A DNA stretch of 64,000 nt from a virus: positions 91,227-155,226 of IMG/VR virus record IMGVR_UViG_3300036772_000367; one strand, written 5' to 3'. Shown here in pieces: positions 1-64,000 of this stretch. A program made the position numbers and the translations under genes. Positions within the stretch are counted from its first letter, which is position 1; each line of letters starts with the position of its first letter. The notes under the pieces are model-generated. The model made no database searches and had not been told where the DNA came from. It saw only the letters and a program-made list of their open reading frames with translations.

Positions 1-2
1 TG

Positions 3-1910
3 ACGTCCCATGACGCCGCGCTGGGCATCGGTTGTGCCATGCAGGAGTCCTCGCTGGTGAACCTCCACAGCGGTTCGGCTGACTCGGTGGGTCTGTTCCA
101 ACAACGGCCGTCTCAGGGCTGGGGCACCGTTGCGCAGATCGAGGACCCGCAGTACTCGGCCGGGAAATTCTTCGACGCCTTGATCAAGGTCCCTAATTAC
201 GAGACACTGCCGTTCACAGTAGTGATCCAGGATGTCCAGCGTTCAGGGAATCCGAATGCTTATGCGCAGTGGGAGAATCTTGCCAACGCGTGCGTACAGG
301 TCTTGCAGAAGAACAACACGAGCAGTACCAACGCAGGCATTCTGACACAGGGTTCGACGACCATCGGCTCCGGCGGTGCGACGGGAGAGAACATCGCTTC
401 AGTGTCCTACAATCTTATCAAAAGCCATCCTCCCGGTTACATTCGTTATCGAGAAGGTGGCGACTCCGCCTACAACGATCCGGATCCTCGGATTCTGGAT
501 TGCTCTAGTTTTGTAGATTGGGTCTTTTATCACACCACGGGTCGACCGTTGAATCCTTCCGGGCAACGCTCGGTGGCCGCATCTATCGGGCCGCAGTGCA
601 TCAACATCGACCAGGCCGCTGCCAAGAACATCAAGGGCGCCCTGCTGTTCCTCGGCGGTGTCGGTGCCGAGACGCATGTGGAAGTGTCCTTGGGCAATGG
701 CTACACAGCCGCCGCGCACACCGACCAGGTCCCGCTCGCTCAACAGGTAGATGTTGGTCAGGCGGGGAACTTCACCCACGGTGGTCTGCTGCCAGGTATC
801 AACTACTCGAACTCGGCGACCACGGCAGTCGCCGCAAATCTCATCCAGGCCGTGGAGCACTATAAGGCCAGTACGTCCGACCCCAACCAGTTCGGACCTA
901 ACGCTCCAGCCAGTTCCGTCAACCCCACCAACCAGACCGGAGCCAACACGGGAGACCCCTTCAACGCACTGATCAATGTCTACACGTGGGGCTTCAACCC
1001 CAGCAACGACGCGGATATTTTCGCTGGCCCACGCGCGATGATGAACGACGAGCCGATCCTGCCCTATATCTCGAACCTATTGGGCGCGTCGATGCGTTCC
1101 TGGTGCTCGGCCCCCAACGGAGACTTCATGGCCTGGTTCCCGGACTATTTCAACATCTGGGGCATCAGTGCGGTCATGAATGTGCGGGCGATCGAGCTGA
1201 TGGACTTCACGGTCGACTGGTCGGATCAGCAGATCGTTACTCATCAGTATGTTGTCGGTGTCCCCCAAGGAATGTTCGACACGGCATCAGGCTCTGTGTC
1301 GGCCTACGACCCAACCGGCGGCCAGGGACAACTCTACTGGGAGCTGACCACCCAGGGCGTTGCTACGATGGACTTCCCGCAGATCTTCCGAGCTATCTTC
1401 GGTCAGGATGCCACGACCGACTTCGTGAACAATTACTTGTCGCGCTTCGGTGGCCGTCCGAACATGGTCACCATCCCGACCATCTCTCAGGGACGACCAG
1501 AGTTTTTCATGGCGCTGTATCTGTTCATGCAGCGGTGGGCCAATCAGTTCCAGGCTAATGTGCCCATGACCTTCATGCCCGAGTTGTGGCCCGGCATGAT
1601 TCTTCGCTTGCCGGAATTTAACTTCCAGGCGTATATCAGCGAGGTGCAACACAACTTTCAGTTCGGGCCAGACGGTGGTTTTTCCACCACGGCATCCATC
1701 AGTGCCCCAGCTCGTATCAACGATCAAGCCAGCATGTTCGGTCTGCTGCCACTGGGTGGTCAGGTCTACGCTCAGCCCATCACACCCAACGCACCCCAGA
1801 CGCCGCCCTCCAATACCACCGGAGCACCACCGTTGCCGTTGCCGACCGCGACGGCCCCTCCGACGAGCTTGCCTGGCCTATTGAACACCCTGACGGGAGG
1901 TAACCCGTGA
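3..1910 (+). CDS. Tail lysin/baseplate hub, transglycosylase plus NlpC/P60 (5' truncated)
   Basis: The reading frame is already open at the window edge, so the true start lies upstream. The first visible residues match the lytic transglycosylase core of actinophage tail proteins: a QESSL motif with the catalytic Glu, then SVGLFQQRPSQGWG. An NlpC/P60-type cysteine peptidase segment follows. Numbering from the first visible Met at 39, DCSSFV holds the likely nucleophile Cys155 and ETHVEV the likely His213. Roughly 300 C-terminal residues resemble nothing I can name and end in a Pro/Thr-rich tail. The protein probably cuts peptidoglycan glycan and peptide bonds during DNA entry. Its stop overlaps the next gene, at the head of the baseplate operon. 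Confidence 0.8.
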   Translation, partial: TSHDAALGIGCAMQESSLVNLHSGSADSVGLFQQRPSQGWGTVAQIEDPQYSAGKFFDALIKVPNYETLPFTVVIQDVQRSGNPNAYAQWENLANACVQVLQKNNTSSTNAGILTQGSTTIGSGGATGENIASVSYNLIKSHPPGYIRYREGGDSAYNDPDPRILDCSSFVDWVFYHTTGRPLNPSGQRSVAASIGPQCINIDQAAAKNIKGALLFLGGVGAETHVEVSLGNGYTAAAHTDQVPLAQQVDVGQAGNFTHGGLLPGINYSNSATTAVAANLIQAVEHYKASTSDPNQFGPNAPASSVNPTNQTGANTGDPFNALINVYTWGFNPSNDADIFAGPRAMMNDEPILPYISNLLGASMRSWCSAPNGDFMAWFPDYFNIWGISAVMNVRAIELMDFTVDWSDQQIVTHQYVVGVPQGMFDTASGSVSAYDPTGGQGQLYWELTTQGVATMDFPQIFRAIFGQDATTDFVNNYLSRFGGRPNMVTIPTISQGRPEFFMALYLFMQRWANQFQANVPMTFMPELWPGMILRLPEFNFQAYISEVQHNFQFGPDGGFSTTASISAPARINDQASMFGLLPLGGQVYAQPITPNAPQTPPSNTTGAPPLPLPTATAPPTSLPGLLNTLTGGNP

Positions 1911-2695
1911 TGAATACCAACGGGTTGTCTCAGCCAACCTATCCAGGGAGCGCTAGCCGGGGCTTCGCGTGGAAGCAGGTGTTGGTGCAGGGGGTCGACG
2001 GCAATGTAGCTGTCGTGCAGGACTCGGTCACCAAGAAGACTTTCAACGTCTCCATCACTAACATGCCTGCCAAGGGCGTCCCACCCGCACCAGGCGAAAT
2101 GTGGTTGGTGAGTCGTCAGTATGCGGTGTGGGCCTTCGTATTGTGTCTCAATGCTCCCACGGCGTTGCAAATATCCAATATCCAGAATCTGACGTCGGAT
2201 TTGGCTACGCTCACTACGGCTACTCAACGTCCTCAGCTATTGTCTACTTTGTACAGTACGGCTAGCGTGCAGTATATGGAGCAGGGCGCAGCCATTGCTT
2301 CAATCACCAATCAGACGTCGTACAGCACCATGCTGACTACTGGCTCGCCGGGCGCCCCCAACGGCTTAGTGTTCATCGCACCACCTAGCGGTATTGTGCG
2401 ATTGAGTTGGGGCGGGAATTTTCGCGTCGACACAGCCGCCATTGTGGTATATATCGGGTTGCTCGTCGCAAGTGGCGCCGTAATTGGATCAGGAACCCCT
2501 CTCTTGGGTATCGCGGACTTCGAGGCTATTCAAACGACTGCGACCAACATTGTTGTCCCTGGTGCACGCACGCGTTACATTAACGGACTGGTCTCAGGTG
2601 GCTTCTACAATGCCTATATTCAATGGCGTACGAGTGGCAACGGGACAGGTGAGGCGAATGGAGTGTGGGCCGACGCGGTGCCCTCACCGCAATGA
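1907..2695 (+). CDS. Virion protein of unknown function, baseplate operon
   Basis: This 262-residue product starts at GTG 1907 or ATG 1910. Both overlap the stop of the tail lysin gene and sit behind GGGAGG at 1895-1900. The N-terminal 70 residues (VQGVDGNVAVVQDS, PAPGEMWLVSRQ) look like a small beta-barrel of the kind seen in baseplate spike or hub proteins. The rest is rich in Ser, Thr, Gly and Ala, as in fibrous virion proteins. The position between the hub-like lysin and the gp25-like wedge supports a baseplate role. I recognise no specific family. Confidence 0.6.
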   Translation: MMNTNGLSQPTYPGSASRGFAWKQVLVQGVDGNVAVVQDSVTKKTFNVSITNMPAKGVPPAPGEMWLVSRQYAVWAFVLCLNAPTALQISNIQNLTSDLATLTTATQRPQLLSTLYSTASVQYMEQGAAIASITNQTSYSTMLTTGSPGAPNGLVFIAPPSGIVRLSWGGNFRVDTAAIVVYIGLLVASGAVIGSGTPLLGIADFEAIQTTATNIVVPGARTRYINGLVSGGFYNAYIQWRTSGNGTGEANGVWADAVPSPQ

Positions 2696-2743
2696 TCCTG
2701 TCCTGAGCATTCCAGTTAATGCTAAGGGCTGAAGGAGGTGGAC

Positions 2744-3178
2744 GTGGAGACTTTTGCTCTGGTGCACGGAGATCTGATGGTGGACAGTTCCGGTCAACTG
2801 TTGACTTACTCGGGTCCTAATCGTATTCGCCAGGATCTTCAATTGGCGCTCTCAGAGGAGTACGGAGCAGACCATTTCCACCCGAAGTGGGGATCTATCG
2901 TCAAGAGCTACATCGGCAATCCCATCACACCCAGCCTTGAGCTGCTTGTTCAAGCCGAAGTAAATCGGGTAGTGCAGAACTACATAACTCTTCAACAATC
3001 CTCGGTACTGCGTAGCACTACTTTTGATATTGCCGGAGTATTTGATACCTCGGATGTCGTACAAAGTGTAGGGCCACTGCGCGTGTCGACCGCTTACGAC
3101 ACGATTTACATCTCTGCCACTTTGACTACCGTGGATCGTCAGACAATCACCATTACCCAGCAGGTGAGCAATGCCTAG
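2744..3178 (+). CDS. Baseplate wedge, gp25/W-like
   Basis: This product of about 144 residues has the gp25 layout: a short N-terminal strand region, GPNRIRQDLQLALSEEYGADHFHPKWGS, a helix with EVNRVVQNY, and C-terminal strands. gp25 family proteins join the tail tube hub to the baseplate wedges. AAGGAGG at 2732-2738 overlaps a possible GTG at 2738, so GTG 2744, five bases downstream, is the better start. The next gene starts inside its last codons, and that gene is baseplate J-like, which is the usual order. Confidence 0.75.
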   Translation: METFALVHGDLMVDSSGQLLTYSGPNRIRQDLQLALSEEYGADHFHPKWGSIVKSYIGNPITPSLELLVQAEVNRVVQNYITLQQSSVLRSTTFDIAGVFDTSDVVQSVGPLRVSTAYDTIYISATLTTVDRQTITITQQVSNA

Positions 3179-5012
3179 TGCTGCGGATATTGCTAGCAAC
3201 ATGATTGCGGCACTCCAGGTGTCTATTCCAAACTTGGACACCTCGATCGGCACACCGTTGCGTCATGTACTGGACTCGCTCAGCGAACAGATCGCTGAGG
3301 CGTACACAGATGGTTATCTGATCAACTACCAGTACGACATCGACTCCAAGGTCGGTGGTGACCTGGATGACTTCTGTTCGCTGTTCGGGATTACACGTAT
3401 TCCCGCGCAGCGGGCCACGGGCGTCGTGACCTTCAGCCGACCGAGTGACGCGAACACACTGGCCACGATCGTGACGATCCCGCCGGGCTCGCAAGAGATC
3501 GCGATGACCAACCCGATCGTCTACTGCCAGACCACGGTGTCGGCCATCATGAACGTCAATGACTCCACGGCGAATGTGCCTGTGCAAGCCGTGGTAGCGG
3601 GTTCTCAGGGTAATGTGCCGGCTGGGCTGCTCAACACGATCGCCTCGGCGCTCAGTGGTATCACCTCCTGCACCAACACCAGCGCTCTCACCGGAGGTCA
3701 GGACCGGGAGTCCGACACAGACCTGCGGACGCGCTTCAAGCAGACTGTGTTTCGTTCCCTGGCGGGCACCTCGGCCATGTATCAGGCCATTGCACAGTCC
3801 GTTCCGCAGAACCCCACTACGGCTTCGACGTTCGCGGTGAAATTCACCAACATCATTGGCTCCTCGAAGCGTTGGCAAGAACAACTTCAGGTTGTCAGTG
3901 GCACAGCCACCAGTACGGTGACGAATGCGGCCTACATCTTTCCCGACAACGTCTTCTGCGCGGTAGATCTATCCTCGGGCGTTTTCCTCAACCAAGAAAC
4001 AGATTTCAGCTTTGCCCCCACCAATCCCACGGATGGGATCAGCAACGCTAGTGCGGTGCTGACATCCTTGAGTTCCACCACGATGCCAGATGGACTATAC
4101 GATCTGGACTTCGAGTATGTACCGCAGGCATCACGCAATGATCCCGGCAATACAAGGTTCGGCCAGGGTGGTATTAATAATCGCATTGACGTCTGGTGCA
4201 ACGGTAGTATTCCACAGTCGGCGACGCAGAATGTGGTCTTCTCGACGGCACTGACGTTCTCGACGTTGTCGACGAGTCCGTACTACAACGTCAAGTACAG
4301 CATCGGTAAGACGGGATCACAGACGCCGACGGCTGGGCAAATCTTCGTTCCCCTGAGTTATGGGCCCATTCTCAATGTCCCTTTGACACTAACGATAGGC
4401 GGCACTGTCTACAATTATCTTACAGATTACTTCGCGGTGCATCGCACTGACTGTTTCGGCTACACCATGAACAGCACCTTCGGTCTTGCGTGGACCACTA
4501 CCTCCGGCCGCATCCCGGCCAACGGCTCCATCATCACGCTGACCTACACCTACAACCAGGTGCCGTCTTTGGTTCAGCAATCGATGGAACAGTGGCGGCT
4601 GGTGGGCACCGATGCCAAGGCGCACGCGGGCAAAACCATCCCTCTGTTGTTCAATTTCGCCATCGTGTTCGATCAACGTTTCGACTCGACAGCGGTGACG
4701 ACGAGCATCAACGATGCCCTAGCTGCTTATCTCAGTACCATTGGGTTCGATGCGACCCTCAGGGTGGCTGGAGTTCTCAACGTCGTCAGCAATGTGGCGG
4801 GAGTACTCAATGCACGATTTCTGACCAGTACCGACAACAGTGGGCAGTATGCTATCTGTCGGATGTCCAACTGGGTGCCGAACACTATCGTCAGCATTTA
4901 CAATCAAGGTGGCCGAGCCACAGACATTGCATTCGCCGATGATCAATACCCCGTTTTTTCAGCGACGAACATTGTGACCAAGGCGCAAAACACTTTCACT
5001 ATCGGAGCATAA
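3171..5012 (+). CDS. Baseplate J-like protein
   Basis: The 613-residue product carries the baseplate J signature around residues 105-215: PPGSQEI, VVAGSQGNVPAGL, then TGGQDRESDTDLRTRF. This matches the AGxxGNVxAG and GGxDxESDxxLRxR pattern of T4 gp6, Mu gp47 and P2 J relatives. These proteins form the wedge ring around the tail hub. The start overlaps the gp25-like gene by eight bases, so translation is probably coupled. The C-terminal 350 residues are diverged and may hold extra attachment domains. Confidence 0.85.
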   Translation: MPSAADIASNMIAALQVSIPNLDTSIGTPLRHVLDSLSEQIAEAYTDGYLINYQYDIDSKVGGDLDDFCSLFGITRIPAQRATGVVTFSRPSDANTLATIVTIPPGSQEIAMTNPIVYCQTTVSAIMNVNDSTANVPVQAVVAGSQGNVPAGLLNTIASALSGITSCTNTSALTGGQDRESDTDLRTRFKQTVFRSLAGTSAMYQAIAQSVPQNPTTASTFAVKFTNIIGSSKRWQEQLQVVSGTATSTVTNAAYIFPDNVFCAVDLSSGVFLNQETDFSFAPTNPTDGISNASAVLTSLSSTTMPDGLYDLDFEYVPQASRNDPGNTRFGQGGINNRIDVWCNGSIPQSATQNVVFSTALTFSTLSTSPYYNVKYSIGKTGSQTPTAGQIFVPLSYGPILNVPLTLTIGGTVYNYLTDYFAVHRTDCFGYTMNSTFGLAWTTTSGRIPANGSIITLTYTYNQVPSLVQQSMEQWRLVGTDAKAHAGKTIPLLFNFAIVFDQRFDSTAVTTSINDALAAYLSTIGFDATLRVAGVLNVVSNVAGVLNARFLTSTDNSGQYAICRMSNWVPNTIVSIYNQGGRATDIAFADDQYPVFSATNIVTKAQNTFTIGA

Positions 5013-6323
5013 ATGACAACTCCGGTGAACGGTTCCATCTTCAACTCGAACCTACCCAGTTTCTTCGACAAGTTCTCGTCAGCGGCAGCCCAGGACTTGA
5101 TGACGCTTCAGCTCGTTGCTGGGCAGCTGGAGCCCTCCGGTGGCATCGTCACGGTGACCAATCCGATCATTCCCGATCGGACCGTCGCACAACGCATGAA
5201 TAACTTCGACCCGACGATCTACGATCTCCGAGACCAGTCCACCTTGATGAAGATCATGAAGGTGCTCCTGGGAGGTGCTGGGGCCGGTGGGCTCCGCAAG
5301 CAGTCAGCGATCGCTCGGCTACAGAACACCTTCTCGGGGATGCACTTCCTGGACCTGGATCGTTTTTACGGCGCACTGTTCGGGATCTCCCGGACTGCTC
5401 AAGAGGGTGCGCCGGATATCGACTTCGATCCCTACCACGATGCCACCGATCCAGCATCCTGGGATGACCTTCAGGCACGCGATGCCAGCTACCGCGATCG
5501 ATTGATCAAATTCGCCAAGAGCATCTACTTCGGAGGATCGGTCGCCGGCATCACTGCAATGGCCGAATCCTTGATCGGCGCGCAGGTGGATGTGTACGAG
5601 TCCTGGGAATGGGTGGACGAGGAAAACGCCGATGTCCTCGTGAACTCCACCTTGATCTATACGTACACGTTCTTGAACCGCAGTGTCGGAACATGGGCTG
5701 GATTGACGGGTCATACCTGGGCAGACTGGGGTGGTGGTACGTTGCCCTTCGTCGGGAGAACAGGTCAGCGCAACCGCAGCGAGTTCATCCTTCAGCCGCA
5801 TATCGCCCTCACGATCGACGAGCGATACGAGATCTTGCGGGTCATCAACACCTTCAAGCCTGCCGGAACCCAGTTCACCATCAATCCCGCTGGTCTGACT
5901 ACACAGACTCCGATCAGTTTGCGAGCAGTCGCCGCCGATTCAGAATACTGGGCTATCATTCCCGTGACGGTACCCAACCCACAACTGGGTACGAATGTAT
6001 ATATTCCTAGTGGTGATATCACTGTTCGATCGGTTATTCAACAGAGGCCGGCATTCTCTCAGTTTCAAGGAGATGACTGGTCGTATAACAATGACATTCT
6101 CGGTGTTACGTCATATACGATCGATAACGGCGTCACGAGTACGACAACGGATGATCAAACAGTGGTGTATTCCGATAGCACTACCCGTACCTACGTAGCG
6201 GCAGCGGCCCCCATGACCGGCGCGCAGGCCATCTCGGCACGCATCGTGTCCGACGGCGTACTCACCGCGACCCCCTATGCTCCAACGAGAGGTTCCATCA
6301 ACACCGCATTGGTGACCACATGA
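5013..6323 (+). CDS. Baseplate/minor tail protein
   Basis: This 436-residue product starts at an ATG directly abutting the TAA of the baseplate J gene, with CGGAG upstream. Residues 70-180 are helical and charged (LRKQSAIARLQNTF, HFLDLDRFYGALFG, RDRLIKFAKSIYFGG), like tail-completion or baseplate proteins found after J in actinophages. The C-terminus is beta-rich and Thr/Val-rich. It ends in an ATGA overlap with the giant tail gene. I can assign no enzymatic function; a structural role is inferred from position. Confidence 0.65.
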   Translation: MTTPVNGSIFNSNLPSFFDKFSSAAAQDLMTLQLVAGQLEPSGGIVTVTNPIIPDRTVAQRMNNFDPTIYDLRDQSTLMKIMKVLLGGAGAGGLRKQSAIARLQNTFSGMHFLDLDRFYGALFGISRTAQEGAPDIDFDPYHDATDPASWDDLQARDASYRDRLIKFAKSIYFGGSVAGITAMAESLIGAQVDVYESWEWVDEENADVLVNSTLIYTYTFLNRSVGTWAGLTGHTWADWGGGTLPFVGRTGQRNRSEFILQPHIALTIDERYEILRVINTFKPAGTQFTINPAGLTTQTPISLRAVAADSEYWAIIPVTVPNPQLGTNVYIPSGDITVRSVIQQRPAFSQFQGDDWSYNNDILGVTSYTIDNGVTSTTTDDQTVVYSDSTTRTYVAAAAPMTGAQAISARIVSDGVLTATPYAPTRGSINTALVTT

Positions 6324-9300
6324 CGACTCCGGCGAACACCCCCACCGGCTCGACGGTCGCAGTGCCGTGGGCGGACACCATGTCGTTGGACACCCTCAAC
6401 ACGTCTCTGTCGGTGGACTCCACCACCGCCGTGGCGTTGCAGCAAGCCGTTGACACACAACGTTTTTGGGCTACACCACTACGTGCCGCCAGCGATTCGA
6501 CCTACGACGTCATGCAGGTCACCCTGACCAGCCCTCGACTGGTCAATCAGTTGATCTTTGATGTCGCGATCTTCCCGCAGACCATCACTGTCGAGTACTA
6601 CAACGACGCTGCCGCCGCCTGGCAGCCGCTCCTGCAACAGGGGTCGACCTCGGCGGTGTCCGTGACGCAAACGATCAGTACGTCTTATCCGCTGGTGCTG
6701 CCACCGATCACCAACGTGACTGGCCATGTTCATCCGCAACACAGCTTCTCCGGTCACTGGCAGACCATCGAGTTCAACACCCAACCGGTCACTGCGCGGC
6801 TGTTTCGTGTGCTGCTGATTCGTAGCACCAATGGTGTCGCCCCTACCGATGTCTTCGGAAATCCGGTTCCCTATTCATTGGCTATTCGACACTTTTACCT
6901 CGGTTATGTGGTTCAGGCGCTGACGGATGTCCCGCTATCGTCGCCGGTCAATAGCGCATTGACCGGCGACGGATCCTTCGCCTCTACGATTGATCTGCTG
7001 GGTTCCACCGTGAACTTCACCATGCAGACCAACGCGGCTGAGAACGTGCTCCGTAACCAGGCCACGCAGTCCAATGTGGTGTGGAAGTGTGCCCCACAAC
7101 CCTTTCCGTGGGCCGTGGTGGGTTTCTATGTTGACGCGCGTGACGTGAATGGTAACGCCCAGGTCATCGACCGATTTTATCTAGAGCCGCTCTATACAGG
7201 ACCAAGTGTCCACATCTACTACTCCAACGACACAGTGACCTCGGCCTACGCCGGAACTATCGAACCTCTCATTTATCCCGAGGCCCAGACATTCGATCCG
7301 AACGGTGTCGGTGGCGATGTGCTGCATTCGGGCAGTGCAGGGACCGGAGCTACCGCGTTTGTCAAGGTCGATAACCAAGTCTTGAGTTTCGATCCCAGTC
7401 GATCCTGGTGGGTAGGCGCCAGGGTCAACGACAAGACTGGACACCACACCGAGAACTATGACTCTCCTCTGTTCGATTGCGGTGCCTTCCGGATCTTCCT
7501 GACTCCGTTCGGTATGGCGTGCCGGACCGTCTACGGAGACACGCTGGCCATCGATCTGGACCCGTTTGATCCCGCCACCACCTTGACGTGGATGGTGGCC
7601 TACGACGGCGTGGACACCCTGTCGATCAATGCCCAGGCGGGACCGGTCACCTACACCGGCTCGATGCCGCTGCCCGTTCCGTTGAGTGGCGCCACGGTGA
7701 CGATGCTGAGCATCGGGGCCTTCCTCGGTGCTGTGCCGGGAGTCAACAATTTCGACTTCCAGGACTTCGTACTCAAGACCGATGATGTGCCCAACGCGGC
7801 TACCATCCAGGACTTCCTGACCCATCCGGACGCCTACGTTCAGGTGGCCGCGTTCGCCTCTCAGACCGACCCTCGCACACAGAATGCTCTGCTGCGGTAT
7901 CACCCGGGCTGGGTCACCAACGACGTCCCCAGCGGCTTCATCGGCGGTGAACCCAACCAGTACGATGAACTGGTCTGGTCTCCCATCGCGCGGGACTACA
8001 CCCTCACCAAGGGTAACTTCGACGTCCCGGCAACCAAGGCGAAGTACTGGAAGTTCGAGTTCAGCAGCCTGATCCCGGAGCCCTACGAGGTGTACAAGCC
8101 GATCACCTCCGTTGTGCGCACCTTCAGCAGCACGATGACCGGGGTCAGCAGCACCACCAACAATTTCCCGATCACCCCACAGACACCCCAAGGTGTACAG
8201 CTCCAGGCGACCTATCAAGTAAACAATGCTTTGACGTCCGGTTTCGATCGCGTCTTCACACAGACCGGAACTGGTGCGGCAGCCTTGGGGTTGACGCCGA
8301 CGCAGGCGCGCGTGCTGGTGGACAACAATTCTCGTGTCCTCGTGGGGAAAGCCTACTGGGCCTGGAACTTTTTGCCGGTACACTCATCACCTGTCGTGAC
8401 GTCGTTCGTGGGCACCACGAAGCATGTTTACGAGACGATCAACGTCACACAGACCTCGAAGATCGCTTATTTTGTGGGACTGGTATCGATCGCTGCGTAT
8501 CGATTGGATGCGCTCGCCACCGACGACACCATCCGATATGTTGACAACTTCTACGATCTGGCGAACATCGCGCAAGACACGAACTGGACGTTGGTGGCCG
8601 ATCACCAGCTCACCTCGGGTGCATCCCAGTATGCGGTGTTGCAGTCGCAACCGTTGAACTCCACACGCATTGTCACGGCTGTGCAGTTCGCTGCCCAGCA
8701 GTCGGATCCGATCCAGTATCTGCCTGACTCCGATTTCAGCGATCCTACGCATGTTAACTGGGCTGCTGTGGGAGATGCCAATCTGGCACCCGGCATCACC
8801 GTGGACACCACGGTTGGCAATACTATTCAGATCAGTCGAGCGTCGGTGCCGAATAACTGGTCGATCATTGAGACCGGCTATCCAGCGTGGCACAATATCA
8901 CTGATCTTAATCTGAGCTGGTCGCGATTGGCCACCAGTGCACAGAACACCGCATTGGAAGGTGGCATCACTTCCGGCGCTATCACATTGCCTGCTGGAGG
9001 TCGTATCACGGCCGCTGCACGAGTGATTACCGCAACCGATCTGACGAGTCCGCTGGTCGTTCAGATCGTGAATGACCAGAACAATCAGGTGGTGTCCGAG
9101 AGTCAGGCTGATGTCACAGCGCATCAGGTCACGGAGTGGTATACCAGTTTCACTCTAGGTGATGTTGCTGTAGCTCCGTGGCGGTGGTCGGACTTTGTGT
9201 CGGCGCCCGTGGCACAGCTGTTCGTTGATGGCTTCCACCACCCTAGTGGTCGACCGCTGCCGGCCATGGATAGCGGTCAGGCGTGGTCCTCCGACTTGGG

Positions 9301-11983
9301 TAACCAAGGACAGTCTCTGTCTCTGTCCATTGTGAACAACGCTGCCCAGGTCACCACGGATGGTCAGTACAACTACGTAGACGTGCGGCAACCGTGGGGA
9401 ACCCTGGAGTTCCAGGCCGGCACCATTGGCAACAGCGAGACGTTGCTGAACTTGATCGTCAACCCGATCTTCTTCAGCACCACTACGGGTTGGACGGCCA
9501 CGGACAACCCGACTCTTACACTGGGGCAAAACGCTGGTCTGGATGGACAGACCTCGTATCTTCAGATCACGTCGACCGACGCCACAGTGCACACCACGAT
9601 CGCCCAGACGGCGATGATTCTTAATATCACGCCGAACTTCACTTACCGGTGGGCCGTCGACCTGACTGGTTCCATCCCAGGTAACGTCGTCACGATGTCG
9701 GTGCAGTGGTATAACTCCAGTAATACATTGATCTCCACATCTTCTTCCAACATCACGATTACATCGGGATGGAATCATTTCGATGTATTTCTCACCGCAC
9801 CCACTGGGGCGGTGAAAGCGATCCCTTTGTTGGATTTTGGTGTGATGGCTATCGGCAGTACCGTTAGTTTCACGAATGCCTACTTCCAAGTGGGCTCTAC
9901 CAGTAGCTCGATCGATCTCATTCCTAACTCTTCCTTCGAAGTCAATACCACCGGCTGGGTAGGCATCGGGAGTCCGACCATCACGCGAGTCTCGGGTGGT
10001 AGCCCACAGGGAGGCTCTTTCTCGGCACAGGTGAAATCTACCCAAGCCACGACACCCACCTTCTTCCTCCTATCTACGAATATACCCAGTATTCAGCCTG
10101 GAATTACTTATGATTTCGCAGTTGATGTGAACCCTTCAGGGATCACCGCGATCAGTCTTCAGGTCAACTGGTACGATTCGTCTGGCACTAATTTGTTGTC
10201 CCAGGTAGCTAGTACCTTCAGTGGTCTGGTGACTGGCTGGCAGACCCTGACTGTGCACTTCCTGGCACCTACCAACGCTGCCTACGCATTGGCCATTGTG
10301 GGTGGAGGAGTGATGCCGATTAATTCCACCTTTAATGTGGACAATGTTTTCTTTGGTGTTCCCACGCACAATGCGCTGGTGATATTCGATCCTTTTATGA
10401 TCGACGAGCTGGGTGTGCTTGATGATAATGGAGGAACACCACTACCAGCGGCATACGACACGAATGTCTTGACGTCGAGCAATACATCACGGTTCGTGCA
10501 ACCCAACGACGACATCCGGGTAGATATCCTACCGACTTATCTAGTACCTGGTAACAGGCAGGATATTGCTCATTCGTCCAATCCCGACCCGGTGGTGTGG
10601 CCCTACAGCTTGATGTTCTTTCTCAACGGCACCTGGATGCGCACCGTCTCCCACGACCTAGGGGCGCGATCGCTACGAGAGATCAAGGGGCGCTTGGGCC
10701 AGCGGTTCCTCAGCTGGTCGTGGACACCCTTCAAGTACAGCCAGCTGCTCAGCAATGTGATTATGTACCTGCCCCGACTGGATAAGGGGCAGTGGATCGA
10801 CTCGATCTCTCAAACCACCTTCCAGAGCGTCACCGGCACGACGTGGAAGGCCACCGGGAGCTGGGATCTCGCTACTCCTGCCGAACGGATCTATGCCGAC
10901 AACTACGGGCCGCCGCTGACCGTGGTGACGTCCGGTTCAACCCTGACGACGGACGTGGGTGTCTGGTACGGCGCGATGACCGCATACGTACGCAATATCG
11001 CCACCGGAGTGACTGGTGGCCCCCATGGTGACGTCTTGGTGTTGGATGCGGACAACGGTGTGACGCTGAACTACGCGGGCAACATCATGCGATCGGGCAC
11101 CAGTTACGGCAACCTCATCCCCGGAGGGGTGCCGACCAACGCCATGGTCACCGTGCAGTGGGTTCGGACGTCGGTGGTCACCGCCGCGACGAGGGGCACC
11201 ATCAACGCCACCACCTTCCCGGACATGATTATCGGCAAGGTCAACGGTCAGATCGTGGGCACCTTCGCCTCAGCCCAACTGGCGACCTGGCGTGGGACCA
11301 AGCGCGGAGTCAGCGGGGACATCTACAACCCCGGTGGCGGCTCGCGGCCGACGAACCTGCCCAACTACCTGTTGGATACGTCCTTCCGGTCGTTCCACTG
11401 GGCACCCGATGCCTCTCTGGTGTCCCAGGATCCGACGAAACCCACCTGGAACGACATCACGAACTACAACTCGATCACCTACACCCAGGTCATCCGAGGA
11501 CGCGTCCTGACCTTCCCGGCCCTCCGTGCTCAGGTAGTGCAGTACGGACAGAGCCATGACGTGTGGGATCTGGACAATCTGTCCTTGTTTGTCGATCCCG
11601 TTGTATGGAGCTTCTCCAATGATGGTGGTACGACATTCTTTCCCGCCTACGACATTCGCAATAATCCTTCGGGTGTGTTGTCATTCCCTACCTCCACCGT
11701 GGTGACGTCCCTGGGTCGCACCCCTGGCACCACGCTGACGTGGCGAGCTACTTCCTACGCGCCGGATCGGATCATCTCCAGCATCGTGATCCGGCCTTGG
11801 TATGCCGGGCTGATCTCCGGAGCGACACATCGAGTGGGCGTGGGTACGACCGGGCCGAACCTGTCGGTCAATGATCAAACTCCGCCCTTGAGCCAAGACC
11901 CGGCATTCCAGGTATGGGACTCTCCCGTGCCTCAGAGCTGGTGGTATCAGTTCAAACTGGTCCAGCGCGCCAAGACGTCGTAG
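6320..11983 (+). CDS. Giant minor tail protein with carbohydrate-binding-like repeats
   Basis: At 1887 residues this is the largest product in the window. It starts in an ATGA overlap and is the last gene of the tail operon. Three stretches near residues 810-960, 1040-1190 and 1195-1350 resemble carbohydrate-binding jelly-roll modules: each opens with an Asn/Asp-Pro...F...GW motif (NPIFFSTTTGW, NSSFEVNTTGW) and closes with an aromatic strand. It probably forms the tail tip or side structure that contacts host-surface glycans. No catalytic motif or collagen-like repeat is visible. TAG stop. Confidence 0.7.
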   Translation: MTTPANTPTGSTVAVPWADTMSLDTLNTSLSVDSTTAVALQQAVDTQRFWATPLRAASDSTYDVMQVTLTSPRLVNQLIFDVAIFPQTITVEYYNDAAAAWQPLLQQGSTSAVSVTQTISTSYPLVLPPITNVTGHVHPQHSFSGHWQTIEFNTQPVTARLFRVLLIRSTNGVAPTDVFGNPVPYSLAIRHFYLGYVVQALTDVPLSSPVNSALTGDGSFASTIDLLGSTVNFTMQTNAAENVLRNQATQSNVVWKCAPQPFPWAVVGFYVDARDVNGNAQVIDRFYLEPLYTGPSVHIYYSNDTVTSAYAGTIEPLIYPEAQTFDPNGVGGDVLHSGSAGTGATAFVKVDNQVLSFDPSRSWWVGARVNDKTGHHTENYDSPLFDCGAFRIFLTPFGMACRTVYGDTLAIDLDPFDPATTLTWMVAYDGVDTLSINAQAGPVTYTGSMPLPVPLSGATVTMLSIGAFLGAVPGVNNFDFQDFVLKTDDVPNAATIQDFLTHPDAYVQVAAFASQTDPRTQNALLRYHPGWVTNDVPSGFIGGEPNQYDELVWSPIARDYTLTKGNFDVPATKAKYWKFEFSSLIPEPYEVYKPITSVVRTFSSTMTGVSSTTNNFPITPQTPQGVQLQATYQVNNALTSGFDRVFTQTGTGAAALGLTPTQARVLVDNNSRVLVGKAYWAWNFLPVHSSPVVTSFVGTTKHVYETINVTQTSKIAYFVGLVSIAAYRLDALATDDTIRYVDNFYDLANIAQDTNWTLVADHQLTSGASQYAVLQSQPLNSTRIVTAVQFAAQQSDPIQYLPDSDFSDPTHVNWAAVGDANLAPGITVDTTVGNTIQISRASVPNNWSIIETGYPAWHNITDLNLSWSRLATSAQNTALEGGITSGAITLPAGGRITAAARVITATDLTSPLVVQIVNDQNNQVVSESQADVTAHQVTEWYTSFTLGDVAVAPWRWSDFVSAPVAQLFVDGFHHPSGRPLPAMDSGQAWSSDLGNQGQSLSLSIVNNAAQVTTDGQYNYVDVRQPWGTLEFQAGTIGNSETLLNLIVNPIFFSTTTGWTATDNPTLTLGQNAGLDGQTSYLQITSTDATVHTTIAQTAMILNITPNFTYRWAVDLTGSIPGNVVTMSVQWYNSSNTLISTSSSNITITSGWNHFDVFLTAPTGAVKAIPLLDFGVMAIGSTVSFTNAYFQVGSTSSSIDLIPNSSFEVNTTGWVGIGSPTITRVSGGSPQGGSFSAQVKSTQATTPTFFLLSTNIPSIQPGITYDFAVDVNPSGITAISLQVNWYDSSGTNLLSQVASTFSGLVTGWQTLTVHFLAPTNAAYALAIVGGGVMPINSTFNVDNVFFGVPTHNALVIFDPFMIDELGVLDDNGGTPLPAAYDTNVLTSSNTSRFVQPNDDIRVDILPTYLVPGNRQDIAHSSNPDPVVWPYSLMFFLNGTWMRTVSHDLGARSLREIKGRLGQRFLSWSWTPFKYSQLLSNVIMYLPRLDKGQWIDSISQTTFQSVTGTTWKATGSWDLATPAERIYADNYGPPLTVVTSGSTLTTDVGVWYGAMTAYVRNIATGVTGGPHGDVLVLDADNGVTLNYAGNIMRSGTSYGNLIPGGVPTNAMVTVQWVRTSVVTAATRGTINATTFPDMIIGKVNGQIVGTFASAQLATWRGTKRGVSGDIYNPGGGSRPTNLPNYLLDTSFRSFHWAPDASLVSQDPTKPTWNDITNYNSITYTQVIRGRVLTFPALRAQVVQYGQSHDVWDLDNLSLFVDPVVWSFSNDGGTTFFPAYDIRNNPSGVLSFPTSTVVTSLGRTPGTTLTWRATSYAPDRIISSIVIRPWYAGLISGATHRVGVGTTGPNLSVNDQTPPLSQDPAFQVWDSPVPQSWWYQFKLVQRAKTS

Positions 11984-12117
11984 CACCCACACAAGGAGGA
12001 AACCTCCGAGCAACTGCACGTTGTGGCCAACCTGAAGGTTGAAGTTGTTTGCCTTCGGGTATCTTGTCCTGTCATACTGCGGATACCATACCGACGAACC
12101 TGGAGAAAGGGGGCCGC
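11984..12117 (+). promoter_or_regulatory. Intergenic region with small hairpins and a possible promoter
   Basis: The 134 bases after the tail operon hold two short hairpins, GGAGG-aaa-CCTCC and CAACC-tgaa-GGTTG; the second is followed by AAGTTGTTTG, a weak terminator context. A candidate promoter follows, TTGCCT with 17 bases to TCATAC, just before the next gene. No gene is visible. The promoter call rests on pattern only. Confidence 0.35.
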
Positions 12118-12435
12118 GTGTCTCTCGACCTTGCGGTCTCCCAGGCGCTGATGCGAGCACGCGCGTTGGAGCGTGCCCTACACGACGCGGGCCCATGGAC
12201 CATCTGCGTAGATTCACCGAAGAATCGTTGCAAGTTGGCCGTTACCGCAACTCGTCATATCACTCATGATGCAGTCACCTTCTCCATTCCTTACCTCCTA
12301 TGTGATGGTGGAGAACGTCAAGTCACACTTGCTTGTCGTGGAGATGAAATTCTCGTACGGGTGATGCGATTGGATGGATACGGCATCATCAACCTGGATT
12401 GGGAACTACGGCTGTCCGACCCTGTCGCGGCATGA
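12118..12435 (+). CDS. Hypothetical protein
   Basis: This 105-residue product starts at GTG 12118 behind GAGAAAGGGGG; an upstream in-frame ATG at 12049 has no ribosome site. The sequence begins with an Ala/Arg-rich helix and continues as an alternating beta-type fold. I recognise no family. It ends in an ATGA overlap with the helicase gene, so the two are probably cotranslated. Confidence 0.6.
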   Translation: MSLDLAVSQALMRARALERALHDAGPWTICVDSPKNRCKLAVTATRHITHDAVTFSIPYLLCDGGERQVTLACRGDEILVRVMRLDGYGIINLDWELRLSDPVAA

Positions 12436-14078
12436 TTACTGTGGAGGACCGCGCTCGGATCACTCCGGCGCGGTCCTTGCCCAATGGTGAGTTCTTTTAT
12501 TCACCACTAGGACTTTTTGGGTTCCAGGCGGACGGAGTCGCCCAGGCATACCTGGAGACCGAACCAGGTACTGCCGGGGGTGTGGTGGTCGTCTTCGACG
12601 CCGGTTTGGGCAAGACGGTGCTGGGCATCGGTGTGGCGGCCTACCTGTTTGATGATGAGAAGATCGACCTGTGCATCGTCGTGTGTGAGCGCAACAAGAT
12701 CCGAGACTGGCACACCGAATTTGAGAACTTCTCGGCACTGAGTGTCCACACGTATTACGGCCCTGGTCGCCAGAAGCGACTGGAAAAGGTCCTAGCTCAG
12801 GGTGAAGTTCACGTATTGGTGACCACCTACGAGACCGGCCGCAACGAGCTGATGAGTCGCATGACCAACGGTCGGCGAGGCAAGGGCACGAAAATGGACG
12901 GCCCGCTGTTCGAGGCTCTGCAATTGCATACTCGGCGGAGCTTGTGGCTGTTCGACGAGGGTACCCGGCTGGGTGGTCGCGCTACTCAGTTGCATCAGTC
13001 CTACGACTACGCGCTACGAGAACTGCGCAAAGGTCCACATCACCAGCGTGCCCTATCTCTGACGGCTACGCCGTTGGAGCGGGACATGGAAAGCTCTTAC
13101 AACATGGGCCGCATCATCACGCCGACGACGATGCCAACTGTGGCTCGGTTCGAGGCCGACTACACCCGAGGAAAGGACGACTTCGGCCGGTATCAGTTCC
13201 GTCATGATCGCAAGGCTGATTTCGGTGCGATCTTCCGGCAGACCATGATCCGCAAGCGCAAGACCGACCTGGACGTCATTGACCAGTTCCCCGCGCAGGT
13301 CGAGAAGTCCATCAAGGTAGACCTCTCTCCGCACCACCGAGAGCTGTACAGCCTCGTGCGGTCGTTGCTGGATCCGCCCGAAGGGCAGCCCGATGACCGG
13401 ACGCCGGAGCAGTACGCGGCCGACGAACGAGCCTTGTTTCTCGCTCTTCGACTCACCGCCGGTCATCCGGCGGCTCATCTGCGGGCCCAGAATCGTCTCT
13501 CCCGCATCATCGCGGCGGAGATGGGGGAAACACTGCGGGCCATCAGTTCGTCCAAGAGCGACGAGCTGGTGGCCCGGCTTAGGCCGGTCATCAAGGGTCA
13601 AGGTGCGCAGGCGGTGGTGTTCACGTTCTTCGCCAACACGGTACTGCCGGACCTCGCCACCGACCTACGGCACGCTGGGTACACTGTGAGTACTTACTCG
13701 GGTGCTCAGAGTCACGACACCAACCTGGCGGCCGAGGACGAGTTCAAGGCCGGCAAGACCGAGATCTTGTTGACGTCGGACTCCGGCTGCCGTGGGCTGA
13801 ACCTGCCCAACGCCGAGTACGTGGTGGAGTATGAATCGGCCCTCACGCACGCCAAGCGCATCCAGCGGATCAACCGCATCCACCGCATCACCAGCACGAA
13901 GCAACTGGTAACCTGCTACACGATGGTGGCACTGGATACCGTCGAAGAGGGCCTCGTCAACCTTATGCTCCGGCGCAACGAAGATCACGACATCCTGGTC
14001 GGGGACGAGGAAGACGGTACCCAGTTCGTCAGCGCGGCCGAACGCCGCGTGCTGTTGGACATCGCGCGCAAGCGCTAA
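12432..14078 (+). CDS. SNF2/DEAD-like helicase
   Basis: This 548-residue superfamily 2 ATPase starts at ATG 12432, overlapping the previous stop. Motifs in order: Walker A DAGLGKT (about 56-62), TTYET (Ia), LFDEG at about 174-177 where SNF2 proteins usually have DEAH, LTATP (motif III), then a C-terminal domain with SDSGCRGLNLPNA and RIQRINRIHRI (motifs V and VI). Phage SNF2-like proteins remodel nucleoprotein during replication, recombination or transcription. The DEG substitution in motif II is unusual. Target unknown. Confidence 0.85.
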   Translation: MITVEDRARITPARSLPNGEFFYSPLGLFGFQADGVAQAYLETEPGTAGGVVVVFDAGLGKTVLGIGVAAYLFDDEKIDLCIVVCERNKIRDWHTEFENFSALSVHTYYGPGRQKRLEKVLAQGEVHVLVTTYETGRNELMSRMTNGRRGKGTKMDGPLFEALQLHTRRSLWLFDEGTRLGGRATQLHQSYDYALRELRKGPHHQRALSLTATPLERDMESSYNMGRIITPTTMPTVARFEADYTRGKDDFGRYQFRHDRKADFGAIFRQTMIRKRKTDLDVIDQFPAQVEKSIKVDLSPHHRELYSLVRSLLDPPEGQPDDRTPEQYAADERALFLALRLTAGHPAAHLRAQNRLSRIIAAEMGETLRAISSSKSDELVARLRPVIKGQGAQAVVFTFFANTVLPDLATDLRHAGYTVSTYSGAQSHDTNLAAEDEFKAGKTEILLTSDSGCRGLNLPNAEYVVEYESALTHAKRIQRINRIHRITSTKQLVTCYTMVALDTVEEGLVNLMLRRNEDHDILVGDEEDGTQFVSAAERRVLLDIARKR

Positions 14079-14103
14079 CCCGCACCAGAGGGTGCAACCA
14101 CAT

Positions 14104-14397
14104 ATGAAGATCACTCGCGCCCATCTCGGTCACATCTACAACATCACCGAGCAACGCATTACCAGCTACCACGTAGAGGTCACGCGGACACCGCTGCACG
14201 TCGAGCTGGTGGATCAGTTTCATACACTGGCGCACCGGTTCACTCGACCGTTCCCACCGCTGTTCCGGGTCGTGTGTTGGTTGCTGTGTCAGCACACCGA
14301 CGCAGGCATCGAGTCCTGGGTCTGGCGCAAGACGCAGCGCTGGGATTTCCCCCTCACCGACGAGCAACGAGACGAATTTCGGAGGCAGCTTCAGTGA
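14104..14397 (+). CDS. Hypothetical protein
   Basis: A 97-residue basic, histidine-rich protein. ATG 14104 is preferred over GTG 14092 because GAGGG lies about ten bases upstream. It contains a central hydrophobic helix (LFRVVCWLLCQH) that is too short and too polar at its edges to call transmembrane. It overlaps the next gene by GTGA. No family recognised. Confidence 0.55.
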   Translation: MKITRAHLGHIYNITEQRITSYHVEVTRTPLHVELVDQFHTLAHRFTRPFPPLFRVVCWLLCQHTDAGIESWVWRKTQRWDFPLTDEQRDEFRRQLQ

Positions 14398-14768
14398 CCA
14401 CTAAGCCGTGGGATAGCAGCAAGTACATCACTCCGGAAAACAAAGACCGCATCGAGGAGCACAAGGATCAGATGCGGTCCGAAATCAAGCCCCACCGGGT
14501 AGCTGTGGTGATCTTCACCGAGGTCGAGGCTGTGGACGAGGGAGACGCCGTGTTCATCGCCGAACGTGCGGTCAAGGAAGCTATCCGCATAGCCAGCATC
14601 GGTAATGAGCCTCTCACCAGTATCACTGCGCCTCGACTGGAGTTCACCTCACGAGGTAATAATTTCACTGTGGGTGTGCATTCCGTCAAGGAAATCGGTT
14701 GCGCGGCGCGCATGGGACTTCTTTGGTTGAACCCCACATCATCCGCTTACAAAAAGCATGAGAACTGA
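14394..14768 (+). CDS. Hypothetical protein
   Basis: A 124-residue acidic-to-neutral protein starting at GTG 14394 inside the previous stop (GTGA), with GGAGG at 14381-14385. It has an alternating pattern of helices and strands (PHRVAVVIFTEVEAVDEGDA, AERAVKEAIRIASIG). No motif of known function is visible. It sits in a plus-strand run of small genes after the SNF2-like helicase. Confidence 0.6.
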   Translation: MTTKPWDSSKYITPENKDRIEEHKDQMRSEIKPHRVAVVIFTEVEAVDEGDAVFIAERAVKEAIRIASIGNEPLTSITAPRLEFTSRGNNFTVGVHSVKEIGCAARMGLLWLNPTSSAYKKHEN

Positions 14769-14807
14769 TGTTATTGTCCGACTTTGACTAACTACGGAGA
14801 CAGTACG

Positions 14808-15176
14808 TTGATTACTAACTTGAACGAGGAGCTGGCACCTGCGGTGGCAGCGGCCATCGAGCGCTACGCGGGCGGCGAAGACGTCCGCTGGGACACGGCC
14901 TTTACCGCGTTCCCCAACCCTGCTCAGCCGGGTGCCATGGTCGGTGTGGTGCTGGTGTACATCCAGATCAAGGGCGCCGTGCTGGGTACACACCTGACCA
15001 TGACGTCGCTGCTGTCCCCGAACATCGCGGCCGAGGATGTCGACAAGCAGGTCCGCGAGATCATGTCCAGCATCTTCGAGCAGCGCTCCGAGCAGCTCGG
15101 CTCCATGTCAGAGCAGCAGGAGGGGGCTCACGCCAACGGGCAGTCGCCGCCGGTCGGTGGGTTGATCCTGCCATGA
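14808..15176 (+). CDS. Hypothetical protein
   Basis: About 122 residues. TTG 14808 is the likely start because CGGAGA lies seven bases upstream; an in-frame TTG at 14784 is the alternative. Residues 5-100 form a compact mixed alpha/beta sequence, followed by a Gln/Gly/Pro tail. No family recognised. It overlaps the next gene by ATGA. Confidence 0.55.
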   Translation: MITNLNEELAPAVAAAIERYAGGEDVRWDTAFTAFPNPAQPGAMVGVVLVYIQIKGAVLGTHLTMTSLLSPNIAAEDVDKQVREIMSSIFEQRSEQLGSMSEQQEGAHANGQSPPVGGLILP

Positions 15177-15379
15177 CGGATCTTTCTTGTTCCGAGATCC
15201 TCTGGGCGGCAGCAGCGAAACTGCGGGATGGTTCGCCGCTCGTGTCTCCCACTGTGGTCGAACCGCTCGCTAAGTGGTTGGAGGACAACGCCGACGACAT
15301 GGACCAGGAGGACCGCGCCGAGCCCGAGACGAGCCAAGAGAGCTATTCCGTGGCTTTCGCCCGCTCCATCCTCCGATGA
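15173..15379 (+). CDS. Small hypothetical protein
   Basis: A 68-residue, strongly acidic, mostly helical protein (EPLAKWLEDNADDMDQEDRAE) starting in an ATGA overlap. It also ends in an ATGA overlap with the following small gene, so three consecutive genes look translationally coupled. Function unknown. Confidence 0.55.
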   Translation: MTDLSCSEILWAAAAKLRDGSPLVSPTVVEPLAKWLEDNADDMDQEDRAEPETSQESYSVAFARSILR

Positions 15380-15573
15380 CGACCCCACTGAATCGCCCCG
15401 TACCTGGTCATACTCCGATCAGGTACGGGGCGGGAGACTGGCGGTGTCGTTGTGGCCGGTTACTGGGCGGTGGCCCCTACGGTAATGGCCGACGAGGTGC
15501 CCGTGACGTCATGCACTTCCATCGGATGGATTTGAACTTCGCCGTGCTCGCGATTCTTCGTTCAGCCGCTTGA
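15376..15573 (+). CDS. Small Cys/His protein
   Basis: A 65-residue product with WRCRCGRLL followed by a C-terminal MHFHRMDLNFAVLAILR helix, a pattern common in small actinophage proteins that may bind a metal. It starts in an ATGA overlap. A perfect 13-base-pair hairpin (arms 15394-15406 and 15420-15432) lies inside the coding region, and its 3' end overlaps the convergent minus-strand gene by 65 bases. The gene is plausible but not secure. Confidence 0.4.
   Translation: MTTPLNRPVPGHTPIRYGAGDWRCRCGRLLGGGPYGNGRRGARDVMHFHRMDLNFAVLAILRSAA
15394..15432 (+). terminator. 13-bp hairpin at convergent gene junction
   Basis: The arms CGCCCCGTACCTG and CAGGTACGGGGCG pair perfectly around a 13-base loop. 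It lies where plus- and minus-strand operons converge. There is no U tract, so a bidirectional or Rho-assisted terminator is an inference. Confidence 0.4.
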
Positions 15574-15889
15574 GTTCAGCCAGACTCGGGTAGATCCCGA
15601 GTAGCCGACGGTGCAACACGAAGGCCACGATCCGAGTGACCTGATCAAGCCGAGAGTCACCGGGCACACCATCCGTCATCGTCTCGCTGTTCCAGGTGTC
15701 GTCGGTATCCCAGGCAGCACCCAGTGTGCCTGCGACCTCAGCGGCGATGTCACATGCGGCACAATCACGTTCGTGAATATCCTCGATTTTCCAATTGACA
15801 TCGAGGATATTGTGCAGGAACTTGTCGTTCTTGCCGGTCATGGCATCAGCGAGTTTCTGGATCATTCGATCCCAGCTTAGTTCAGTCAT
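15509..15889 (-). CDS. Hypothetical protein
   Basis: A 126-residue product. ATG 15889 (MTELSWDRM) overlaps the stop of the preceding minus-strand gene and is preferred over ATG 15919. It is helical, with a Cys pair (RDCAACD) in the middle and a basic Ser/Arg-rich end. Function unknown. Last gene of the minus-strand cluster. Confidence 0.6.
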   Translation of the reverse strand: MTELSWDRMIQKLADAMTGKNDKFLHNILDVNWKIEDIHERDCAACDIAAEVAGTLGAAWDTDDTWNSETMTDGVPGDSRLDQVTRIVAFVLHRRLLGIYPSLAELKRLNEESRARRSSNPSDGSA

Positions 15890-16175
15890 CGGCTGAGTTG
15901 TCTCGGTAGGGACGTGCATCGACCGGCAGCTCCCGCGTTGTCACCTGACGGACCGGGAAGCCCTGGTTGATGTAGACCCTCAGGTAAGTACTTGATCTGT
16001 CCCAGTAGCCTCGGCTATCGGGCGGATAGCAGTACCAGGTGTGTTGGATGTCAGGATGAGCACGGTCGATTCGAAGGAAGACACCGCCGGGGCGCATACC
16101 ATCCACGAGCCAATAACTGAATTCCGGCGCGTTGGTGTAGTTCTCGGTGACTTCGTCGTGACATTCAGTATCCAT
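15882..16175 (-). CDS. Hypothetical protein
   Basis: A 97-residue protein rich in Tyr, Trp and Asp. The ATG follows CTGCACCGGAGGTCACC, the same leader motif that precedes several plus-strand genes in the 50-63 kb region. It is separated from the secreted hydrolase gene by a 14-base-pair hairpin, so it may have its own transcript. No family recognised. Confidence 0.6.
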   Translation of the reverse strand: MDTECHDEVTENYTNAPEFSYWLVDGMRPGGVFLRIDRAHPDIQHTWYCYPPDSRGYWDRSSTYLRVYINQGFPVRQVTTRELPVDARPYRDNSADD

Positions 16176-16212
16176 TCGGTGACCTCCGGTGCAGTCGTGG
16201 GCTCGGTGTCGG

Positions 16213-16253
16213 TGTCCCGAGCCTCGTTGAGGTAACGACCGAGGCTCGGGACA
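16213..16253 (-). terminator. 14-bp terminator-like hairpin after the hydrolase gene
   Basis: The arms TGTCCCGAGCCTCG and CGAGGCTCGGGACA pair perfectly with a 13-base loop, just downstream of the secreted hydrolase stop. No clear U tract follows. Confidence 0.55.
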
Positions 16254-16259
16254 TATTCC

Positions 16260-17414
16260 TTACCTCCCGATCGACAGCGCACCGGTCTGTGCACACCGCG
16301 CATGACCTGTGGTGGGAGAGATCGTCTCGCGTACCCACGACACGATGTCCCGGTTGGCGGTAGCCGCACCCTCCTCGGTGGTGAGGTCGTGGCCCGAGCG
16401 CGGCACTACGCCTGCCGTGAAGCAGGCTGCCAGGTAGTTCGGCTTCTCCGCCGTGTACAAAGCCGCACCGCTGGAGCAGTCATCTAGGTTCGTCTCGTTC
16501 GGTGCCGGTGCCTGGGAGTTGTCACAGTAGTGCGCGTCGTGCTGCCCGTCCAAGAGCAACACTGGCACCCGGATGGTGGCCGTCAACGCGTTCAGTGTGG
16601 CCGGGCGGGATGTGATCTCACCCAACGTCAGGGTGTCCTCGGTAGTCCAATCGAACTGCACCATGCCGGGCGAGGCGAAGCCGGGCGTGTAGACAGTCAG
16701 CAGCCTGCCGGCGGCCGTGGTGTTGGTCAGGTAGCCGGGATCCAGTGGACTGAACCGCCGGGGCCACACTGTCGCGGCGGCTGAGAAGGCCGTGTGCGTG
16801 GCGGCCGTGGTCGCGGCACTCACCTTGCTACCCGAGCCGGTGACGACGAGCGCAGCGTAGTCCTGGGGGTAGGTCGCGGCCTGATTCACCAGTTGTGCCG
16901 AACCGAAGCTGTGTCCCACTCCGACCACGCTGGTGTACCGGACCTTCAGCTGGGCGACCACCTGATGCAGTGTCCATCCCTGCTGGGTGAAGGTGTTCAA
17001 GCCGGAGAGCGGGTGGCTGGAGATGCCGTAGCCGAGCCGGTCGATCGCGGTGACCGCGTAGCCGGCAGCCAGCGCGGACCAGACGGTGCTGCGGACGGCA
17101 GGATCGTCTGGCCAGGACCAGTAGCTGCTGTTGTAGGTCCCGCCGTGCAGGAGGAGCAGGTCGGTCCGTGGTGGTAGTCGAAGGGTGGGAATGCATTGGA
17201 ATCCACGCAAATCAGCATGTGTGTTGTCTGTCAAAGTGACCGGAAAAGTCACCTCATGACAAATGCCGATCCAGAACGGCGGAAGGGCGAACATCGGCTC
17301 GCGCGCCATGGAGGATTGCTGTGTCGACGTATCGGCCGAAGCGGCACTGGACAAAAACAGCGAACTGACTACAAGAGCCATTATTACAGTACACACTTTT
17401 TGAAGTAAGCGCAT
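16260..17414 (-). CDS. Secreted alpha/beta hydrolase (esterase/lipase-like)
   Basis: A 384-residue protein with a signal peptide: MRLLQKV, a hydrophobic core, and a likely signal peptidase I site after SSAASA near residue 27. The alpha/beta hydrolase fold is shown by the oxyanion segment LLHGG (about 88-92), nucleophile elbow GHSFGS (Ser169), an acid around GQHD (289-293) and His342 in SGHDL. It is probably exported to act on esters outside the membrane. ATG 17414 overlaps the upstream TAA, with AGGAGG nearby. The upstream in-frame extension lacks a signal peptide. A secreted esterase encoded away from the lysis genes is unusual and may modify the host envelope. Confidence 0.75.
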   Translation of the reverse strand: MRLLQKVCTVIMALVVSSLFLSSAASADTSTQQSSMAREPMFALPPFWIGICHEVTFPVTLTDNTHADLRGFQCIPTLRLPPRTDLLLLHGGTYNSSYWSWPDDPAVRSTVWSALAAGYAVTAIDRLGYGISSHPLSGLNTFTQQGWTLHQVVAQLKVRYTSVVGVGHSFGSAQLVNQAATYPQDYAALVVTGSGSKVSAATTAATHTAFSAAATVWPRRFSPLDPGYLTNTTAAGRLLTVYTPGFASPGMVQFDWTTEDTLTLGEITSRPATLNALTATIRVPVLLLDGQHDAHYCDNSQAPAPNETNLDDCSSGAALYTAEKPNYLAACFTAGVVPRSGHDLTTEEGAATANRDIVSWVRETISPTTGHARCAQTGALSIGR

Positions 17415-17947
17415 TATTGTGGACCTCCTAGGATTGGGTATAACGCCAGCGGCGTCACGTAACCGGCCCAACGGCCGTCGTTGAACACGTTTTTCACGGT
17501 CTTGGACGCCTCAACCAGTCCTCTGGTGATCCCCTCGTCCACGAGTTCGCTACAGATCATGTGGCCGGTGTTGGCGATGAACTCCCGCAGGCCCGGCGGG
17601 TTGATGCCGAACCTATGCAATGCGATCGCGCCATAGTCCAGCGCCGAGTAGCCGACGCCCTCCAGCGCGCGGCCGTGCTTGGCGATACTGTCCCGGACGG
17701 CCGAGGTCAGGATCTCGTCCGACCAGTGGCTCCAGACGATGTTGGTGCCGTCGTACGTAGACACGGGCACGATCGTGGCGCCGCCCGGCTCTGCCTGAAC
17801 CACTTCGTCATCGCCCACGCACAGAACGGCGTGCTGGTAGTCCCGCCAGCCGTTCTTATTGATGCCCTGGCCGAACCAGATAGCCCGGCCGGGGAAGCCC
17901 TTGATCGCGACCAGGCCGAAGTCGCCCGCCTGTGGTTTCGCGATCAT
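17414..17947 (-). CDS. Permuted NlpC/P60-like cysteine hydrolase
   Basis: A 177-residue protein with the order typical of circularly permuted papain-like NlpC/P60 enzymes: GDFGLV at the N-terminus, His39 in DYQHAVLCVG, then Cys132 in HMICSELVDEG near the C-terminus. No signal peptide is present. It may hydrolyse an amide or thioester in peptidoglycan or lipid; the substrate is unknown. Its stop overlaps the secreted hydrolase start (TAATG), so both are probably made together. Confidence 0.65.
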   Translation of the reverse strand: MIAKPQAGDFGLVAIKGFPGRAIWFGQGINKNGWRDYQHAVLCVGDDEVVQAEPGGATIVPVSTYDGTNIVWSHWSDEILTSAVRDSIAKHGRALEGVGYSALDYGAIALHRFGINPPGLREFIANTGHMICSELVDEGITRGLVEASKTVKNVFNDGRWAGYVTPLALYPILGGPQ

Positions 17948-18375
17948 GCCGGCCGCACGATGTTGCGGAAGTCGGTCCGCCGCGCCTCATCGGTCGTCAG
18001 ATCGTGCACGATATAGGGATCCTCGCCATGGCCGTGGTTCGGTGCATAGGGCTTCACTCCGTCGTCCGTGAAGAACTCCATGCACTCATGCTTCTCGACT
18101 TCGAGTAGACGTTCGAACAGCCAGCGCTGCCATGAGGCCCTGTTGTAGGCGGCGGCCGGCACGGGGAACAAATGCCGCACGCGGATCTCTTCGTGCGGTG
18201 GGTAGCTATTCGGGCCTACCACGAGCACCGTCAACGTCAGACCGGAACAACCTTGTCCCCGGTCCTCGTCGGATAGCCACAGTTGCCAGCCGGGCCGGTA
18301 CGCGCATTGTTCCACCAACTCGACTAAGGTGTATGGATATGGCCCCACTTGATCATTTCGTTCGCTCGTTGTCAC
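17944..18375 (-). CDS. Hypothetical protein, member of a phage paralog family
   Basis: A 143-residue protein; GTG 18375 follows GGAGG. It shares a pattern with the genes at 57346 and 58174: a start such as TLVELVEQCAYRPGWQLWL (compare YKPQWRLY and YKPDWTLE), a hydrophobic middle, and LLEVEKHECMEFFTDDGVKPYAPNHGHGE (compare LLECERHETTEFF and LLAMEAHETREYF). No function is known to me. It overlaps the NlpC-like gene by ATGA. Confidence 0.6.
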   Translation of the reverse strand: MTTSERNDQVGPYPYTLVELVEQCAYRPGWQLWLSDEDRGQGCSGLTLTVLVVGPNSYPPHEEIRVRHLFPVPAAAYNRASWQRWLFERLLEVEKHECMEFFTDDGVKPYAPNHGHGEDPYIVHDLTTDEARRTDFRNIVRPA

Positions 18376-18398
18376 GCTGCCTCCATCGTCGCTATTAA

Positions 18399-18581
18399 TC
18401 ACCGCATATCCTCCGGCTTCATCTCTACTTCGTACATGGGTCCGTCCCAGCCGGTCGTGTTGTGAAGCCACGCCGCGAAGGCCGCTGGTGCCTCTTCGGG
18501 CTGGAGGCCGTGCTCATCCATGTAGTGATCGAAGTCGGCGAAATCACCTTCGTGACATCCCTGATCACAATAGCTACTCAC
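18399..18581 (-). CDS. Small hypothetical protein
   Basis: A 60-residue acidic protein starting at GTG 18581, six bases after GGAGGAGG; an upstream ATG at 18599 lies in front of that ribosome site and is unlikely. It has a Cys pair (YCDQGCHEGDF). First gene of the minus-strand operon running to 16260. Function unknown. Confidence 0.55.
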   Translation of the reverse strand: MSSYCDQGCHEGDFADFDHYMDEHGLQPEEAPAAFAAWLHNTTGWDGPMYEVEMKPEDMR

Positions 18582-18605
18582 GGTATTCCTCCTCCACAAC
18601 GCAGC

Positions 18606-18636
18606 GACCCCCGGAGCATATCCGACTCCGGGGGTC
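18606..18636 (-). terminator. 11-bp hairpin upstream of the minus-strand operon
   Basis: GACCCCCGGAG and CTCCGGGGGTC pair perfectly with a nine-base loop. It separates the tRNA-like region from the small-gene operon on the minus strand and probably ends the tRNA transcript. On the plus strand it is followed by TATCTAC. Confidence 0.5.
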
Positions 18637-18731
18637 TATCTACACGTAATAACCTGCACGGTTAATTGTAGTGCTGCGCATCAGTGCGAGAAATCCAGCA
18701 AGCATTTAAGCATCTACATGAGCTTCAGCGA

Positions 18732-18912
18732 TGCCGTGTAATTCCTTTATACTATCGAGCCGTGCGGGGGACCATCCAAAACCAGCGGGCGTAGATGGTC
18801 CCCCTGTATCCCACCCGGACCCCTCCCAGTGGGGCCTGGCGGCCCTCCCCCGAACTGGGAGACTCCGAGGAGGGCCAGAGGCTCGAAGGGGAATTGAACC
18901 CCCATCTCGGCA
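18732..18912 (-). tRNA. Candidate circularly permuted tRNA 2 (3' half before 5' half)
   Basis: Read on the minus strand, the first part (18912 to 18880) is a tRNA 3' half: anticodon-stem strand TGCCG, short variable loop, T arm GGGGG-TTCAATT-CCCCT and acceptor strand TCGAGCC. After 118 bases comes a 5' half (18761 to 18732): acceptor GGCTCGA, TA at positions 8-9, D arm GTA...AAAGGAA...TAC, A26, and anticodon-stem strand CGGCA. The acceptor strands pair 7/7 and the anticodon strands 5/5, only in the permuted order. CCA is not encoded. The intervening segment holds 11- and 8-base-pair hairpins. The anticodon cannot be read because the halves would join inside the loop, and the visible loop bases give C rather than U at position 33. 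It could instead be a relic of rearranged tRNA genes. Confidence 0.5.
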
Positions 18913-18989
18913 ATTCAGTTGTGTAGGTGCGGTCGATCTGGATTTCGCAGCGGGTTTCAGCTTGGGGCAAGAACTTGAGTCTGATGAGA

Positions 18990-19114
18990 AACGGTGCCTC
19001 TGCCAATTGGGCTACCGGAGCGTTGGGGAGAAGAGAACGCGTGCACGTTCTCTTCTCCGATCCCTGACTAGAGGGTAGAGCTCCGGGAGGGATTCGAACC
19101 CTCACTGTCCCGTT
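18990..19114 (-). tRNA. Candidate circularly permuted tRNA 1 (3' half before 5' half)
   Basis: On the minus strand, 19114 to 19080 reads as a 3' half: AACGG, variable loop GACAGT, T arm GAGGG-TTCGAAT-CCCTC and acceptor CCGGAGC. After 58 bases, 19021 to 18990 reads as a 5' half: GCTCCGG, TA, D arm GCCCAATTGGCAGAGGC, A26, CCGTT. Acceptor strands pair 7/7 and anticodon-stem strands 5/5 in the permuted order. With a seven-base loop the total would be about 74 bases, a normal size. Beyond the anticodon stem, TCTC (5' half) can pair with GAGA (3' half) across a two-base bulge. CCA is absent. The anticodon is unresolved. No conventional 5' half with matching acceptor lies upstream. Confidence 0.55.
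19027..19058 (-). other. 13-bp hairpin inside the permuted-tRNA 1 intervening segment
   Basis: GGAGAAGAGAACG and CGTTCTCTTCTCC pair perfectly with a six-base loop. The hairpin fills most of the 58 bases between the acceptor 3' end and the acceptor 5' end, so it would bring both ends of the acceptor stem together in a folded precursor. Confidence 0.7.
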
Positions 19115-19152
19115 GTTCTCTGAGCCTCAGCTTTACCTTGAGCTTATGCCCA

Positions 19153-19173
19153 CCCGACCTCAAGGAGGTCGGG
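19153..19173 (-). terminator. Hairpin between the DUF7873-like gene and tRNA 1
   Basis: CCCGACCT and AGGTCGGG pair perfectly with a five-base loop, eleven bases after the stop of the gene at 19184-19954. It may be a terminator or a processing site that separates the tRNA-like transcript. No U tract follows. Confidence 0.45.
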
Positions 19174-19183
19174 AGTCTGTGTG

Positions 19184-19954
19184 TTACCGGAGGTCGGTCA
19201 ACGGGTCGAACAGGTAGCCGAAGATCCTGCGGCCGAGGGTACGCTCCTGCTCCACGACGAGAGTATTGCCCTCGGAGCGAGCGGCTTTGACCGCGCGACG
19301 CAGGGTGTCGATGCGCTGGATCAACTCCACCTTCACCGAAGCGCGGATGGCGCCGGACGTCTTCACCGTCGCCCAGTAGCCGACGATCACGTCCTCGTAG
19401 AACATCTCGACCTGCGCCGGGTGCTTGTCGGTGGCCGGAGCCTTCTCGTGGTTGCGCGGGACCTTCTTGGTGCGGGTGGTTTCCGTGGGCACCGTCGCGA
19501 AGGCCACGGCGTCGTTGTTGTAGGACCACGTCTCGGCCGGGTCCAAGGTGGGCACCAGGCTGACCACCTTGCGCAGGTCGGTGAGCTGCTTCTCCAAGAA
19601 GATCAGGTAGGTCACCGGCACGTCGACCAGAATCGCGTCCGGCTGGCCGTCCAGCTTGACCGTGGCGACGGCACTGGTGTTGGCCTTCACCGAGGTGAAC
19701 TCCAGGTTCAACAGGTCCGCCAGGCTCTCCTGGAGGCCGTCGAGCAGCTCCGGTACGCGAAGCTGGACCTGGGTCTGCTCGGCCGGCAGCTTGTCGCCCT
19801 CGTCGTCCTTGGGCTTGTAGGTGCGCTGGATGCCGGCCATACGGCTGGTCTGAGTGCTGTTGAAGGTGTGCAGGACGCCTTCCAGCGACTTCTTGGCGCG
19901 GTTCTTGGCGTCGGGCAGTACGGCGAGGATCTGGCTGAGGCGAGTGGTCGCCAC
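19184..19954 (-). CDS. DUF7873-like conserved protein
   Basis: A 256-residue protein with the pattern I recall for the DUF7873 family of phages and actinobacteria: RTYKPKDDEGDKLPAE near residue 45, LVDVPVTYLIFLEKQLTDLR near 110-128, LDPAETW, then RTKKVPRNHEKAPATDKHPAQV and EDVIVGYWATVKTSG. The biochemical function is not known to me. It is transcribed away from a long regulatory region (19955-20534), which suggests independent control. Confidence 0.7.
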   Translation of the reverse strand: MATTRLSQILAVLPDAKNRAKKSLEGVLHTFNSTQTSRMAGIQRTYKPKDDEGDKLPAEQTQVQLRVPELLDGLQESLADLLNLEFTSVKANTSAVATVKLDGQPDAILVDVPVTYLIFLEKQLTDLRKVVSLVPTLDPAETWSYNNDAVAFATVPTETTRTKKVPRNHEKAPATDKHPAQVEMFYEDVIVGYWATVKTSGAIRASVKVELIQRIDTLRRAVKAARSEGNTLVVEQERTLGRRIFGYLFDPLTDLR

Positions 19955-20534
19955 GTAGTGCCTCCGGGGTCCTGTGAGCTGAGCTTGAGGTAGTGCCGCT
20001 TCGCGTTCAGTGTCGTCCAGCGGCGGGTACGGACGGAAGTTAACAGGATCCCCACGTCTTCGTCAACTCCGTTCACTCAGTGTGATGTTGACCAAGGGGA
20101 GGTTGACAGACCAGGTGGCGACCACTATCACGCGTGTCCGGGCGCATTGTTTTGTGTGTCGACGATCGATTTGACATCGTCATTACCATTGAGGGTGGAG
20201 TTGGGTGGGTACGATACAGTCCATCCCGATATCCAGGATTTGACATGGTGGATAGGATCGGTTCTGGCTTCTGTTCTCCAACAAGCTCGCTCATATCCGC
20301 TCGCGAAATACATAAGGGCAACTCACGCGCACGCGCTACGCGCCTGCGCGCTCGCTGCGCGCTACGCGCGCGAGGTATGCCAGGGACCTAACAACGGTAT
20401 TCAACCGTACCCAGTAATATCGCGCGAGTACCCGACCGCCGCCCCCAGCGCAAGCCCTCGACGGAGATTCTTAGAATGACTTTCGATACGCCTGACAAGA
20501 CCGAGTACTGCCGGGAGAGTGTGTCTCTGTGGGA
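19955..20534. promoter_or_regulatory. 580-base divergent intergenic region
   Basis: The region lies between divergent transcripts. It contains possible short reading frames on both strands, but none has a ribosome site or familiar sequence. A CG-alternating stretch at 20322-20372 holds two copies of CGCGCTACGCGC (20332-20343 and 20358-20369) and can form several alternative hairpins. I see no rRNA, tRNA or clear promoter. Confidence 0.35.
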
Positions 20535-20675
20535 ATGACACATAGCCATCGCTGGGGTGAATGGGTATACGATCCGTACACCAACAAATCTATTCGGACA
20601 TGTAAGGATCTTGAGTGTCAGGATCAGCAGACAGCCTCCGGAGATAAATCTCCTGGCAAAGACAAGAAGAAATAA
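20535..20675 (+). CDS. Small Cys-containing protein
   Basis: A 46-residue frame, MTHSHRWGEWVYDPY, then RTCKDLECQDQQ and a Lys-rich tail. The His/Trp start with a CxxxxC pair resembles very short actinophage proteins that may bind zinc. The ribosome site is weak, so the call rests on the composition of the protein. Confidence 0.4.
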   Translation: MTHSHRWGEWVYDPYTNKSIRTCKDLECQDQQTASGDKSPGKDKKK

Positions 20676-20772
20676 ATAGTCGGTCTTCCTGTGTACGGAG
20701 CGATGTTTCCATTAAAGGGTTGTTCCTGACACTCTGCTCGGCGGCTGCCGGGCTCATCTACCAGGAGACCGA

Positions 20773-21372
20773 ATGCCCCATCAGGTCAAGACCCTCGTCG
20801 GGAATGTGACTCTACCGTCCGACGATGAGGGCCCGCCGATTTCCGTCCAGGCCGCGCAACAGACCATCACGTTGACGGACGCGCAGTATGCGAAGATCCC
20901 GCCCGCCGCTTTCGCCAGCATGTCGTTCTACCAGGAACTGACGCCCGACCAGATCTCTAACGCCAACGCGCCGTACCAGGGCCTGTACTACTCCCTCACC
21001 GGCACGCACAGCGCCTACCTCCAGGACCTGGGGGCGACTGCCGGCGGCAGTATTCTGGTCACGGCTCAGGGCACGCACGTCGCTGCGATGGGTGCTCTGA
21101 CCTCGTCGGCCCCAGCGGCCGTGACGTCCAGTCAGAACGCCACGACCATCGCGGTGACGCCCGCCAACGCGTCCTACACCCAGGCTGACCAGACCACGAT
21201 CGCCAACCTGGCGAACGCCCTGAAGATCAGCTACAACGCCGCGCAGGTCGACATCGCAGCCCTGCGCACCACGTTGGCCGCAGTGCAGACCGACTTGGCG
21301 ACACTGCGCACGTTGGTGAACACTGAGCTGGCCGCCCTCCAGATCACAGGTGGTCCGCAGGCAGCGAGCTGA
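20773..21372 (+). CDS. Putative head-fibre/virion decoration protein
   Basis: A 199-residue protein. Residues 25-60 (ISVQAAQQTITLTDAQYAKIPPAAFASM) resemble the start of small phage head-fibre and structural proteins, which often carry LTDAQYxKLP. The middle is rich in Ser, Ala and Thr, and the C-terminal 55 residues form an Ala/Leu heptad-like helix typical of trimeric coiled coils. ATG follows CCAGGAGA. It stands alone, followed by a 14-base-pair terminator. Confidence 0.5.
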   Translation: MPHQVKTLVGNVTLPSDDEGPPISVQAAQQTITLTDAQYAKIPPAAFASMSFYQELTPDQISNANAPYQGLYYSLTGTHSAYLQDLGATAGGSILVTAQGTHVAAMGALTSSAPAAVTSSQNATTIAVTPANASYTQADQTTIANLANALKISYNAAQVDIAALRTTLAAVQTDLATLRTLVNTELAALQITGGPQAAS

Positions 21373-21385
21373 CCTGTAGAAGCAC

Positions 21386-21421
21386 CTCGACCCCGCACCT
21401 CCTCCAGGGTGCGGGGTCGAG
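21386..21421 (+). terminator. 14-bp Rho-independent-like terminator
   Basis: CTCGACCCCGCACC and GGTGCGGGGTCGAG pair perfectly with an eight-base loop, 14 bases after the stop at 21372, followed by TCTGTCT. It ends the plus-strand transcript before the repeat array. Confidence 0.75.
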
Positions 21422-21462
21422 TCTGTCTAGAAATATGGAAAGCGACGACGCACTCCTGGACT

Positions 21463-22482
21463 GGAACACCCATCGATGGCTTGGCGAATGAATCACCCCA
21501 ATGAAACACTCTGGATCGCGGTGTGTGGAATACCCATATAAGATGTCGCGAACGGAACACTCCAGATAGTGGCGAGAAGTCGTCGGGCGTGGAACACCCG
21601 TAACTGCCAACACGCCAAGGAGGAACACCCTCAAATCGGCGCGTACCTGTGCTATGGAACATCCCCGTAGAACAAAAGACCCGCTCGGCTACCGCTGTCG
21701 GAACACCCCGTGTACGTGGGACAGATAGGTGGACCGACGATCTACGCCGAGGCCGGGAGGGAACACCCTCAGGAATCAAGGTCATCGCCCTGGGACGGGA
21801 GGGAACACCGGACCCTGCTACATCGGCAGCGGCAAGTGGAACACACAGGCAGTGGTGAGGAACGTCGGGGGAACACCCTGTTCGGATTGCTTCCCCCGTA
21901 GGAATACTCTCACAGGTACCGGTAGACGTGCCGAGAACACCCTGTACGGCATGATCGACTGATCGTCGCGGAACAAACCCTCAGATCTTTCGGATGACCA
22001 GGTAGCCCAGAACACTCTCGTGAGAACACTCTTGTACAGCGGGAGTTATACAAGTTCGCTGGAGCAGCCTCGCATACACGGGACAGATCTGGAGCCGCGC
22101 GGGAGGGGAGAACACCCCTGTGTACGTGGGATAGACCTTACGTGTGTCGGCGTAAGCCCGTACAGCAGAAGAACACCCTCGCGTACACAGGAAAGACGGC
22201 CCGCCGTCGCTGTCCGCCTTGAGTGGAACAACCCTGAGTACGTGGGACAGACGGACCCTTCTTGCCGAGCCACAGTCTGTCACTCGGAACACTTCTGCGT
22301 ACGTGGGACAGACCGCTCGAAGCGATCCTTGAATGCCTGACGAGCCGGAATACCCCTGTGTACGTGGGCAGACCTTGGCGGTATTCGCGGCCCGGAACAC
22401 ACCCGCGTACGCGAGACAGACGGCGGCCCTGTAACCACGGATGGATGAGCCAACGGAACATCCCGTCAGGGCACCGATTTCC
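21463..22482 (-). CRISPR. Degenerate CRISPR-like repeat array, about 25 units
   Basis: On the minus strand a motif ending in GGGTGTTCC recurs about 25 times and is not coding. In plus-strand terms the GGAACACCC-like cores start at 21463, 21503, 21527, 21554, 21591, 21622, 21656, 21700, 21760, 21802, 21838, 21870, 21901, 21934, 21970, 22009, 22023, 22061, 22109, 22170, 22225, 22286, 22347, 22394 and 22455. The copies at 21700 and 22061-22394 extend to a repeat of about 28 bases, GTCTGTCCCACGTAC then about four bases then GGGTGTTCC. Four intervals are exactly 61 bases (28 + 33 unique bases). Length, spacing and a conserved 3' tail match type I-E CRISPR geometry, though repeats vary and the inner palindrome is mostly weak. 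Distal units keep only the tail at 14-44 base spacing. No cas operon is visible. Confidence 0.55.
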
Positions 22483-22488
22483 CGTGTC

Positions 22489-22511
22489 CATATCACTATG
22501 TAGATATAGGG
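22489..22511 (-). other. Possible right-end hairpin of a TnpB element
   Basis: CCATATC and GATATAGG flank ACTATGTA, giving a short imperfect hairpin 12 bases after the tnpB stop. IS200/IS605 elements carry a right-end hairpin here, overlapping the guide RNA scaffold. The match is structural only; element ends cannot be fixed from this sequence. Confidence 0.35.
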
Positions 22512-22523
22512 GTGTGTCAGGAA

Positions 22524-23966
22524 TTACTTCCTGGCGGTGGCCATCTGACGATGGTCTTCTCGTTTCACCGAGGACTGCTCACCATTGCTGGTGAGACTGA
22601 CATTCTCTCCACGAGCGTTTAATGTCTCCCCTGCTCCAGAGGCGACAGATCGATCAGGGGCCCATTCCACCAGATTTCTGGCGGCATTCACGTCCCGATT
22701 GAGGACGAGACCGCAATGATCACAAACATATACTCTGTCCTGGAGGTTCAGCGTGGCTTTAACTGAACCGCATCGAGAACATACTTTACTGGAAGGAAAA
22801 AATCTGTCTACCACGGTCAGGGCAGATCCGTACCACTGGGTCTTGTAGTCCAGTTGGCGGCGGAACTCACCGAACGCGGCATCCAGAATCGAGCGCGAAA
22901 GACCTGATTTCGCTCGAACATTCTTGCCGGGCTTCTCGACGGTGCCTCGGGCTGAGGCTGTCATGCCGAGTACGTTCAGATCTTCGATGGCCACGCGCTC
23001 GTACTGCGTAGCCAAGTTCTTGGTCAGCCCGTGCAGGAACGATGCTCGTTGCTCGGCGACCTGGTGGTGAATGCGGCCGACCCGAACTGCCGCACGATGA
23101 CGTCGTGCAGAGCCCCGTTCGGTCCGACTCAGTCGCCGCTGTGCTGTGCGCAGTCGTGCGGCAGCAGCGCGGACGAACCGAGGATTGTTGATCAGGGTGC
23201 CGTCCGAGTAGGCGGCCAGGTGCAACAAGCCCACATCGACACCGACGGCACCACGGACACGCTGGGCACGCGTGGTGGGCCGGAGAACGTGCTCTGCCGG
23301 CTCCTTCACCAACACGGCCGCGTACCACTGCGAAGCGCCCCGAGATAGCGCCACGGACTGAATCCGGGCACCCCTACTCAGGGCACGCACCAGACGCTTC
23401 GCCGAGGAGTGCAAGCGAAGCGACCCGAGTCGGGGAACGAGTAGGTGCCGGTATCCATCCGGGCGGATGGTAGGCGACTTGACATCGTGGTAGATCCGGA
23501 ATGAGTCGCGCGAGCGACCCTTCTTCTTGAACTTCGGGTAGCCCATCTTCCGGCCTTTGCGTTTGCCGGTGAGGGAATTCATCCAGTTCTTGAAGGCAGC
23601 ATCGGCATCGGAGAAGGCCGAGGAGAAGGTGTAGGAGGACACGGTGCGCCACCAGGGGCTGGCACCGTCCTCGCCGGTCTTCTCGTCGCCTCGGATCTTG
23701 ATCCACGCACTCTTCATCGTGAAGGCCGTCGGGATCTTGATCGACACCTGCTTGCGGGCGACCTGCTCGTCTAGGCCCTCGTCCACCAGCGCCTGGACCT
23801 GGTCACGCCAGGTCTGATGCACGCCGATCTTCACCGCCAGGGCGTGATTGAATGCCCATCGAGCGGTGCCGGCGTGCTGTGCCAACGCGGACAGCTGGTT
23901 CTGGTTGGGGTCCAGGTTGAAGCGGTACGCGCGGAGGATCGTCGCCGACTCATCGGACTCGGTCAT
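22524..23966 (-). CDS. tnpB: TnpB RNA-guided nuclease (orphan, IS200/IS605-type)
   Basis: A 480-residue TnpB with an intact split RuvC site: Asp244 in GVDVG, Glu328 in IEDLN and Asp425 in NRDVNAARN. The zinc ribbon between the last two uses Cys396, Cys399, Cys415 and Cys418 (CSRCG, CDHCG). The N-terminal wedge region carries GYPKFKKKG. ATG 23966 lies eight bases after AAGGAGG; an upstream GTG overlaps that site and is unlikely. TnpB cuts DNA using a guide RNA read from its own 3' end and flank. No TnpA is nearby. The repeat array follows directly on the same strand, an uncommon context. Confidence 0.9.
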   Translation of the reverse strand: MTESDESATILRAYRFNLDPNQNQLSALAQHAGTARWAFNHALAVKIGVHQTWRDQVQALVDEGLDEQVARKQVSIKIPTAFTMKSAWIKIRGDEKTGEDGASPWWRTVSSYTFSSAFSDADAAFKNWMNSLTGKRKGRKMGYPKFKKKGRSRDSFRIYHDVKSPTIRPDGYRHLLVPRLGSLRLHSSAKRLVRALSRGARIQSVALSRGASQWYAAVLVKEPAEHVLRPTTRAQRVRGAVGVDVGLLHLAAYSDGTLINNPRFVRAAAARLRTAQRRLSRTERGSARRHRAAVRVGRIHHQVAEQRASFLHGLTKNLATQYERVAIEDLNVLGMTASARGTVEKPGKNVRAKSGLSRSILDAAFGEFRRQLDYKTQWYGSALTVVDRFFPSSKVCSRCGSVKATLNLQDRVYVCDHCGLVLNRDVNAARNLVEWAPDRSVASGAGETLNARGENVSLTSNGEQSSVKREDHRQMATARK

Positions 23967-24124
23967 CTCACGCACCTCCTTCAGTCGCTGGAACCGGTAA
24001 CACGTAATCTACGCATGTCTTCCGCAGAAGTCAAACTACTACGGAGGTAGTTTTCTCTTCCCTCGGAGGTCACTGGGCTGCTACACTTCCTAAAGACGCC
24101 AACCGCACCGGAGGAATGAGCGCC
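23967..24124 (+). promoter_or_regulatory. Divergent promoter region for tnpB and DinG-like helicase
   Basis: The dyad AAACTAC/GTAGTTT (24033-24039 and 24047-24053) resembles the CTAC/GTAG operator-like dyads at other phage promoters. TACACT at 24081-24086 is a likely -10 element. The conserved leader CCGCACCGGAGGA (24103-24115) supplies the ribosome site for the helicase. Confidence 0.5.
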
Positions 24125-26110
24125 ATGAGCTGGAAGTCCGCACAGGCCGCATTGTCCGCAAGCCTGCCCCGCTACGAAGACCGCCCCGAGCAGACCCGCC
24201 TGGCGACCACTATCGAGCAGACCTTCGCCACGGGCACGCACGAGCTGGCCCAGGCCGGTACGGGCACCGGTAAGTCCCTCGCCCTGCTGATCCCGGCCAT
24301 TCAGTACTCCCTGGAGACCGGCGGCCCGGTGGTTGTGGCCACCGCGACCAAGGCCCTTCAGGACCAGTACGCCGGCAAGGACCTGCCGTTCCTGCGCGAG
24401 CACCTGGGTGTCGAGTTCGACTACGCGGTGGTCAAGGGTCGCAGCAACTACATCTGCCTGGCGAAGGCCAACGCTCTGGCCCCCAACGTGGTGCAGAACC
24501 AGGTCGCGCTGCTGGAGGAGTTGATCACCCACAAGACCGGCGACTTCGACGAGCTGGCCACCGTCATGGACCCGCGTGACAAGCCGCAGCTGACCACCGG
24601 TTCGGACGAATGTCCCGGCAAGCGGGACTGCCCCTTTGGTGAGATGTGCTTCGCCGAACAAGCCAAGCAGCGGGCGCGCGAGGCCAACATCATCGTGGCC
24701 AACCACTCGGTGCTGGTGACCGATCTGGCCGTGAAGCAGGCAACGGCGGGACGCGGTTCCCTCCTGCCCGACTACGACGCGGTGGCCATCGACGAGGCCC
24801 ACGAGCTGGAGGACTACACCACCAACGCCATCGGCGGGGAGTTCACCCAGCGCAGCTTCACCGCGTACTCCACCGAGGTCGCCAGCTTCCTGCACGACCC
24901 GAAGATCACCCAGCAGGTCAACGGTGCCGCCCAGCGGCTGTTCACCACGCTGGAGCGGTTCCAGGGCAACGAGAAGACCCGGAACCTGACCGACATGGCC
25001 GTGTTGGACCACGAGTCTGAGTTCATCGCCGCGATCGACGCGCTGCGCACGCTGCGTACGCACGTGGAAGCCGAAAAGATCGTCGGCAACGACGACGCGG
25101 CCGGTCGGCGCAAGCGGTTGCTCAAGCGGGGCAAAAGCCTGATCGACCGGCTGGTGGCCGTGGTGCTGTCGGACTCCGAGGACTTGGTTCGCTGGGTGGA
25201 GCGCGACGACAAGCGTGGCGTCATCCTGAAGTACGCCCCCCTCTCGGTCGCGAGTTTCCTGCGGGAGAACCTGTGGCAGCAGGTCAGTTTCCCGGACTCC
25301 GACCTGGGCGACAGGCTGCCGGAGGTCACCAACCGGACCGTGATCCTGCTGTCGGCCACCCTGGCGCTGTCCGGAGACTTCGGCTACATCGCCTCCCGGT
25401 TGGGTCTGGACGAGTACAACTCGTTCGACGCCGGCACGCCGTTCAACTACCCGCAGCAGTCGGCCCTCTACGTTCCGCAGACCGACTTCGATCCCTCGCA
25501 GGGTTTCACCTGGCAGGCCAAGATGTCCGCGTCCATCGGTGAGATGGTCAAGGCAGCCGGTGGCCGGGCGCTGCTGCTGTTCACCTCGCGCACCGCGATG
25601 AACGCCGCCTACGACACCACGGCCAACCAGATGGCCGCTGCCGGCCTGACGGTACTGCGCCAGGGTGACAGGCCCAACCGGCAGCTCGTGGACGAGTTCA
25701 AGGCCGATGAGACCTCGGTTCTGTTCGCGCTGAAGTCCTTCATGACCGGTGTGGACGTGCAGGGCGATGCCCTCCGGCTGGTCGTGATCGACAAGCTGCC
25801 CTTCCCGGTGCCCACCGACGTCATCGTCAAGGCCCGTGCCGACGCCGTTGACGCCAAGGCGAGGAACAAGTGGGTGGATGGTGCCTTCCCCACCCTGACG
25901 GTGCCCGCCATGGCGCTGACCCTGATGCAGGCGTTCGGTCGGCTGATCCGGACCCGGGACGACGAGGGTCTCGTTGCGATCATGGACTCGCGGTTGTACT
26001 CCAAGAAGTACGGCAAGAAGATCCTCGCCGCACTGCCGTCGGCCCAGCGGTTGACTACGCTGACCGAGGCGACCGACTACCTGGCGGAGCTGACCAAGCG
26101 TCGGGGCTGA
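24125..26110 (+). CDS. DinG/XPD-like iron-sulphur DNA helicase
   Basis: A 661-residue superfamily 2 helicase. Numbering from an in-frame ATG at 24116: Walker A GTGTGKS about 48-54, four Cys suited to an iron-sulphur cluster (114, 166, 172, 178), DEAH 226-229, LLSATLALSG, and QAFGRLIRTRDDEG as motif VI. DinG family enzymes unwind 5' to 3' and resolve R-loops or recombination intermediates. GGAGG (24110-24114) is one base from ATG 24116 but ten from ATG 24125, so 24125 is preferred. A strong terminator follows. Confidence 0.85.
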   Translation: MSWKSAQAALSASLPRYEDRPEQTRLATTIEQTFATGTHELAQAGTGTGKSLALLIPAIQYSLETGGPVVVATATKALQDQYAGKDLPFLREHLGVEFDYAVVKGRSNYICLAKANALAPNVVQNQVALLEELITHKTGDFDELATVMDPRDKPQLTTGSDECPGKRDCPFGEMCFAEQAKQRAREANIIVANHSVLVTDLAVKQATAGRGSLLPDYDAVAIDEAHELEDYTTNAIGGEFTQRSFTAYSTEVASFLHDPKITQQVNGAAQRLFTTLERFQGNEKTRNLTDMAVLDHESEFIAAIDALRTLRTHVEAEKIVGNDDAAGRRKRLLKRGKSLIDRLVAVVLSDSEDLVRWVERDDKRGVILKYAPLSVASFLRENLWQQVSFPDSDLGDRLPEVTNRTVILLSATLALSGDFGYIASRLGLDEYNSFDAGTPFNYPQQSALYVPQTDFDPSQGFTWQAKMSASIGEMVKAAGGRALLLFTSRTAMNAAYDTTANQMAAAGLTVLRQGDRPNRQLVDEFKADETSVLFALKSFMTGVDVQGDALRLVVIDKLPFPVPTDVIVKARADAVDAKARNKWVDGAFPTLTVPAMALTLMQAFGRLIRTRDDEGLVAIMDSRLYSKKYGKKILAALPSAQRLTTLTEATDYLAELTKRRG

Positions 26111-26136
26111 CACACACACGATCTTCCTTTACACTC

Positions 26137-26168
26137 GGCGACAGGAGAAATCCTGTCGCCTTTCTTTG
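26137..26168 (+). terminator. Rho-independent terminator after the DinG-like gene
   Basis: GGCGACAGGA and TCCTGTCGCC pair perfectly across a GAAA tetraloop and are followed by TTTCTTTG. This is a textbook terminator, 26 bases after the helicase stop. Confidence 0.9.
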
Positions 26169-26210
26169 TCTTCCCTTCGAGGAATGACACTGCTCCTGTA
26201 AAGGAATACG

Positions 26211-27140
26211 ATGATTGCTACGTGGGTTGATGCCGACAATACTTTGTCTGGAACAACGTTGGTGGCGGCGAAGATTTATGGTGCACTGCGCTACGTCGGC
26301 ATCGGTACCGGTCCGAAACGCATGACGGTTGCTGAACGAAATGACTTGACCGCACATAGCATTACGGTATTCGGTATTGCCGAATCCACCGTCACGGAGG
26401 CGGATAACGGTTACAACGCTGGTGTTCGCGATGCCCAGGCGGTGCTTGCGGATCCGGCTAGTGTTGGATTGCAATACATCTTCGCCGTTAATGATAAACC
26501 CACTTATATTCAAAGCGACGTGGACTACGTGCGTGGCTTCGCGTCTGTGCTTGGTACCAGGGCCAGTGCATATGGATTCGCCTCCTTTCTGGTCGCTGTG
26601 CGGACCCAGACGCCTGTATCTTTGTACTGGCAGGCGGGTCTCCCTCCGAATATGACTGGTACCCAGTCTTTTGTGCATTTCTGGCAACGACAAGGCACCA
26701 GCGGTAACGGTTCGGACGGACCGGCCAACCCGACGACTGCGGTCATTGGTGGCGTGACCTGCGATCTGAACAATCAACTTCTGGAGGTAGTCGTGACCCA
26801 ACCCGCAGATATCTGGAGCTACGCGATTCCCAATCCGTTGTTCGACTCGACTGTCACCGACTCGGCTGACGTCCGTAGCCACAAGGCATATACGGCCGCG
26901 CAATTCTTGGTGGGTGACTGGCGTAACGATCTTCAGACCCAGCAGACCGTGAGTGCCAACCAGGTGGCGTTGCTGTCGGCTCTCAAGACGTTGCCTACGG
27001 GTGGCCAGGTGGACGTCCCGACGTTGGTAGCGGCATTGGCAGCCCCGCTGGAGGCTGCGCTGGCCCCCCTCCTTCCGCAAGGCGTTACGGCAGCTCAAAT
27101 GGCGCACGAGCTGGGCGCGGCGTTGGACGCGGCGAAGTAG
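26211..27140 (+). CDS. Endolysin, DUF1906 glycoside-hydrolase-like
   Basis: A 309-residue protein. Residues 1-195 follow the DUF1906 (Rv2525c-like) barrel: ADNTLSG, GALRYVGIGTGPKRMTVAERNDL, a NGYNAGVRDAQAVLADP helix, LQYIFAVNDKP, YVRGFASVLGTRASAYGF and SLYWQAG. The C-terminal 70 residues (TAAQFLVGDWRNDL, LPQGVTAAQMAHELG) look like an attachment segment. The family includes phage lysins. No signal peptide. The next two genes are a small coiled-coil protein and a holin, supporting a lysis role. AAAGGA precedes ATG. Confidence 0.7.
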   Translation: MIATWVDADNTLSGTTLVAAKIYGALRYVGIGTGPKRMTVAERNDLTAHSITVFGIAESTVTEADNGYNAGVRDAQAVLADPASVGLQYIFAVNDKPTYIQSDVDYVRGFASVLGTRASAYGFASFLVAVRTQTPVSLYWQAGLPPNMTGTQSFVHFWQRQGTSGNGSDGPANPTTAVIGGVTCDLNNQLLEVVVTQPADIWSYAIPNPLFDSTVTDSADVRSHKAYTAAQFLVGDWRNDLQTQQTVSANQVALLSALKTLPTGGQVDVPTLVAALAAPLEAALAPLLPQGVTAAQMAHELGAALDAAK

Positions 27141-27285
27141 CACATTACTGTCTACTTCGTACTGAGAACTCTCAGGATGAGGTAGTTGACGGAGACGGGG
27201 CACGGAGCACTACGATGTCGTCATACCGATCGTGGTACGAGTACCCCTACTTCGACTGAGATCGCCACTACATCAAAGGGGAATA

Positions 27286-27576
27286 ATGAGTACGCCTACT
27301 AGCGGTTCCACGCCTGCCCAGGAAGTCGAGAAGCAAGCTCTTTCCAAGGTTCATCAATTCTTCGACGAGATCGAATCCAAGGCGAAGAATGCTCTGGGAA
27401 TATTGTCCAGCGACGCACAGGCTCTGCTCGCGAAGCTGCGCAATCAAGTCCACCAGGACGTCCAGCTGGGTACCGATCAGGTCAAGCAGGACATCACGCA
27501 GGGCAGCACTGACGTCCAGCAGGCTGTTGCCCCGGCCGCTACCGACAACGCTCCCACGGCCACTCCTCAGTCCTGA
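27286..27576 (+). CDS. Small helical protein of the lysis cassette
   Basis: A 96-residue protein starting at ATG 27286 after AAAGGGG. It is almost wholly helical, Gln/Asp/Ala-rich (QALSKVHQFFDEIESKAKNALG, VHQDVQLGTDQVKQDITQG) and coiled-coil-like, with no membrane segment. It lies between the endolysin and the holin and overlaps the holin start (TGATG). It may be virion- or lysis-associated; function not established. Confidence 0.6.
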   Translation: MSTPTSGSTPAQEVEKQALSKVHQFFDEIESKAKNALGILSSDAQALLAKLRNQVHQDVQLGTDQVKQDITQGSTDVQQAVAPAATDNAPTATPQS

Positions 27577-27911
27577 TGACCAGCGGTTTTCAGCAGTTGC
27601 CCGCGAAGGGTCTCATGGCGAGTGAACCGGCGCTCACCACGAGCGGCGGCGTCATGTTCTGCACGTTGATCATCAACGCGCTGGTGTCCTACGGGCTGCC
27701 CGTCACGTTGGACTTGAAGATCCTTTTGGTGTCAGTGGTGGGCATCCTGGGGCCGATGGTGAGCGGAGTGATCACTCGCAGCCGGGTGTTCAGCCCTACG
27801 GCGATCAACGAACTGCAAAAAGGCTGGTCACAGGTGGTGGACAGTACCTCTAAGGCTGATCCGACCACCTCGGTCGTCCAACCAAGCACACCGCAGAGGC
27901 CAGCAACGTAA
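27576..27911 (+). CDS. Holin
   Basis: A 111-residue protein with two predicted membrane segments: about residues 25-44 (GGVMFCTLIINALVSYGL) and 47-68 (LKILLVSVVGILGPMVSGVI), then a charged soluble tail. Size, two-helix topology, the preceding EPALTTSG segment and position after the endolysin match actinophage holins that permeabilise the membrane. The start overlaps the previous stop. A hairpin follows at 27925-27950. Confidence 0.75.
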   Translation: MTSGFQQLPAKGLMASEPALTTSGGVMFCTLIINALVSYGLPVTLDLKILLVSVVGILGPMVSGVITRSRVFSPTAINELQKGWSQVVDSTSKADPTTSVVQPSTPQRPAT

Positions 27912-27924
27912 CACGGAGTCACGA

Positions 27925-27950
27925 AGCCGCCACTCTCCTGGGTGGCGGCT
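27925..27950 (+). terminator. Terminator-like hairpin after the holin
   Basis: AGCCGCCAC and GTGGCGGCT pair perfectly with an eight-base loop, followed by CTCTCC. It ends the lysis cassette. Confidence 0.6.
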
Positions 27951-27961
27951 CTCTCCATGTC

Positions 27962-28048
27962 TGTAGCAAGAAATCTTGATACGATGTCCTCAGTCAGCTA
28001 CCCTTGGGGTGACCGACTACGACGATCGAATCCGCACAGGAGGAAGCA
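27962..28048 (+). promoter_or_regulatory. Dyad-overlapped promoter and leader
   Basis: A -35 element TTGATA (27976-27981) is 17 bases from TACCCT (27999-28004). The -35 sits in an imperfect dyad, TGTAGCAAGA/TCTTGATACG. CCGCACAGGAGGAAGC follows directly before ATG 28049. This is the same arrangement as at 57252, 58604, 61844 and 62996. Confidence 0.6.
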
Positions 28049-28753
28049 ATGACGACGGCAGTAGAAATCGCTGCGAGCAAGGTGACCACGCTACTGGCTA
28101 CGCCCGGTACGAAGTGGAGCGACCTGGTCAAGGCCCTGGTCACGGTCGCCGAGGAGCAGGCGGTGGAGACCGTCGAGTCCGAGGTGAGGTTGCCGGAGCC
28201 AGTCTTCCTCTCCGAGCGGGAGAAGGAGGCTCTGGCCATCCTGGAGGCCCGCGTGGATGCCACAGGTTGGCCGAAGGCCCGCAAGGAACTGACCAGCTTC
28301 CAGCGCACCTCGATGATCAAGCTGTTGTCCTCCACGAAGGTCCTCAAGGACCTGGTGGAACGGATCGAAGCGCAGACCAAGATCGCCGCTTGGAACCACC
28401 TGGACGTCGAACTGGAGAAGTCCGACGAGTTCGACGAGGAGAACACCCAGCGTGACAAGTGGGGTTACTACGCGGTCAGAGGCTCGATCGAGGACCCACA
28501 GACCGGTCTGCGTATCGACAGGGACGTCCGTGCGGCCAGCGCCAAGCTCACCGCTGAAGATCTGGCCACGTTGGAGACCGACGGCGTCATCACGCACGCC
28601 GAGTTCTTGGACTTGACCGCGCCGGCACGGGTCATCGAGCCCACGAAGTTCATGCACGCGTTGAGCAAGGATCGCACTCTCGTCACCCGGATCGCCTCGG
28701 CTACGCAGGCGGGCACCCCGAGCAACGCGATGGTGCTCCGAGGAAAGGACTGA
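28049..28753 (+). CDS. Hypothetical protein
   Basis: A 234-residue, charged, mostly helical protein made from a dedicated promoter with a strong ribosome site. It contains LSEREKEALAILEARVDATGW and a C-terminal segment with LTAEDLATLETDGVITHAEFLDLT. No catalytic motif or named family is recognised. It heads a run of small genes that leads into the replication module. Confidence 0.65.
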   Translation: MTTAVEIAASKVTTLLATPGTKWSDLVKALVTVAEEQAVETVESEVRLPEPVFLSEREKEALAILEARVDATGWPKARKELTSFQRTSMIKLLSSTKVLKDLVERIEAQTKIAAWNHLDVELEKSDEFDEENTQRDKWGYYAVRGSIEDPQTGLRIDRDVRAASAKLTAEDLATLETDGVITHAEFLDLTAPARVIEPTKFMHALSKDRTLVTRIASATQAGTPSNAMVLRGKD

Positions 28754-28758
28754 TCCAT

Positions 28759-29133
28759 ATGGTGACATCGCAACCGCTGATCATGGCGGATCCCGAATTG
28801 CTGACTCCGCCGAATCAGCAACTGTGGACCACTCCCCGGATGTTGGACGAGCGCCGGATGTGGCCTACCTATTCGCCGCACGAGGTGGCCCACTGTTTCT
28901 TCGGTTTCACGACCGCGTGGCTTCGTAAGCATTTGCAGTCGGGCAAACACATCACGCAGCAGTGGGGCGAGATCGAGCCGCCCCGTACGGAGTCGGGTCG
29001 GATGCAGTTCCGCTTGTACGACGTCGAGCGGCTGGCGTACTCCTTCTTCGAGAATAATGTGATCACTGGCCAGCGTCTGGGTCAGGTCGTGCACCTCGTG
29101 AAGATCCACGCCCAGATGCACCGATTCATGTGA
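28759..29133 (+). CDS. Putative winged-helix DNA-binding protein
   Basis: A 124-residue protein whose central part (YSPHEVAHCFFGFTTAWLRKHLQSGKH, then FRLYDVERLAYSFFENNVI) has the helix-turn-helix and wing layout of MerR/excisionase-like domains used by phages as small regulators. It follows the previous gene by five bases. The DNA-binding role is inferred from pattern only. Confidence 0.5.
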   Translation: MVTSQPLIMADPELLTPPNQQLWTTPRMLDERRMWPTYSPHEVAHCFFGFTTAWLRKHLQSGKHITQQWGEIEPPRTESGRMQFRLYDVERLAYSFFENNVITGQRLGQVVHLVKIHAQMHRFM

Positions 29134-29143
29134 GGGATCGAGG

Positions 29144-29365
29144 ATGAAGGAGCTGCGCGTGCTCCTCGATGACGAGGAGCACAAGGTCATGATGCTGCTG
29201 CTGGCGCTACGCGAGCAGGAGCAGGCCGATGAAGAAGACACCATCAGTCCGGCTTTGATCGAGCTAGGCGACCGAGACCCCTTCTTGATCAAGACGTTGG
29301 AGGCAGTCTCGGCTCTATTGGACTACGTCAAGGAAAAGATCCATGCCGACACCACTGATGGATAA
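29144..29365 (+). CDS. Small acidic helical protein
   Basis: A 73-residue product, strongly acidic and helical (LLDDEEHKVMMLLLALREQEQADEED). Ribosome site GAGGATGAAGG overlaps the start area. The 3' end overlaps the next gene by 23 bases. Function unknown. Confidence 0.55.
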   Translation: MKELRVLLDDEEHKVMMLLLALREQEQADEEDTISPALIELGDRDPFLIKTLEAVSALLDYVKEKIHADTTDG

Positions 29366-29813
29366 GCCCGAGGGCCAGATCCAGATCTGTGGTTACCGAC
29401 TGGCGACCGGTCCGCTGTGTCACGCCGACACGGTGGACCGGTGGTGTGCTCACCACTCACAGGAGCAGTTCCTGACGTGTTGCTCCTGCGGGGAGCCCGC
29501 GCTCCAGGAATGCCCTGCGTTCACGACGGCGGCCCAGATTCGCTGTGGGATGCCGCTGTGTGAGCGCTGCGAGCACAAGCTCGGCGTAGGGCATGTACGG
29601 CGCCGCTCGGCCGTGGAGGTAGCCCGAGATGAGCTGGCTGCCGCCCTGCTCCTCGCGCTACGCGAGGCCGCACACCGGCAGCTCGTGAGTTTCACCGAGG
29701 CCAACGGCCACCAACTGGCGACCTGGCTGATTGATCAATTGACGACGAGCATCACACTGAAGATGTTGAGCGGATTGGCGACACCCCCTGATGCAGAACG
29801 ACAAACCCATTAG
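29343..29813 (+). CDS. Zinc-ribbon-like protein
   Basis: A 156-residue protein. The first 85 residues hold about ten Cys and several His in zinc-type pairs (CGYR, CHAD, CAHH, CCSCG, CERCEH), followed by a long amphipathic helical region. It probably binds two metal ions and may contact nucleic acid or protein. ATG 29343 follows AAGGAAAAG. It overlaps the exonuclease gene by 23 bases. Confidence 0.6.
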   Translation: MPTPLMDKPEGQIQICGYRLATGPLCHADTVDRWCAHHSQEQFLTCCSCGEPALQECPAFTTAAQIRCGMPLCERCEHKLGVGHVRRRSAVEVARDELAAALLLALREAAHRQLVSFTEANGHQLATWLIDQLTTSITLKMLSGLATPPDAERQTH

Positions 29814-30783
29814 TTATCTTTTGGTTGACGGTAATAATTTGCTGATGCGTGCCATCTACGCCACGCTTCAGTCCGGCATGGAAGTGGGAGGAATCAATAC
29901 TGGCGGCCTACTGGTCTTCATCAATACGCTGACCAAACACATTCGTGAGACCAAAGCGACGCATGTCGGTGTCGCGTGGGACATGGTTGGTGGCTCGCAT
30001 CGCCGCAGTATTGACTCTCAGTATAAGGTCAATCGACAGCTCGGGCCGACTGCGCAGCAGAAGAAGCTCATCTTTCCATTGGTGAAGGAATTTTGCACGC
30101 TGGCGGGAATCACCCAGTACGAACTGGAAGGTTGGGAGGCTGACGATATCGTCGCCGGTTGGTGGGCCGATACCTGGCACGAACTTACCGACAATAAGGC
30201 GACTGATCCGGTCATTATCATCTTGTCCTCGGACAAGGATTTCTTGCAACTGCTGGGTGACAACCCGCATGGTCTGCGCACCGTCCAGCTTCGACTGTCC
30301 TCGTTTCAGACCGACACGGACATGTGGACGGCCACGCGGGTCCAGGAGATCTATGGCTGCCAGCCTCGGCAGTTGCCAATGATGATGGCCTTCATGGGAG
30401 ACTTGGCCGATAATGTCACCGGCATTCGTGGGATCGGCCCCAAGAAGGCCAAGAAGCTGCTGGAGACCCATAACTGGGACTTCCATCGAACGGTGGATTC
30501 TCTGCTGGTGGCCGACGATCAGGATCGTGTGCGGCGCAATCTGTCTCTGGTGAATCTGCGCGAGGTCCGGTTTGAGCAAACGCCGTCGGAGACTCTGCAT
30601 TTCATTCCGCCCAACGAGGGTACTCCTCGATACCAGCGACTGATGTCCTTCTGCACGGCGTGGCAGCTGGAGTCGGTAGTGCATCGACTCCCTACCGCGC
30701 TGTGGGAGAACTCGGAGCCCACCAAGTCGTTGCCGGGCAAGCACTTTGAGGTCCCCACCACGTCCGCGTCACCCTTGCCCTAA
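29791..30783 (+). CDS. 5'-3' exonuclease (PolA-N/FEN-like)
   Basis: A 330-residue protein with the phage T5/PolA N-terminal nuclease layout: YLLVDGNNLLMRA (metal-binding Asp), a VAWD segment, EGWEADDIVAGWW, IIILSSDKDFLQLLG, then FMGDLADNVTGIRGIGPKKAKKLL, which carries the H3TH DNA-binding motif. It probably removes RNA primers and degrades 5' flaps. No polymerase domain is attached and no pol I is seen here, so it would act with the phage Pol III alpha. Confidence 0.85.
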   Translation: MQNDKPISYLLVDGNNLLMRAIYATLQSGMEVGGINTGGLLVFINTLTKHIRETKATHVGVAWDMVGGSHRRSIDSQYKVNRQLGPTAQQKKLIFPLVKEFCTLAGITQYELEGWEADDIVAGWWADTWHELTDNKATDPVIIILSSDKDFLQLLGDNPHGLRTVQLRLSSFQTDTDMWTATRVQEIYGCQPRQLPMMMAFMGDLADNVTGIRGIGPKKAKKLLETHNWDFHRTVDSLLVADDQDRVRRNLSLVNLREVRFEQTPSETLHFIPPNEGTPRYQRLMSFCTAWQLESVVHRLPTALWENSEPTKSLPGKHFEVPTTSASPLP

Positions 30784-30947
30784 GCTGCGTGATCAGCTAC
30801 CGTCGAGCGGTCCTATCTACTGGACCTACTCGGTATCGGCATGACCGAGCCGTTACAGTGATCAACTGCATGACGGCTTCGCCCGGTCTCTCTGGCCGAG
30901 CCGGGCGGAGCCGTTGCATCTGTTAGGGGAGGGTCGCGCGAGTAGTG
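30784..30947 (+). promoter_or_regulatory. Intergenic region with 14-bp hairpin
   Basis: ACGGCTTCGCCCGG (30873-30886) pairs with CCGGGCGGAGCCGT (30901-30914) with one wobble, and a smaller ACTCGGT/ACCGAG hairpin precedes it. There is no U tract. It may terminate the exonuclease transcript or form a structured leader for the replication operon. No gene is seen. Confidence 0.45.
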
Positions 30948-31325
30948 ATGGATCTACAGCGACCGCTCGATGTCGACCAGCAGCCTCGACGTGAGGCGCT
31001 CCCCATGACGCGACGCCAACTGTTCCAAACAGTCAAAAGTGGACAGAGAATTACTTTCTCTGTCTTCGATGCAGATCCAGTGACCGGCTACCTTGCTGGC
31101 ATTGACGATGACCATTTCTTTGTGTTGGAGCCAGAACACAATAGTGGATTCCATAAAAAGGTCATTCGCGAGGGATGTTGCCCTGTCTTCCTGATTCATC
31201 CGGAGCCATCTTTTGATGATGAGCCGGACAAAGAAGAAATGGAAAGAATCATCAGCCCCTTTCGGTCGTGGGTATTGTCACAGATATATGGTCAGAAATC
31301 ACGGTCTGAAAGGGATGTCGCATGA
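30948..31325 (+). CDS. Hypothetical protein, small beta-barrel-like
   Basis: A 125-residue product. ATG 30948 follows GGGGAGGG at some distance; ATG 31005 (MTRRQLF) after GAGG is a real alternative. The segment GQRITFSVFDADPVTGYLAGIDDDHFFVLEP suggests a five-stranded Sm or SH3-like barrel, followed by an acidic helical end. Function unknown. It is first in the replication operon and overlaps the next gene by ATGA. Confidence 0.55.
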   Translation: MDLQRPLDVDQQPRREALPMTRRQLFQTVKSGQRITFSVFDADPVTGYLAGIDDDHFFVLEPEHNSGFHKKVIREGCCPVFLIHPEPSFDDEPDKEEMERIISPFRSWVLSQIYGQKSRSERDVA

Positions 31326-31720
31326 TCAATTTTGACACTGAACTGGATCAGGCCGGAGTCTCCCGACTCATTCGCGAGACAGTGCCCGTTGTTACCGACA
31401 CCATCAGGATCACTCCCCGCCGAGAGACGCGTACGACGCATGTGCAACGGCCGTCAGCGCAGTGGACATGGGAGGATCTACGCAGCTATGTAGTTAGTCA
31501 ACTCGAACAGCATTTCGGTGCCTTCCCTCGGGACCCCTTGAAGGAGAAGGCTATCTTCACCGGATTCCTGAGTCGGTGGGGTGAGAAGGCCGGTCCCATC
31601 GCGGAGTTCGTTTTCGAGTTGCAAGACGGCATGTGGAAGGGTGCGCCCATGTCCGTCTATCGATTCTGCCGCAATTCTGATCCTTACTTTGCTCAACCCA
31701 TCGCCGATCGTCTCAGCTAA
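31322..31720 (+). CDS. Hypothetical protein of the replication operon
   Basis: A 132-residue product translated from an ATGA overlap. The C-terminal two-thirds (EDLRSYVVSQLEQHFGAFPRDPLKEKAIFTGFLSRWG split by loops) is helical. No known motif. Its place just before the helicase loader suggests a replication accessory role, an inference from context. Confidence 0.55.
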   Translation: MINFDTELDQAGVSRLIRETVPVVTDTIRITPRRETRTTHVQRPSAQWTWEDLRSYVVSQLEQHFGAFPRDPLKEKAIFTGFLSRWGEKAGPIAEFVFELQDGMWKGAPMSVYRFCRNSDPYFAQPIADRLS

Positions 31721-31761
31721 ACGGACCCCTTTTCATATGCCTCGTCACAGAGGGGCTACCC

Positions 31762-32589
31762 ATGTTGACTTTGTCTCCGAATCCCCCTGCTATTCGGAAT
31801 CTTTTGAACGCTGATCTCGATCGACTAGAGTCTTTGTACGGACCGAAGGTGTTGCCGCGCGGACCTCGGGGCTGTCCGACCTGTAAGGGAACAGGGCACT
31901 TCCGATGGAAAACCATTGGTGGTGAACCAGCTGAATGGCAATGCAACTGTTCCGAGCAGTACCAATTACACCTGTTCTTGCTGAATGCGGGCATAGATCT
32001 GCGGTACCAACGGCTGTCCTGGGCGGATATCGAGGGAGTGGAGCCCGAAGCGCTGGCCATGGTGGTGGACTACATCGACCATGATCGCGCCTATGTCAAC
32101 CAGGGGCTTGGTCTGGTACTGCACGGGGTCAACGGCACCGGGAAGACCCTGCTGGCGACACTGTTGCTCAAACGGCTGCTGAAGAAGAGCTACGACGGCT
32201 ACTTCACCACCTTCCAGACCTTGATCTCCAACTTCACCGAGGGCTGGTACAACCAGGATCAACGCAAGTGGTTTGCCAAGCGCATCTACAACGCGGGCCT
32301 ATTGGTAATCGATGATATCGGTCACGAGGATCGCCGTCGCCTTGAGACCGTTGTACCCATGTTGGATGAGATGGTGCGTGCTCGGGTCGCCGGAGCGCGG
32401 CCTACGTTCCTCACGACGAACTTGTCCTTGAAGGATGTGAAAGATCTATATCTCAACAATGTCATGTCCTTGTTGATGGGCTCCTCCATCATGCATGAGT
32501 TCACGGGTGATGATTACCGATCACGCGAAGCGGAAGAGACGAGGAAGATGGCTCGGGATGGTTTGTGTCGACCCATTGTTTTGGAGTGA
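31762..32589 (+). CDS. DnaC-like AAA+ helicase loader
   Basis: A 275-residue protein. An N-terminal zinc-type segment has CPTCKGTGHF and CNCSE. The AAA+ core holds Walker A HGVNGTGKT (about 115-123), Walker B LLVIDDIG, and a sensor I segment FLTTNLS. DnaC/DnaI-type loaders place the replicative helicase on DNA; the DnaB-like helicase gene follows four bases downstream. GAGG precedes ATG 31762. Confidence 0.85.
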   Translation: MLTLSPNPPAIRNLLNADLDRLESLYGPKVLPRGPRGCPTCKGTGHFRWKTIGGEPAEWQCNCSEQYQLHLFLLNAGIDLRYQRLSWADIEGVEPEALAMVVDYIDHDRAYVNQGLGLVLHGVNGTGKTLLATLLLKRLLKKSYDGYFTTFQTLISNFTEGWYNQDQRKWFAKRIYNAGLLVIDDIGHEDRRRLETVVPMLDEMVRARVAGARPTFLTTNLSLKDVKDLYLNNVMSLLMGSSIMHEFTGDDYRSREAEETRKMARDGLCRPIVLE

Positions 32590-32592
32590 TAC

Positions 32593-33915
32593 ATGAATCA
32601 TGCTGAGAAGGTGCTCTATCAACATCTTTCCGATGTGGATTCTCTCGATGTCCTGGCAAGAGAGCGCTTCTCTGTTGAAGAGGTAAGAGAGGTCATTCCC
32701 ACCGAGGCTGGTCGTTATATTGTCGCGTGGTCGTTGAACTACTACTTCGCCAACGGTCGGAAGGTCGCTCCCACTCCTGAAGCCATCACCGAGACCTGGG
32801 TGGTGGAGATGGAGCGTGCGGATATTTCATTGGGGGACGGCACCGAAACCGACTCCATTGAGTGGGCCATCGAGCAGCTTCGTGCCCATCATGCGGTGTG
32901 GAAGTCCCAGGAGTTCGTGAAGGGCTTCGCCAGTGCCATCGCCAAGGCCGCCCCCACGGAGAAGGTCGTCGTGGTCCAGCAGGCCGCTTACGACCTCTAT
33001 CAGCTCTCCCAGCGCTTGATCAGCCGTCGGGAGGAGTCACAGCTCGCCCCCGGTGTTCAGACGGCCCTGGAGCATTACAGGGAGCGTGCGGACACCGAGC
33101 AGTCCACGGATGGTCTGACGTTCGGGCTGCCCCTCGTGGACCTGCATACCCATGGTGTGCACGGCGGTGAGATCTCGGTGTTCGCGGCCGGGTCGGGTGT
33201 AGGCAAGTCCTGGTGGGCCGTGAAGACATTGCTGGCCGAGTGGCGGGCCGGACGTCAGGCGGTGCTGTTCACGCTGGAGCTGTCCATGCTGACGTGTTTC
33301 GATCGGATCGCGTGCATGGGTGCCGGCGTGTCCTACCAGCGCTGGCAAGAGGGTCGTGCCACCGAGGACGAAGTCGACCGAGTGACCCTTCTGATCAAGA
33401 ACCTGGAGGACAGCCCGATCAAGCCTCTCATTGTCCTACCGCCCTCCGGGGAACGTTCCATGATGGCCATGGTGCGTCAAGCACAAAGTCATGATGCACA
33501 GTCCATCATTATTGACCAGCTCACTTTTGTGGACGTGGTGGAAGGTTCCCGGGCACGACAGCGATGGGAGTCGGTCGGTGAGAAGATGCACCAGCTGCAC
33601 GAGCTGATCACGGGAGGCGCCTACCGGCCCTCCGTGTTGCTGATGCACCAGATCAACCGCGATGGTGTCCAGGCCGCGCAGAAGACTGGGCGGTACGAGA
33701 TGTGGCACATGGCGGAGGCTGCGGAGGTCGAGCGCACAGCAACCTTCGTGTTCGCTGTCTTCCAGTCACGTATGGATCAGGTCATGCATCAGGCCAGATT
33801 GCAGATCCTGAAGAATCGACGTGGTGCTCTCAAGACGTGGATGATGCTGTGGGAGCTGGAGTTTGGTGCCATCAAGGCCGACCATGAGCTGGTAGAGGAA
33901 GACGATGACGACTGA
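32593..33915 (+). CDS. Replicative DNA helicase, DnaB-like
   Basis: A 440-residue RecA-fold helicase. The N-terminal 150 residues form a helical domain. The ATPase core begins near residue 175 with TDGLTFGLPLVDLHTHGVHGGE, Walker A AAGSGVGKSW near 197, a FTLELS motif, IIIDQLTFV as Walker B, and VLLMHQINRDG. It probably unwinds the fork as a hexamer. Neighbours are its loader and the primase. Confidence 0.9.
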   Translation: MNHAEKVLYQHLSDVDSLDVLARERFSVEEVREVIPTEAGRYIVAWSLNYYFANGRKVAPTPEAITETWVVEMERADISLGDGTETDSIEWAIEQLRAHHAVWKSQEFVKGFASAIAKAAPTEKVVVVQQAAYDLYQLSQRLISRREESQLAPGVQTALEHYRERADTEQSTDGLTFGLPLVDLHTHGVHGGEISVFAAGSGVGKSWWAVKTLLAEWRAGRQAVLFTLELSMLTCFDRIACMGAGVSYQRWQEGRATEDEVDRVTLLIKNLEDSPIKPLIVLPPSGERSMMAMVRQAQSHDAQSIIIDQLTFVDVVEGSRARQRWESVGEKMHQLHELITGGAYRPSVLLMHQINRDGVQAAQKTGRYEMWHMAEAAEVERTATFVFAVFQSRMDQVMHQARLQILKNRRGALKTWMMLWELEFGAIKADHELVEEDDDD

Positions 33916-34984
33916 CTTCTTCGAAGCTGTGTTGCTGGATGACGATGCCAAGGAATCCATCTGTCGCCAGCTCCTGAGTGAGTTCGGTGTCACCCACATC
34001 AATCGCACCGCCAAGGGTGAACTGATCCACTCCTGCTGTCTACCTTTCGGCTCTCATAAGAATGGCGACCGCAATCCTTCGGCTTCTCTCAATTTTCGTA
34101 AGCTGACTTACAACTGCCTAGGGTGTGGATCACACGGTGGCTTGTTGTGGTTCATCGCCTCGTGCCGGGGTGAGGACTCCGCGCAGGCCCGAGAGTGGCT
34201 GGAGCAGCAGACTGGTCTGGGACAGACCGTCATGGAGCTGCCGACACTGCTGAAGATGATCGATGAGATGTACAAGCCCCAGGTACACCGACTGCCCCCG
34301 ATTCCGCGCTACGACGAGGCAGTGTTGCGTCCTTGGACGCACGAGGTGTTCCATCCCTACCTCACCGATGGCCTACCCGAGTATGGTGTGCAGGGCCGGC
34401 ACATCCCGGAACAGACGCTACGTCGCTTCGGGATCGGTTATACCGATCATTATACGGATGGCTCCGAACGCATCATCATTCCACAGTGGTGGGATGGTCA
34501 CTTGGTAGGCTGGCAAGCTCGCCACGTGGATGCTGCCGGCAAGTCTGACAAGTACAAGAACTCGCCTGACTTTCCTCGGGAACAGACGATTTACAATTAC
34601 GATCCCCACCAGATCACTGCCCTAGTGGTAGAAAGCCCTATGTCAGTGTTGCGTCATGTCCACCACATGCCGGAAATAATGGCGACGTTCGGCGCCAAGG
34701 TGACTGATGAGCAAATTCGTTTGCTCCAGGTCTTCCCGGATGTCGTGCTGTGGTACGACAATGACACGGCCGGGTGGCACGCCACCCACCACATCGCGCA
34801 GGCATTGGCGCCGTACACCACCGTCTGGGTGGTCTGCTCTCCGTACGCAGCGGATCCCGCCGACCTCCCGGACGATGAGGTATGCAGACTGCTCAACGCC
34901 ATGGAGCCCTACGTGGTGTGGAGTCCACCGACAACGTTGATCCCTTGGAGGGACGATGACACTGCGCAAGACAGCCCACGGTGA
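33905..34984 (+). CDS. DNA primase, DnaG-like
   Basis: A 359-residue primase. The N-terminal zinc-binding domain has CCLPFGSHKNGDRNPSASL and YNCLGCGSHGG (CHC2 type). A TOPRIM domain follows, with VVESPMSVL supplying the Glu and LWYDNDTAG supplying the paired Asp residues. It makes RNA primers for the fork. The gene overlaps the end of the helicase gene by 11 bases. It lacks the long C-terminal helicase-binding domain of bacterial DnaG. Confidence 0.85.
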   Translation: MTTDFFEAVLLDDDAKESICRQLLSEFGVTHINRTAKGELIHSCCLPFGSHKNGDRNPSASLNFRKLTYNCLGCGSHGGLLWFIASCRGEDSAQAREWLEQQTGLGQTVMELPTLLKMIDEMYKPQVHRLPPIPRYDEAVLRPWTHEVFHPYLTDGLPEYGVQGRHIPEQTLRRFGIGYTDHYTDGSERIIIPQWWDGHLVGWQARHVDAAGKSDKYKNSPDFPREQTIYNYDPHQITALVVESPMSVLRHVHHMPEIMATFGAKVTDEQIRLLQVFPDVVLWYDNDTAGWHATHHIAQALAPYTTVWVVCSPYAADPADLPDDEVCRLLNAMEPYVVWSPPTTLIPWRDDDTAQDSPR

Positions 34985-35123
34985 AGTACTGGGCACCTCA
35001 TCGCAGGTCCGCGAGGCATTGATGCAGAGCACCCCATCTTGGTCGCCGGATGACGAAGCTGCCCTCATCGACGAGAACATGCTGCCTGGTCCCACCGACG
35101 ACGTCAGTGTGCATACCGAATAG
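34956..35123 (+). CDS. Small acidic hypothetical protein
   Basis: A 55-residue frame from ATG 34956, three bases after GGAGGG, overlapping the primase by 29 bases and ending in TAG 35121-35123. It is acidic and Ser/Thr-rich. Probability is moderate because its ribosome spacing is short. Confidence 0.4.
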   Translation: MTLRKTAHGEVLGTSSQVREALMQSTPSWSPDDEAALIDENMLPGPTDDVSVHTE

Positions 35124-35137
35124 TCAGGAGCAACCCC

Positions 35138-36100
35138 ATGCGTAACGAGTGGGGCGACATCGATATCACCGAGTACCTGGCTCGGCTGCCGGATCGAGGA
35201 GAATGTCTGACGCATCCCCATCATGGTGTGAGCTATGTTGGCATCGATGGGGACAAGGATGATTGGTCGGTCTTCGATCGGTACAGTCCTTATCCATTCT
35301 TGTCAGAACAACCGCATCTGGTGGGAACAGGACCGGTAGAATGTAGTACGAGTACCGATGTCGCCCTGCTCAACGACGTCATCTGGGACACTAATCAGTA
35401 CTACCGCAAGCTCGGTTTCACCTTTCCTTATCATCCTACCAAGAAGGAACTACGCGTAGCTTTCGTCGAGCACGGTGGTCCCGACGATGCGTGGTTGATG
35501 ATGGTGTTCAAGAACCTCATCGACGATAAGATTAGGCGTCTCTATGACGGCACGCCGCTGGGGCAGTTCTTTTTGGATGCTGATTGGCAGCAACGGTTGA
35601 AGCAGCGGGCGTTGCGTGAGGCCCTGCGTCGTGTCCAGGAGTATGGCGAGGGTCTGGCGGACTTCGAGACCGAGGAGGTCCTGAAGGAGTGGGGGCTCAC
35701 GGTTGACCCGCCCCAGGGCGACGGCTACGGTGAGGACTCGTCCACATCGGAGGACGCGAAACCGTCAGAGACTCGTCGTAAGATCCCGTGGCAGTACTCC
35801 TACTACCTCTGGCGGTCGACGGAGTACGACACAGAACGACTGGGTCGCTGGCAACAGCTCCTTGTTTCTGCTTTTGCGCAAAAGAAAGTGCGAAGAACGT
35901 TCAGTGTGGGCTACTTCGGGAAACAACCACATCGTTGTCTTGTGTCCGTGGTGGACGGACGACAGGTTCTTTTCCTCAACGAAGACCAATGGCCCGACGA
36001 AGAACTTGCCGCGCACATGGTGATGCAGGTGCTTCTCGATGAGAAGCGAGCACAGATCGGAGCACAACGTGACTACCCCCAACTTCAATCGCGGTGGTAA
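35138..36100 (+). CDS. Hypothetical replication-operon protein
   Basis: A 320-residue protein after CAGGAGCAACCCC. Residues 95-135 (RKLGFTFPYHPTKKELRVAFVEHGG) faintly resemble a J-domain helix pair, but no HPD tripeptide is present. The C-terminal half (WQYSYYLWRSTEYDTERLGRW, VRRTFSVGYFGKQPHRCLV) is a mixed fold. I cannot assign a function. It overlaps the SSB-like gene by 32 bases. Confidence 0.55.
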   Translation: MRNEWGDIDITEYLARLPDRGECLTHPHHGVSYVGIDGDKDDWSVFDRYSPYPFLSEQPHLVGTGPVECSTSTDVALLNDVIWDTNQYYRKLGFTFPYHPTKKELRVAFVEHGGPDDAWLMMVFKNLIDDKIRRLYDGTPLGQFFLDADWQQRLKQRALREALRRVQEYGEGLADFETEEVLKEWGLTVDPPQGDGYGEDSSTSEDAKPSETRRKIPWQYSYYLWRSTEYDTERLGRWQQLLVSAFAQKKVRRTFSVGYFGKQPHRCLVSVVDGRQVLFLNEDQWPDEELAAHMVMQVLLDEKRAQIGAQRDYPQLQSRW

Positions 36101-37085
36101 ACGCGCGGAAGAGGAAGCGAAGAAGCGTAATACCGGCTTCGCGAAAACTCCGTGGTTGCGCCTGGAGGATGGCGACCAGGTCTATCTGCGCCTGATCGAT
36201 GATTCCGAAGACTGGATCTGGGTCAACCAGCACGAGTTCATCTCCACTAAGGGCGCTCCGCCAGACTTCAAGGCCGAGGGCAACAAGAAGTGGCCCACCA
36301 CCATGGGCGCTGTGTGTCGTCGCGACGAGGCATTCCAGGGCATCTACAACGACTGCTACATCTGTGACCACGTCACTAAAGATGGCAAAAAGGCTCGTCC
36401 AGCCCTGCGGCTCTATGCTCGTGCGGTGGAGCGGGAGCAGGTCCTGGGTACGCAGGAAATGCTGGAGGCAGGCAAGCTTGATCAGTACCCAGATCCGTCC
36501 AAAATGGTTGATCGTCGAGTAGGTTTCAAGGATGCCCAGGTGGAAGAGCCTATCCTGGATAAGGAAGGGAAGCCCACCGGCAAAACCGAGATGCGGCGCA
36601 AGATTGTTGTGCTGCGGTTCGGCATGAAGAACTTCTTCGGTGCCCTGCAAGGTCTATATGACGTGTACGGCAAACTCACCGACAAAGATCTATCGGTGAC
36701 CCGCAAGGGCTCTGACACCGACACGGTGTACTCCATCGTTCCTCTAGAGCCCACCCCAGGTCACGACTTGGCTGACCCGGTGCTGAAGGCGCGCTACGAG
36801 GAAGCAGCTCTGGCTGCTGGAGCCGACCTGACGAAAATCATTTCCGATCAAGCCAGCGACGATTACTATGCAAGGTTTTTCGACAAGACCAAGGACTTCC
36901 CGTCCAGTGGCAAGGGCAAGGACGACACCGAGTCCGAAGGCGCTCCCGTCGATCAGCAGGCCAAGCCAGAAGCTCGTGCAGCGGACCCGGAAGCCCTGCG
37001 TCGGATGCGTGAGAAGGTTCTGAACGCCAACCGCCCAGTTCAGACCGAGGAGCCTGCGGCGGCCAGCTCGGTGAACTTCGAGTAG
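36069..37085 (+). CDS. Probable single-stranded DNA-binding protein
   Basis: A 338-residue protein from GTG 36069 after CGGAG. The lysine-rich N-terminus is followed by a beta-rich core with aromatic residues and a zinc-like cluster (AVCRRDEAF, DCYICDHV) in the manner of T4 gp32-type proteins. The acidic, low-complexity C-terminus (about 285-338) is a common SSB feature. Position between primase and polymerase fits. I see no strict signature, so the assignment is by layout. Confidence 0.5.
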   Translation: MTTPNFNRGGKRAEEEAKKRNTGFAKTPWLRLEDGDQVYLRLIDDSEDWIWVNQHEFISTKGAPPDFKAEGNKKWPTTMGAVCRRDEAFQGIYNDCYICDHVTKDGKKARPALRLYARAVEREQVLGTQEMLEAGKLDQYPDPSKMVDRRVGFKDAQVEEPILDKEGKPTGKTEMRRKIVVLRFGMKNFFGALQGLYDVYGKLTDKDLSVTRKGSDTDTVYSIVPLEPTPGHDLADPVLKARYEEAALAAGADLTKIISDQASDDYYARFFDKTKDFPSSGKGKDDTESEGAPVDQQAKPEARAADPEALRRMREKVLNANRPVQTEEPAAASSVNFE

Positions 37086-37159
37086 TTCACCGTTGCCGAC
37101 CGGCGGCCCTGCCCCCGTGAATGGGCTGGGCCGTCGGTCACCCGACTGTGGGAGCGGCC

Positions 37160-40100
37160 ATGCATGTGGTTCATGCCTATGCCTCGGGTATCATCGACAT
37201 TGATGACATCAAGCTTCCTCGGCATAGTTTGATTGAAGATGTCGATGGCATTCGTTTGTTGTTCATCGATAGTGCCTACATTCCTCAGGCAGAATGGATC
37301 GACGCAGCGAACCGAGGAGCCCAAGCAATTCTATGGCTAGGTGCTGATCTTCGTATTCGCTATATTTCGGTAGAACGTTATGCCGAGGAGAAGATCTCTT
37401 CGGAGCGCAATGCTATGTTGTGCTTCACGGTGCCAAAGACATCTTGGAATCGATGCGATCGACTGCTGTCCTACGTCGAGATGGACTTCCAGGCCCGGGA
37501 CGTCCAGGGCTTCGTGCACCTACATACCCACAGTGAACACTCGGCGCTGGACGGCATCTCTACCATCGAGGAGATCATCGACGCGGCGCTGGCGGACGAC
37601 CAGCAGGCCGTCGCCATCACCGACCATGGAGTCTGTGCCGGGCACCCGGTCCTGGCACTGGCGGCCGAGAAGAAGGGCATCAAGCCCATCTTCGGCATGG
37701 AGGCATACCTCGTTGATGACCGCCATGCCCGTGATGGTAAATCCAACGACTACTGGCATCTGGTGCTGTGGGCCATGGACGACGAGGGGCTGCATAACCT
37801 CTGGGCCATGTCCACGGAATCTTACCGCGAGGGTTTCTACTACAAGCCCCGATTGGACTGGGATACCCTCCGGCGGCTGAATAAGGGTGTCATGGCATCC
37901 ACCGCGTGTCTCGGTGGTCCACTGCTGGATCCCTGGCAGTCCGGTGATATTGACAAGGCGATCACCAATCTCGCTCAGCTCAAAGACATCTTCGATGATC
38001 GCCTCTACATCGAACTTCACGTCAACCATCTGGAACAACAGATCGCGGGTAACCACTGGCTCGTCGGTATCGCCGAGCAGTACTCGGTGCCGATGGTGGC
38101 CGTCGTGGACTCCCACTACGCCACCCAGGACGACGCTCACGCCCATCGGGTCTGGCTGGGCATCCAGACCAACACCGACGTCCAGGACGACGACACCACG
38201 CTGTTTGCCGGAGATCAGGACTACCACCTGATGACCGAGGCCGAGGTGCGTGAGGCACTGTCCTATCTGCCCGTCGAGATAGTGGATGAGGCCGTACGCA
38301 ACACCGCACGGGTGGCGGCACGATGCACCGCGAGCATGACCGGCAAGGGCCACAACCCGGTCTACACCCGCAAGCTCAGTACTTCCCACGAGGAGCGTGC
38401 CCAACTCGATGCCGAACGGCTGCTGGACATTTGCCTGGAGCGCTGGGAGCTGCGCACCGGAGGCAAACAGCAGCCGCAGGATGAGTACCTGGCCCGATTT
38501 GAACGCGAAATCGAGCTGATCATCAAGAAGGGTTTCGCAGGCTACTTTTTGATGAACTGGGATCTCGTGAGCTATGCCAAGTCACATGGTGTGCTGGTGG
38601 GTCCGGGTCGAGGCTCTGGTGGTGGTTCTCTGGTGGCCTACGTTCTCGGCATCACCGAGATCGATCCGGTAGAAAACGATCTGCTGTTCGAGCGGTTCAT
38701 GACCGAGGGCCGAGTCGAGTTGCCGGACTTCGACATTGATTTCCCCAGTTCCCGCAAGGGGTTCATGCTCGACTACGTTCAGCAGCGCTGGGGAGCGGCC
38801 CACATCGCCATCGTCGGGACGCATCTGCGGCTGAAGAACAAGGGCGCCATCAACGACACGGCCCGCGCCATGCGGTCTCAGTTGCCCGACACGACGCTCG
38901 CTGACCTACAGCTGGTGTCCAAGCTCATCGACGCGGCCGAGGCCAGCACAGCCGGTCTGGGGCTGTCGTGGGATGACCTCTGGGCTGAGCACGGAGAGGT
39001 GCTGGAGCCCTTTCGGGAGCGCTACCCCGAGCTATTCGCTATGGCAGCCAAGCTCCGGGGTCGGTTGAAGACCTACAGCAAGCACGCGGCAGGCGTCATC
39101 ATCGATCCCGACGATGAGTTGACGGACTCCCTACCGCTGTGGTCGGGTACCGACCAGCCCTACATGACCACCCAGTTCGACAAGAACGTCTTGGAGAAGC
39201 TGGGATATGTCAAATTCGACATGCTGAATCTACGTAACCTCGACACTATTCAGGACTGCGTGGATCTCATTCATGAAAAGACTGGCCGGTGGATCAGTCC
39301 CTACGATTGGCGCGACGAGTACGCGGATCCCTATGTTTGGGACGAGATCTCCGACGGCTGGACACTGGGCATCTTCCAGGTCGAGACGACAGCTGGAACC
39401 CGGTTGACCAGACGGTACCGCCCCCAGAACGTGGCAGATCTGGCGAACATCATCACGCTGGTACGACCCGGTCCCACGCGCTCCGGACTGACCGAGACCT
39501 ACTTTCGACGCCGTACGGGTGAGGAAGAAACCACCTTCGTTGACCCTCGTCTGAAGATGGTGTTGGCGAAGACCTACGGCACGTTGCTGTATCAGGAAAA
39601 TATCATGGCTACCACGATGGCGTTGGCTGGCTACGGTGGTGACGAGGCTGATGAAGTACGCAAAATTCTAGGTAAGAAGCTTGTAGAAAAAGTAGCTGGA
39701 GCTGGACGGAAGTTTAAGCAGCGAGCTATTGAGAATGGTACCCACGAGGATGTCGCAGAACTTCTCTGGGACCAGATGGCTGAGTTCGCGAAGTATACCT
39801 TCAATGAAGCACATGCTTACGCCTACGCTATCATTGGCTACTGGACAGCGTGGTTGAAGTTCCACTATCCGGTGCAGTACCTGTGCGCCTCTCTATCCAC
39901 GATCAAACAGGAGCGCATTCCTGAATTCGTGGAAGAAGCCCGGCGCATGGGCTACCAGGTTTTGCCGCCAGACGTCAATGAGTCCAAGATCGGCTTCACG
40001 GCCCAACAGATGTCCGTCCGCTATGGACTGATGTCGATCAAGGGGATCGGGGAGATCGCCGCACAGGCCATCATCGCGAACCAGCCCTACAAGTCCTGGG

Positions 40101-40807
40101 AGGACTTCCTGGAACGACGGGACACCAAGTGCAATGCCGGTCACATCAAGACTCTGATCCGCATCGGCACGTTCGATTCCCTGGTGCCCAACCGTCGAGG
40201 GCTGGAGACGCTCGTTGCTGAAGGAGAACTACCGGCGGCCGAGCGATGTGTCTACCGAGGTCCTACGTCTCTGGTGACGATGTTGCCGTGTGTGTTCGAC
40301 TGGCCGTCCGAACCGATTGAGGTGGGCCGTACCGGCAAGCCGAAGAAGCCGAAGCCGCCACCGAAAAAGTGCACGCGGGCGTGTCGGCACTTCACCGAAC
40401 GAGACCCGCTGGATCCGCTGACCGTGGCGCCGTACACCGATGAGGACATCCGCCGAGTGGAGATGGAGTTCCTCGGTGTATTCCTCTCCTCCACGCCCTT
40501 TGATCGACTGCCGGACGAAGACCGTCAGTCGGTGTCCACCGCGATGGACGTGCTGACCGGACCGCAGGGCAGTTACCTCATCGCAGGTCTGGTGAAAGCC
40601 TTCCGACTCAAGCCCGGAGGAGATCGGTATGGGCGCCCGATGGGCTGGATCACCTTCACCACCGAACGCGGGGAGCTGGACGCGGTGGTGTTCAGCAAGA
40701 CCTATGAACGTTTCGGGGTCTACCTGAAATCCGGAATGCTCGCCTACGCCACGGTGGACAAGAACAGTCGTGGACAACAACTCGACCTTTTCCAACCTCT
40801 GGATTGA
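37160..40807 (+). CDS. dnaE: DNA polymerase III alpha subunit (DnaE-like)
   Basis: About 1215 residues. ATG 37160 after GGGAG is preferred to ATG 37121. A non-typical N-terminal region of about 115 residues precedes the PHP domain, which keeps metal-binding motifs (VHLHTHSEHSALDG, AITDHG). The polymerase core has GPGRGSGGGSLVAY and LPDFDIDF with catalytic Asp residues, SKHAAGV, and AYAIIGYWTAWLK, followed by a tandem helix-hairpin-helix and an OB-fold C-terminus. It copies phage DNA at the fork. Chain length is close to bacterial DnaE. No beta clamp gene is seen in the window. Confidence 0.92.
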   Translation: MHVVHAYASGIIDIDDIKLPRHSLIEDVDGIRLLFIDSAYIPQAEWIDAANRGAQAILWLGADLRIRYISVERYAEEKISSERNAMLCFTVPKTSWNRCDRLLSYVEMDFQARDVQGFVHLHTHSEHSALDGISTIEEIIDAALADDQQAVAITDHGVCAGHPVLALAAEKKGIKPIFGMEAYLVDDRHARDGKSNDYWHLVLWAMDDEGLHNLWAMSTESYREGFYYKPRLDWDTLRRLNKGVMASTACLGGPLLDPWQSGDIDKAITNLAQLKDIFDDRLYIELHVNHLEQQIAGNHWLVGIAEQYSVPMVAVVDSHYATQDDAHAHRVWLGIQTNTDVQDDDTTLFAGDQDYHLMTEAEVREALSYLPVEIVDEAVRNTARVAARCTASMTGKGHNPVYTRKLSTSHEERAQLDAERLLDICLERWELRTGGKQQPQDEYLARFEREIELIIKKGFAGYFLMNWDLVSYAKSHGVLVGPGRGSGGGSLVAYVLGITEIDPVENDLLFERFMTEGRVELPDFDIDFPSSRKGFMLDYVQQRWGAAHIAIVGTHLRLKNKGAINDTARAMRSQLPDTTLADLQLVSKLIDAAEASTAGLGLSWDDLWAEHGEVLEPFRERYPELFAMAAKLRGRLKTYSKHAAGVIIDPDDELTDSLPLWSGTDQPYMTTQFDKNVLEKLGYVKFDMLNLRNLDTIQDCVDLIHEKTGRWISPYDWRDEYADPYVWDEISDGWTLGIFQVETTAGTRLTRRYRPQNVADLANIITLVRPGPTRSGLTETYFRRRTGEEETTFVDPRLKMVLAKTYGTLLYQENIMATTMALAGYGGDEADEVRKILGKKLVEKVAGAGRKFKQRAIENGTHEDVAELLWDQMAEFAKYTFNEAHAYAYAIIGYWTAWLKFHYPVQYLCASLSTIKQERIPEFVEEARRMGYQVLPPDVNESKIGFTAQQMSVRYGLMSIKGIGEIAAQAIIANQPYKSWEDFLERRDTKCNAGHIKTLIRIGTFDSLVPNRRGLETLVAEGELPAAERCVYRGPTSLVTMLPCVFDWPSEPIEVGRTGKPKKPKPPPKKCTRACRHFTERDPLDPLTVAPYTDEDIRRVEMEFLGVFLSSTPFDRLPDEDRQSVSTAMDVLTGPQGSYLIAGLVKAFRLKPGGDRYGRPMGWITFTTERGELDAVVFSKTYERFGVYLKSGMLAYATVDKNSRGQQLDLFQPLD

Positions 40808-40815
40808 GAGACACG

Positions 40816-41880
40816 ATGGCTGTAGAGCAACTGGGACCGAGCGCGGCGGCACTCGCGCAGTTCGAGAAGACCTTCGCCAAGAGCTTCGGTGATGCCGTAC
40901 TGCGGCGCGTGGATGACACGGTGCGCTACGACGTGATCCCGACTGGTTCCTTGGAGTTGGATCTGGCGATGGGTGCCGGCGGCTACGTCCGGGGGCGGTT
41001 GACGGAGCTGTACGGACCGACCGGTTCGGGCAAGACGACCATGACCCTGTTGGCCGCTGCCGAGGCACAACATGCTTACCCAGAGGAGATGGTGGGCTTC
41101 ATCGACATGGAGCACACCTTCGATGCCGACTGGGCTGAGTGCCACGGTGTGGACCTGCAACGGTTGTATCTGGTGCAGCCTCAGGATTCCGAGGAAGTCG
41201 CTGACGTTCTGAAGCAGATGACCGAGGCTGGTTTCTTCTCCGTCATCATCCTGGACTCTATTGGTGCGATGATTCCCAAGGAGGAAATGGAGAAGAACGC
41301 CGGGGACGTCTCGGTGGGGACCGCCGCGAAGATCATCACCAGGATGGTCAAGATCAGCACGGTGCAGGCGCACAAGTTCAACGTCGCCATCCTGCTGATC
41401 AATCAGATCCGAGCAGTCATCGGAGGCCCTCCCATGGGAGCCAAGACTGGTCGGGGTGGTGGCTTCGCACTGACACACGTGACCACACACGTGCTGAAGT
41501 TCCGCAAGTCCGATGCAGCCATCACGGTTGGCACTGACGATGCCAAGACCGAGATCGGTCAGGAGATCGCGGTACAGGTGGAGAAGAACAAGATCGCTCC
41601 CGCGAAGAAGACCGCGCGGATCACGTTGATGCATCGGGAGACAAGCAAGTTCGGGCCGATCGGTGTGGATCGTGCCAGAGAAGCCGCGATCCTGGCGAAG
41701 AAGCTTGCTCTGGTGCCTATTTCTGGTTCTTATTACCAATTCCGCGATGAGAGGGTCAGTTCGAAGGAGGCTGCTATCGACTATCTGCGGAAGCATCCTG
41801 GTGAGGTTGCCAGCATTCGTCAGGCGGTGTTGGCCACGGTCGCCGATACTCTCGTGCAGGACGACCTGGATGAAGGCTGA
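40816..41880 (+). CDS. RecA-like recombinase
   Basis: A 354-residue RecA/UvsX-type protein. Markers: IPTGSLELDLAMGAGG, Walker A YGPTGSGKTT (about 75-84), VGFIDMEHTFD, Walker B VIILDSIGAM, loop L1/L2 region with INQIRAVIGGPPMG, and a C-terminal DNA-binding part. It promotes strand exchange for recombination-dependent replication or repair. ATG 40816 is used; TTG 40804 overlapping the polymerase stop is possible. Confidence 0.9.
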   Translation: MAVEQLGPSAAALAQFEKTFAKSFGDAVLRRVDDTVRYDVIPTGSLELDLAMGAGGYVRGRLTELYGPTGSGKTTMTLLAAAEAQHAYPEEMVGFIDMEHTFDADWAECHGVDLQRLYLVQPQDSEEVADVLKQMTEAGFFSVIILDSIGAMIPKEEMEKNAGDVSVGTAAKIITRMVKISTVQAHKFNVAILLINQIRAVIGGPPMGAKTGRGGGFALTHVTTHVLKFRKSDAAITVGTDDAKTEIGQEIAVQVEKNKIAPAKKTARITLMHRETSKFGPIGVDRAREAAILAKKLALVPISGSYYQFRDERVSSKEAAIDYLRKHPGEVASIRQAVLATVADTLVQDDLDEG

Positions 41881-41881
41881 C

Positions 41882-42259
41882 ATGGATTCCATCGCCTTGT
41901 CCCTGGCGATCATCGCCCTGGTGATAGCCCTCTTTGCTTTCATCTGGCTGCTCTTGAAGCGCGGCGATCCACCCGTCTCTCTACCGGAACTCGACGCTTC
42001 CCCGGCCCCTCTACCGCAACGGCCTCTGGTACTGTCCGTCACGCCGGGCGCACCGAAGCACGGCCCCTACATCCTCCCGTCTTTGGGTGCCTTCGCTATT
42101 ACTGACTATCACGTGCAGGACTATGATGAGCCCCTGCGTTGTTGTACATGCGGACGCGAGTTTGTCGAAGACGAATCGTTCTGGTCCATCGATATTCCTG
42201 ACTATCCTGATGGACTCCTGGGCGTCTGCACCCTCTGTTATGGAAAGGCCATTGCGTGA
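41882..42259 (+). CDS. Membrane-anchored Cys-rich protein
   Basis: A 125-residue protein with one strong N-terminal membrane segment (about residues 3-21), a Pro-rich linker, and a soluble C-terminus with paired Cys (RCCTCGREF and VCTLCYG) that likely binds zinc. ATG 41882 follows GAAGG; ATG 41870 is an alternative. It overlaps the next gene by GTGA. Function unknown; a membrane protein inside a recombination operon is unexpected. Confidence 0.6.
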   Translation: MDSIALSLAIIALVIALFAFIWLLLKRGDPPVSLPELDASPAPLPQRPLVLSVTPGAPKHGPYILPSLGAFAITDYHVQDYDEPLRCCTCGREFVEDESFWSIDIPDYPDGLLGVCTLCYGKAIA

Positions 42260-42786
42260 TCGCGCAACCCAAGCCGCATCTTTTGCATATCTTTGTCAGT
42301 GATGAAGGATTTTATGAGTATTCCCTTGATTGTCCCCATGACGACGAGGCTGATCGGTCGTGTGCTGTGTACGAAGAGTGCACCGAGCATTCGATGCCAC
42401 CAGAGCCCGACAGCGAATGTCCGCCCTACCGGTGGACCGATGACGCCAAGCTCGCACGAGATGAACAAGACCACTGGCTCTATGCGGAGGACGCTGACCC
42501 GGTGGCCGTGGTGCAGTGGAGCGAGTACGACCGTGCGCTGGAAGCCTGGGAGGACGGCCACGACATGGTCAGCGGAAGCGTCGGATTTCATCGGGACGAC
42601 AGCCGCTGCTGGGTAGTCGAATGGGTACACAACGACATTATCACTGAAGGCTGGGATCTCGTTGATTTCACTCGTGTTGAAGTGACCTCTCCGCTGCTGG
42701 TGCGGTGGTCCAATCGAGGCGGCGTCGATGACTCCTATCTGGAACTCTCTCCCTGGGAGAATGATGAAAAAACTCACGACGCATGA
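42256..42786 (+). CDS. Hypothetical acidic protein
   Basis: A 176-residue, very acidic protein (many Asp, Glu and Trp) starting at GTG 42256 in a GTGA overlap. It has scattered Cys/His at residues 20-60 (CPHDDEADRSC, EECTEHSMPPEPDSECPP). Composition resembles DNA-mimic or small phage inhibitor proteins, but no family is recognised. Confidence 0.6.
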   Translation: MIAQPKPHLLHIFVSDEGFYEYSLDCPHDDEADRSCAVYEECTEHSMPPEPDSECPPYRWTDDAKLARDEQDHWLYAEDADPVAVVQWSEYDRALEAWEDGHDMVSGSVGFHRDDSRCWVVEWVHNDIITEGWDLVDFTRVEVTSPLLVRWSNRGGVDDSYLELSPWENDEKTHDA

Positions 42787-43189
42787 TATGGGCGATGCCC
42801 ATGAAGAATTCCTGGCGCGGCTCCTCCAGGGGCGTCGCTCACGAGGCTCGGGAAATCAATTCAACGACCAGATGGATGGCCGCAACGACGTCCACACGCC
42901 CTACCGGTTGGCGTGGGACGGCAAGTCCACCCTCGGTAAGTCCATCGGCGTGACGCTGGAGATGTGGGCCAAGGCCGCCCAGCAGGCCGGTGGCGAGATC
43001 CCGCTGCTCGCCCTGCGGTACTACTCCAACGAGCGCCTGACGGCGGTAGGGGCCGATCTGGTGGCTCTGTCCATCCATGACTTCGTGGAGATCCTTCACG
43101 CGGCCCGGCAGTGGCAGGCCAGCCAGACGCCGAAGGACCCTACCGATGCTGAAGTGAATCTCCAGGATTTCCTGGATGACTTTGAATGA
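42761..43189 (+). CDS. Putative PD-(D/E)XK-type nuclease/resolvase-like protein
   Basis: A 142-residue protein from ATG 42761 after GGGAGA. The region GSGNQFNDQMDGRND, then LAWDGKSTLGKSIGVTLEMWAKAA and EIPLLALRYY matches the sequence style of small archaeal-type Hjc or VRR-NUC-like nucleases, with D-G-K-S as a candidate D/E-x-K motif. It overlaps a Cas4-like nuclease and lies near a RuvC gene, so a recombination role is reasonable. Moderate confidence. Confidence 0.45.
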   Translation: MMKKLTTHDMGDAHEEFLARLLQGRRSRGSGNQFNDQMDGRNDVHTPYRLAWDGKSTLGKSIGVTLEMWAKAAQQAGGEIPLLALRYYSNERLTAVGADLVALSIHDFVEILHAARQWQASQTPKDPTDAEVNLQDFLDDFE

Positions 43190-43935
43190 CCGTCACGCCG
43201 AATTTCCGCAAGATGGTCACCGAGATGAATCAGGGCAATATCCTGATTCCTCTCATTCGAGCGGCATTGTATTCCCCTGACTTCAAAGGATTCCCTCTCA
43301 TGGTGGAGGGATGGCAAGAGCGGCCGTATGACGGTTGGTTCCATCCCTCCACACACGCGACGTGGACAGCACGACAACTGACCTATTATCTGGTTCATGG
43401 AGACAAGGTCACGCCGGAGCCACCGGAACTGAGCTTCGTCTTCGCCGTGACACAGGGGAAGTTTTGGCACGACTTCATTCAAGAACTCTTGCTGGAACGC
43501 AAGGCGATGGTTCAGAAGGAACGGCCACTGGAGGATCTGGAGCATCATCGACGCGGACACATCGATGGGGCGCTGTCCAACGGCGAGCTGTTCGAGTTCA
43601 AGACGGCGAATGAAAACGCTATTCGTTGGATGAGTTCCGTAGAGGACCTGAAAAAATACAAGCCGGATTACTATGCCCAGACGCAGGACTATCTAGACAT
43701 GGCTGGTGTAGATCGGATGCGCTACCTGGTCTTCACGCCCGCGTTCCCCTTCACCATGAAGGAGTACGTGGTGCACGCCGACAAGCCCTTCCAGGCAGCG
43801 CAGCGAGCCAAGTACGCCCGTGCCCTGGAGGCTGCGCGTATCGGAGTGCTGCCGGATCCCTGTTGCGCCGTCCGCTCGAAGGAGGCCAAGCAATGCCCCA
43901 TGCGATGGATATGCCCGGTCGGCCAGGCGAGCTGA
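43186..43935 (+). CDS. Cas4/RecB-like exonuclease
   Basis: A 249-residue PD-(D/E)XK nuclease. The core is GKFWHDFIQELL (motif I region), RGHIDGAL (Asp) and ELFEFKTAN (Glu-x-Lys), with a C-terminal Cys cluster CCAVRSKEAKQCPMRWICP that could hold an iron-sulphur cluster. This matches Cas4-like phage exonucleases used in recombination. No cas genes are nearby, so it is not evidence for a CRISPR locus. Start is in an ATGA overlap. Confidence 0.75.
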   Translation: MTVTPNFRKMVTEMNQGNILIPLIRAALYSPDFKGFPLMVEGWQERPYDGWFHPSTHATWTARQLTYYLVHGDKVTPEPPELSFVFAVTQGKFWHDFIQELLLERKAMVQKERPLEDLEHHRRGHIDGALSNGELFEFKTANENAIRWMSSVEDLKKYKPDYYAQTQDYLDMAGVDRMRYLVFTPAFPFTMKEYVVHADKPFQAAQRAKYARALEAARIGVLPDPCCAVRSKEAKQCPMRWICPVGQAS

Positions 43936-44282
43936 ATCATCCTATTCTTGGGGATGGTCGGATTATCCTCAATGGTGTTCGATACTACATTGTCGATGCT
44001 GAGATGAACTATAACTTCAATCAATTTACTGGAAGTCTGCGAGATCAGTTCGTTGGTGGTGCGCCGACTCCCGACATTACCTTGACGATTCGACCGGAGA
44101 TCATCTATGGCGTTACGCGACCTCAAACAGAAACTCGACAGCCAGAGCGAGCTCCAGAACCAGAGGCTCCAGTCGAAGAAATGGAGCATTCCATCTACGA
44201 CATCCTTCGGTCTGGGCCGGGTGATAGCGCTGGATCCGAGTCTACGGGCGACGGGGGCAGTAGCCCTGACCTCTACTGGTAG
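43893..44282 (+). CDS. Hypothetical protein with long overlap
   Basis: A 129-residue protein starting at ATG 43893, seven bases after GGAGG, inside the end of the Cas4-like gene. The first half is beta-type (DGRIILNGVRYYIVDAEMNY); the second half is Pro/Glu/Ser-rich and disordered. Its last 176 bases overlap the start of the RuvC-like gene in another frame. Function unknown. Confidence 0.6.
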   Translation: MPHAMDMPGRPGELNHPILGDGRIILNGVRYYIVDAEMNYNFNQFTGSLRDQFVGGAPTPDITLTIRPEIIYGVTRPQTETRQPERAPEPEAPVEEMEHSIYDILRSGPGDSAGSESTGDGGSSPDLYW

Positions 44283-44772
44283 TCAGCTCATCGCGGGGTT
44301 CGCACATGTCTTCACGACCCCCGCTGACCTGTCTGAAGTCGGTCACGAGAGCAACATGGTGCGCGCCCAGATGATCGCGGAGCAGTTCCGGATCTGGTTG
44401 CAGTACCGGTCCGACGTCTTCCTCGCCGAGGAACCGTGGACCGTGGTGGTCGAGGCGCCTCCGGTGGCGGTGGGTACCATCCGGCGACCGGAGTCTTCCC
44501 TGTTGGCGTGTCTGGCGCTGCGGCTGGTGGCGACGGAGAACAAGCTGCCCATCGCACCGATGATCAGTGCCCAGGAGCACCACTGGTTGTGCGGCGGCGT
44601 ACGTAACGACAAGGTGAAGGCCCACGCCGAGCTGAAGTTCTGGGCACCGCATGTCATCGCGGGCTTTCACGACATCACCAATGAGGCCCTGCGCGACGCC
44701 CTGGGTGTCGGACTGGCTCATCTGAAGCGAGTACGCGATGACACAGTTTCAGCAGCGCAACCGCATCGGTGA
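44107..44772 (+). CDS. RuvC-like Holliday junction resolvase
   Basis: A 221-residue RNase H-fold nuclease: Asp43 in VIALDPSLRATG, Glu116 in VVVEAPPV, and acidic residues Glu193/Asp197 in NEALRDALGVGLAH. This is the RuvC pattern for cutting four-way junctions. ATG 44107 after CGGAG is the best start although it overlaps the preceding gene by 176 bases; the RuvC core starts at residue 37, so a later start cannot be excluded. Confidence 0.75.
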   Translation: MALRDLKQKLDSQSELQNQRLQSKKWSIPSTTSFGLGRVIALDPSLRATGAVALTSTGSQLIAGFAHVFTTPADLSEVGHESNMVRAQMIAEQFRIWLQYRSDVFLAEEPWTVVVEAPPVAVGTIRRPESSLLACLALRLVATENKLPIAPMISAQEHHWLCGGVRNDKVKAHAELKFWAPHVIAGFHDITNEALRDALGVGLAHLKRVRDDTVSAAQPHR

Positions 44773-45184
44773 GCGTTGGTGGTTCCCTCGGAATGCTTTC
44801 CGCACCAGTTCTAATCTTCCTGAGCCATGTTTAGATGAGATGAATCAGGCACGGCGGTATGACCTTCAGGTGCTCTACGTGGAATATGGAATGTCAATCT
44901 GGCAGATCGCTGAGTACTATGATCGGTTGGAATCCGATGTGCGCGGCTGGTTGGATGCCTATGAGTTGCACCGTCCCTTGAAGAACTATCGTCGGTCTAC
45001 TCCGGATGATTACCGCCGGGATCGTGTGTGCATTGTGGATGTCCCCATCGGATCGACCAGGTGGGGTGTGCAATTAATGTCAATGTCTTTGTTGGAATGT
45101 GGTCACCGCTCACCCAGTCTGGCAGCACCGCAACACGGTCAACTGGTTTGTGCTGTCTGTAGGAGAATTGATGAAGGATCCTGA
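44738..45184 (+). CDS. Helix-turn-helix/zinc protein
   Basis: A 148-residue protein. Residues 40-75 (YDLQVLYVEYGMSIWQIAEYYDRLESDVRGWL) form a helix-turn-helix of the kind found in homeodomain-like phage regulators and small terminases. The end holds LLECGHRS and LVCAVCRR, a likely zinc ribbon. It overlaps the RuvC gene by 35 bases. A DNA-binding role is likely. Confidence 0.55.
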   Translation: MTQFQQRNRIGERWWFPRNAFRTSSNLPEPCLDEMNQARRYDLQVLYVEYGMSIWQIAEYYDRLESDVRGWLDAYELHRPLKNYRRSTPDDYRRDRVCIVDVPIGSTRWGVQLMSMSLLECGHRSPSLAAPQHGQLVCAVCRRIDEGS

Positions 45185-45866
45185 CGAGGACAAGGTGCGG
45201 GCTAGTGGTCTAACCCCGGCGCAGGAAGAGACCCGTGAGGTCGCGAAGGAAGCCGACCAGGAGATCCACCCGGAGTTGCCGGACGAGCGCGAGCGGCGCT
45301 TCCAGACGCACGGTTTCAGCCGGATGCGTACCGACTGGCGTGGACCGGACGCGGTCATGATGTCCTCGGTGCACACCATCGTGAGTCATCGCATCGCGGA
45401 GCGGTTCTCCGATGCGTTCGAGATCATGTACGAGCTGTACGACGTGGTACGCGAGCCGGTGATTGTTGACGGAGTGCCCAAGGTCGACGAGTACGGCATG
45501 ACCGAGTGGAAGATCGGACCGAGCGGAAAGTACATCGAGGACTGGTCCAAGCTCACCTTGCGTCAGCGAGAACGCTTCCTCTACCTGATTACTACCAGAT
45601 TGTTCGACTGGACCCAGAAGTCAGCCGAGCTGTGGGGAGAGTCCATGATGGCCAAGGCTCTATGGGAGGAAGCCTTCGCCATCGGGTTCGAGTCGACTCC
45701 GGGCGGCAAGGCCACGATCGATGACCGCCGTGCGCGAGGAACCCGAGAGTCCGCCCCAGATCGTTATTTTGCCATTCTCACCGCCTACTACAGCCGCAAG
45801 GCTGACGCCATTGTTCGCACGATGGAGCTGCTGTCGCAAAGATTGAAGGACGTGCATACCGCATGA
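45171..45866 (+). CDS. Hypothetical conserved phage protein
   Basis: A 231-residue protein from ATG 45171 after AGGAGA. The core is helical (HTIVSHRIAERFSDAFEIMYELYDVV, RERFLYLITTRLFDWTQKSAELWGE). It overlaps the preceding gene by 14 bases and the next by ATGA. No enzymatic motif. Neighbouring terminase genes suggest a packaging or virion accessory role, which is only contextual. Confidence 0.6.
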   Translation: MKDPDEDKVRASGLTPAQEETREVAKEADQEIHPELPDERERRFQTHGFSRMRTDWRGPDAVMMSSVHTIVSHRIAERFSDAFEIMYELYDVVREPVIVDGVPKVDEYGMTEWKIGPSGKYIEDWSKLTLRQRERFLYLITTRLFDWTQKSAELWGESMMAKALWEEAFAIGFESTPGGKATIDDRRARGTRESAPDRYFAILTAYYSRKADAIVRTMELLSQRLKDVHTA

Positions 45867-46177
45867 GTCAAGTGCAACGCGATGTATTGTGCGAGCTTCT
45901 CGAAGCTATTGAGGAAAATGATCTCAACTACGAGAAGCGATATCGATTTATCTTTCATGCATTGGTAGACGCCCTGTATCTGGGTTACCCGGGTGGAGTG
46001 CGTGTCGATCCGAATGACCCGGAGTGGTCAGTGGTCTACATTGAGCTACCGACCGGTCAGGTCTCGTGGCGCGTGCCACAACACGTGAAGCCATGGGACT
46101 ACCACTCCACCGAGGAGAAGTACGAGCGCATCCATCGGTACCGAGAGTATGCCCAGGAGCTTCCTCGGGAGCGGTAG
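45863..46177 (+). CDS. Hypothetical protein
   Basis: A 104-residue protein. The second half, VYIELPTGQVSWRVPQHVKPWDYHSTEEKYERIHRY split by a turn, follows a pattern I know from many phage accessory proteins with WDxHTxEEKYxRI. Function unknown. It starts in an ATGA overlap. Confidence 0.6.
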   Translation: MSQVQRDVLCELLEAIEENDLNYEKRYRFIFHALVDALYLGYPGGVRVDPNDPEWSVVYIELPTGQVSWRVPQHVKPWDYHSTEEKYERIHRYREYAQELPRER

Positions 46178-46329
46178 TTGCTCTTTTGGTGATCCTGAGT
46201 AATCATGGGCGCCATACGGGTGGTCTGCCTGTCGCTCCGCCTACAGGGGCGCCCTACGTCCCGGCCAGAGAGAGGGTCAGACTGGTCACACGTGCTGTCT
46301 GGAGATGATCAACCTGCGTGGGGGACTCG
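46178..46329 (+). promoter_or_regulatory. Intergenic region, no clear feature
   Basis: About 150 bases between packaging-region genes. Short inverted pieces such as GGTCTGCC and GGGGCGCCC occur, but no convincing promoter, terminator or gene. Confidence 0.2.
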
Positions 46330-47199
46330 GTGACCGCCGTGCCGAAGGACCCTGCCATCTCAGAGTTGCGCGAATTGTTCCGCAACCTCTCTGAGCTACG
46401 CATTGCTTACGAGACATCCGGGGTAGAGGAAATTATTTCTCCGCTCGGTAATCGTTGGTCCCTATGGGACATTGACTATCTCTACAAGAAAAGTCAAGAG
46501 CTTCTGACTCCACGGCAGCGGCAAGCCATCAGCTTGTGCCTTGTGCATAACATGCGTGAACGGCAGGCAGCCGAGATTATGGGAGTGTCATCCACTAATC
46601 CCGTGATGATGTATGCCACTCTGGGTATTCGGCGACTGTTGGATATGATCGAGGAAGGCCGCTTCGAACGCTTTCATCGACAAGATTCTCACGTCTACCG
46701 ACAGCAGTTGCAGACGCAGACCATGTTGCGACTCGCCGAGCGAGTTCAGACCTGCCTCCGGATCGAGAAATATACCGATTGCTGGCTGTTTCCCATTCTG
46801 CCGGGACAGCAACCCCGTATCCGGGTGAAGACCCCCACCACGTCCTCAGGCTTCTTGTACGTCGATGTGGTCCGGTTGGTCTACGAGATTGATCAGGGCA
46901 GACTGCCGCAGGACTGCTATCTGGTGCATGTCGCCGAACCACCGAGGCTGGCCTGTGTGCGTCCTGACCACATGGAGGTTCGTCTCAGCGAGAGGCGCAA
47001 GCTCACCAACTCGATGTTGCTCAACTACTACCGCCGATCCGAAAAGGAGAATCATGGGACAACTGCGCAACGGAGTCTTTTTGCCTCTGGAGAAGATCGC
47101 GGACGAGCTGATCTTCGGCAGCTTGCGCGGAATTACCAGTCAGAGCGAGAAGAAGGATATTCTCACGCCATGGAAGGAAATGGATCGGAGGTCGCGTGA
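46330..47199 (+). CDS. Sigma-region-4-like protein
   Basis: A 289-residue protein. GTG 46330 follows GGGGGA by six bases; GTG 46318 is an alternative. Residues 50-110 (LTPRQRQAISLCLVHNMRERQAAEIMG, then MMYATLGIRRLLDMIEEG) have the helix-turn-helix pattern of sigma-70 region 4, as in phage late sigma-like proteins. The middle (IRVKTPTTSSGFLYVDVVRLVYEID, ACVRPDHMEV) looks like an HNH-type or AP2-like DNA-binding segment without catalytic residues. It may activate late genes or act in packaging. The 3' end overlaps the next gene by 146 bases. Confidence 0.55.
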   Translation: MTAVPKDPAISELRELFRNLSELRIAYETSGVEEIISPLGNRWSLWDIDYLYKKSQELLTPRQRQAISLCLVHNMRERQAAEIMGVSSTNPVMMYATLGIRRLLDMIEEGRFERFHRQDSHVYRQQLQTQTMLRLAERVQTCLRIEKYTDCWLFPILPGQQPRIRVKTPTTSSGFLYVDVVRLVYEIDQGRLPQDCYLVHVAEPPRLACVRPDHMEVRLSERRKLTNSMLLNYYRRSEKENHGTTAQRSLFASGEDRGRADLRQLARNYQSEREEGYSHAMEGNGSEVA

Positions 47200-47392
47200 G
47201 GTCATGGCGCGTTCCGGGAGTGTCGATCCAGCTATCCGTAAGGGAATGTTTCATCGCTCAGCCAATCTAGCGAAGCCTTATCTCAACTCCCGTGACGGAG
47301 TCGCTCCGGCGTATCGTCTGATGAACGGTACCGCTGCTCTGGTGGTTTCGGATGAAGGATGGACGCATGACGATGAGGGAGGATGGGACTGA
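47054..47392 (+). CDS. Hypothetical protein with long overlap
   Basis: A 112-residue protein with a good ribosome site (AAAAGGAG) inside the preceding gene. The basic, helical first half (EKKDILTPWKEMDRRSREVMARSG) and the strand-like end (GVAPAYRLMNGTAALVVSDE) look like a real protein. The overlap with the sigma-like gene is 146 bases in another frame. Function unknown; perhaps virion-associated given the terminase context. Confidence 0.6.
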   Translation: MGQLRNGVFLPLEKIADELIFGSLRGITSQSEKKDILTPWKEMDRRSREVMARSGSVDPAIRKGMFHRSANLAKPYLNSRDGVAPAYRLMNGTAALVVSDEGWTHDDEGGWD

Positions 47393-48069
47393 TGCCTGCG
47401 GAATTCATTGATGTCGATCCTAGTCTTCGTGCAAACTCATTGGTGCGCATTCGAATCGGCAATCGTGAATACGACGCCAAGTTCTCCAAGACGTGCAAGG
47501 TATGCAATAACCCCGCTCGCATGGAGATCGAGACGTGCTTGATCAAGGGGGATACCTACCGAAGCATCGCTCAGCATTTCTCTGAAGCGCAGTGGACAGG
47601 GCGCGATGGTGGGTTGATAGCGCTGCCAGAGTTGGGCTGGCAACCTATCCGTAATCACTATCTATCCGGCCACATGCCCATGAGTGCGGCGGCTCTGCGA
47701 CACATCGCTGAGGAACGCGCCCAACAGATCGGTGCACAGTACGAGGAAAACACCGCGCGGCTGGTGGATCATTACACCGTAGCCAAGGCCATCGTGCAGC
47801 GTGGCTACGAACGCATGGTGGTCGGTGAGATCGAGCCGGAGATCAAGGACACGATCGCGGCGGCCAAGCTGCTCAAGGAGATCGAGGATACCCAGATCGG
47901 CTCGGTTGACGCCGAGGTCTGGAGCGAGGCCATGATGATCTACTTTGAGACTGCCCAGGAGCTGATGCCGCCACAGATGTGGACGGAGTTCACGCGCAAG
48001 CTGGGAGCCAACCCAGTCCTGCGTGGACTGGCACAGAAGATGCAGCAGCACGCTGCGATCGAGGGATGA
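47392..48069 (+). CDS. Probable terminase small subunit
   Basis: A 225-residue protein from ATG 47392 in a TGATG overlap, nine bases after GGGAGG. The N-terminus has CKVCNNPARMEIETCLIKGDTYRSIAQHF, a zinc and helix-turn-helix unit found in actinophage small-terminase-like proteins. Long helices follow. It lies just upstream of the large terminase, where the DNA-recognition subunit is expected. The assignment is by motif layout and context. Confidence 0.5.
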   Translation: MPAEFIDVDPSLRANSLVRIRIGNREYDAKFSKTCKVCNNPARMEIETCLIKGDTYRSIAQHFSEAQWTGRDGGLIALPELGWQPIRNHYLSGHMPMSAAALRHIAEERAQQIGAQYEENTARLVDHYTVAKAIVQRGYERMVVGEIEPEIKDTIAAAKLLKEIEDTQIGSVDAEVWSEAMMIYFETAQELMPPQMWTEFTRKLGANPVLRGLAQKMQQHAAIEG

Positions 48070-48070
48070 C

Positions 48071-48445
48071 GTGGAACTGGAACTGAATGACTCGGAGATC
48101 CTGGCGATCGAACGAGGGCCCCTGGCTTATGCCCAGAAGCACCAGGGGTCGCACCGAGACCTGGAAAACTTCCGGCGCGCCATCGTCGCTCAGTTCGGTG
48201 AGATCGGCTTCCAGGCCAACGTGTTGTGCTTCGAGACCGACCAGCCTGGTTGCTACGCCTTCGAGTTCGAGATCATCGGCCGTACGCCGGGTAGCCGATC
48301 CTTCGATCCAGACCGGCAGGTGCACGAAGTAGTCAACAACGTCTTGGAACTACCCGACCAGGATGGCGGCTGGGTCAAGACAGACAAGGCTATGCTGGAT
48401 GATCTGGCGTCTGGCAACACGCGAGGTCGAGGACACCAGCATTGA
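48071..48445 (+). CDS. Hypothetical protein
   Basis: A 124-residue acidic protein from GTG 48071 after GAGGGATGAC. It has an alpha/beta pattern (YAFEFEIIGRTPGSRSF, DRQVHEVVNNVLEL). It sits between the two terminase genes. No family recognised. Confidence 0.55.
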   Translation: MELELNDSEILAIERGPLAYAQKHQGSHRDLENFRRAIVAQFGEIGFQANVLCFETDQPGCYAFEFEIIGRTPGSRSFDPDRQVHEVVNNVLELPDQDGGWVKTDKAMLDDLASGNTRGRGHQH

Positions 48446-48648
48446 AATTCGATCCGGTAACAGATCACTATGTCACGGGGTGGTTCGTTGAACTCCCACA
48501 TCTAGAGTCTGTGCAGACGCTGAAGGTGAACGGCAGACTGCTGCGAGAGATGATCGTGGCAGCCTGGTGGACCGATGAACCTCGTCGAGATCCGGCCATC
48601 GGCGGCAGACGTCACGCCGCCCTGATCACCCGAACCATCGAGGTCTGA
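48442..48648 (+). CDS. Small hypothetical protein
   Basis: A 68-residue basic protein from TTG 48442 in a TTGA overlap; GAGG lies upstream. It ends exactly at the start of the large terminase gene (TGATG), suggesting coupled translation. Function unknown. Confidence 0.5.
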   Translation: MKFDPVTDHYVTGWFVELPHLESVQTLKVNGRLLREMIVAAWWTDEPRRDPAIGGRRHAALITRTIEV

Positions 48649-50669
48649 TGCCTGCGCGCCGGAACGGCCCTCCTCCCACGTTCCTCGGTCCTACGGACTT
48701 CGACGTGCTGTGTGGGTTGCCGGTGCCTGATCCGATCACCTTTGTGGTCAGTCCATTGTGGTTGAACCGTTCCAACTTGTATCCCCGCCAGGCCACCCTG
48801 CTCAAGGTGGTCTTCCTGCGGGAAGACCTGTTCACCGAGTATGACTATGACGTCGTTCAGGAATGGGAAGTCTCCTTCCGGCAGTCCGGCGAAAACGGCA
48901 TCACTCCTAATATCCTGGAGCGAATGCGGTACCTGAAAGCAGAGGGTTATTCACACTTCCGCGAAGTATTGCTCATCATGGGTCGTCGTGGCAGCAAGGG
49001 CTACGTCTCGGCGTTGTGTATGGTCTATGTGTTGTGGCAGTACATGGCTAAAGGTGATCCCCAGGGTTTTTATGGTGTCGACCGGGACAAGCAGCTTGCT
49101 TGCTACGTCTATGCCGGCAAGAAGGAGCAAGCCCGCGAGAACCTGTGGAAAGACCTCGTCAACGTCATCATGGGGGCACCCTGCTTCGAGAAGTACATCT
49201 CCCGGCCGATGGGCGAGTCGCTGTCTGTCTATGCTCCGCACGACTTCGTCCGGAAGATGAAGCAGGAACAGCGTGGCGTCCGGACGGCGATGGATACGGC
49301 GACCTTCACGATCCAGCCAAAAGAATCAACGTTGATGTCCGGTCGTGGACCTACTTCCTATTGTCAAGCCTACGACGAGATGGCGCACCTTGTCTCCGCG
49401 ACGGGTGCGTCACGTTCCGCCGAAGAGGTCTACGAAGCCGCCACCCCGGCCCTCGACCAGTTCAAGCAGGATGCTTTCATCATCGAGCCATCCAGCCCCT
49501 GGCAGATGACAGGTCAGTTCTACCAGAACTGGGTCAACTCACTGTTGATCGAGGACGGCAAGCCGGTCTACCCCGAGATGATGATGCTCCAGCTCACCTC
49601 GTGGGAGATTTACCTGGACTGGCAAGAAGCACATCTGTTGCCACTGTTCCCCGAGGACTTCCAGGGAGACCTGAAGGAGTACGTCGATGCTCCGCTACCG
49701 ATGCTGCCCAAGTTGAAGCTGGCCATCCAGGAGTACGACGAGGCTATGCAGCGGCTGGAGCGCTCCAACCCCGAAACCTTCAGTGTGGAGCGCCGATCCA
49801 GGTGGCAGGCGGTGGTGGACGCCTACCTCAACAAGGCCAAGGTCGCGGAGATGTTCGCACCCTGGAACGGCAAGACCCTCACCATGCAGACGACCGGCCT
49901 TCTGACGAACTTCTACAAGGGACACGCCGACCCCTCCTTGGTCAACGCCAACTTCGGTATCGCCATCGCGCACCCGGAGAAGGACGACCAGGGCATCACA
50001 CACTGCGTGTTCGACTACATCCACCACTACGAGCCCTCGAACTGGGAAGACGGCATTGTCGACTACATCGAGGTCGGCGATGATATCTGGCGATTGATCG
50101 AGGGATTCAAACCCGATGAGTTCACCTACGACCAGTGGAATTCTGCCGAGGCTATTCAACGGATCAACAAGAAGATCCGCGAAGCTAATTTCCCCAAGCG
50201 CGTCATGGTGTACGAGAAGACCGCCTCGGTGAAGCACAACTGGGAACGGGCGGAATGCTTCAAGGTCGGGCTGAACTTGGGCTGGATCCACGCACCGCTG
50301 TACGAGCAGGCCGAGCTGGAGCTGCGGTATCTTCAGCTCAAGAACGGCAAAGTGGAAAAACAGGACACTGGCCCTATTCAGACCAAAGACGTCGCGGACT
50401 GCCTGATGGAGACCGTCTGGACCATCCTCGGTGAACAGGTTCACCAGTGGACCCACGGAGCCCTGTCCCAGCTCTCTCCCTCCGGTTCGGTGTCGGGTGG
50501 CTTCGACCCGCATACCCGTGAGTACGAGGCACCTGTGCTGGGACAGGAGCTATCCAACCTCGGCCGCCGCAACGTCGGCAAGACTTCTACCATTCGAGGT
50601 GGAGGACTCAACCCCGCACGAAACCCGCTAGCTGGGACCACTCGGCGTGGCTTGTCCCGACGTCGCTGA
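48648..50669 (+). CDS. terL: Terminase large subunit
   Basis: A 673-residue packaging motor. The ATPase part has a Walker A-like loop LLIMGRRGSKGY near residues 104-115, CYVYAGKKEQARENLW, and Walker B with QAYDEMAHL. The C-terminal half holds the RNase H-like nuclease (acidic residues in IAIAHPEKDDQGITHCVFDYIHHYEP spread over strands, and VYEKTASVKHNWERAECF). The usual final Ser/Thr of Walker A is Gly here (GSKG). It cuts and translocates DNA into capsids. Confidence 0.85.
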   Translation: MPARRNGPPPTFLGPTDFDVLCGLPVPDPITFVVSPLWLNRSNLYPRQATLLKVVFLREDLFTEYDYDVVQEWEVSFRQSGENGITPNILERMRYLKAEGYSHFREVLLIMGRRGSKGYVSALCMVYVLWQYMAKGDPQGFYGVDRDKQLACYVYAGKKEQARENLWKDLVNVIMGAPCFEKYISRPMGESLSVYAPHDFVRKMKQEQRGVRTAMDTATFTIQPKESTLMSGRGPTSYCQAYDEMAHLVSATGASRSAEEVYEAATPALDQFKQDAFIIEPSSPWQMTGQFYQNWVNSLLIEDGKPVYPEMMMLQLTSWEIYLDWQEAHLLPLFPEDFQGDLKEYVDAPLPMLPKLKLAIQEYDEAMQRLERSNPETFSVERRSRWQAVVDAYLNKAKVAEMFAPWNGKTLTMQTTGLLTNFYKGHADPSLVNANFGIAIAHPEKDDQGITHCVFDYIHHYEPSNWEDGIVDYIEVGDDIWRLIEGFKPDEFTYDQWNSAEAIQRINKKIREANFPKRVMVYEKTASVKHNWERAECFKVGLNLGWIHAPLYEQAELELRYLQLKNGKVEKQDTGPIQTKDVADCLMETVWTILGEQVHQWTHGALSQLSPSGSVSGGFDPHTREYEAPVLGQELSNLGRRNVGKTSTIRGGGLNPARNPLAGTTRRGLSRRR

Positions 50670-50699
50670 AACGATCAAGAGATGGTGGGGAGAGTCACT

Positions 50700-50764
50700 C
50701 GTTTTCTGCGGACAGAGTAGCTATACTGATCGTAGAAGCCCACCTGATCGCACCGGAGGTCATC
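50700..50764 (+). promoter_or_regulatory. Promoter and conserved leader
   Basis: TATACT at 50722-50727 is a good -10 element. GATCGCACCGGAGGTCATC precedes ATG 50765, matching the leader motif used at 58161, 58652 and 63048. The -35 is not clear. Confidence 0.5.
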
Positions 50765-51145
50765 ATGAGCAACTGGCTCACCCGTCACACGCCCGCCGCG
50801 CCCGGCGTCGGCCCGCGCCAGCCCAGTCGGTACAACCGCACTTTCAAGGTCTTCAACGGCATCGTGACGGCCATCATGTCGTTCCTGCTGCTCGCGGCAT
50901 TGCCGGCGGCGCACACACCGCCGTGGTTCCTGGCGCTGGCGTGGCCGGTCGTCATCATCGGCTGGGTCGTGATCATCGTGGATTCCATCCACGTGCACCC
51001 GGCCGAGTGGCGTCTGGTCACGGACAGCGTGCTGGGGACGATGATCTTCTTCCTGGTTCGCGCGGTCTTCCGGCACGTCGAGAAGGAGCACAACGAGCAC
51101 CTGGCCGACGCCATCGTGGGTGCCCAGAAGCGCGCGGGGATGTGA
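50765..51145 (+). CDS. Small membrane protein
   Basis: A 126-residue protein with three likely membrane segments: about residues 29-49 (GIVTAIMSFLLLAALPAA), 52-74 (PWFLALAWPVVIIGWVVIIV) and 85-103 (VLGTMIFFLVRAVF). The basic N-terminus and charged C-terminus suggest cytoplasmic ends. It is expressed from its own promoter and leader. Candidates are superinfection exclusion or a host membrane modifier; neither is shown by the sequence. Confidence 0.65.
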   Translation: MSNWLTRHTPAAPGVGPRQPSRYNRTFKVFNGIVTAIMSFLLLAALPAAHTPPWFLALAWPVVIIGWVVIIVDSIHVHPAEWRLVTDSVLGTMIFFLVRAVFRHVEKEHNEHLADAIVGAQKRAGM

Positions 51146-51150
51146 TCGAC

Positions 51151-51327
51151 ATGGCATTCGTTCAGAAATACTCAGTCGTGCCAGACGGTGTAGATGACAA
51201 CGGTAAGACCACCTACTCCGTCAGGAAGACCAGAGGCGGTTTCGTCGGAGAGCGAAGAGTGACTAGGAGCAAGGCCAATGCCGCCGCGCGTGCCCTGGAG
51301 ATGGCAGCCCTTCCCAAGAAGAAGTGA
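51151..51327 (+). CDS. Small basic hypothetical protein
   Basis: A 58-residue basic protein, MAFVQKYSVVPDGVDDNG then a Lys/Arg/Ala-rich helix. GTG 51142 in a GTGA overlap is an alternative start. Function unknown. A 15-base-pair terminator follows. Confidence 0.5.
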   Translation: MAFVQKYSVVPDGVDDNGKTTYSVRKTRGGFVGERRVTRSKANAAARALEMAALPKKK

Positions 51328-51350
51328 CCTGAACTGCCTGTGCTTTCCTG

Positions 51351-51385
51351 GCAGCGACCCCTTCAAGTGATGAAGGGGTCGCTGC
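51351..51385 (+). terminator. 15-bp terminator hairpin
   Basis: GCAGCGACCCCTTCA and TGAAGGGGTCGCTGC pair perfectly with a five-base loop. It separates the small membrane-protein unit from the polyvalent protein genes. Confidence 0.75.
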
Positions 51386-51413
51386 CGTATCGGTACCGAG
51401 GGAGCATTATCGA

Positions 51414-53477
51414 ATGACTCGGTTTAAGGTCGAACGGTTCCCTCGCGGCTCCGAGACGGAGAAGCTGCATATTCTGCACCCGCAGGAAGGTTCGATCGGC
51501 TCTCTTCAGTACGTCCGGCATCCTGATCACCTCCAGGTCGAGATGCTGAGCGTGAAGCGCGAGCACCAGGGCCATGGGTACGCCAGCCAGCTCATGGATG
51601 AACTTCAGCGGCGCAATCCGGGTGTTCCCCTCGATCATGGTGAGCGCACCGACCCCGGTCAGGACTGGTGGGATTCCTACTCGCAGGGCAAGGACGTCGC
51701 CCACGGCCGTACGATGGCAGCCCTCGGTGCTGCGGTGAACATCTCGTGGGATCACCAAGACGAGGATCCTGCGACATGGAGTGAGGATTACCAGCGTACC
51801 GCGCGAGACCGTCCCCACGGGCTTGCTGTCAACCAAGCCCAAGAGGCTGCTCGGCGCCAGGTCCCCACCATGAACATGAACCTGGGGTCACCCAACGATG
51901 CGACTCACGCTGTCCAGCACATGATGCGGCGAGGTGGTCATCCAGATGCCGACGAAGCCTTCGTCATGAAGCACCCTCATCTTGAATGGGGACAGTCGCA
52001 GGCGTTCGTCAGTGACGGACAACCGGGTATCGCTCTACACCCGAGCCGGTGGGACTACGGCACCGCCGCGCACGAGGTGGCGCATCATTTGCACGAACAC
52101 GAACTCGGTCATCATCCGACCAGTGATGAAGAGGCACACGGGCCCGACTTCGTCCGGCACTATCAGAATGTTCTAGGCGACTTTGGACGCGATGCTGCCC
52201 AGATACTGGGAGATACTTACCACGACTCTCTTCGGCGACTTCAGCACGAAGGTATACTTCGTGCTGCTGGTTATTCGGATTACATAAAAGATGCGTGGAA
52301 TCGACGTGCTGAGCAGTATCCAGATGATGCTGATTCCTATCGAGAGCGCGCTCAGCGTGAGCACGATTATGAGAGCAGTTTGCCTGGACACCATGTTGGT
52401 GATTCTTGGGAACGGCCGGAAATCGGTTGGGTACGCACTGAGGAAATGGGCCGGTTTCGGGAACATGCTGGAACTCAGCATAGTCAGAGTCGCGCGGCTG
52501 TCGATGCTTTGGCTGATGACTTTCGTGATGGCGTCGGTTGGCACGCTCCATTGCATTTGTACTATAATGCCGGCACACAACGAGCTTCCCTAGGAGAAGG
52601 TAATCATCGCCTGAAGGCTGCTGAAGAAGCCGGAGTGTCGCATGTGCCGGTCATCATGCACCCGCACACTCGGTATGGCGGGGATATGCCCTCAGGTGGA
52701 TTTATGCCTCTAGCAGAGCGCAAACCACCCCCTCCTTCAACGGATGCCTACCATCCCTCTCACGTGGTGCCGGCACGGTGGATGCACGGTTATGATCCAA
52801 GCGCCACATATGCCTTCCTGCGTCAGGCGAGTAAGTGGACTTTTGAGCATTTTCAACCGGGATCCATGAGCCACCGAATGTTCGGCGGCCCGTCAGAGGA
52901 TCCACGTCGGCACATGGTCGAGTACGACGTGCGTCCGGAGCAGAAGATCAAGTTTGGTGCTCCGGATAGCTTCGGTGGCTTCGGCCGTGTTGAACGCAAG
53001 GGCGGTCCTGAAGTCGTTCAGCGGATGCGAGAGGCTATCTTCGCCCAACACCCCGGACACACCGAATGGACTCCGCAGGACGAGCCTCAGACCCGAGCAC
53101 CACGCAAGCCTCGGGTGTACTACCACGGCACCACCGTCCCGGACGTGACGCACGTGCTGCCGGCCAACGAACATGGTCAGGGTGTGGTTTTTCCCCATGT
53201 GACCGACCCCGACTACGCCTACGCTACGAGTGACCACGGCGATGCGTGGAACTACGCCGAGAAGGCATGGAGCGCTTCGGCCCACGGTCGACCTCGGGTC
53301 TACCAAGTCAAGCCCATCGGCGGGACTCGACACGTAGAGACCGATCCGCATGATGATCAGTATGGTCAATCGCGGGGCAACTACGAGAACGATTATCGTT
53401 CTCCGCATGGTTGGCAAGTCGTGAAGGAAATGCCCTTCCCGAAGCACATGGGTGACCCGAAGGACTGGGAAAACTAA
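51414..53477 (+). CDS. Polyvalent protein 1: GNAT-like, protease-like, ParB-like, Arr-like
   Basis: A 687-residue multidomain protein. Residues 40-65 (VEMLSVKREHQGHGYASQLMDEL) match the acetyl-CoA-binding part of GNAT acetyltransferases. Residues 217-242 hold HEVAHHLHEHELGHH, an HExxH zinc protease motif. Residues 365-416 (LYYNAGTQRASLGEGNHRLKAA) resemble ParB/sulfiredoxin-like domains. Residues 565-687 (YYHGTTVPDVTHV, YAYATSDHGDAWNYAEKA, PRVYQVKP, GWQVVKEM) resemble rifampin ADP-ribosyltransferase Arr. Such polyvalent proteins are often packaged and injected to counter host defences. Activity of each part is inferred. Confidence 0.65.
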   Translation: MTRFKVERFPRGSETEKLHILHPQEGSIGSLQYVRHPDHLQVEMLSVKREHQGHGYASQLMDELQRRNPGVPLDHGERTDPGQDWWDSYSQGKDVAHGRTMAALGAAVNISWDHQDEDPATWSEDYQRTARDRPHGLAVNQAQEAARRQVPTMNMNLGSPNDATHAVQHMMRRGGHPDADEAFVMKHPHLEWGQSQAFVSDGQPGIALHPSRWDYGTAAHEVAHHLHEHELGHHPTSDEEAHGPDFVRHYQNVLGDFGRDAAQILGDTYHDSLRRLQHEGILRAAGYSDYIKDAWNRRAEQYPDDADSYRERAQREHDYESSLPGHHVGDSWERPEIGWVRTEEMGRFREHAGTQHSQSRAAVDALADDFRDGVGWHAPLHLYYNAGTQRASLGEGNHRLKAAEEAGVSHVPVIMHPHTRYGGDMPSGGFMPLAERKPPPPSTDAYHPSHVVPARWMHGYDPSATYAFLRQASKWTFEHFQPGSMSHRMFGGPSEDPRRHMVEYDVRPEQKIKFGAPDSFGGFGRVERKGGPEVVQRMREAIFAQHPGHTEWTPQDEPQTRAPRKPRVYYHGTTVPDVTHVLPANEHGQGVVFPHVTDPDYAYATSDHGDAWNYAEKAWSASAHGRPRVYQVKPIGGTRHVETDPHDDQYGQSRGNYENDYRSPHGWQVVKEMPFPKHMGDPKDWEN

Positions 53478-56400
53478 TGAACAACATCGCCGAGGGTCAC
53501 GGTGTCCCCCATCTTTATGTGCAGGGCGATCCCTACCAGTTTGACTACGCTCGCAACACAGAGAAGGCTCCGCGTACTCAGGGATTTGGTCAAGATATCG
53601 AACCGCATGGTCGGTATCTCACTGCCCACCATCCTCACGGCAATTACGGTGATCGATGGGAATTTGGTACCCATACCTTCAGCCAACCTTTGCACATGTC
53701 TTTCGGTGGTAACTATGGAACCGAGAGCAACTGGAAGAATCGACTTTCAGCTCAGTACGATGGCAAGAAGGGGAAGCCGCTATCTCGTGCGCTGTTGAAG
53801 GACGGTTATGACGGTATCGTCACTCACGACGAAGACGGTCCGCGTGAGATCGTGGACTTGAGTCCGCTGCGGAAACAAGCAGATCTATCGCCGTTCACGT
53901 TTTCACATGAGGAAACGCAGACCGGTGGGATGAAGCATCCGAGGCAAGTAGATCTGCACGCACATCATCCGGACTCGGCCGAGCCAGTGGGAACGTTGCG
54001 ATACTTCCCACCCAAGCGGCGCGGTGGTGTCATGGATGTCGACAACATCACTACCCACCACCCTGGGGCTGGTTCGGCCCTGCTCAACGAGATGGAAACG
54101 CGCCATCCCGGTTCGCGCACCAACTTCCTGTGGAGCGTCAAGCGCAACAACAACAATCCCGATGTCACCGGGCATGGTGCAGGTAATGCTGGTAAGCCCA
54201 CCGACTGGGACGCCATCCATCCCACTCTCGCGCCGGAGGTCCATCGGGGGCTTACCTTGACACTGCCCTCGCACTCGGCGCGCGTCGTGAACTCGGCGGC
54301 ACCGAAGCACGAGCATCTCGCCGAGCTGAACTCCGCCCTGGCTCATTCTTCGCTAGGTACCCACTGGACTGAGAATGAGCGATCCGCTCGGCAGTTCGCG
54401 CAGAATGCCGTTTCTGACTACCGCACCGACGTTCCGGTAGTGGTGCACGCCAAGACACCTGCTATCAAGGATCTGGAGACCCGCCAGAACGAGTTGTACC
54501 GAGGTGGCGTCTTTCCCTACGGAGATAGCCATAGCCCAGAGAACGAGGTTCCGATCCGGAAGAATCGCACTGTCGCCGTCACCGGCATCTCCTGGCGCCC
54601 GGACGCGGTCCACCCTGATGCCGACGAGAACGGCTGGGTTCATCACGCCTACGACGAGCCGATGCAGCACAGGGCCAAGCGATTTGCTCCGACGCAACGG
54701 CTGTTCGGTCCCACGCAGGGATTGGATCATCGACTATTTGATGGTGATCACTTGAAGTCGGACGTGCGGGACTACATCCTGACCACGCTCGGAGGCTTCT
54801 GGAATCCGTTGTATGGCGACGGCTGGGTGGGTTGGTCCAAGGTCTACTTCGCCGGGTCCGAGGCGTCGGAGTGGACGAGCCCAGAACTGGAGGGCAACAA
54901 CGACTTCGACGTGCTGATCGGAGTCAACTACGACGAGGCCCGCAAGGACGTGCCGGGGTTCCGCACGATGAGTGATCAGGAGATCACCGACCTGTTGAAC
55001 AAGCAGCTCCGTGTCCTGGATGAGCAGACGGCGTTTGTCTGGATTCCAGTCAGCAATGAGACTGTAAACTATGATTCATGGGAAAACCCGGACGTAAACG
55101 ATCAAGACCTGACGAAGTCTATGACGAACTCGTCCGTCTCTATGTCGAAGAGGACTGGACAGCGACTGCCATCGCAAAATATCTTGGATTCGAAACAAGC
55201 AATGTCTGCTACCACTTGGAACGAGCAGGAATCTCTCGAAGTCAATCCCGTGGGAAAGACACGCCTCGGAAGCCTCCCAGAACGAAATGCAAGAATTGTG
55301 GAGAGGCGGTCAACTTCTCCAGTTCATATGAGTCATCAGCAGCAAAATCCGGGCGATGTCCAGCATGTCAGGCGTTCTATCTACGAGACCGTCATTTACG
55401 AGTCAACTACGGGATCACGACACAGCAGTTTGACTCCATCCTTGCCGAGCAAGGTGGAGGATGTGGGATATGCGGACGGAATGACATTCGATTCGCAATC
55501 GACCATGACCACCGCTGCTGTCCAGGGAAACGAACGTGCGGAAAATGCCTCAGAGGGATTCTTTGCACTCGCTGCAACCAAGCGATCGCCTATCTCGGTG
55601 AAACCAATCTTCATGCCGCAAGCGGCTGGGTGGACCGTCGAATCACCGCCTCCAGCGCCTGATGGTTGGAACTATATTGGTCCGTTCAATGGGACTTTCT
55701 ACGTCAACCACGACTCCTGGGACATCCGCCGGATCAAGCCGTACGCGGCCTACGACGTCACCGATGACCAGTGGGCTGTGAAGCCCCCTCATCTGCCCGC
55801 CTGGGGTCTGAAGGACTTCCCCGAGGGCAAAGCTCTGGAGCAGGAAGCGCGAGCCGTCTCCGCCTATGTCAGGGCTGTTCTCGCTCTACCGGAGCCCTAT
55901 CGGTCTCAGCAGGGTTACGCGCTGTGGAACCACTTGCACTCCGACCGGTCGCGTGCCTTCAGCGACCAGGGCGAGGGCTGGTGGGATCCCGGGAACGTCC
56001 TGGAGAAGTGGTTGGACCAGGAAGGTCTATGGGACCAGCTGGTCAAGGTCATGGTGGACGTCCGTGCTCACCCGGAGAAGTTGAACTCCCCCTCGGATTG
56101 GTCGAATCTGCCCAAGACCGCCATGCCGTGGCATTTTCAGCATGGCGAAACGGCTCGCGATCACCCAGAGATTAAGTCTGTGCGGCATGCGGGTTTCGCA
56201 GGTTATGTCGGAGAAAGTCCTGAGCGTCAGGAAGACTACGGCTACGAGAAGCCCGAGCATGAGTTCGACGAGGATGCCTGGAACGATGTCTCTCCTGAAC
56301 CGACGCACGAGGAGCGACAGCACTACGACGAGCACGACGACTATCCGGAGTCCTATCACGATCGACACGATCGTGCCTACCAGGAACACGTTGATCGCAA

Positions 56401-56785
56401 GACAGCCGAAGACAAGCCCGACCACGAAGATGATGCTCTTCATGATTTCATTGGCGAGCACGGCACGAACTACCATTTTTGGCAGAACAGGGCGAATCTG
56501 GGAATGGTCAATATCAAGGATCGTCCCGTGTATGCCACGCAGAGCCATGTGAGCCAACGGCACATCGACAAGTATCACCATGACCCGACTGCCGCTCCAC
56601 ACGCACCGGGATACGGGGACTACGTGGGCAACGAAGCACCCATGTTCGTGACGCACGAGGGGCGCCTGCACGCCATCGAAGGCCATCACCGTGTCGCCGC
56701 AGCTCTCCAGCGGGGTGACGACAAGATCCACGCGTGGCACTACGATGCGGATCGTCACGGCCTGCCGACCGAGGACGACGAGTAA
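53477..56785 (+). CDS. Polyvalent protein 2: ART-like, nucleotidyltransferase-like, ParB-like, with nested HNH gene
   Basis: An 1102-codon ORF starting in a TAATG overlap. Residues 1-135 (GRYLTAHHPHGNYGDRWEFGTH, LLKDGYDGIVTHDEDGPREIVDL in parts) resemble ADP-ribosyltransferases of polyvalent proteins; a second such segment lies near 285-385 (GTHWTENERSARQFAQNA). Residues 405-530 resemble a nucleotidyltransferase (AGSEASEW, NNDFDVLIG). Residues 534-729 are the out-of-frame reading of a complete HNH gene, so this stretch is probably not an original domain. After it, residues such as GPFNGTFYVNHDSWDIRRIKP continue the nucleotidyltransferase-like region. The C-terminus (AIEGHHRVAAAL) is ParB-like. 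Confidence 0.6.
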   Translation: MNNIAEGHGVPHLYVQGDPYQFDYARNTEKAPRTQGFGQDIEPHGRYLTAHHPHGNYGDRWEFGTHTFSQPLHMSFGGNYGTESNWKNRLSAQYDGKKGKPLSRALLKDGYDGIVTHDEDGPREIVDLSPLRKQADLSPFTFSHEETQTGGMKHPRQVDLHAHHPDSAEPVGTLRYFPPKRRGGVMDVDNITTHHPGAGSALLNEMETRHPGSRTNFLWSVKRNNNNPDVTGHGAGNAGKPTDWDAIHPTLAPEVHRGLTLTLPSHSARVVNSAAPKHEHLAELNSALAHSSLGTHWTENERSARQFAQNAVSDYRTDVPVVVHAKTPAIKDLETRQNELYRGGVFPYGDSHSPENEVPIRKNRTVAVTGISWRPDAVHPDADENGWVHHAYDEPMQHRAKRFAPTQRLFGPTQGLDHRLFDGDHLKSDVRDYILTTLGGFWNPLYGDGWVGWSKVYFAGSEASEWTSPELEGNNDFDVLIGVNYDEARKDVPGFRTMSDQEITDLLNKQLRVLDEQTAFVWIPVSNETVNYDSWENPDVNDQDLTKSMTNSSVSMSKRTGQRLPSQNILDSKQAMSATTWNEQESLEVNPVGKTRLGSLPERNARIVERRSTSPVHMSHQQQNPGDVQHVRRSIYETVIYESTTGSRHSSLTPSLPSKVEDVGYADGMTFDSQSTMTTAAVQGNERAENASEGFFALAATKRSPISVKPIFMPQAAGWTVESPPPAPDGWNYIGPFNGTFYVNHDSWDIRRIKPYAAYDVTDDQWAVKPPHLPAWGLKDFPEGKALEQEARAVSAYVRAVLALPEPYRSQQGYALWNHLHSDRSRAFSDQGEGWWDPGNVLEKWLDQEGLWDQLVKVMVDVRAHPEKLNSPSDWSNLPKTAMPWHFQHGETARDHPEIKSVRHAGFAGYVGESPERQEDYGYEKPEHEFDEDAWNDVSPEPTHEERQHYDEHDDYPESYHDRHDRAYQEHVDRKTAEDKPDHEDDALHDFIGEHGTNYHFWQNRANLGMVNIKDRPVYATQSHVSQRHIDKYHHDPTAAPHAPGYGDYVGNEAPMFVTHEGRLHAIEGHHRVAAALQRGDDKIHAWHYDADRHGLPTEDDE
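55078..55662 (+). CDS. HNH/endonuclease VII-like homing-type nuclease, nested in another frame
   Basis: A 194-residue protein encoded wholly within the polyvalent gene, in a different frame. The N-terminus has a helix-turn-helix (YDELVRLYVEEDWTATAIAKYLGF). A zinc ribbon follows (CKNCGEAVNF, CPACQAFYLRDRHLR), then the endonuclease VII motif: YGITTQQFDSILAEQGGGCGICG, IDHDHRCCPG, RGILCTRCNQAIAYLG. These are the recombination-endonuclease VII and HNH hallmarks, including His in DHDH. Free-standing enzymes of this kind often act as homing endonucleases. It fits too tightly for a group I intron, as almost nothing flanks the ORF. Confidence 0.85.
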   Translation: MGKPGRKRSRPDEVYDELVRLYVEEDWTATAIAKYLGFETSNVCYHLERAGISRSQSRGKDTPRKPPRTKCKNCGEAVNFSSSYESSAAKSGRCPACQAFYLRDRHLRVNYGITTQQFDSILAEQGGGCGICGRNDIRFAIDHDHRCCPGKRTCGKCLRGILCTRCNQAIAYLGETNLHAASGWVDRRITASSA

Positions 56786-56939
56786 CACTGCACACGTTGT
56801 CTGACGAGGGCCGATTCTGGGGTCGAGCTGTATCCTAAGGACGAACGACCGAGTTCACCGACGGATCGGAGGGAAGCTCCGACTGTATCGATACACTCAG
56901 ACATCTGATACTGATGTCATCCGCACCGGAGGAAGGGAA
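56786..56939 (+). promoter_or_regulatory. Promoter region with conserved leader
   Basis: TATCCT (56831-56836) is one possible -10; TATCGA with 17 bases to TACTGA is another further downstream. A small hairpin TCGGAG/CTCCGA lies between them. CCGCACCGGAGG (56921-56932) is the shared leader motif just before ATG 56940. Confidence 0.45.
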
Positions 56940-57215
56940 ATGACGATGTCGCGTGCCACTAGAAGTGAGCATCGACGAGGAGGGGTGCCCTCCCCACGAC
57001 GAGCGTATGTCGTGCCGGACACCCAGGACGCCCGCGATCACGCGGCTGAGGCCGAACAGATCGAGCAGGATCTGCTCGGCTACCGCGTACCTGTCGAGAA
57101 GATCGCGCCGACGTTGGATGGATCCGGACATATCCGACTGAACTTCGATGCGGCAGTACTGATTTTGGACATGCTCGACCACGCCTACCAGGGCATTCCG
57201 CCGCAGCTCGACTGA
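56940..57215 (+). CDS. Small hypothetical protein
   Basis: A 91-residue protein from ATG 56940 after GGAGGAAGGGA. It has a basic start and an acidic helical middle (ARDHAAEAEQIEQDLLGYRV), then LNFDAAVLILDMLDHAY. Function unknown. It starts the run of separately promoted short genes. Confidence 0.55.
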   Translation: MTMSRATRSEHRRGGVPSPRRAYVVPDTQDARDHAAEAEQIEQDLLGYRVPVEKIAPTLDGSGHIRLNFDAAVLILDMLDHAYQGIPPQLD

Positions 57216-57238
57216 AGAAGTGACAAAAACAGGTCAGC

Positions 57239-57345
57239 GTAGTTAGATCTCTTGCTACAACAGACAGGATCTGGGTAGAGTCTCTCTTGTTCGGCGGTCA
57301 CCCGGACCGCATGGGAACACCGAAGCCCTCGAACAAGGAGCGATC
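57239..57345 (+). promoter_or_regulatory. Dyad-overlapped promoter
   Basis: -35 TTGCTA (57252-57257) and -10 GTAGAG (57275-57280) are 17 bases apart. The -35 overlaps the dyad CGTAGTTAG...CTTGCTACA. AAGGAG precedes ATG 57346. Confidence 0.6.
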
Positions 57346-57729
57346 ATGGACGTCCCAACCGCCCTGCACTACATCAGCAAGGTGTCCTACAAGCCGCAGT
57401 GGCGCCTCTACGCGATGCCCATCGGGGAGGGCAATGACGTAATGCTGACCGTGGACTACGTCGCGTGGAACTCGAACTCCGAATTGGCCCCGGATTACTT
57501 CGAGAAGGCGCGCAACATGCTGCGCTTCGACTTCTCGGTGGCTGACCTGGACACGCCCGAGCAGGTCTATCGCGTCGTGTTGAACTGCCTGCTGGAGTGC
57601 GAGAGGCACGAGACCACCGAGTTCTTCAAGGTGGGCCGTTTCTACGCGAGCCCGTTCCACCCGCACACGGAGGACGGCCGAGCCCTCCTGGCCCGCACCG
57701 AAGGTGTCGCCAAGCCCCTCCCCAGCTAA
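57346..57729 (+). CDS. Hypothetical protein, paralog family member
   Basis: A 127-residue protein of the same family as the products at 17944 and 58174: YKPQWRLYAMPIGEG near the start, a hydrophobic centre, and LLECERHETTEFFKVGRFYASPFHPHTEDG near the end. No function known. It has its own promoter; the repetition of the family suggests a useful or diversifying role. Confidence 0.6.
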   Translation: MDVPTALHYISKVSYKPQWRLYAMPIGEGNDVMLTVDYVAWNSNSELAPDYFEKARNMLRFDFSVADLDTPEQVYRVVLNCLLECERHETTEFFKVGRFYASPFHPHTEDGRALLARTEGVAKPLPS

Positions 57730-57773
57730 TCCTCACGGCAACAGCCGGATCCCCAATTCGAAATGGAGTCGCC

Positions 57774-58076
57774 ATGCTTTTCGCCATCCTTCTCGCTCAT
57801 TGGGACAGCGTCCTGGGCACCTCCACCAACGTCATGCTGGTGCGTCTGACCTACATCCTGCTGCCGGACGGTCAGAAGGGTCACGTGCGTCGGGGCGCAC
57901 GTGTGGTCGCGTCCGTCCGGGTCACAGTGTCCCGCTCGGAGCGGCGCTTCGTCCGGGTCTACCGGGTCGAGCGCCAGGTGGTTCGCGACGTCGAGCACGA
58001 GATCGGGCACGAGGTGGACCGTGTCGAGGACCATCACCGGGAGGCGCATGTCGAGCGTCCCCTGGAGGTGGAGTAA
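57774..58076 (+). CDS. Hypothetical protein
   Basis: A 100-residue protein from ATG 57774 six bases after GGAG. The start (MLFAILLAHWDSVLGTSTN) is hydrophobic, but the rest is strongly Arg/Val/Glu-rich and extended (RVTVSRSERRFVRVYRVERQVV). Several overlapping frames exist here; this one has the best ribosome site. A strong hairpin follows. Confidence 0.5.
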   Translation: MLFAILLAHWDSVLGTSTNVMLVRLTYILLPDGQKGHVRRGARVVASVRVTVSRSERRFVRVYRVERQVVRDVEHEIGHEVDRVEDHHREAHVERPLEVE

Positions 58077-58082
58077 CCGAGG

Positions 58083-58121
58083 AGAACACCCTGGAGGCAA
58101 CGGTAGCCTCCAGGGTGTTCT
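58083..58121 (+). terminator. 16-bp terminator hairpin sharing the array motif
   Basis: AGAACACCCTGGAGGC and GCCTCCAGGGTGTTCT pair perfectly with a seven-base loop, five bases after the stop at 58076. The arm contains AGGGTGTTCT, the same string as in several units of the repeat array at 21.4-22.5 kb. A promoter -10 (TATGTT) follows at once. Confidence 0.75.
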
Positions 58122-58173
58122 GCTATGTTGTCGTCAGAACTCTTACTACGTAGAGGCCGCACTGGAGGTCATC
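58122..58173 (+). promoter_or_regulatory. Promoter, dyad and leader before the 58174 gene
   Basis: TATGTT lies just after the terminator. The dyad CGTCAGAACTCTTACTACG (58133-58151) is here downstream of the -10, where a bound protein would block transcription. CCGCACTGGAGGTCATC then ATG is the shared leader. Confidence 0.5.
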
Positions 58174-58575
58174 ATGGACTGGAAGACTGCTGAAGTTGCC
58201 CTCAGGGCAGTGCGCTACAAGCCGGATTGGACTCTTGAAGCAGAACCCCTTCAGGAGCCAGGTTGGGAGCCATCAGGGCTCAAGCTCATGATTTCGATGG
58301 TGGTGCCCGATAGCCGGATTAAGAATGATCCATTTCTTACCATGGTGAAAGTGAATGGCAGCTGCATGTTATCCGGTTACTTGATGGAACGCATGTGTGT
58401 TGCCGATTTTCATGCCTGGCTGTTGGGTTGCTTGTTGGCGATGGAGGCACACGAAACCCGCGAATACTTCAAGATCGATGAAGAGCTGTTGTTCGATCCA
58501 CACTCGGAAAGAGGCCAGGATGAGTGGAAGCAACAGGCCATCTTCATCAACATGGGTCGAAGCGCCATCACCTGA
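58174..58575 (+). CDS. Hypothetical protein, paralog family member
   Basis: A 133-residue protein of the family also found at 17944 and 57346: AVRYKPDWTLEAEPLQEPGW, a middle part with VNGSCMLSGYLMERM, then LLAMEAHETREYFKIDEELLFDPHSERG spread over two helices. ATG 58174 follows GGAGGTCATC. Function unknown. Confidence 0.6.
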   Translation: MDWKTAEVALRAVRYKPDWTLEAEPLQEPGWEPSGLKLMISMVVPDSRIKNDPFLTMVKVNGSCMLSGYLMERMCVADFHAWLLGCLLAMEAHETREYFKIDEELLFDPHSERGQDEWKQQAIFINMGRSAIT

Positions 58576-58589
58576 CAGTTTGGAACTTG

Positions 58590-58668
58590 CGTAGTAGAAA
58601 CTCTTGCTACGAAGACGCATCTAGGGCATGATGGCTCTTGTCAAGGTACGACTGCACCGGAGGTCACC
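58590..58668 (+). promoter_or_regulatory. Dyad-overlapped promoter and leader before ArdC
   Basis: -35 TTGCTA (58604-58609) and -10 CATGAT (58627-58632) are 17 bases apart. The -35 is the right arm of CGTAGTAGA...CTTGCTACG (58590-58611). CTGCACCGGAGGTCACC ends at GTG 58669. Confidence 0.65.
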
Positions 58669-59733
58669 GTGAACGCCAAGGTCCAAGCCCCCACACGACG
58701 CAAGAAGGTGTTGGAACCCACCCCGGAGAAGGCCCCGACCAAGCGTCGGAGCCTCTCGCCGGAGGAGCGCGAACAGCGTATCCAGGACCTGAAGGAGGAG
58801 CTGAACACCGCTGTCCTCGGGATCATGGAGTACCCCGCGCAGTGGGTCGAGTTCCTGGAGACGGTCAGCGACTTCGCCGCGAGCTACTCGTGGACCAACC
58901 AGCTCCTCATCTGGCGCGAGTGCCGCAAGCGTGGTTTCTTCCCCACGATGGTCAAGGCGGCTGGCGATCTCGGTGTCCAGCGATGGGGACGCACTCCTCA
59001 GTATGGTTGGGCCGGATTGGGCCGTGCCCCCAAGAAGGGTGAGAAGGGCCTGCGCATCTGGCGTCCTGCGTTCAAACGCTTCACCGAGGCGGAGTACCAG
59101 GCATTGCCCACGAAGCCGCCACGGGACGCTCAGGGTCGACCGCCGACGCGTCTGGTCGGCTTCGTCATCGAACATGTGTTTGACATCAGTCAGACTCAGG
59201 GTGCCGATGTCGAGTTGCCTCGCACCTACACCACCCGGCGCCAAGTCTTGGTTCAGGGCACTCTGCCGGTCTTGCTGACTGGCGAGGACGTCACCGGTTC
59301 CCTCCAGATGGTTATCGGTCTGATCGAGGAGCAGGGCTACTCGTTCTCCCGGGTGCCGCCCACTACGTTGGGATCCGCCAACGGCAGGACCATCAAGAGG
59401 TCGGACGGCACCCAGCTCGTGCAGGTGCGTGACGATGTGGACGACGCACAAGCGATGAAGACCTCCGTCCACGAGCTGGCGCACATTCTGTGTGGGCACC
59501 TGGACGACGACGATTACGTCGAACACAAGGGTCGGTGCGAGACCGAGGCCGAGTCGGTGGCCTACATCGTCTGTGGCGCCCTCGGGATGGACACCGGTCA
59601 GTACAGCGCCCCCTACGTGGCTTCGTGGGCCGACGGCAAGCCCGAGGTCGTGGAGGCCGCCGCCAAGAAGATCACCGAAGTCAGCAAGTACCTGCTCGGC
59701 CTGCTGATCCCGGCCGAGGAGGAGGCGGCATGA
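58669..59733 (+). CDS. ArdC-like antirestriction protein
   Basis: A 354-residue protein with the ArdC layout. The N-terminal ssDNA-binding domain (about 40-175) has YSWTNQLLIWRE, GVQRWGRTPQYGW, APKKGEKGLRIWRP and EHVFDISQT. The C-terminal zinc metallopeptidase has HELAH (268-272) and Glu295 in ETEAESVAY. ArdC proteins protect incoming DNA from restriction. GTG 58669 follows the shared leader. The early-type promoter fits expression on entry. Confidence 0.85.
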   Translation: MNAKVQAPTRRKKVLEPTPEKAPTKRRSLSPEEREQRIQDLKEELNTAVLGIMEYPAQWVEFLETVSDFAASYSWTNQLLIWRECRKRGFFPTMVKAAGDLGVQRWGRTPQYGWAGLGRAPKKGEKGLRIWRPAFKRFTEAEYQALPTKPPRDAQGRPPTRLVGFVIEHVFDISQTQGADVELPRTYTTRRQVLVQGTLPVLLTGEDVTGSLQMVIGLIEEQGYSFSRVPPTTLGSANGRTIKRSDGTQLVQVRDDVDDAQAMKTSVHELAHILCGHLDDDDYVEHKGRCETEAESVAYIVCGALGMDTGQYSAPYVASWADGKPEVVEAAAKKITEVSKYLLGLLIPAEEEAA

Positions 59734-59909
59734 AGATCGTCATGACGGTGACGTTGGAACTGGAAGTGGGGGACTGGGCTCGGGCATTCCGCACCAACGC
59801 CACCGAGAGAGACGTCGACCCGAGTGTGCGGGGATATGTGCAGACCCTGCTGTTCGACGGGGGTGTTTTCGGGGAGGGTGAAGTACCGGTCAGGGCCACC
59901 GTGACCTGA
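59730..59909 (+). CDS. Small hypothetical protein
   Basis: A 59-residue protein from an ATGA overlap with the ArdC gene. It is beta-type and acidic (KIVMTVTLELEVGDWARAF). It may be made with ArdC by coupled translation. Function unknown. Confidence 0.5.
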   Translation: MKIVMTVTLELEVGDWARAFRTNATERDVDPSVRGYVQTLLFDGGVFGEGEVPVRATVT

Positions 59910-60041
59910 ATGATCTTCCGCTATGCTGTCCGCCGACCGCACTGGAGGTCTTCGACAGCCCTTGACGTCCCACAGGACAATTCCTGGGGGTAACGCGATC
60001 GGTTACAGATCGCATCCATCACTACACAGAAAGTGAACCTC
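59910..60041 (+). promoter_or_regulatory. Promoter and leader before a secreted protein gene
   Basis: TATGCT (59922-59927) is a likely -10 and ACCGCACTGGAGGTC (59937-59951) copies the shared leader, but no ATG follows at the expected distance. A 24-codon TTG-started frame (59963-60037) would end just before the next gene and could be a leader peptide. GCGATC/GATCGC forms a small hairpin. Confidence 0.4.
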
Positions 60042-61073
60042 ATGCGCAAGCGTTCCCTTGTTGCCTTCGCGGTTACCGCGCTGGCAGCCTTGGCTGTGGG
60101 ACTTTCCGTGCCCGCCTCGGCGGCATCACCCACGCCCACGGCGGTCGCGGTGAACAACTTCACCGCGCTCACCCCGTCGGTACGAGTGTTGGACACCCGT
60201 ACTACGAACAACACTCTCGGTCACGCCCAGACTCTGGCGCTGGCGCTGGCCAATCACAACGGTGTCCCGACGAATGCCACGGCAGTCACGCTCAACGTCA
60301 CGGTGACCAACCAGACGGCCAATTCCTACCTGTCCCTGGTCCCCGGCGGCCAGCAGCACGGCCCCTCGCAGGTTTCCTTCAACCAGAATGGCGGCAACGT
60401 CACCGACGAGGTCACGGTGGCCCTGGGTTCCGGCGCGGTGAGCATCTTCAACTTCGCCGGTTCGGTGGACGTCGTAGTGGACCTGGCGGGCTACTACAGC
60501 CCCATCAGTGTCTCCGCGCCCCTGAGCGGGCCGGTGACGGCCACGGCGAGCACGGCGGTGTCCAACCGCAGTGACAGCGGCGCGCACGGCACGTGGGCCA
60601 AGGACGCCTTCACCCGCGCGGTCACCATCACCCGGCACGATCCGGTCTCGGTGTCCAACTGCGGTGGCAACGCCACCAACGGCGTGACGTCCTGCTTCTA
60701 CTACACCGGCTCGATCACCGACGGCGGTTCGTTCATCACGATCTCCGGAGCCAACTCCCCCAACGCCGGCACGCCGATCAACGGTGTCGTGGCCGGCACC
60801 CTGACCGGCGGCAGCGCGGTGGAGTTCTACGCCAGCTCCGGTACGCCGGACGCCTCCCTGGTGCCGGCGACCTTCTCGGGTGACGGCGTCAGCTCCACCG
60901 ACTGGGTGAAGCAGTTCTTCGTCAACGGCACCTCGTTCAACACGCCCAACGAGATCAACTGGGCATATCACTACTCGGCCAGCGCGACCTGCGAGACGTG
61001 GGACGACAACTACAACAACGGCGCCGGCAACCAGCCCGCCGACGGTGACATCGTCGGTGTGAACCACTGCTGA
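60042..61073 (+). CDS. Secreted actinobacterial-type surface protein
   Basis: A 343-residue protein with a classic signal peptide (MRKRSLVAFAVTALAALAVG, cleavage after PASAA). Residues 40-150 carry a domain I know from secreted actinobacterial proteins: VRVLDTRT, NATAVTLNVTVTNQ, YLSLVPGGQ, VDVVVDLAGYYSP. The rest is Gly/Ser/Thr-rich with a Cys pair (CGGNATNGVTSC). It probably sits outside the cell or on the envelope. A phage-encoded exported protein near early genes may alter the host surface. ATG 60042 is chosen for the signal peptide. Confidence 0.7.
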   Translation: MRKRSLVAFAVTALAALAVGLSVPASAASPTPTAVAVNNFTALTPSVRVLDTRTTNNTLGHAQTLALALANHNGVPTNATAVTLNVTVTNQTANSYLSLVPGGQQHGPSQVSFNQNGGNVTDEVTVALGSGAVSIFNFAGSVDVVVDLAGYYSPISVSAPLSGPVTATASTAVSNRSDSGAHGTWAKDAFTRAVTITRHDPVSVSNCGGNATNGVTSCFYYTGSITDGGSFITISGANSPNAGTPINGVVAGTLTGGSAVEFYASSGTPDASLVPATFSGDGVSSTDWVKQFFVNGTSFNTPNEINWAYHYSASATCETWDDNYNNGAGNQPADGDIVGVNHC

Positions 61074-61079
61074 TGTTCT

Positions 61080-61117
61080 GAACCGGTGCGGATGGCTACC
61101 GTCATCCGCACCGGTTC
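61080..61117 (+). terminator. 15-bp terminator hairpin
   Basis: GAACCGGTGCGGATG and CATCCGCACCGGTTC pair perfectly with an eight-base loop, six bases after the secreted-protein stop. No long U tract. Confidence 0.7.
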
Positions 61118-61139
61118 ACCCCGAGGGGAAGGACATGTC

Positions 61140-61439
61140 ATGTCCCTCAAGCGTCGTCTGATGCGCAAGGTGTGGATCCAGTAGTTTGCGTTCCAGGGGC
61201 CCCTTCAATGGCTCGGTGTCATCGGCCTAGGGGTATCGCTGTTTCTACCCGTACGCGGTGCCTGGTTCTGGGTGGGCGTCGGACTCCTGTTGTTTTTCGT
61301 GAGCACCTTTGCCATCTCGGTGTTCTGCGATATCACTCTGGTCCTGGGGCGGTCTTATCGAGCGGCTCGATTTCGACGAGATCTCTTTGAACGAGAAGGT
61401 AGCGAAAAGACCACACCCGATGATGAGGAAGAACGATGA
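61140..61439 (+). pseudogene. Two-helix membrane protein frame interrupted by one in-frame TAG
   Basis: From ATG 61140 (six bases after AAGGA) the frame reads MSLKRRLMRKVWIQ, then TAG at 61182-61184, then 84 more open codons with two likely membrane segments (WLGVIGLGVSLFLPV and WFWVGVGLLLFFVSTFAI) and a charged tail, ending at a TGA that overlaps the next ATG (ATGA). The preserved frame and coupling suggest either a recent nonsense mutation or read-through. TAG is a normal stop for many genes here, so general recoding is unlikely. Confidence 0.55.
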
Positions 61440-61834
61440 ATGTTTTCCTGGCAGACCTCGGTAAATTCATTGATAGCTGGGGCTGGTTGCTGATCCTCTG
61501 CGGAGGTAGTGCGATCGCGAATGGCATCGCGCGGGTACTGGATGGTCGTCGCAAGCGCGCCGTGCTCCAGGTCCAGCTTGAGGCTGAGCAGAAATGGGTG
61601 GGGCGGCTAGAAGATCAGTTGGAATCCGCACTAGAAAGCAGTGGAGGGAAATCCACTAAGTTCACCAAGAACATGGTGAAAAACAACAGCGTGATGTTCT
61701 ACCTGCTCAGTCGAGTACAGGCCACTGACCAGGCATACCCGCAGCTTCCACAGGAGCTGCGTGATGAGTTGGATCGGATTCTGCTGCGGTACCGCGTGAC
61801 CACCACGGACTTGGAAGATCACTCTTCGGTGTAG
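61436..61834 (+). CDS. Small membrane-linked coiled-coil protein
   Basis: A 132-residue protein starting in an ATGA overlap. One membrane segment (about 15-34, GWLLILCGGSAIANGIA), a basic stretch, then helices with a coiled-coil look (VQLEAEQKWVGRLEDQLESAL). It may partner the interrupted membrane protein upstream. Function unknown. Confidence 0.6.
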   Translation: MNVFLADLGKFIDSWGWLLILCGGSAIANGIARVLDGRRKRAVLQVQLEAEQKWVGRLEDQLESALESSGGKSTKFTKNMVKNNSVMFYLLSRVQATDQAYPQLPQELRDELDRILLRYRVTTTDLEDHSSV

Positions 61835-61843
61835 CTGGAATAC

Positions 61844-61931
61844 TCGCTATACCTCTCGTGTTTTGGTAGTGTGAGAGTGTCTCGCTCGAAGCCGCACAGG
61901 AGGCTTGCGGGGACACGAGAAGGAGGTCAGG
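61844..61931 (+). promoter_or_regulatory. Promoter and leader
   Basis: -35 TCGCTA (61844-61849) and -10 TAGTGT (61867-61872) are 17 bases apart. CCGCACAGGAGG (61892-61903) matches the shared leader, but translation probably starts at ATG 61932 behind a second site, AGGAGG (61921-61926). Confidence 0.55.
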
Positions 61932-62075
61932 ATGGCTGGGCTATTTGTGAATATTGCCTTGATTGGGGTTCCAATCGCGGTGGTCGGGTCACTCTGGGTG
62001 ATTGGCTGGTATCACCAGCCGGACCGAGTCCAGCGCCGGCAACAGCGCCGTAGCGTCAGGAGGAGTCATGCCTAA
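61932..62075 (+). CDS. Very small membrane protein
   Basis: A 47-residue protein, MAGLFVNIALIGVPIAVVGS, then LWVIGWY and an Arg/Gln-rich tail: one membrane helix with a basic cytoplasmic end. AGGAGG is five bases upstream. It overlaps the next gene by eight bases. Phage micro-proteins of this shape often target membrane complexes; no target is known. Confidence 0.6.
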   Translation: MAGLFVNIALIGVPIAVVGSLWVIGWYHQPDRVQRRQQRRSVRRSHA

Positions 62076-62283
62076 GCGGCGCATACGGCAGGGTGACACC
62101 AAGATCTTTCGCATCCTGATCGACGTCGATCCCGATCTGAGCCCGGCCGCCGTACAGGCGTTGGCCATCTCGATGAAGAGTCGCTACCGCGAGTGGATCA
62201 CCTCGGTGAAGGTGGATGATCCCAGAGACCTGATTCCACTGGGAGATCGCATGGCAGCCCTGCTGTTGACGGGAAGGACGTGA
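62068..62283 (+). CDS. Small hypothetical protein
   Basis: A 71-residue basic protein from ATG 62068 after AGGAG. The pattern FRILIDVDPDLSPAAVQALAISMKSRY suggests a ferredoxin-like alpha/beta fold. Function unknown. Confidence 0.55.
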   Translation: MPKRRIRQGDTKIFRILIDVDPDLSPAAVQALAISMKSRYREWITSVKVDDPRDLIPLGDRMAALLLTGRT

Positions 62284-62286
62284 GCC

Positions 62287-62511
62287 GTGCGGGTGCGAGC
62301 CGGGGTCCTGTCGGCCGGAGATTATGTCCGTTTACAGGGCCGCAGGGTCATGCTCACGGATTTCGAGGAATGCTCCGATCGGCCCGGTTACGTTCTGGTC
62401 AGGGGGAACTACTTCCGACCACCAGACTTTGTCAACCGTGTTCACATCAGTGCGATCATGCGGGATACTGCGATGATCACTCGATACGAGCAACTGGGAT
62501 ACTCGCGATGA
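62287..62511 (+). CDS. Small beta-barrel-like protein
   Basis: A 74-residue protein from GTG 62287. AGDYVRLQGRRVMLTDFEE and GYVLVRGNYFRPPDF suggest an SH3-like barrel. It ends in an ATGA overlap with the next gene. Function unknown. Confidence 0.5.
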   Translation: MRVRAGVLSAGDYVRLQGRRVMLTDFEECSDRPGYVLVRGNYFRPPDFVNRVHISAIMRDTAMITRYEQLGYSR

Positions 62512-62963
62512 GCACACGGGGCGCGGCAGTTCCGCTGGGTGACATCCTCTCGATCACCACAGGTTGGATCCTGGCGGAGCATTTTCCGGATTCCATGGTG
62601 CAGCTCGTTCAGCACATCGTGGGTCATGACGTGACGCCCTTGACCTTCCCCGCTGCCGTGGAGGCCGCCAAGCAACACCTGTTGGACACAGTGCCCTGGC
62701 TGCTGGGTCTGCGAGTGCCGGCGTGGCTTCAGACAGAGTCAAGCAACGTGAGGCTCTGGTGCTGGCTGGATACCCAGGAGATGCGCCACGGCCGCCTGCA
62801 CGTCGTCGAGTCGATGCAGGAGGGAAGTTGGACTCCACCGGAGTTGATCATCGAGGAGTTCTCTTACATTGGGCCCGAGGGCAACCGGGTCAAGTGCGCC
62901 TGGGAAGACCTCCCCGAGGTCCTCCAGGCGTTCCTGCGGACACAGGGATACGATCCGGATTGA
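62508..62963 (+). CDS. DUF7736-like hypothetical protein
   Basis: A 151-residue protein. The start PLGDILSITTGWILAEHFPD and the Q-L-V-Q-H-I-V-G-H-D-V-T-P-L-T-F segment resemble the phage DUF7736 family (LGDILSVTTG, then a short helix and TGD). The C-terminal half is less familiar. Function unknown. It starts in an ATGA overlap. Confidence 0.5.
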   Translation: MSTRGAAVPLGDILSITTGWILAEHFPDSMVQLVQHIVGHDVTPLTFPAAVEAAKQHLLDTVPWLLGLRVPAWLQTESSNVRLWCWLDTQEMRHGRLHVVESMQEGSWTPPELIIEEFSYIGPEGNRVKCAWEDLPEVLQAFLRTQGYDPD

Positions 62964-62977
62964 TAACGGAAGTGTCA

Positions 62978-63063
62978 CGATCGTAGTAGGAAAACTTGCT
63001 ACGGTCGTACCGGTCTGGCAAGATGAGTTCTGTCAGGCCAGAGAGACCGCACCGGAGGTCATC
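62978..63063 (+). promoter_or_regulatory. Dyad-overlapped promoter and leader
   Basis: -35 TTGCTA (62996-63001), 17-base spacer, -10 CAAGAT (63019-63024). The -35 lies in CGATCGTAGTAG...CTTGCTACGGTCG, the longest form of the dyad. ACCGCACCGGAGGTCATC ends at GTG 63064. Confidence 0.7.
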
Positions 63064-63690
63064 GTGAACGCCATCACCGCCATCCCCGCCATCACCGCCC
63101 CCTCGCAGCTCGGCGAGTACCCGCTGAACATCTCGGCCGACACGCTGGCCACTCTCGACAGCCGCACGGCCACGCTGGACCAGGTCAAGCTGCTGGCCGA
63201 GCTCCTGGGTGAGCTGAAGGAGTTCGAGCTGGGTCGCGCCAGGTGCCTGTGGCGCGCGTTGGCGCAGATCAGCCACCAGGGTGAGTTGACGATCGGTGTG
63301 GCCGGCGTGCTCATCACGCGGCTGATCTCCCAGTTGCGCACCCACCGCGAGGTCAAGGCATCGTTTGACAGCGATGCTCAGAAGCGCATCACCGTCCCGG
63401 ACGGCCGGTACGCGGTACGCGGAGATGACAACGTGGTGCGGTTCTACCGGCTGGCCACCAGCAAGGGTCGCAAGGGTTACCAGAACGTCTTCGTGTACGC
63501 CTCCGACGAGCAGCACCTGGTGCCGCTGAAGGTCCACAACGGCATCCGCCAGCAGATCGTGGCCGCCGGGATCGATGGCTCCGCCACGCTGTTCGGCATC
63601 GAGTCGGCGAAGTGCTACAAGTGCGGTCGTCGGCTCACCGACGAGAACAGCCGGGCGCTGGGAGTTGGGCCCGAATGTATCAAGAAGTGA
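63064..63690 (+). CDS. Zinc-tailed hypothetical protein (DUF6011-like end)
   Basis: A 208-residue protein from GTG 63064. An Ala/Leu-rich helical N-terminus is followed by a beta-type middle (ITVPDGRYAVRGDDNVVRFYRL) and a C-terminal zinc knuckle, CYKCGRRLTDENSRALGVGPEC, typical of DUF6011-type phage and actinobacterial proteins. It may bind nucleic acid. Strong promoter and leader suggest early, abundant expression. Confidence 0.6.
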   Translation: MNAITAIPAITAPSQLGEYPLNISADTLATLDSRTATLDQVKLLAELLGELKEFELGRARCLWRALAQISHQGELTIGVAGVLITRLISQLRTHREVKASFDSDAQKRITVPDGRYAVRGDDNVVRFYRLATSKGRKGYQNVFVYASDEQHLVPLKVHNGIRQQIVAAGIDGSATLFGIESAKCYKCGRRLTDENSRALGVGPECIKK

Positions 63691-63701
63691 TGTTGATCGT
63701 C

Positions 63702-63732
63702 TCCCCCGAGCGGATCTCCCCCGCTCGGGGGA
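63702..63732 (+). terminator. 11-bp terminator
   Basis: TCCCCCGAGCG and CGCTCGGGGGA pair perfectly with a nine-base loop, followed by TTTCTCG, shortly after the stop at 63690. Confidence 0.75.
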
Positions 63733-63754
63733 TTTCTCGTTGCTGGAGGTGATC

Positions 63755-64000
63755 ATGCCTCGACGTGTCGGAGTGCTGTCCGCGCACGGTGCCTTCGTGT
63801 GTCCTAGATGTACCGCACGGTGGTCTGCTCTCGGTCTGGCGCACTGTGCTGCCGAAGGCTGTCACCGCACCTTTGCCGATACCACTCTGTTCGATCTTCA
63901 CCGAAGGTCACGAGGAAAGCACGGGATGTGTTGTGATCCCTCTCGATTGCGGCAGTCCACAGGCGATCCCGTCATGGCGTTGTCGAGAGGGATCACAACA
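63755..64000 (+). CDS. Zinc-finger-like protein (3' end beyond window)
   Basis: The frame from ATG 63755, four bases after GGAGGTGATC-type ribosome sequence, stays open to the window end. It has FVCPRCTARWSAL, HCAAEGCHRTF and FDLHRRSRGKHGMCCDP, a pattern common in short phage zinc proteins. The last part contains a perfect 18-base inverted repeat, so the real protein may end just outside. Confidence 0.55.
   Translation, partial: MPRRVGVLSAHGAFVCPRCTARWSALGLAHCAAEGCHRTFADTTLFDLHRRSRGKHGMCCDPSRLRQSTGDPVMALSRGITT
63929..64000. repeat. Perfect 18-bp inverted repeat at window end
   Basis: TGTTGTGATCCCTCTCGA (63929-63946) is the exact reverse complement of 63983-64000, with 36 bases between. It may be a large hairpin terminator or a site for a DNA-binding protein. 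Whether it continues beyond the window is unknown. Confidence 0.7.

What the first reader, a model, noticed from the sequence alone, without database searches (positions are those of the whole stretch)
18732..19114. Two tandem circularly permuted tRNA genes
In both loci a T arm plus acceptor 3' strand comes before an acceptor 5' strand plus D arm. The permuted pairings are perfect: GCTCCGG/CCGGAGC and CCGTT/AACGG for the first, GGCTCGA/TCGAGCC and CGGCA/TGCCG for the second. The cross pairing (first 5' half with second 3' half) fails in both stems. Permuted tRNA genes are established in some algae and archaea, where splicing endonucleases process them; a tandem phage pair would be unusual. No RNA ligase or splicing nuclease is recognised in the window.
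Basis: partly seen in the sequence, partly recalled or inferred. Interest (0 to 1): 0.9.

Follow-up and report, generated by a model that had tools for sequence, protein, structure and literature searches.

The report
Two-headed tRNA-mimic RNA with protein partner
The two back-to-front tRNAs are real, but they are two tRNA-shaped domains of one conserved, apparently undescribed non-coding RNA that sits directly behind the gene of an uncharacterised protein (DUF7873) in many phages and in about half of sampled Streptomyces genomes.

Summary
On the minus strand, 18732-19114, two tRNAs run 3' half, linker, 5' half with perfect pairing. They are the only such pair in the 155-kb phage genome, and 60 shuffles gave none. 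The interpretation (two genes whose halves are spliced into tRNAs) is probably wrong.

Directly behind the neighbouring gene (DUF7873, 19184-19954 minus), 106 of 164 phage and bacterial loci carry the same tandem pair, against 4 of 1488 control windows. Acceptor stems differ between loci but stay paired (96 and 95 of 98). Both 'anticodon stems' continue into long covarying helices (Pa, Pb, Pc), and the spacing between modules is nearly constant. They are therefore tRNA-mimic domains of one structured RNA of about 570 nt (18606-19173).

The nearest known kind is the Y RNA YrlA, itself a permuted tRNA mimic. Most modules match its model, often full length, but below threshold, and this phage has no Ro protein. 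3' CCA is encoded four times more often than in ordinary tRNAs of the same loci, which suggests RNase P-type processing into a three-piece RNA, as in permuted tmRNA (inferred). DUF7873 is in 93 of 199 Streptomyces genomes. No Rfam family reached threshold and no paper was found. Function is untested.

The parts
19184..19954 (-). DUF7873 (PF25283) gene, 256 aa, GTG start; presumed protein partner, directly upstream of the RNA on the same strand
   Evidence: Pfam PF25283 E 3.8e-83; AlphaFold2 pLDDT 92, no PDB fold match at E<=0.001; the tandem pair follows it in 106/164 loci
19153..19173 (-). leader hairpin CCCGACCT-CCTTG-AGGTCGGG
   Evidence: sequence and fold
19147..19152 (-). helix Pc, 5' strand (TGGGCA; GGGCA pairs with TGCCC)
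   Evidence: covarying leader x core helix, z=10.2, 0/5000 swaps
19115..19146 (-). leader repeats of the ARNYTSA type (function unknown)
   Evidence: conserved in relatives
19110..19114 (-). module 1 anticodon-type stem, 3' strand AACGG
   Evidence: cognate pairing z=8.2 over 36 loci
19087..19103 (-). module 1 T arm
   Evidence: T54 T55 C56 R57 A58 100% in 49 distinct phage-collection loci
19080..19086 (-). module 1 acceptor 3' strand CCGGAGC (U73 at 19079)
   Evidence: 7/7 paired in 96/98 loci; swapped mean 15.0
19022..19079 (-). linker 1, 58 nt, with 13-bp hairpin 19027-19058; inferred to be removed or exposed
   Evidence: linkers vary 4-106 nt, many are N73-CCA-NNN
19015..19021 (-). module 1 acceptor 5' strand GCTCCGG
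18995..19014 (-). module 1 D arm, tRNA-Leu-like
   Evidence: nearest ordinary D arm is Leu in 46/49 loci
18990..18994 (-). module 1 anticodon-type stem, 5' strand CCGTT
18953..18986 (-). conserved core; Pc 3' strand TGCCC at 18965-18969
18938..18946 (-). helix Pb 5' strand GAAATCCAG
   Evidence: 9 bp with CTGGATTTC in the window; family z=13.4
18931..18937 (-). conserved internal loop ATCGACC
   Evidence: family consensus ATCgAcc
18922..18930 (-). helix Pa 5' strand GCACCTACA
   Evidence: family z=15.2
18908..18912 (-). module 2 anticodon-type stem, 3' strand TGCCG
   Evidence: family z=6.2
18887..18903 (-). module 2 T arm
18880..18886 (-). module 2 acceptor 3' strand TCGAGCC (U73 at 18879)
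   Evidence: 7/7 paired in 95/98 loci; swapped mean 5.3
18762..18879 (-). linker 2, 118 nt, hairpin-rich, longest in the family set
   Evidence: fold; linker lengths
18755..18761 (-). module 2 acceptor 5' strand GGCTCGA
18737..18754 (-). module 2 D arm
18732..18736 (-). module 2 anticodon-type stem, 5' strand CGGCA
18710..18718 (-). helix Pa 3' strand TGTAGATGC
18703..18709 (-). conserved loop TTAAATG (family TTAAACG)
18690..18698 (-). helix Pb 3' strand CTGGATTTC
18606..18636 (-). terminal GC hairpin with conserved GGNTAY loop (GGATAT)
   Evidence: hairpin with GGNTA loop in 85/105 loci; 2.1 expected after shuffling

Best explanation
The finding is the middle of one structured non-coding RNA of about 570 nt (18606-19173, minus strand) made with and most likely for the DUF7873 protein encoded just upstream. 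The RNA has a covarying core (helices Pa, Pb, Pc, conserved loops ATCRACC and TTAAACG, a terminal hairpin with a GGNTAY loop). From the core project two tRNA-mimic domains, each with acceptor, T and D arms. Because the chain enters and leaves each domain through the 'anticodon' stem, the tRNA is circularly permuted and its acceptor end is closed by a linker. SHOWN by comparison: the two permuted folds, the helices tying them to one core, the fixed geometry, the link to DUF7873. INFERRED: host RNase P and 3'-tRNA maturation cut the linkers, leaving up to three RNA pieces held by the acceptor stems, each module with a CCA end, as in permuted two-piece tmRNA. INFERRED, weakest: DUF7873 binds the core, and the tRNA mimics dock the particle on tRNA-handling machinery, as YrlA docks Ro/Rsr on PNPase.
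For: Tandem permuted pair in 106/164 windows behind DUF7873 against 3/657 and 1/831 control windows. Core-motif search made without DUF7873: 7 of 8 hits show DUF7873 directly upstream, and the eighth lies on the same contig as a DUF7873 locus. Acceptor 7/7 pairing in 96 and 95 of 98 loci with 40 and 58 different 5' strands; swapped partners give 15.0 and 5.3. Helices Pb z=13.4, Pa z=15.2, AC1 z=8.2, AC2 z=6.2, each 0/2000 swaps; Pc z=10.2, 0/5000. Distance between modules mostly 110-128 nt while linkers range over 4-118 nt. tRNA signature bases about 100%. CCA encoded at 39/98 module 3' ends against 29/292 ordinary tRNAs of the same loci, p=2.6e-10. YrlA model matches modules in 10 of 11 loci tested at once, plus Phendrix and Streptomyces, and nowhere else in these sequences.
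Against: No expression, binding or cleavage data. In the window the linkers are long and encode no CCA, so CCA addition would be needed. About a third of loci show only one detected module or none, and at least one phage has a hairpin instead of module 1. DUF7873 has no fold match that would predict RNA binding. The 3' position could also mean a regulatory 3' UTR. The homology family rests on loci found through DUF7873, except the core-motif check. Anchors for the helix tests were set by me on the aligned sequences.
Confidence: 0.82

Rival explanations
1. Two genuine circularly permuted tRNA genes: the halves are joined at the anticodon (by RtcB or another ligase after cleavage) and the linkers removed, giving two decoding tRNAs.
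For: All tRNA signature bases are intact. This phage encodes RtcB. Encoded CCA at the right place in many relatives.
Against: The 'anticodon' stems continue into covarying helices, so there is no conserved anticodon loop. In the window both 5' halves put C at position 33. No tRNA-splicing endonuclease was recognised. 7 of 9 named relatives lack RtcB. The phage already has 40 ordinary tRNAs.
Confidence: 0.06
2. The same RNA, but never cut: a single-chain two-headed Y-RNA-like scaffold whose acceptor stems stay closed, as in YrlA. (This rival contests only the inferred processing step of the best explanation.)
For: YrlA-type topology; YrlA matches below threshold; hairpin linkers without CCA in many loci, including this one.
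Against: Encoded CCA is strongly enriched exactly at position 74-76 over ordinary tRNAs of the same loci, which fits freed or RNase P-recognised 3' ends.
Confidence: 0.35
3. A cis-acting 3' UTR: tRNA-mimic folds behind DUF7873 act as RNase P or stability elements that set its expression, with no trans function.
For: Always directly 3' of DUF7873 on the same strand.
Against: Too large and too conserved internally (core, terminal hairpin, long-range helices) for a simple processing signal; distance from the stop codon varies from 44 to 760 nt.
Confidence: 0.1
4. A divergent permuted tmRNA doing trans-translation with a tag reading frame.
For: Permuted tRNA-like domain with CCA; 19-bit partial match to tmRNA_permuted.
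Against: Gordonia phage Phendrix has a separate normal tmRNA at 89 bits. I saw no conserved tag frame in the core (reading). Two acceptor domains instead of one. D arms complete with GG.
Confidence: 0.04
5. Decayed remnants of tandemly duplicated ordinary tRNAs.
For: Tandem duplication plus loss of outer halves could give this order; related phages have tRNA arrays at the same gene.
Against: Perfect pairing kept with different sequences in 96 and 95 of 98 distinct loci across several phyla.
Confidence: 0.01

Closest known systems
YrlA bacterial Y RNA (Rfam RF02553), Ro/Rsr partner
   Same: Circularly permuted tRNA mimic with D, T and acceptor arms closed at the acceptor end and tethered through the anticodon side (PMC11472068, PMC8394870). 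The YrlA model matches the modules, often full length, best 44.7 bits, E 1e-6.
   Different: Below the 69-bit gathering score in every locus scanned. Two modules joined by a large covarying core. Full 7-bp acceptors, often with encoded CCA. Partner gene is DUF7873, not a TROVE/Ro protein; no TROVE in this phage.
Permuted (two-piece) tmRNA, RF01849-RF01851 and RF04321
   Same: Permuted tRNA-like gene order; in tmRNA the transcript is cut by tRNA-processing enzymes into pieces held by base pairing (PMC11915505), the processing proposed here.
   Different: Two acceptor domains, no tag frame seen, unrelated core, coexists with a normal tmRNA in Phendrix; only a partial 19-bit match.
Circularly permuted tRNA genes of algae and archaea
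   Same: 3' half, linker, 5' half order.
   Different: No anticodon loop at the junction; stems continue into long helices; no splicing signals or endonuclease recognised. The algal and archaeal comparison is from my own knowledge.
Large ornate phage RNAs near tRNA arrays (GOLLD, ROOL)
   Same: Large structured RNA in phages, often beside tRNA arrays (own knowledge).
   Different: No Rfam match to them in the window or in the relatives scanned.

Membership tests
YrlA / bacterial Y RNA | Score at or above the Rfam gathering score (69 bits) | tested here: not met
   Best 44.7 bits (L029), 37.1 in Phendrix, 31.0 in Streptomyces L112
YrlA / bacterial Y RNA | Circularly permuted tRNA-like module closed at the acceptor end | tested here: met
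   topology of YrlA from PMC11472068
YrlA / bacterial Y RNA | Ro60/Rsr (TROVE) partner | tested here: not met
   No PF05731 match in the phage record; host unknown, so a host Ro cannot be excluded
YrlA / bacterial Y RNA | Binding to Ro and to PNPase | not testable with these tools
   Needs biochemistry
Permuted tmRNA | Tag reading frame with resume and stop codon | tested here: inconclusive
   Core and tail alignments show no conserved frame or stop by eye; not tested statistically
Permuted tmRNA | Match to RF01849-RF01851 or RF04321 | tested here: not met
   None at gathering score; 19.3 bits partial in Phendrix
Permuted tmRNA | Cleavage into pieces by RNase P and 3' maturation | not testable with these tools
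   Only indirect: encoded CCA enrichment
Circularly permuted tRNA gene | tRNA halves in 3'-5' order with intact stems and signature bases | tested here: met
Circularly permuted tRNA gene | Junction within an otherwise normal 7-nt anticodon loop with U33 | tested here: not met
   C follows position 32 in both 5' halves; stems extend into Pa, Pb, Pc
Circularly permuted tRNA gene | Joined mature tRNA in cells | not testable with these tools
   Needs RNA from infected cells
Permuted group I or II intron | Match to intron covariance models in the flanks | tested here: not met
   No intron family within E<=5 over 18200-19400

The most novel reading that the evidence does not exclude
A new class of ribonucleoprotein machine: a three-piece, two-headed tRNA mimic whose first acceptor may be charged with leucine, working with DUF7873 (no known fold match) as an independent counterpart of tmRNA-SmpB or Ro-Y RNA, shared by phages, plasmids and about half of Streptomyces species.
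Probability: 0.3. Interest if true: 0.95.

Novelty: new variant of a known kind. Interest (0 to 1): 0.87.

Why it matters
A conserved RNA-protein pair seems to have gone unseen because its tRNA domains are permuted and so invisible to tRNA finders. It is absent from Rfam 15 at threshold, its protein is a family of unknown function, and DUF7873 is present once per genome in 47% of 199 sampled Streptomyces, so it can be tested at once in harmless laboratory bacteria. It would link Y RNAs, permuted tmRNA and phage tRNA arrays, and offers a natural example of tRNA mimicry with two acceptor domains in one RNA.

Tried and rejected
Megablast and blastn of the region in named phages: no match. The search for related loci with the single DUF7873 or DnaB protein: nothing; only the protein alignment reached relatives. 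Acceptor-specific DNA pattern in IMG/VR: one chance hit, L017, with no T arm before it. Bulge-helix-bulge splicing motif: a weak 4-bp possibility by eye in module A, none in module B; dropped. Group I/II permuted introns, GOLLD, ROOL: no Rfam support. Tag reading frame: 'KLKLRL'-like codons seen in leader and core, but frames and stops are not conserved; read as a 6-nt RNA repeat of unknown meaning. Leader x core pairing beyond Pc: only z=3.2, not claimed. A first Pc test with poor anchors gave z=2.7 on 20 loci; repeated with better anchors on 96 loci. Gene neighbours: no conserved gene besides DUF7873. DUF7873 structure: confident model, no significant PDB or viral fold match; PADLOC and NCBIfam empty. 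Literature: ten searches found no paper on this RNA or on DUF7873 (open-licence PMC only).

Full report
WHAT IS THERE. The window is G000:C1:91227-155226 of a 155,226-base IMG/VR phage record. Its helicase and DNA polymerase III are distant relatives (about 27-31% identity) of those of large mycobacteriophages. ARAGORN and Rfam at gathering score find no tRNA in the window. A scan for permuted tRNAs (T arm with acceptor 3' strand, then acceptor 5' strand with D arm and anticodon-type stem) over both strands of the whole genome gives exactly these two, and none in 60 order-2 Markov shuffles. The minimum-energy fold of module B is the permuted cloverleaf. The genome also holds 40 ordinary tRNAs at 13-32 kb, and the 5' half of module A resembles that phage's own tRNA-Leu(CAG).

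RELATIVES CHANGE THE PICTURE. The gene directly upstream (19184-19954, minus) is DUF7873. Fetching its relatives by protein and reading the DNA behind it showed the same tandem arrangement in Gordonia, Arthrobacter, Klebsiella and Pseudanabaena phages, and at least one permuted module in the Rhizobium and Vibrio phages. In 52 of 90 phage-collection loci (window included) a pair passes the scan. A scan of bacterial genomes found 302 loci with DUF7873. Of the 80 kept, mostly Streptomyces and other Actinobacteria, 57 have the pair. Overall 106 of 164 windows behind DUF7873 have it, against 3 of 657 same-strand and 1 of 831 opposite-strand control windows. Searching instead for a 24-nt core motif of the RNA gave 8 contigs: seven show DUF7873 directly upstream, and the eighth (L189) is on the contig of DUF7873 locus L088.

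STRUCTURE BY COVARIATION. In 98 distinct loci the two acceptor stems are fully paired in 96 and 95 cases, though 40 and 58 different 5' strands occur; swapping partners between loci leaves 15.0 and 5.3. In 49 distinct phage-collection loci T54, T55, C56, R57, A58, U8, A14 and G18G19 are at 98-100% in both modules. The 'anticodon' stems are kept too (z 8.2 and 6.2). Beyond them lie long-range helices that an ordinary tRNA does not have: Pa (z 15.2) and Pb (z 13.4) between core and tail, separated by conserved ATCRACC and TTAAACG strands (36 loci), and Pc between leader and core (z 10.2 over 96 loci; z 8.2 when only sequence variants are used; 0 of 5000). In the window Pa is GCACCTACA/TGTAGATGC, Pb is GAAATCCAG/CTGGATTTC and Pc is GGGCA/TGCCC. 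A GC hairpin with a GGNTA loop follows in 85 of 105 loci, 2.1 expected after shuffling. Module-to-module distance is 110-128 nt in nearly all loci, while the linkers range over 4-118 nt. So this is one RNA with a rigid core and two tRNA-mimic heads. In Rhizobium phage RHph_TM21B the first head appears to be replaced by a plain hairpin while Pc is kept (my reading of L022).

HOW IT PROBABLY WORKS. Closing the acceptor stem with a linker is what results when RNA enters and leaves a tRNA fold through its anticodon side. Bacterial YrlA is built this way: it is a circular permutation of tRNA (PMC11472068), and its tRNA-like domain binds PNPase while the stem holds Rsr/Ro (PMC8394870). The Rfam YrlA model matches modules in the relatives, often over its whole length, at up to 44.7 bits, only at these places, and always below its 69-bit threshold. 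The second module fits better than the first. Module 3' ends encode CCA in 39 of 98 cases, against 29 of 292 ordinary tRNAs in the same loci (p 2.6e-10). That argues that these ends are recognised by tRNA-processing enzymes, giving a multi-piece RNA as in permuted tmRNA (PMC11915505). The first module's D arm is closest to tRNA-Leu in 46 of 49 loci, and its base 73 is A in 77 of 98, although it is U in this window, so charging with leucine is worth testing. These last steps are inference.

WHY NOT SPLICED tRNAs. In the window position 33 would be C in both products. Above all, the strands that would have to form anticodon loops are the conserved core helices.

PROTEIN AND DISTRIBUTION. DUF7873 is predicted with confidence (pLDDT 92) and has no significant match to solved or viral structures. 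It is in 93 of 199 sampled Streptomyces genomes, one copy each, in 7 of 396 genomes sampled across their phylum, and in four plasmid-collection records. No other neighbour is conserved. Phendrix also has a normal tmRNA, so the RNA is not simply its tmRNA.

NOVELTY. No Rfam 15 family reaches threshold and ten literature searches found nothing, within a library that lacks subscription papers and preprints. I rate it a new variant of the permuted tRNA-mimic kind (YrlA, permuted tmRNA) rather than a member of either. Function remains untested.

Noticed in passing
   Followed up: partly
G000:C1:13136-31688 (outside the window): About 40 ordinary tRNAs, a near-complete set; all five tRNA-Leu are about 75 nt with a short variable loop, unlike usual bacterial tRNA-Leu.
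   Followed up: no
22524-26119, minus strand: A transposase-family protein (PHROG 506, 483 aa) next to a 712-aa protein with no PHROG match.
   Followed up: no
L018:4069-4597: Gordonia phage Phendrix encodes a normal tmRNA (89 bits) in the same tRNA array; the record does not annotate it in the region read.
   Followed up: no
L022:3720-4230: In Rhizobium phage RHph_TM21B the first tRNA module seems replaced by an 8-bp hairpin while helix Pc and module 2 are kept.
   Followed up: partly
19115-19146 and 18953-18986, minus strand: Leader, core and tail of the RNA carry repeats of ARNYTSA with 6-nt spacing; meaning unknown, possibly a protein-binding array.
   Followed up: partly
DUF7873 model mee7f2e5779b8: Only suggestive fold match is a 179-aa protein of uncultured phage cr118_1 (A0A7M1RW91, probability 1.00, TM 0.43/0.58, E 0.03); its neighbourhood was not examined for the RNA.
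   Followed up: no
L107-L186 (bacterial genomes): DUF7873 and the RNA are also outside Actinobacteria (for example an Armatimonadetes contig, L118); DUF7873 is also on a Ktedonobacterales chromosome (L159), and a control genome, Deinobacterium chartae, has DUF7873.
   Followed up: partly
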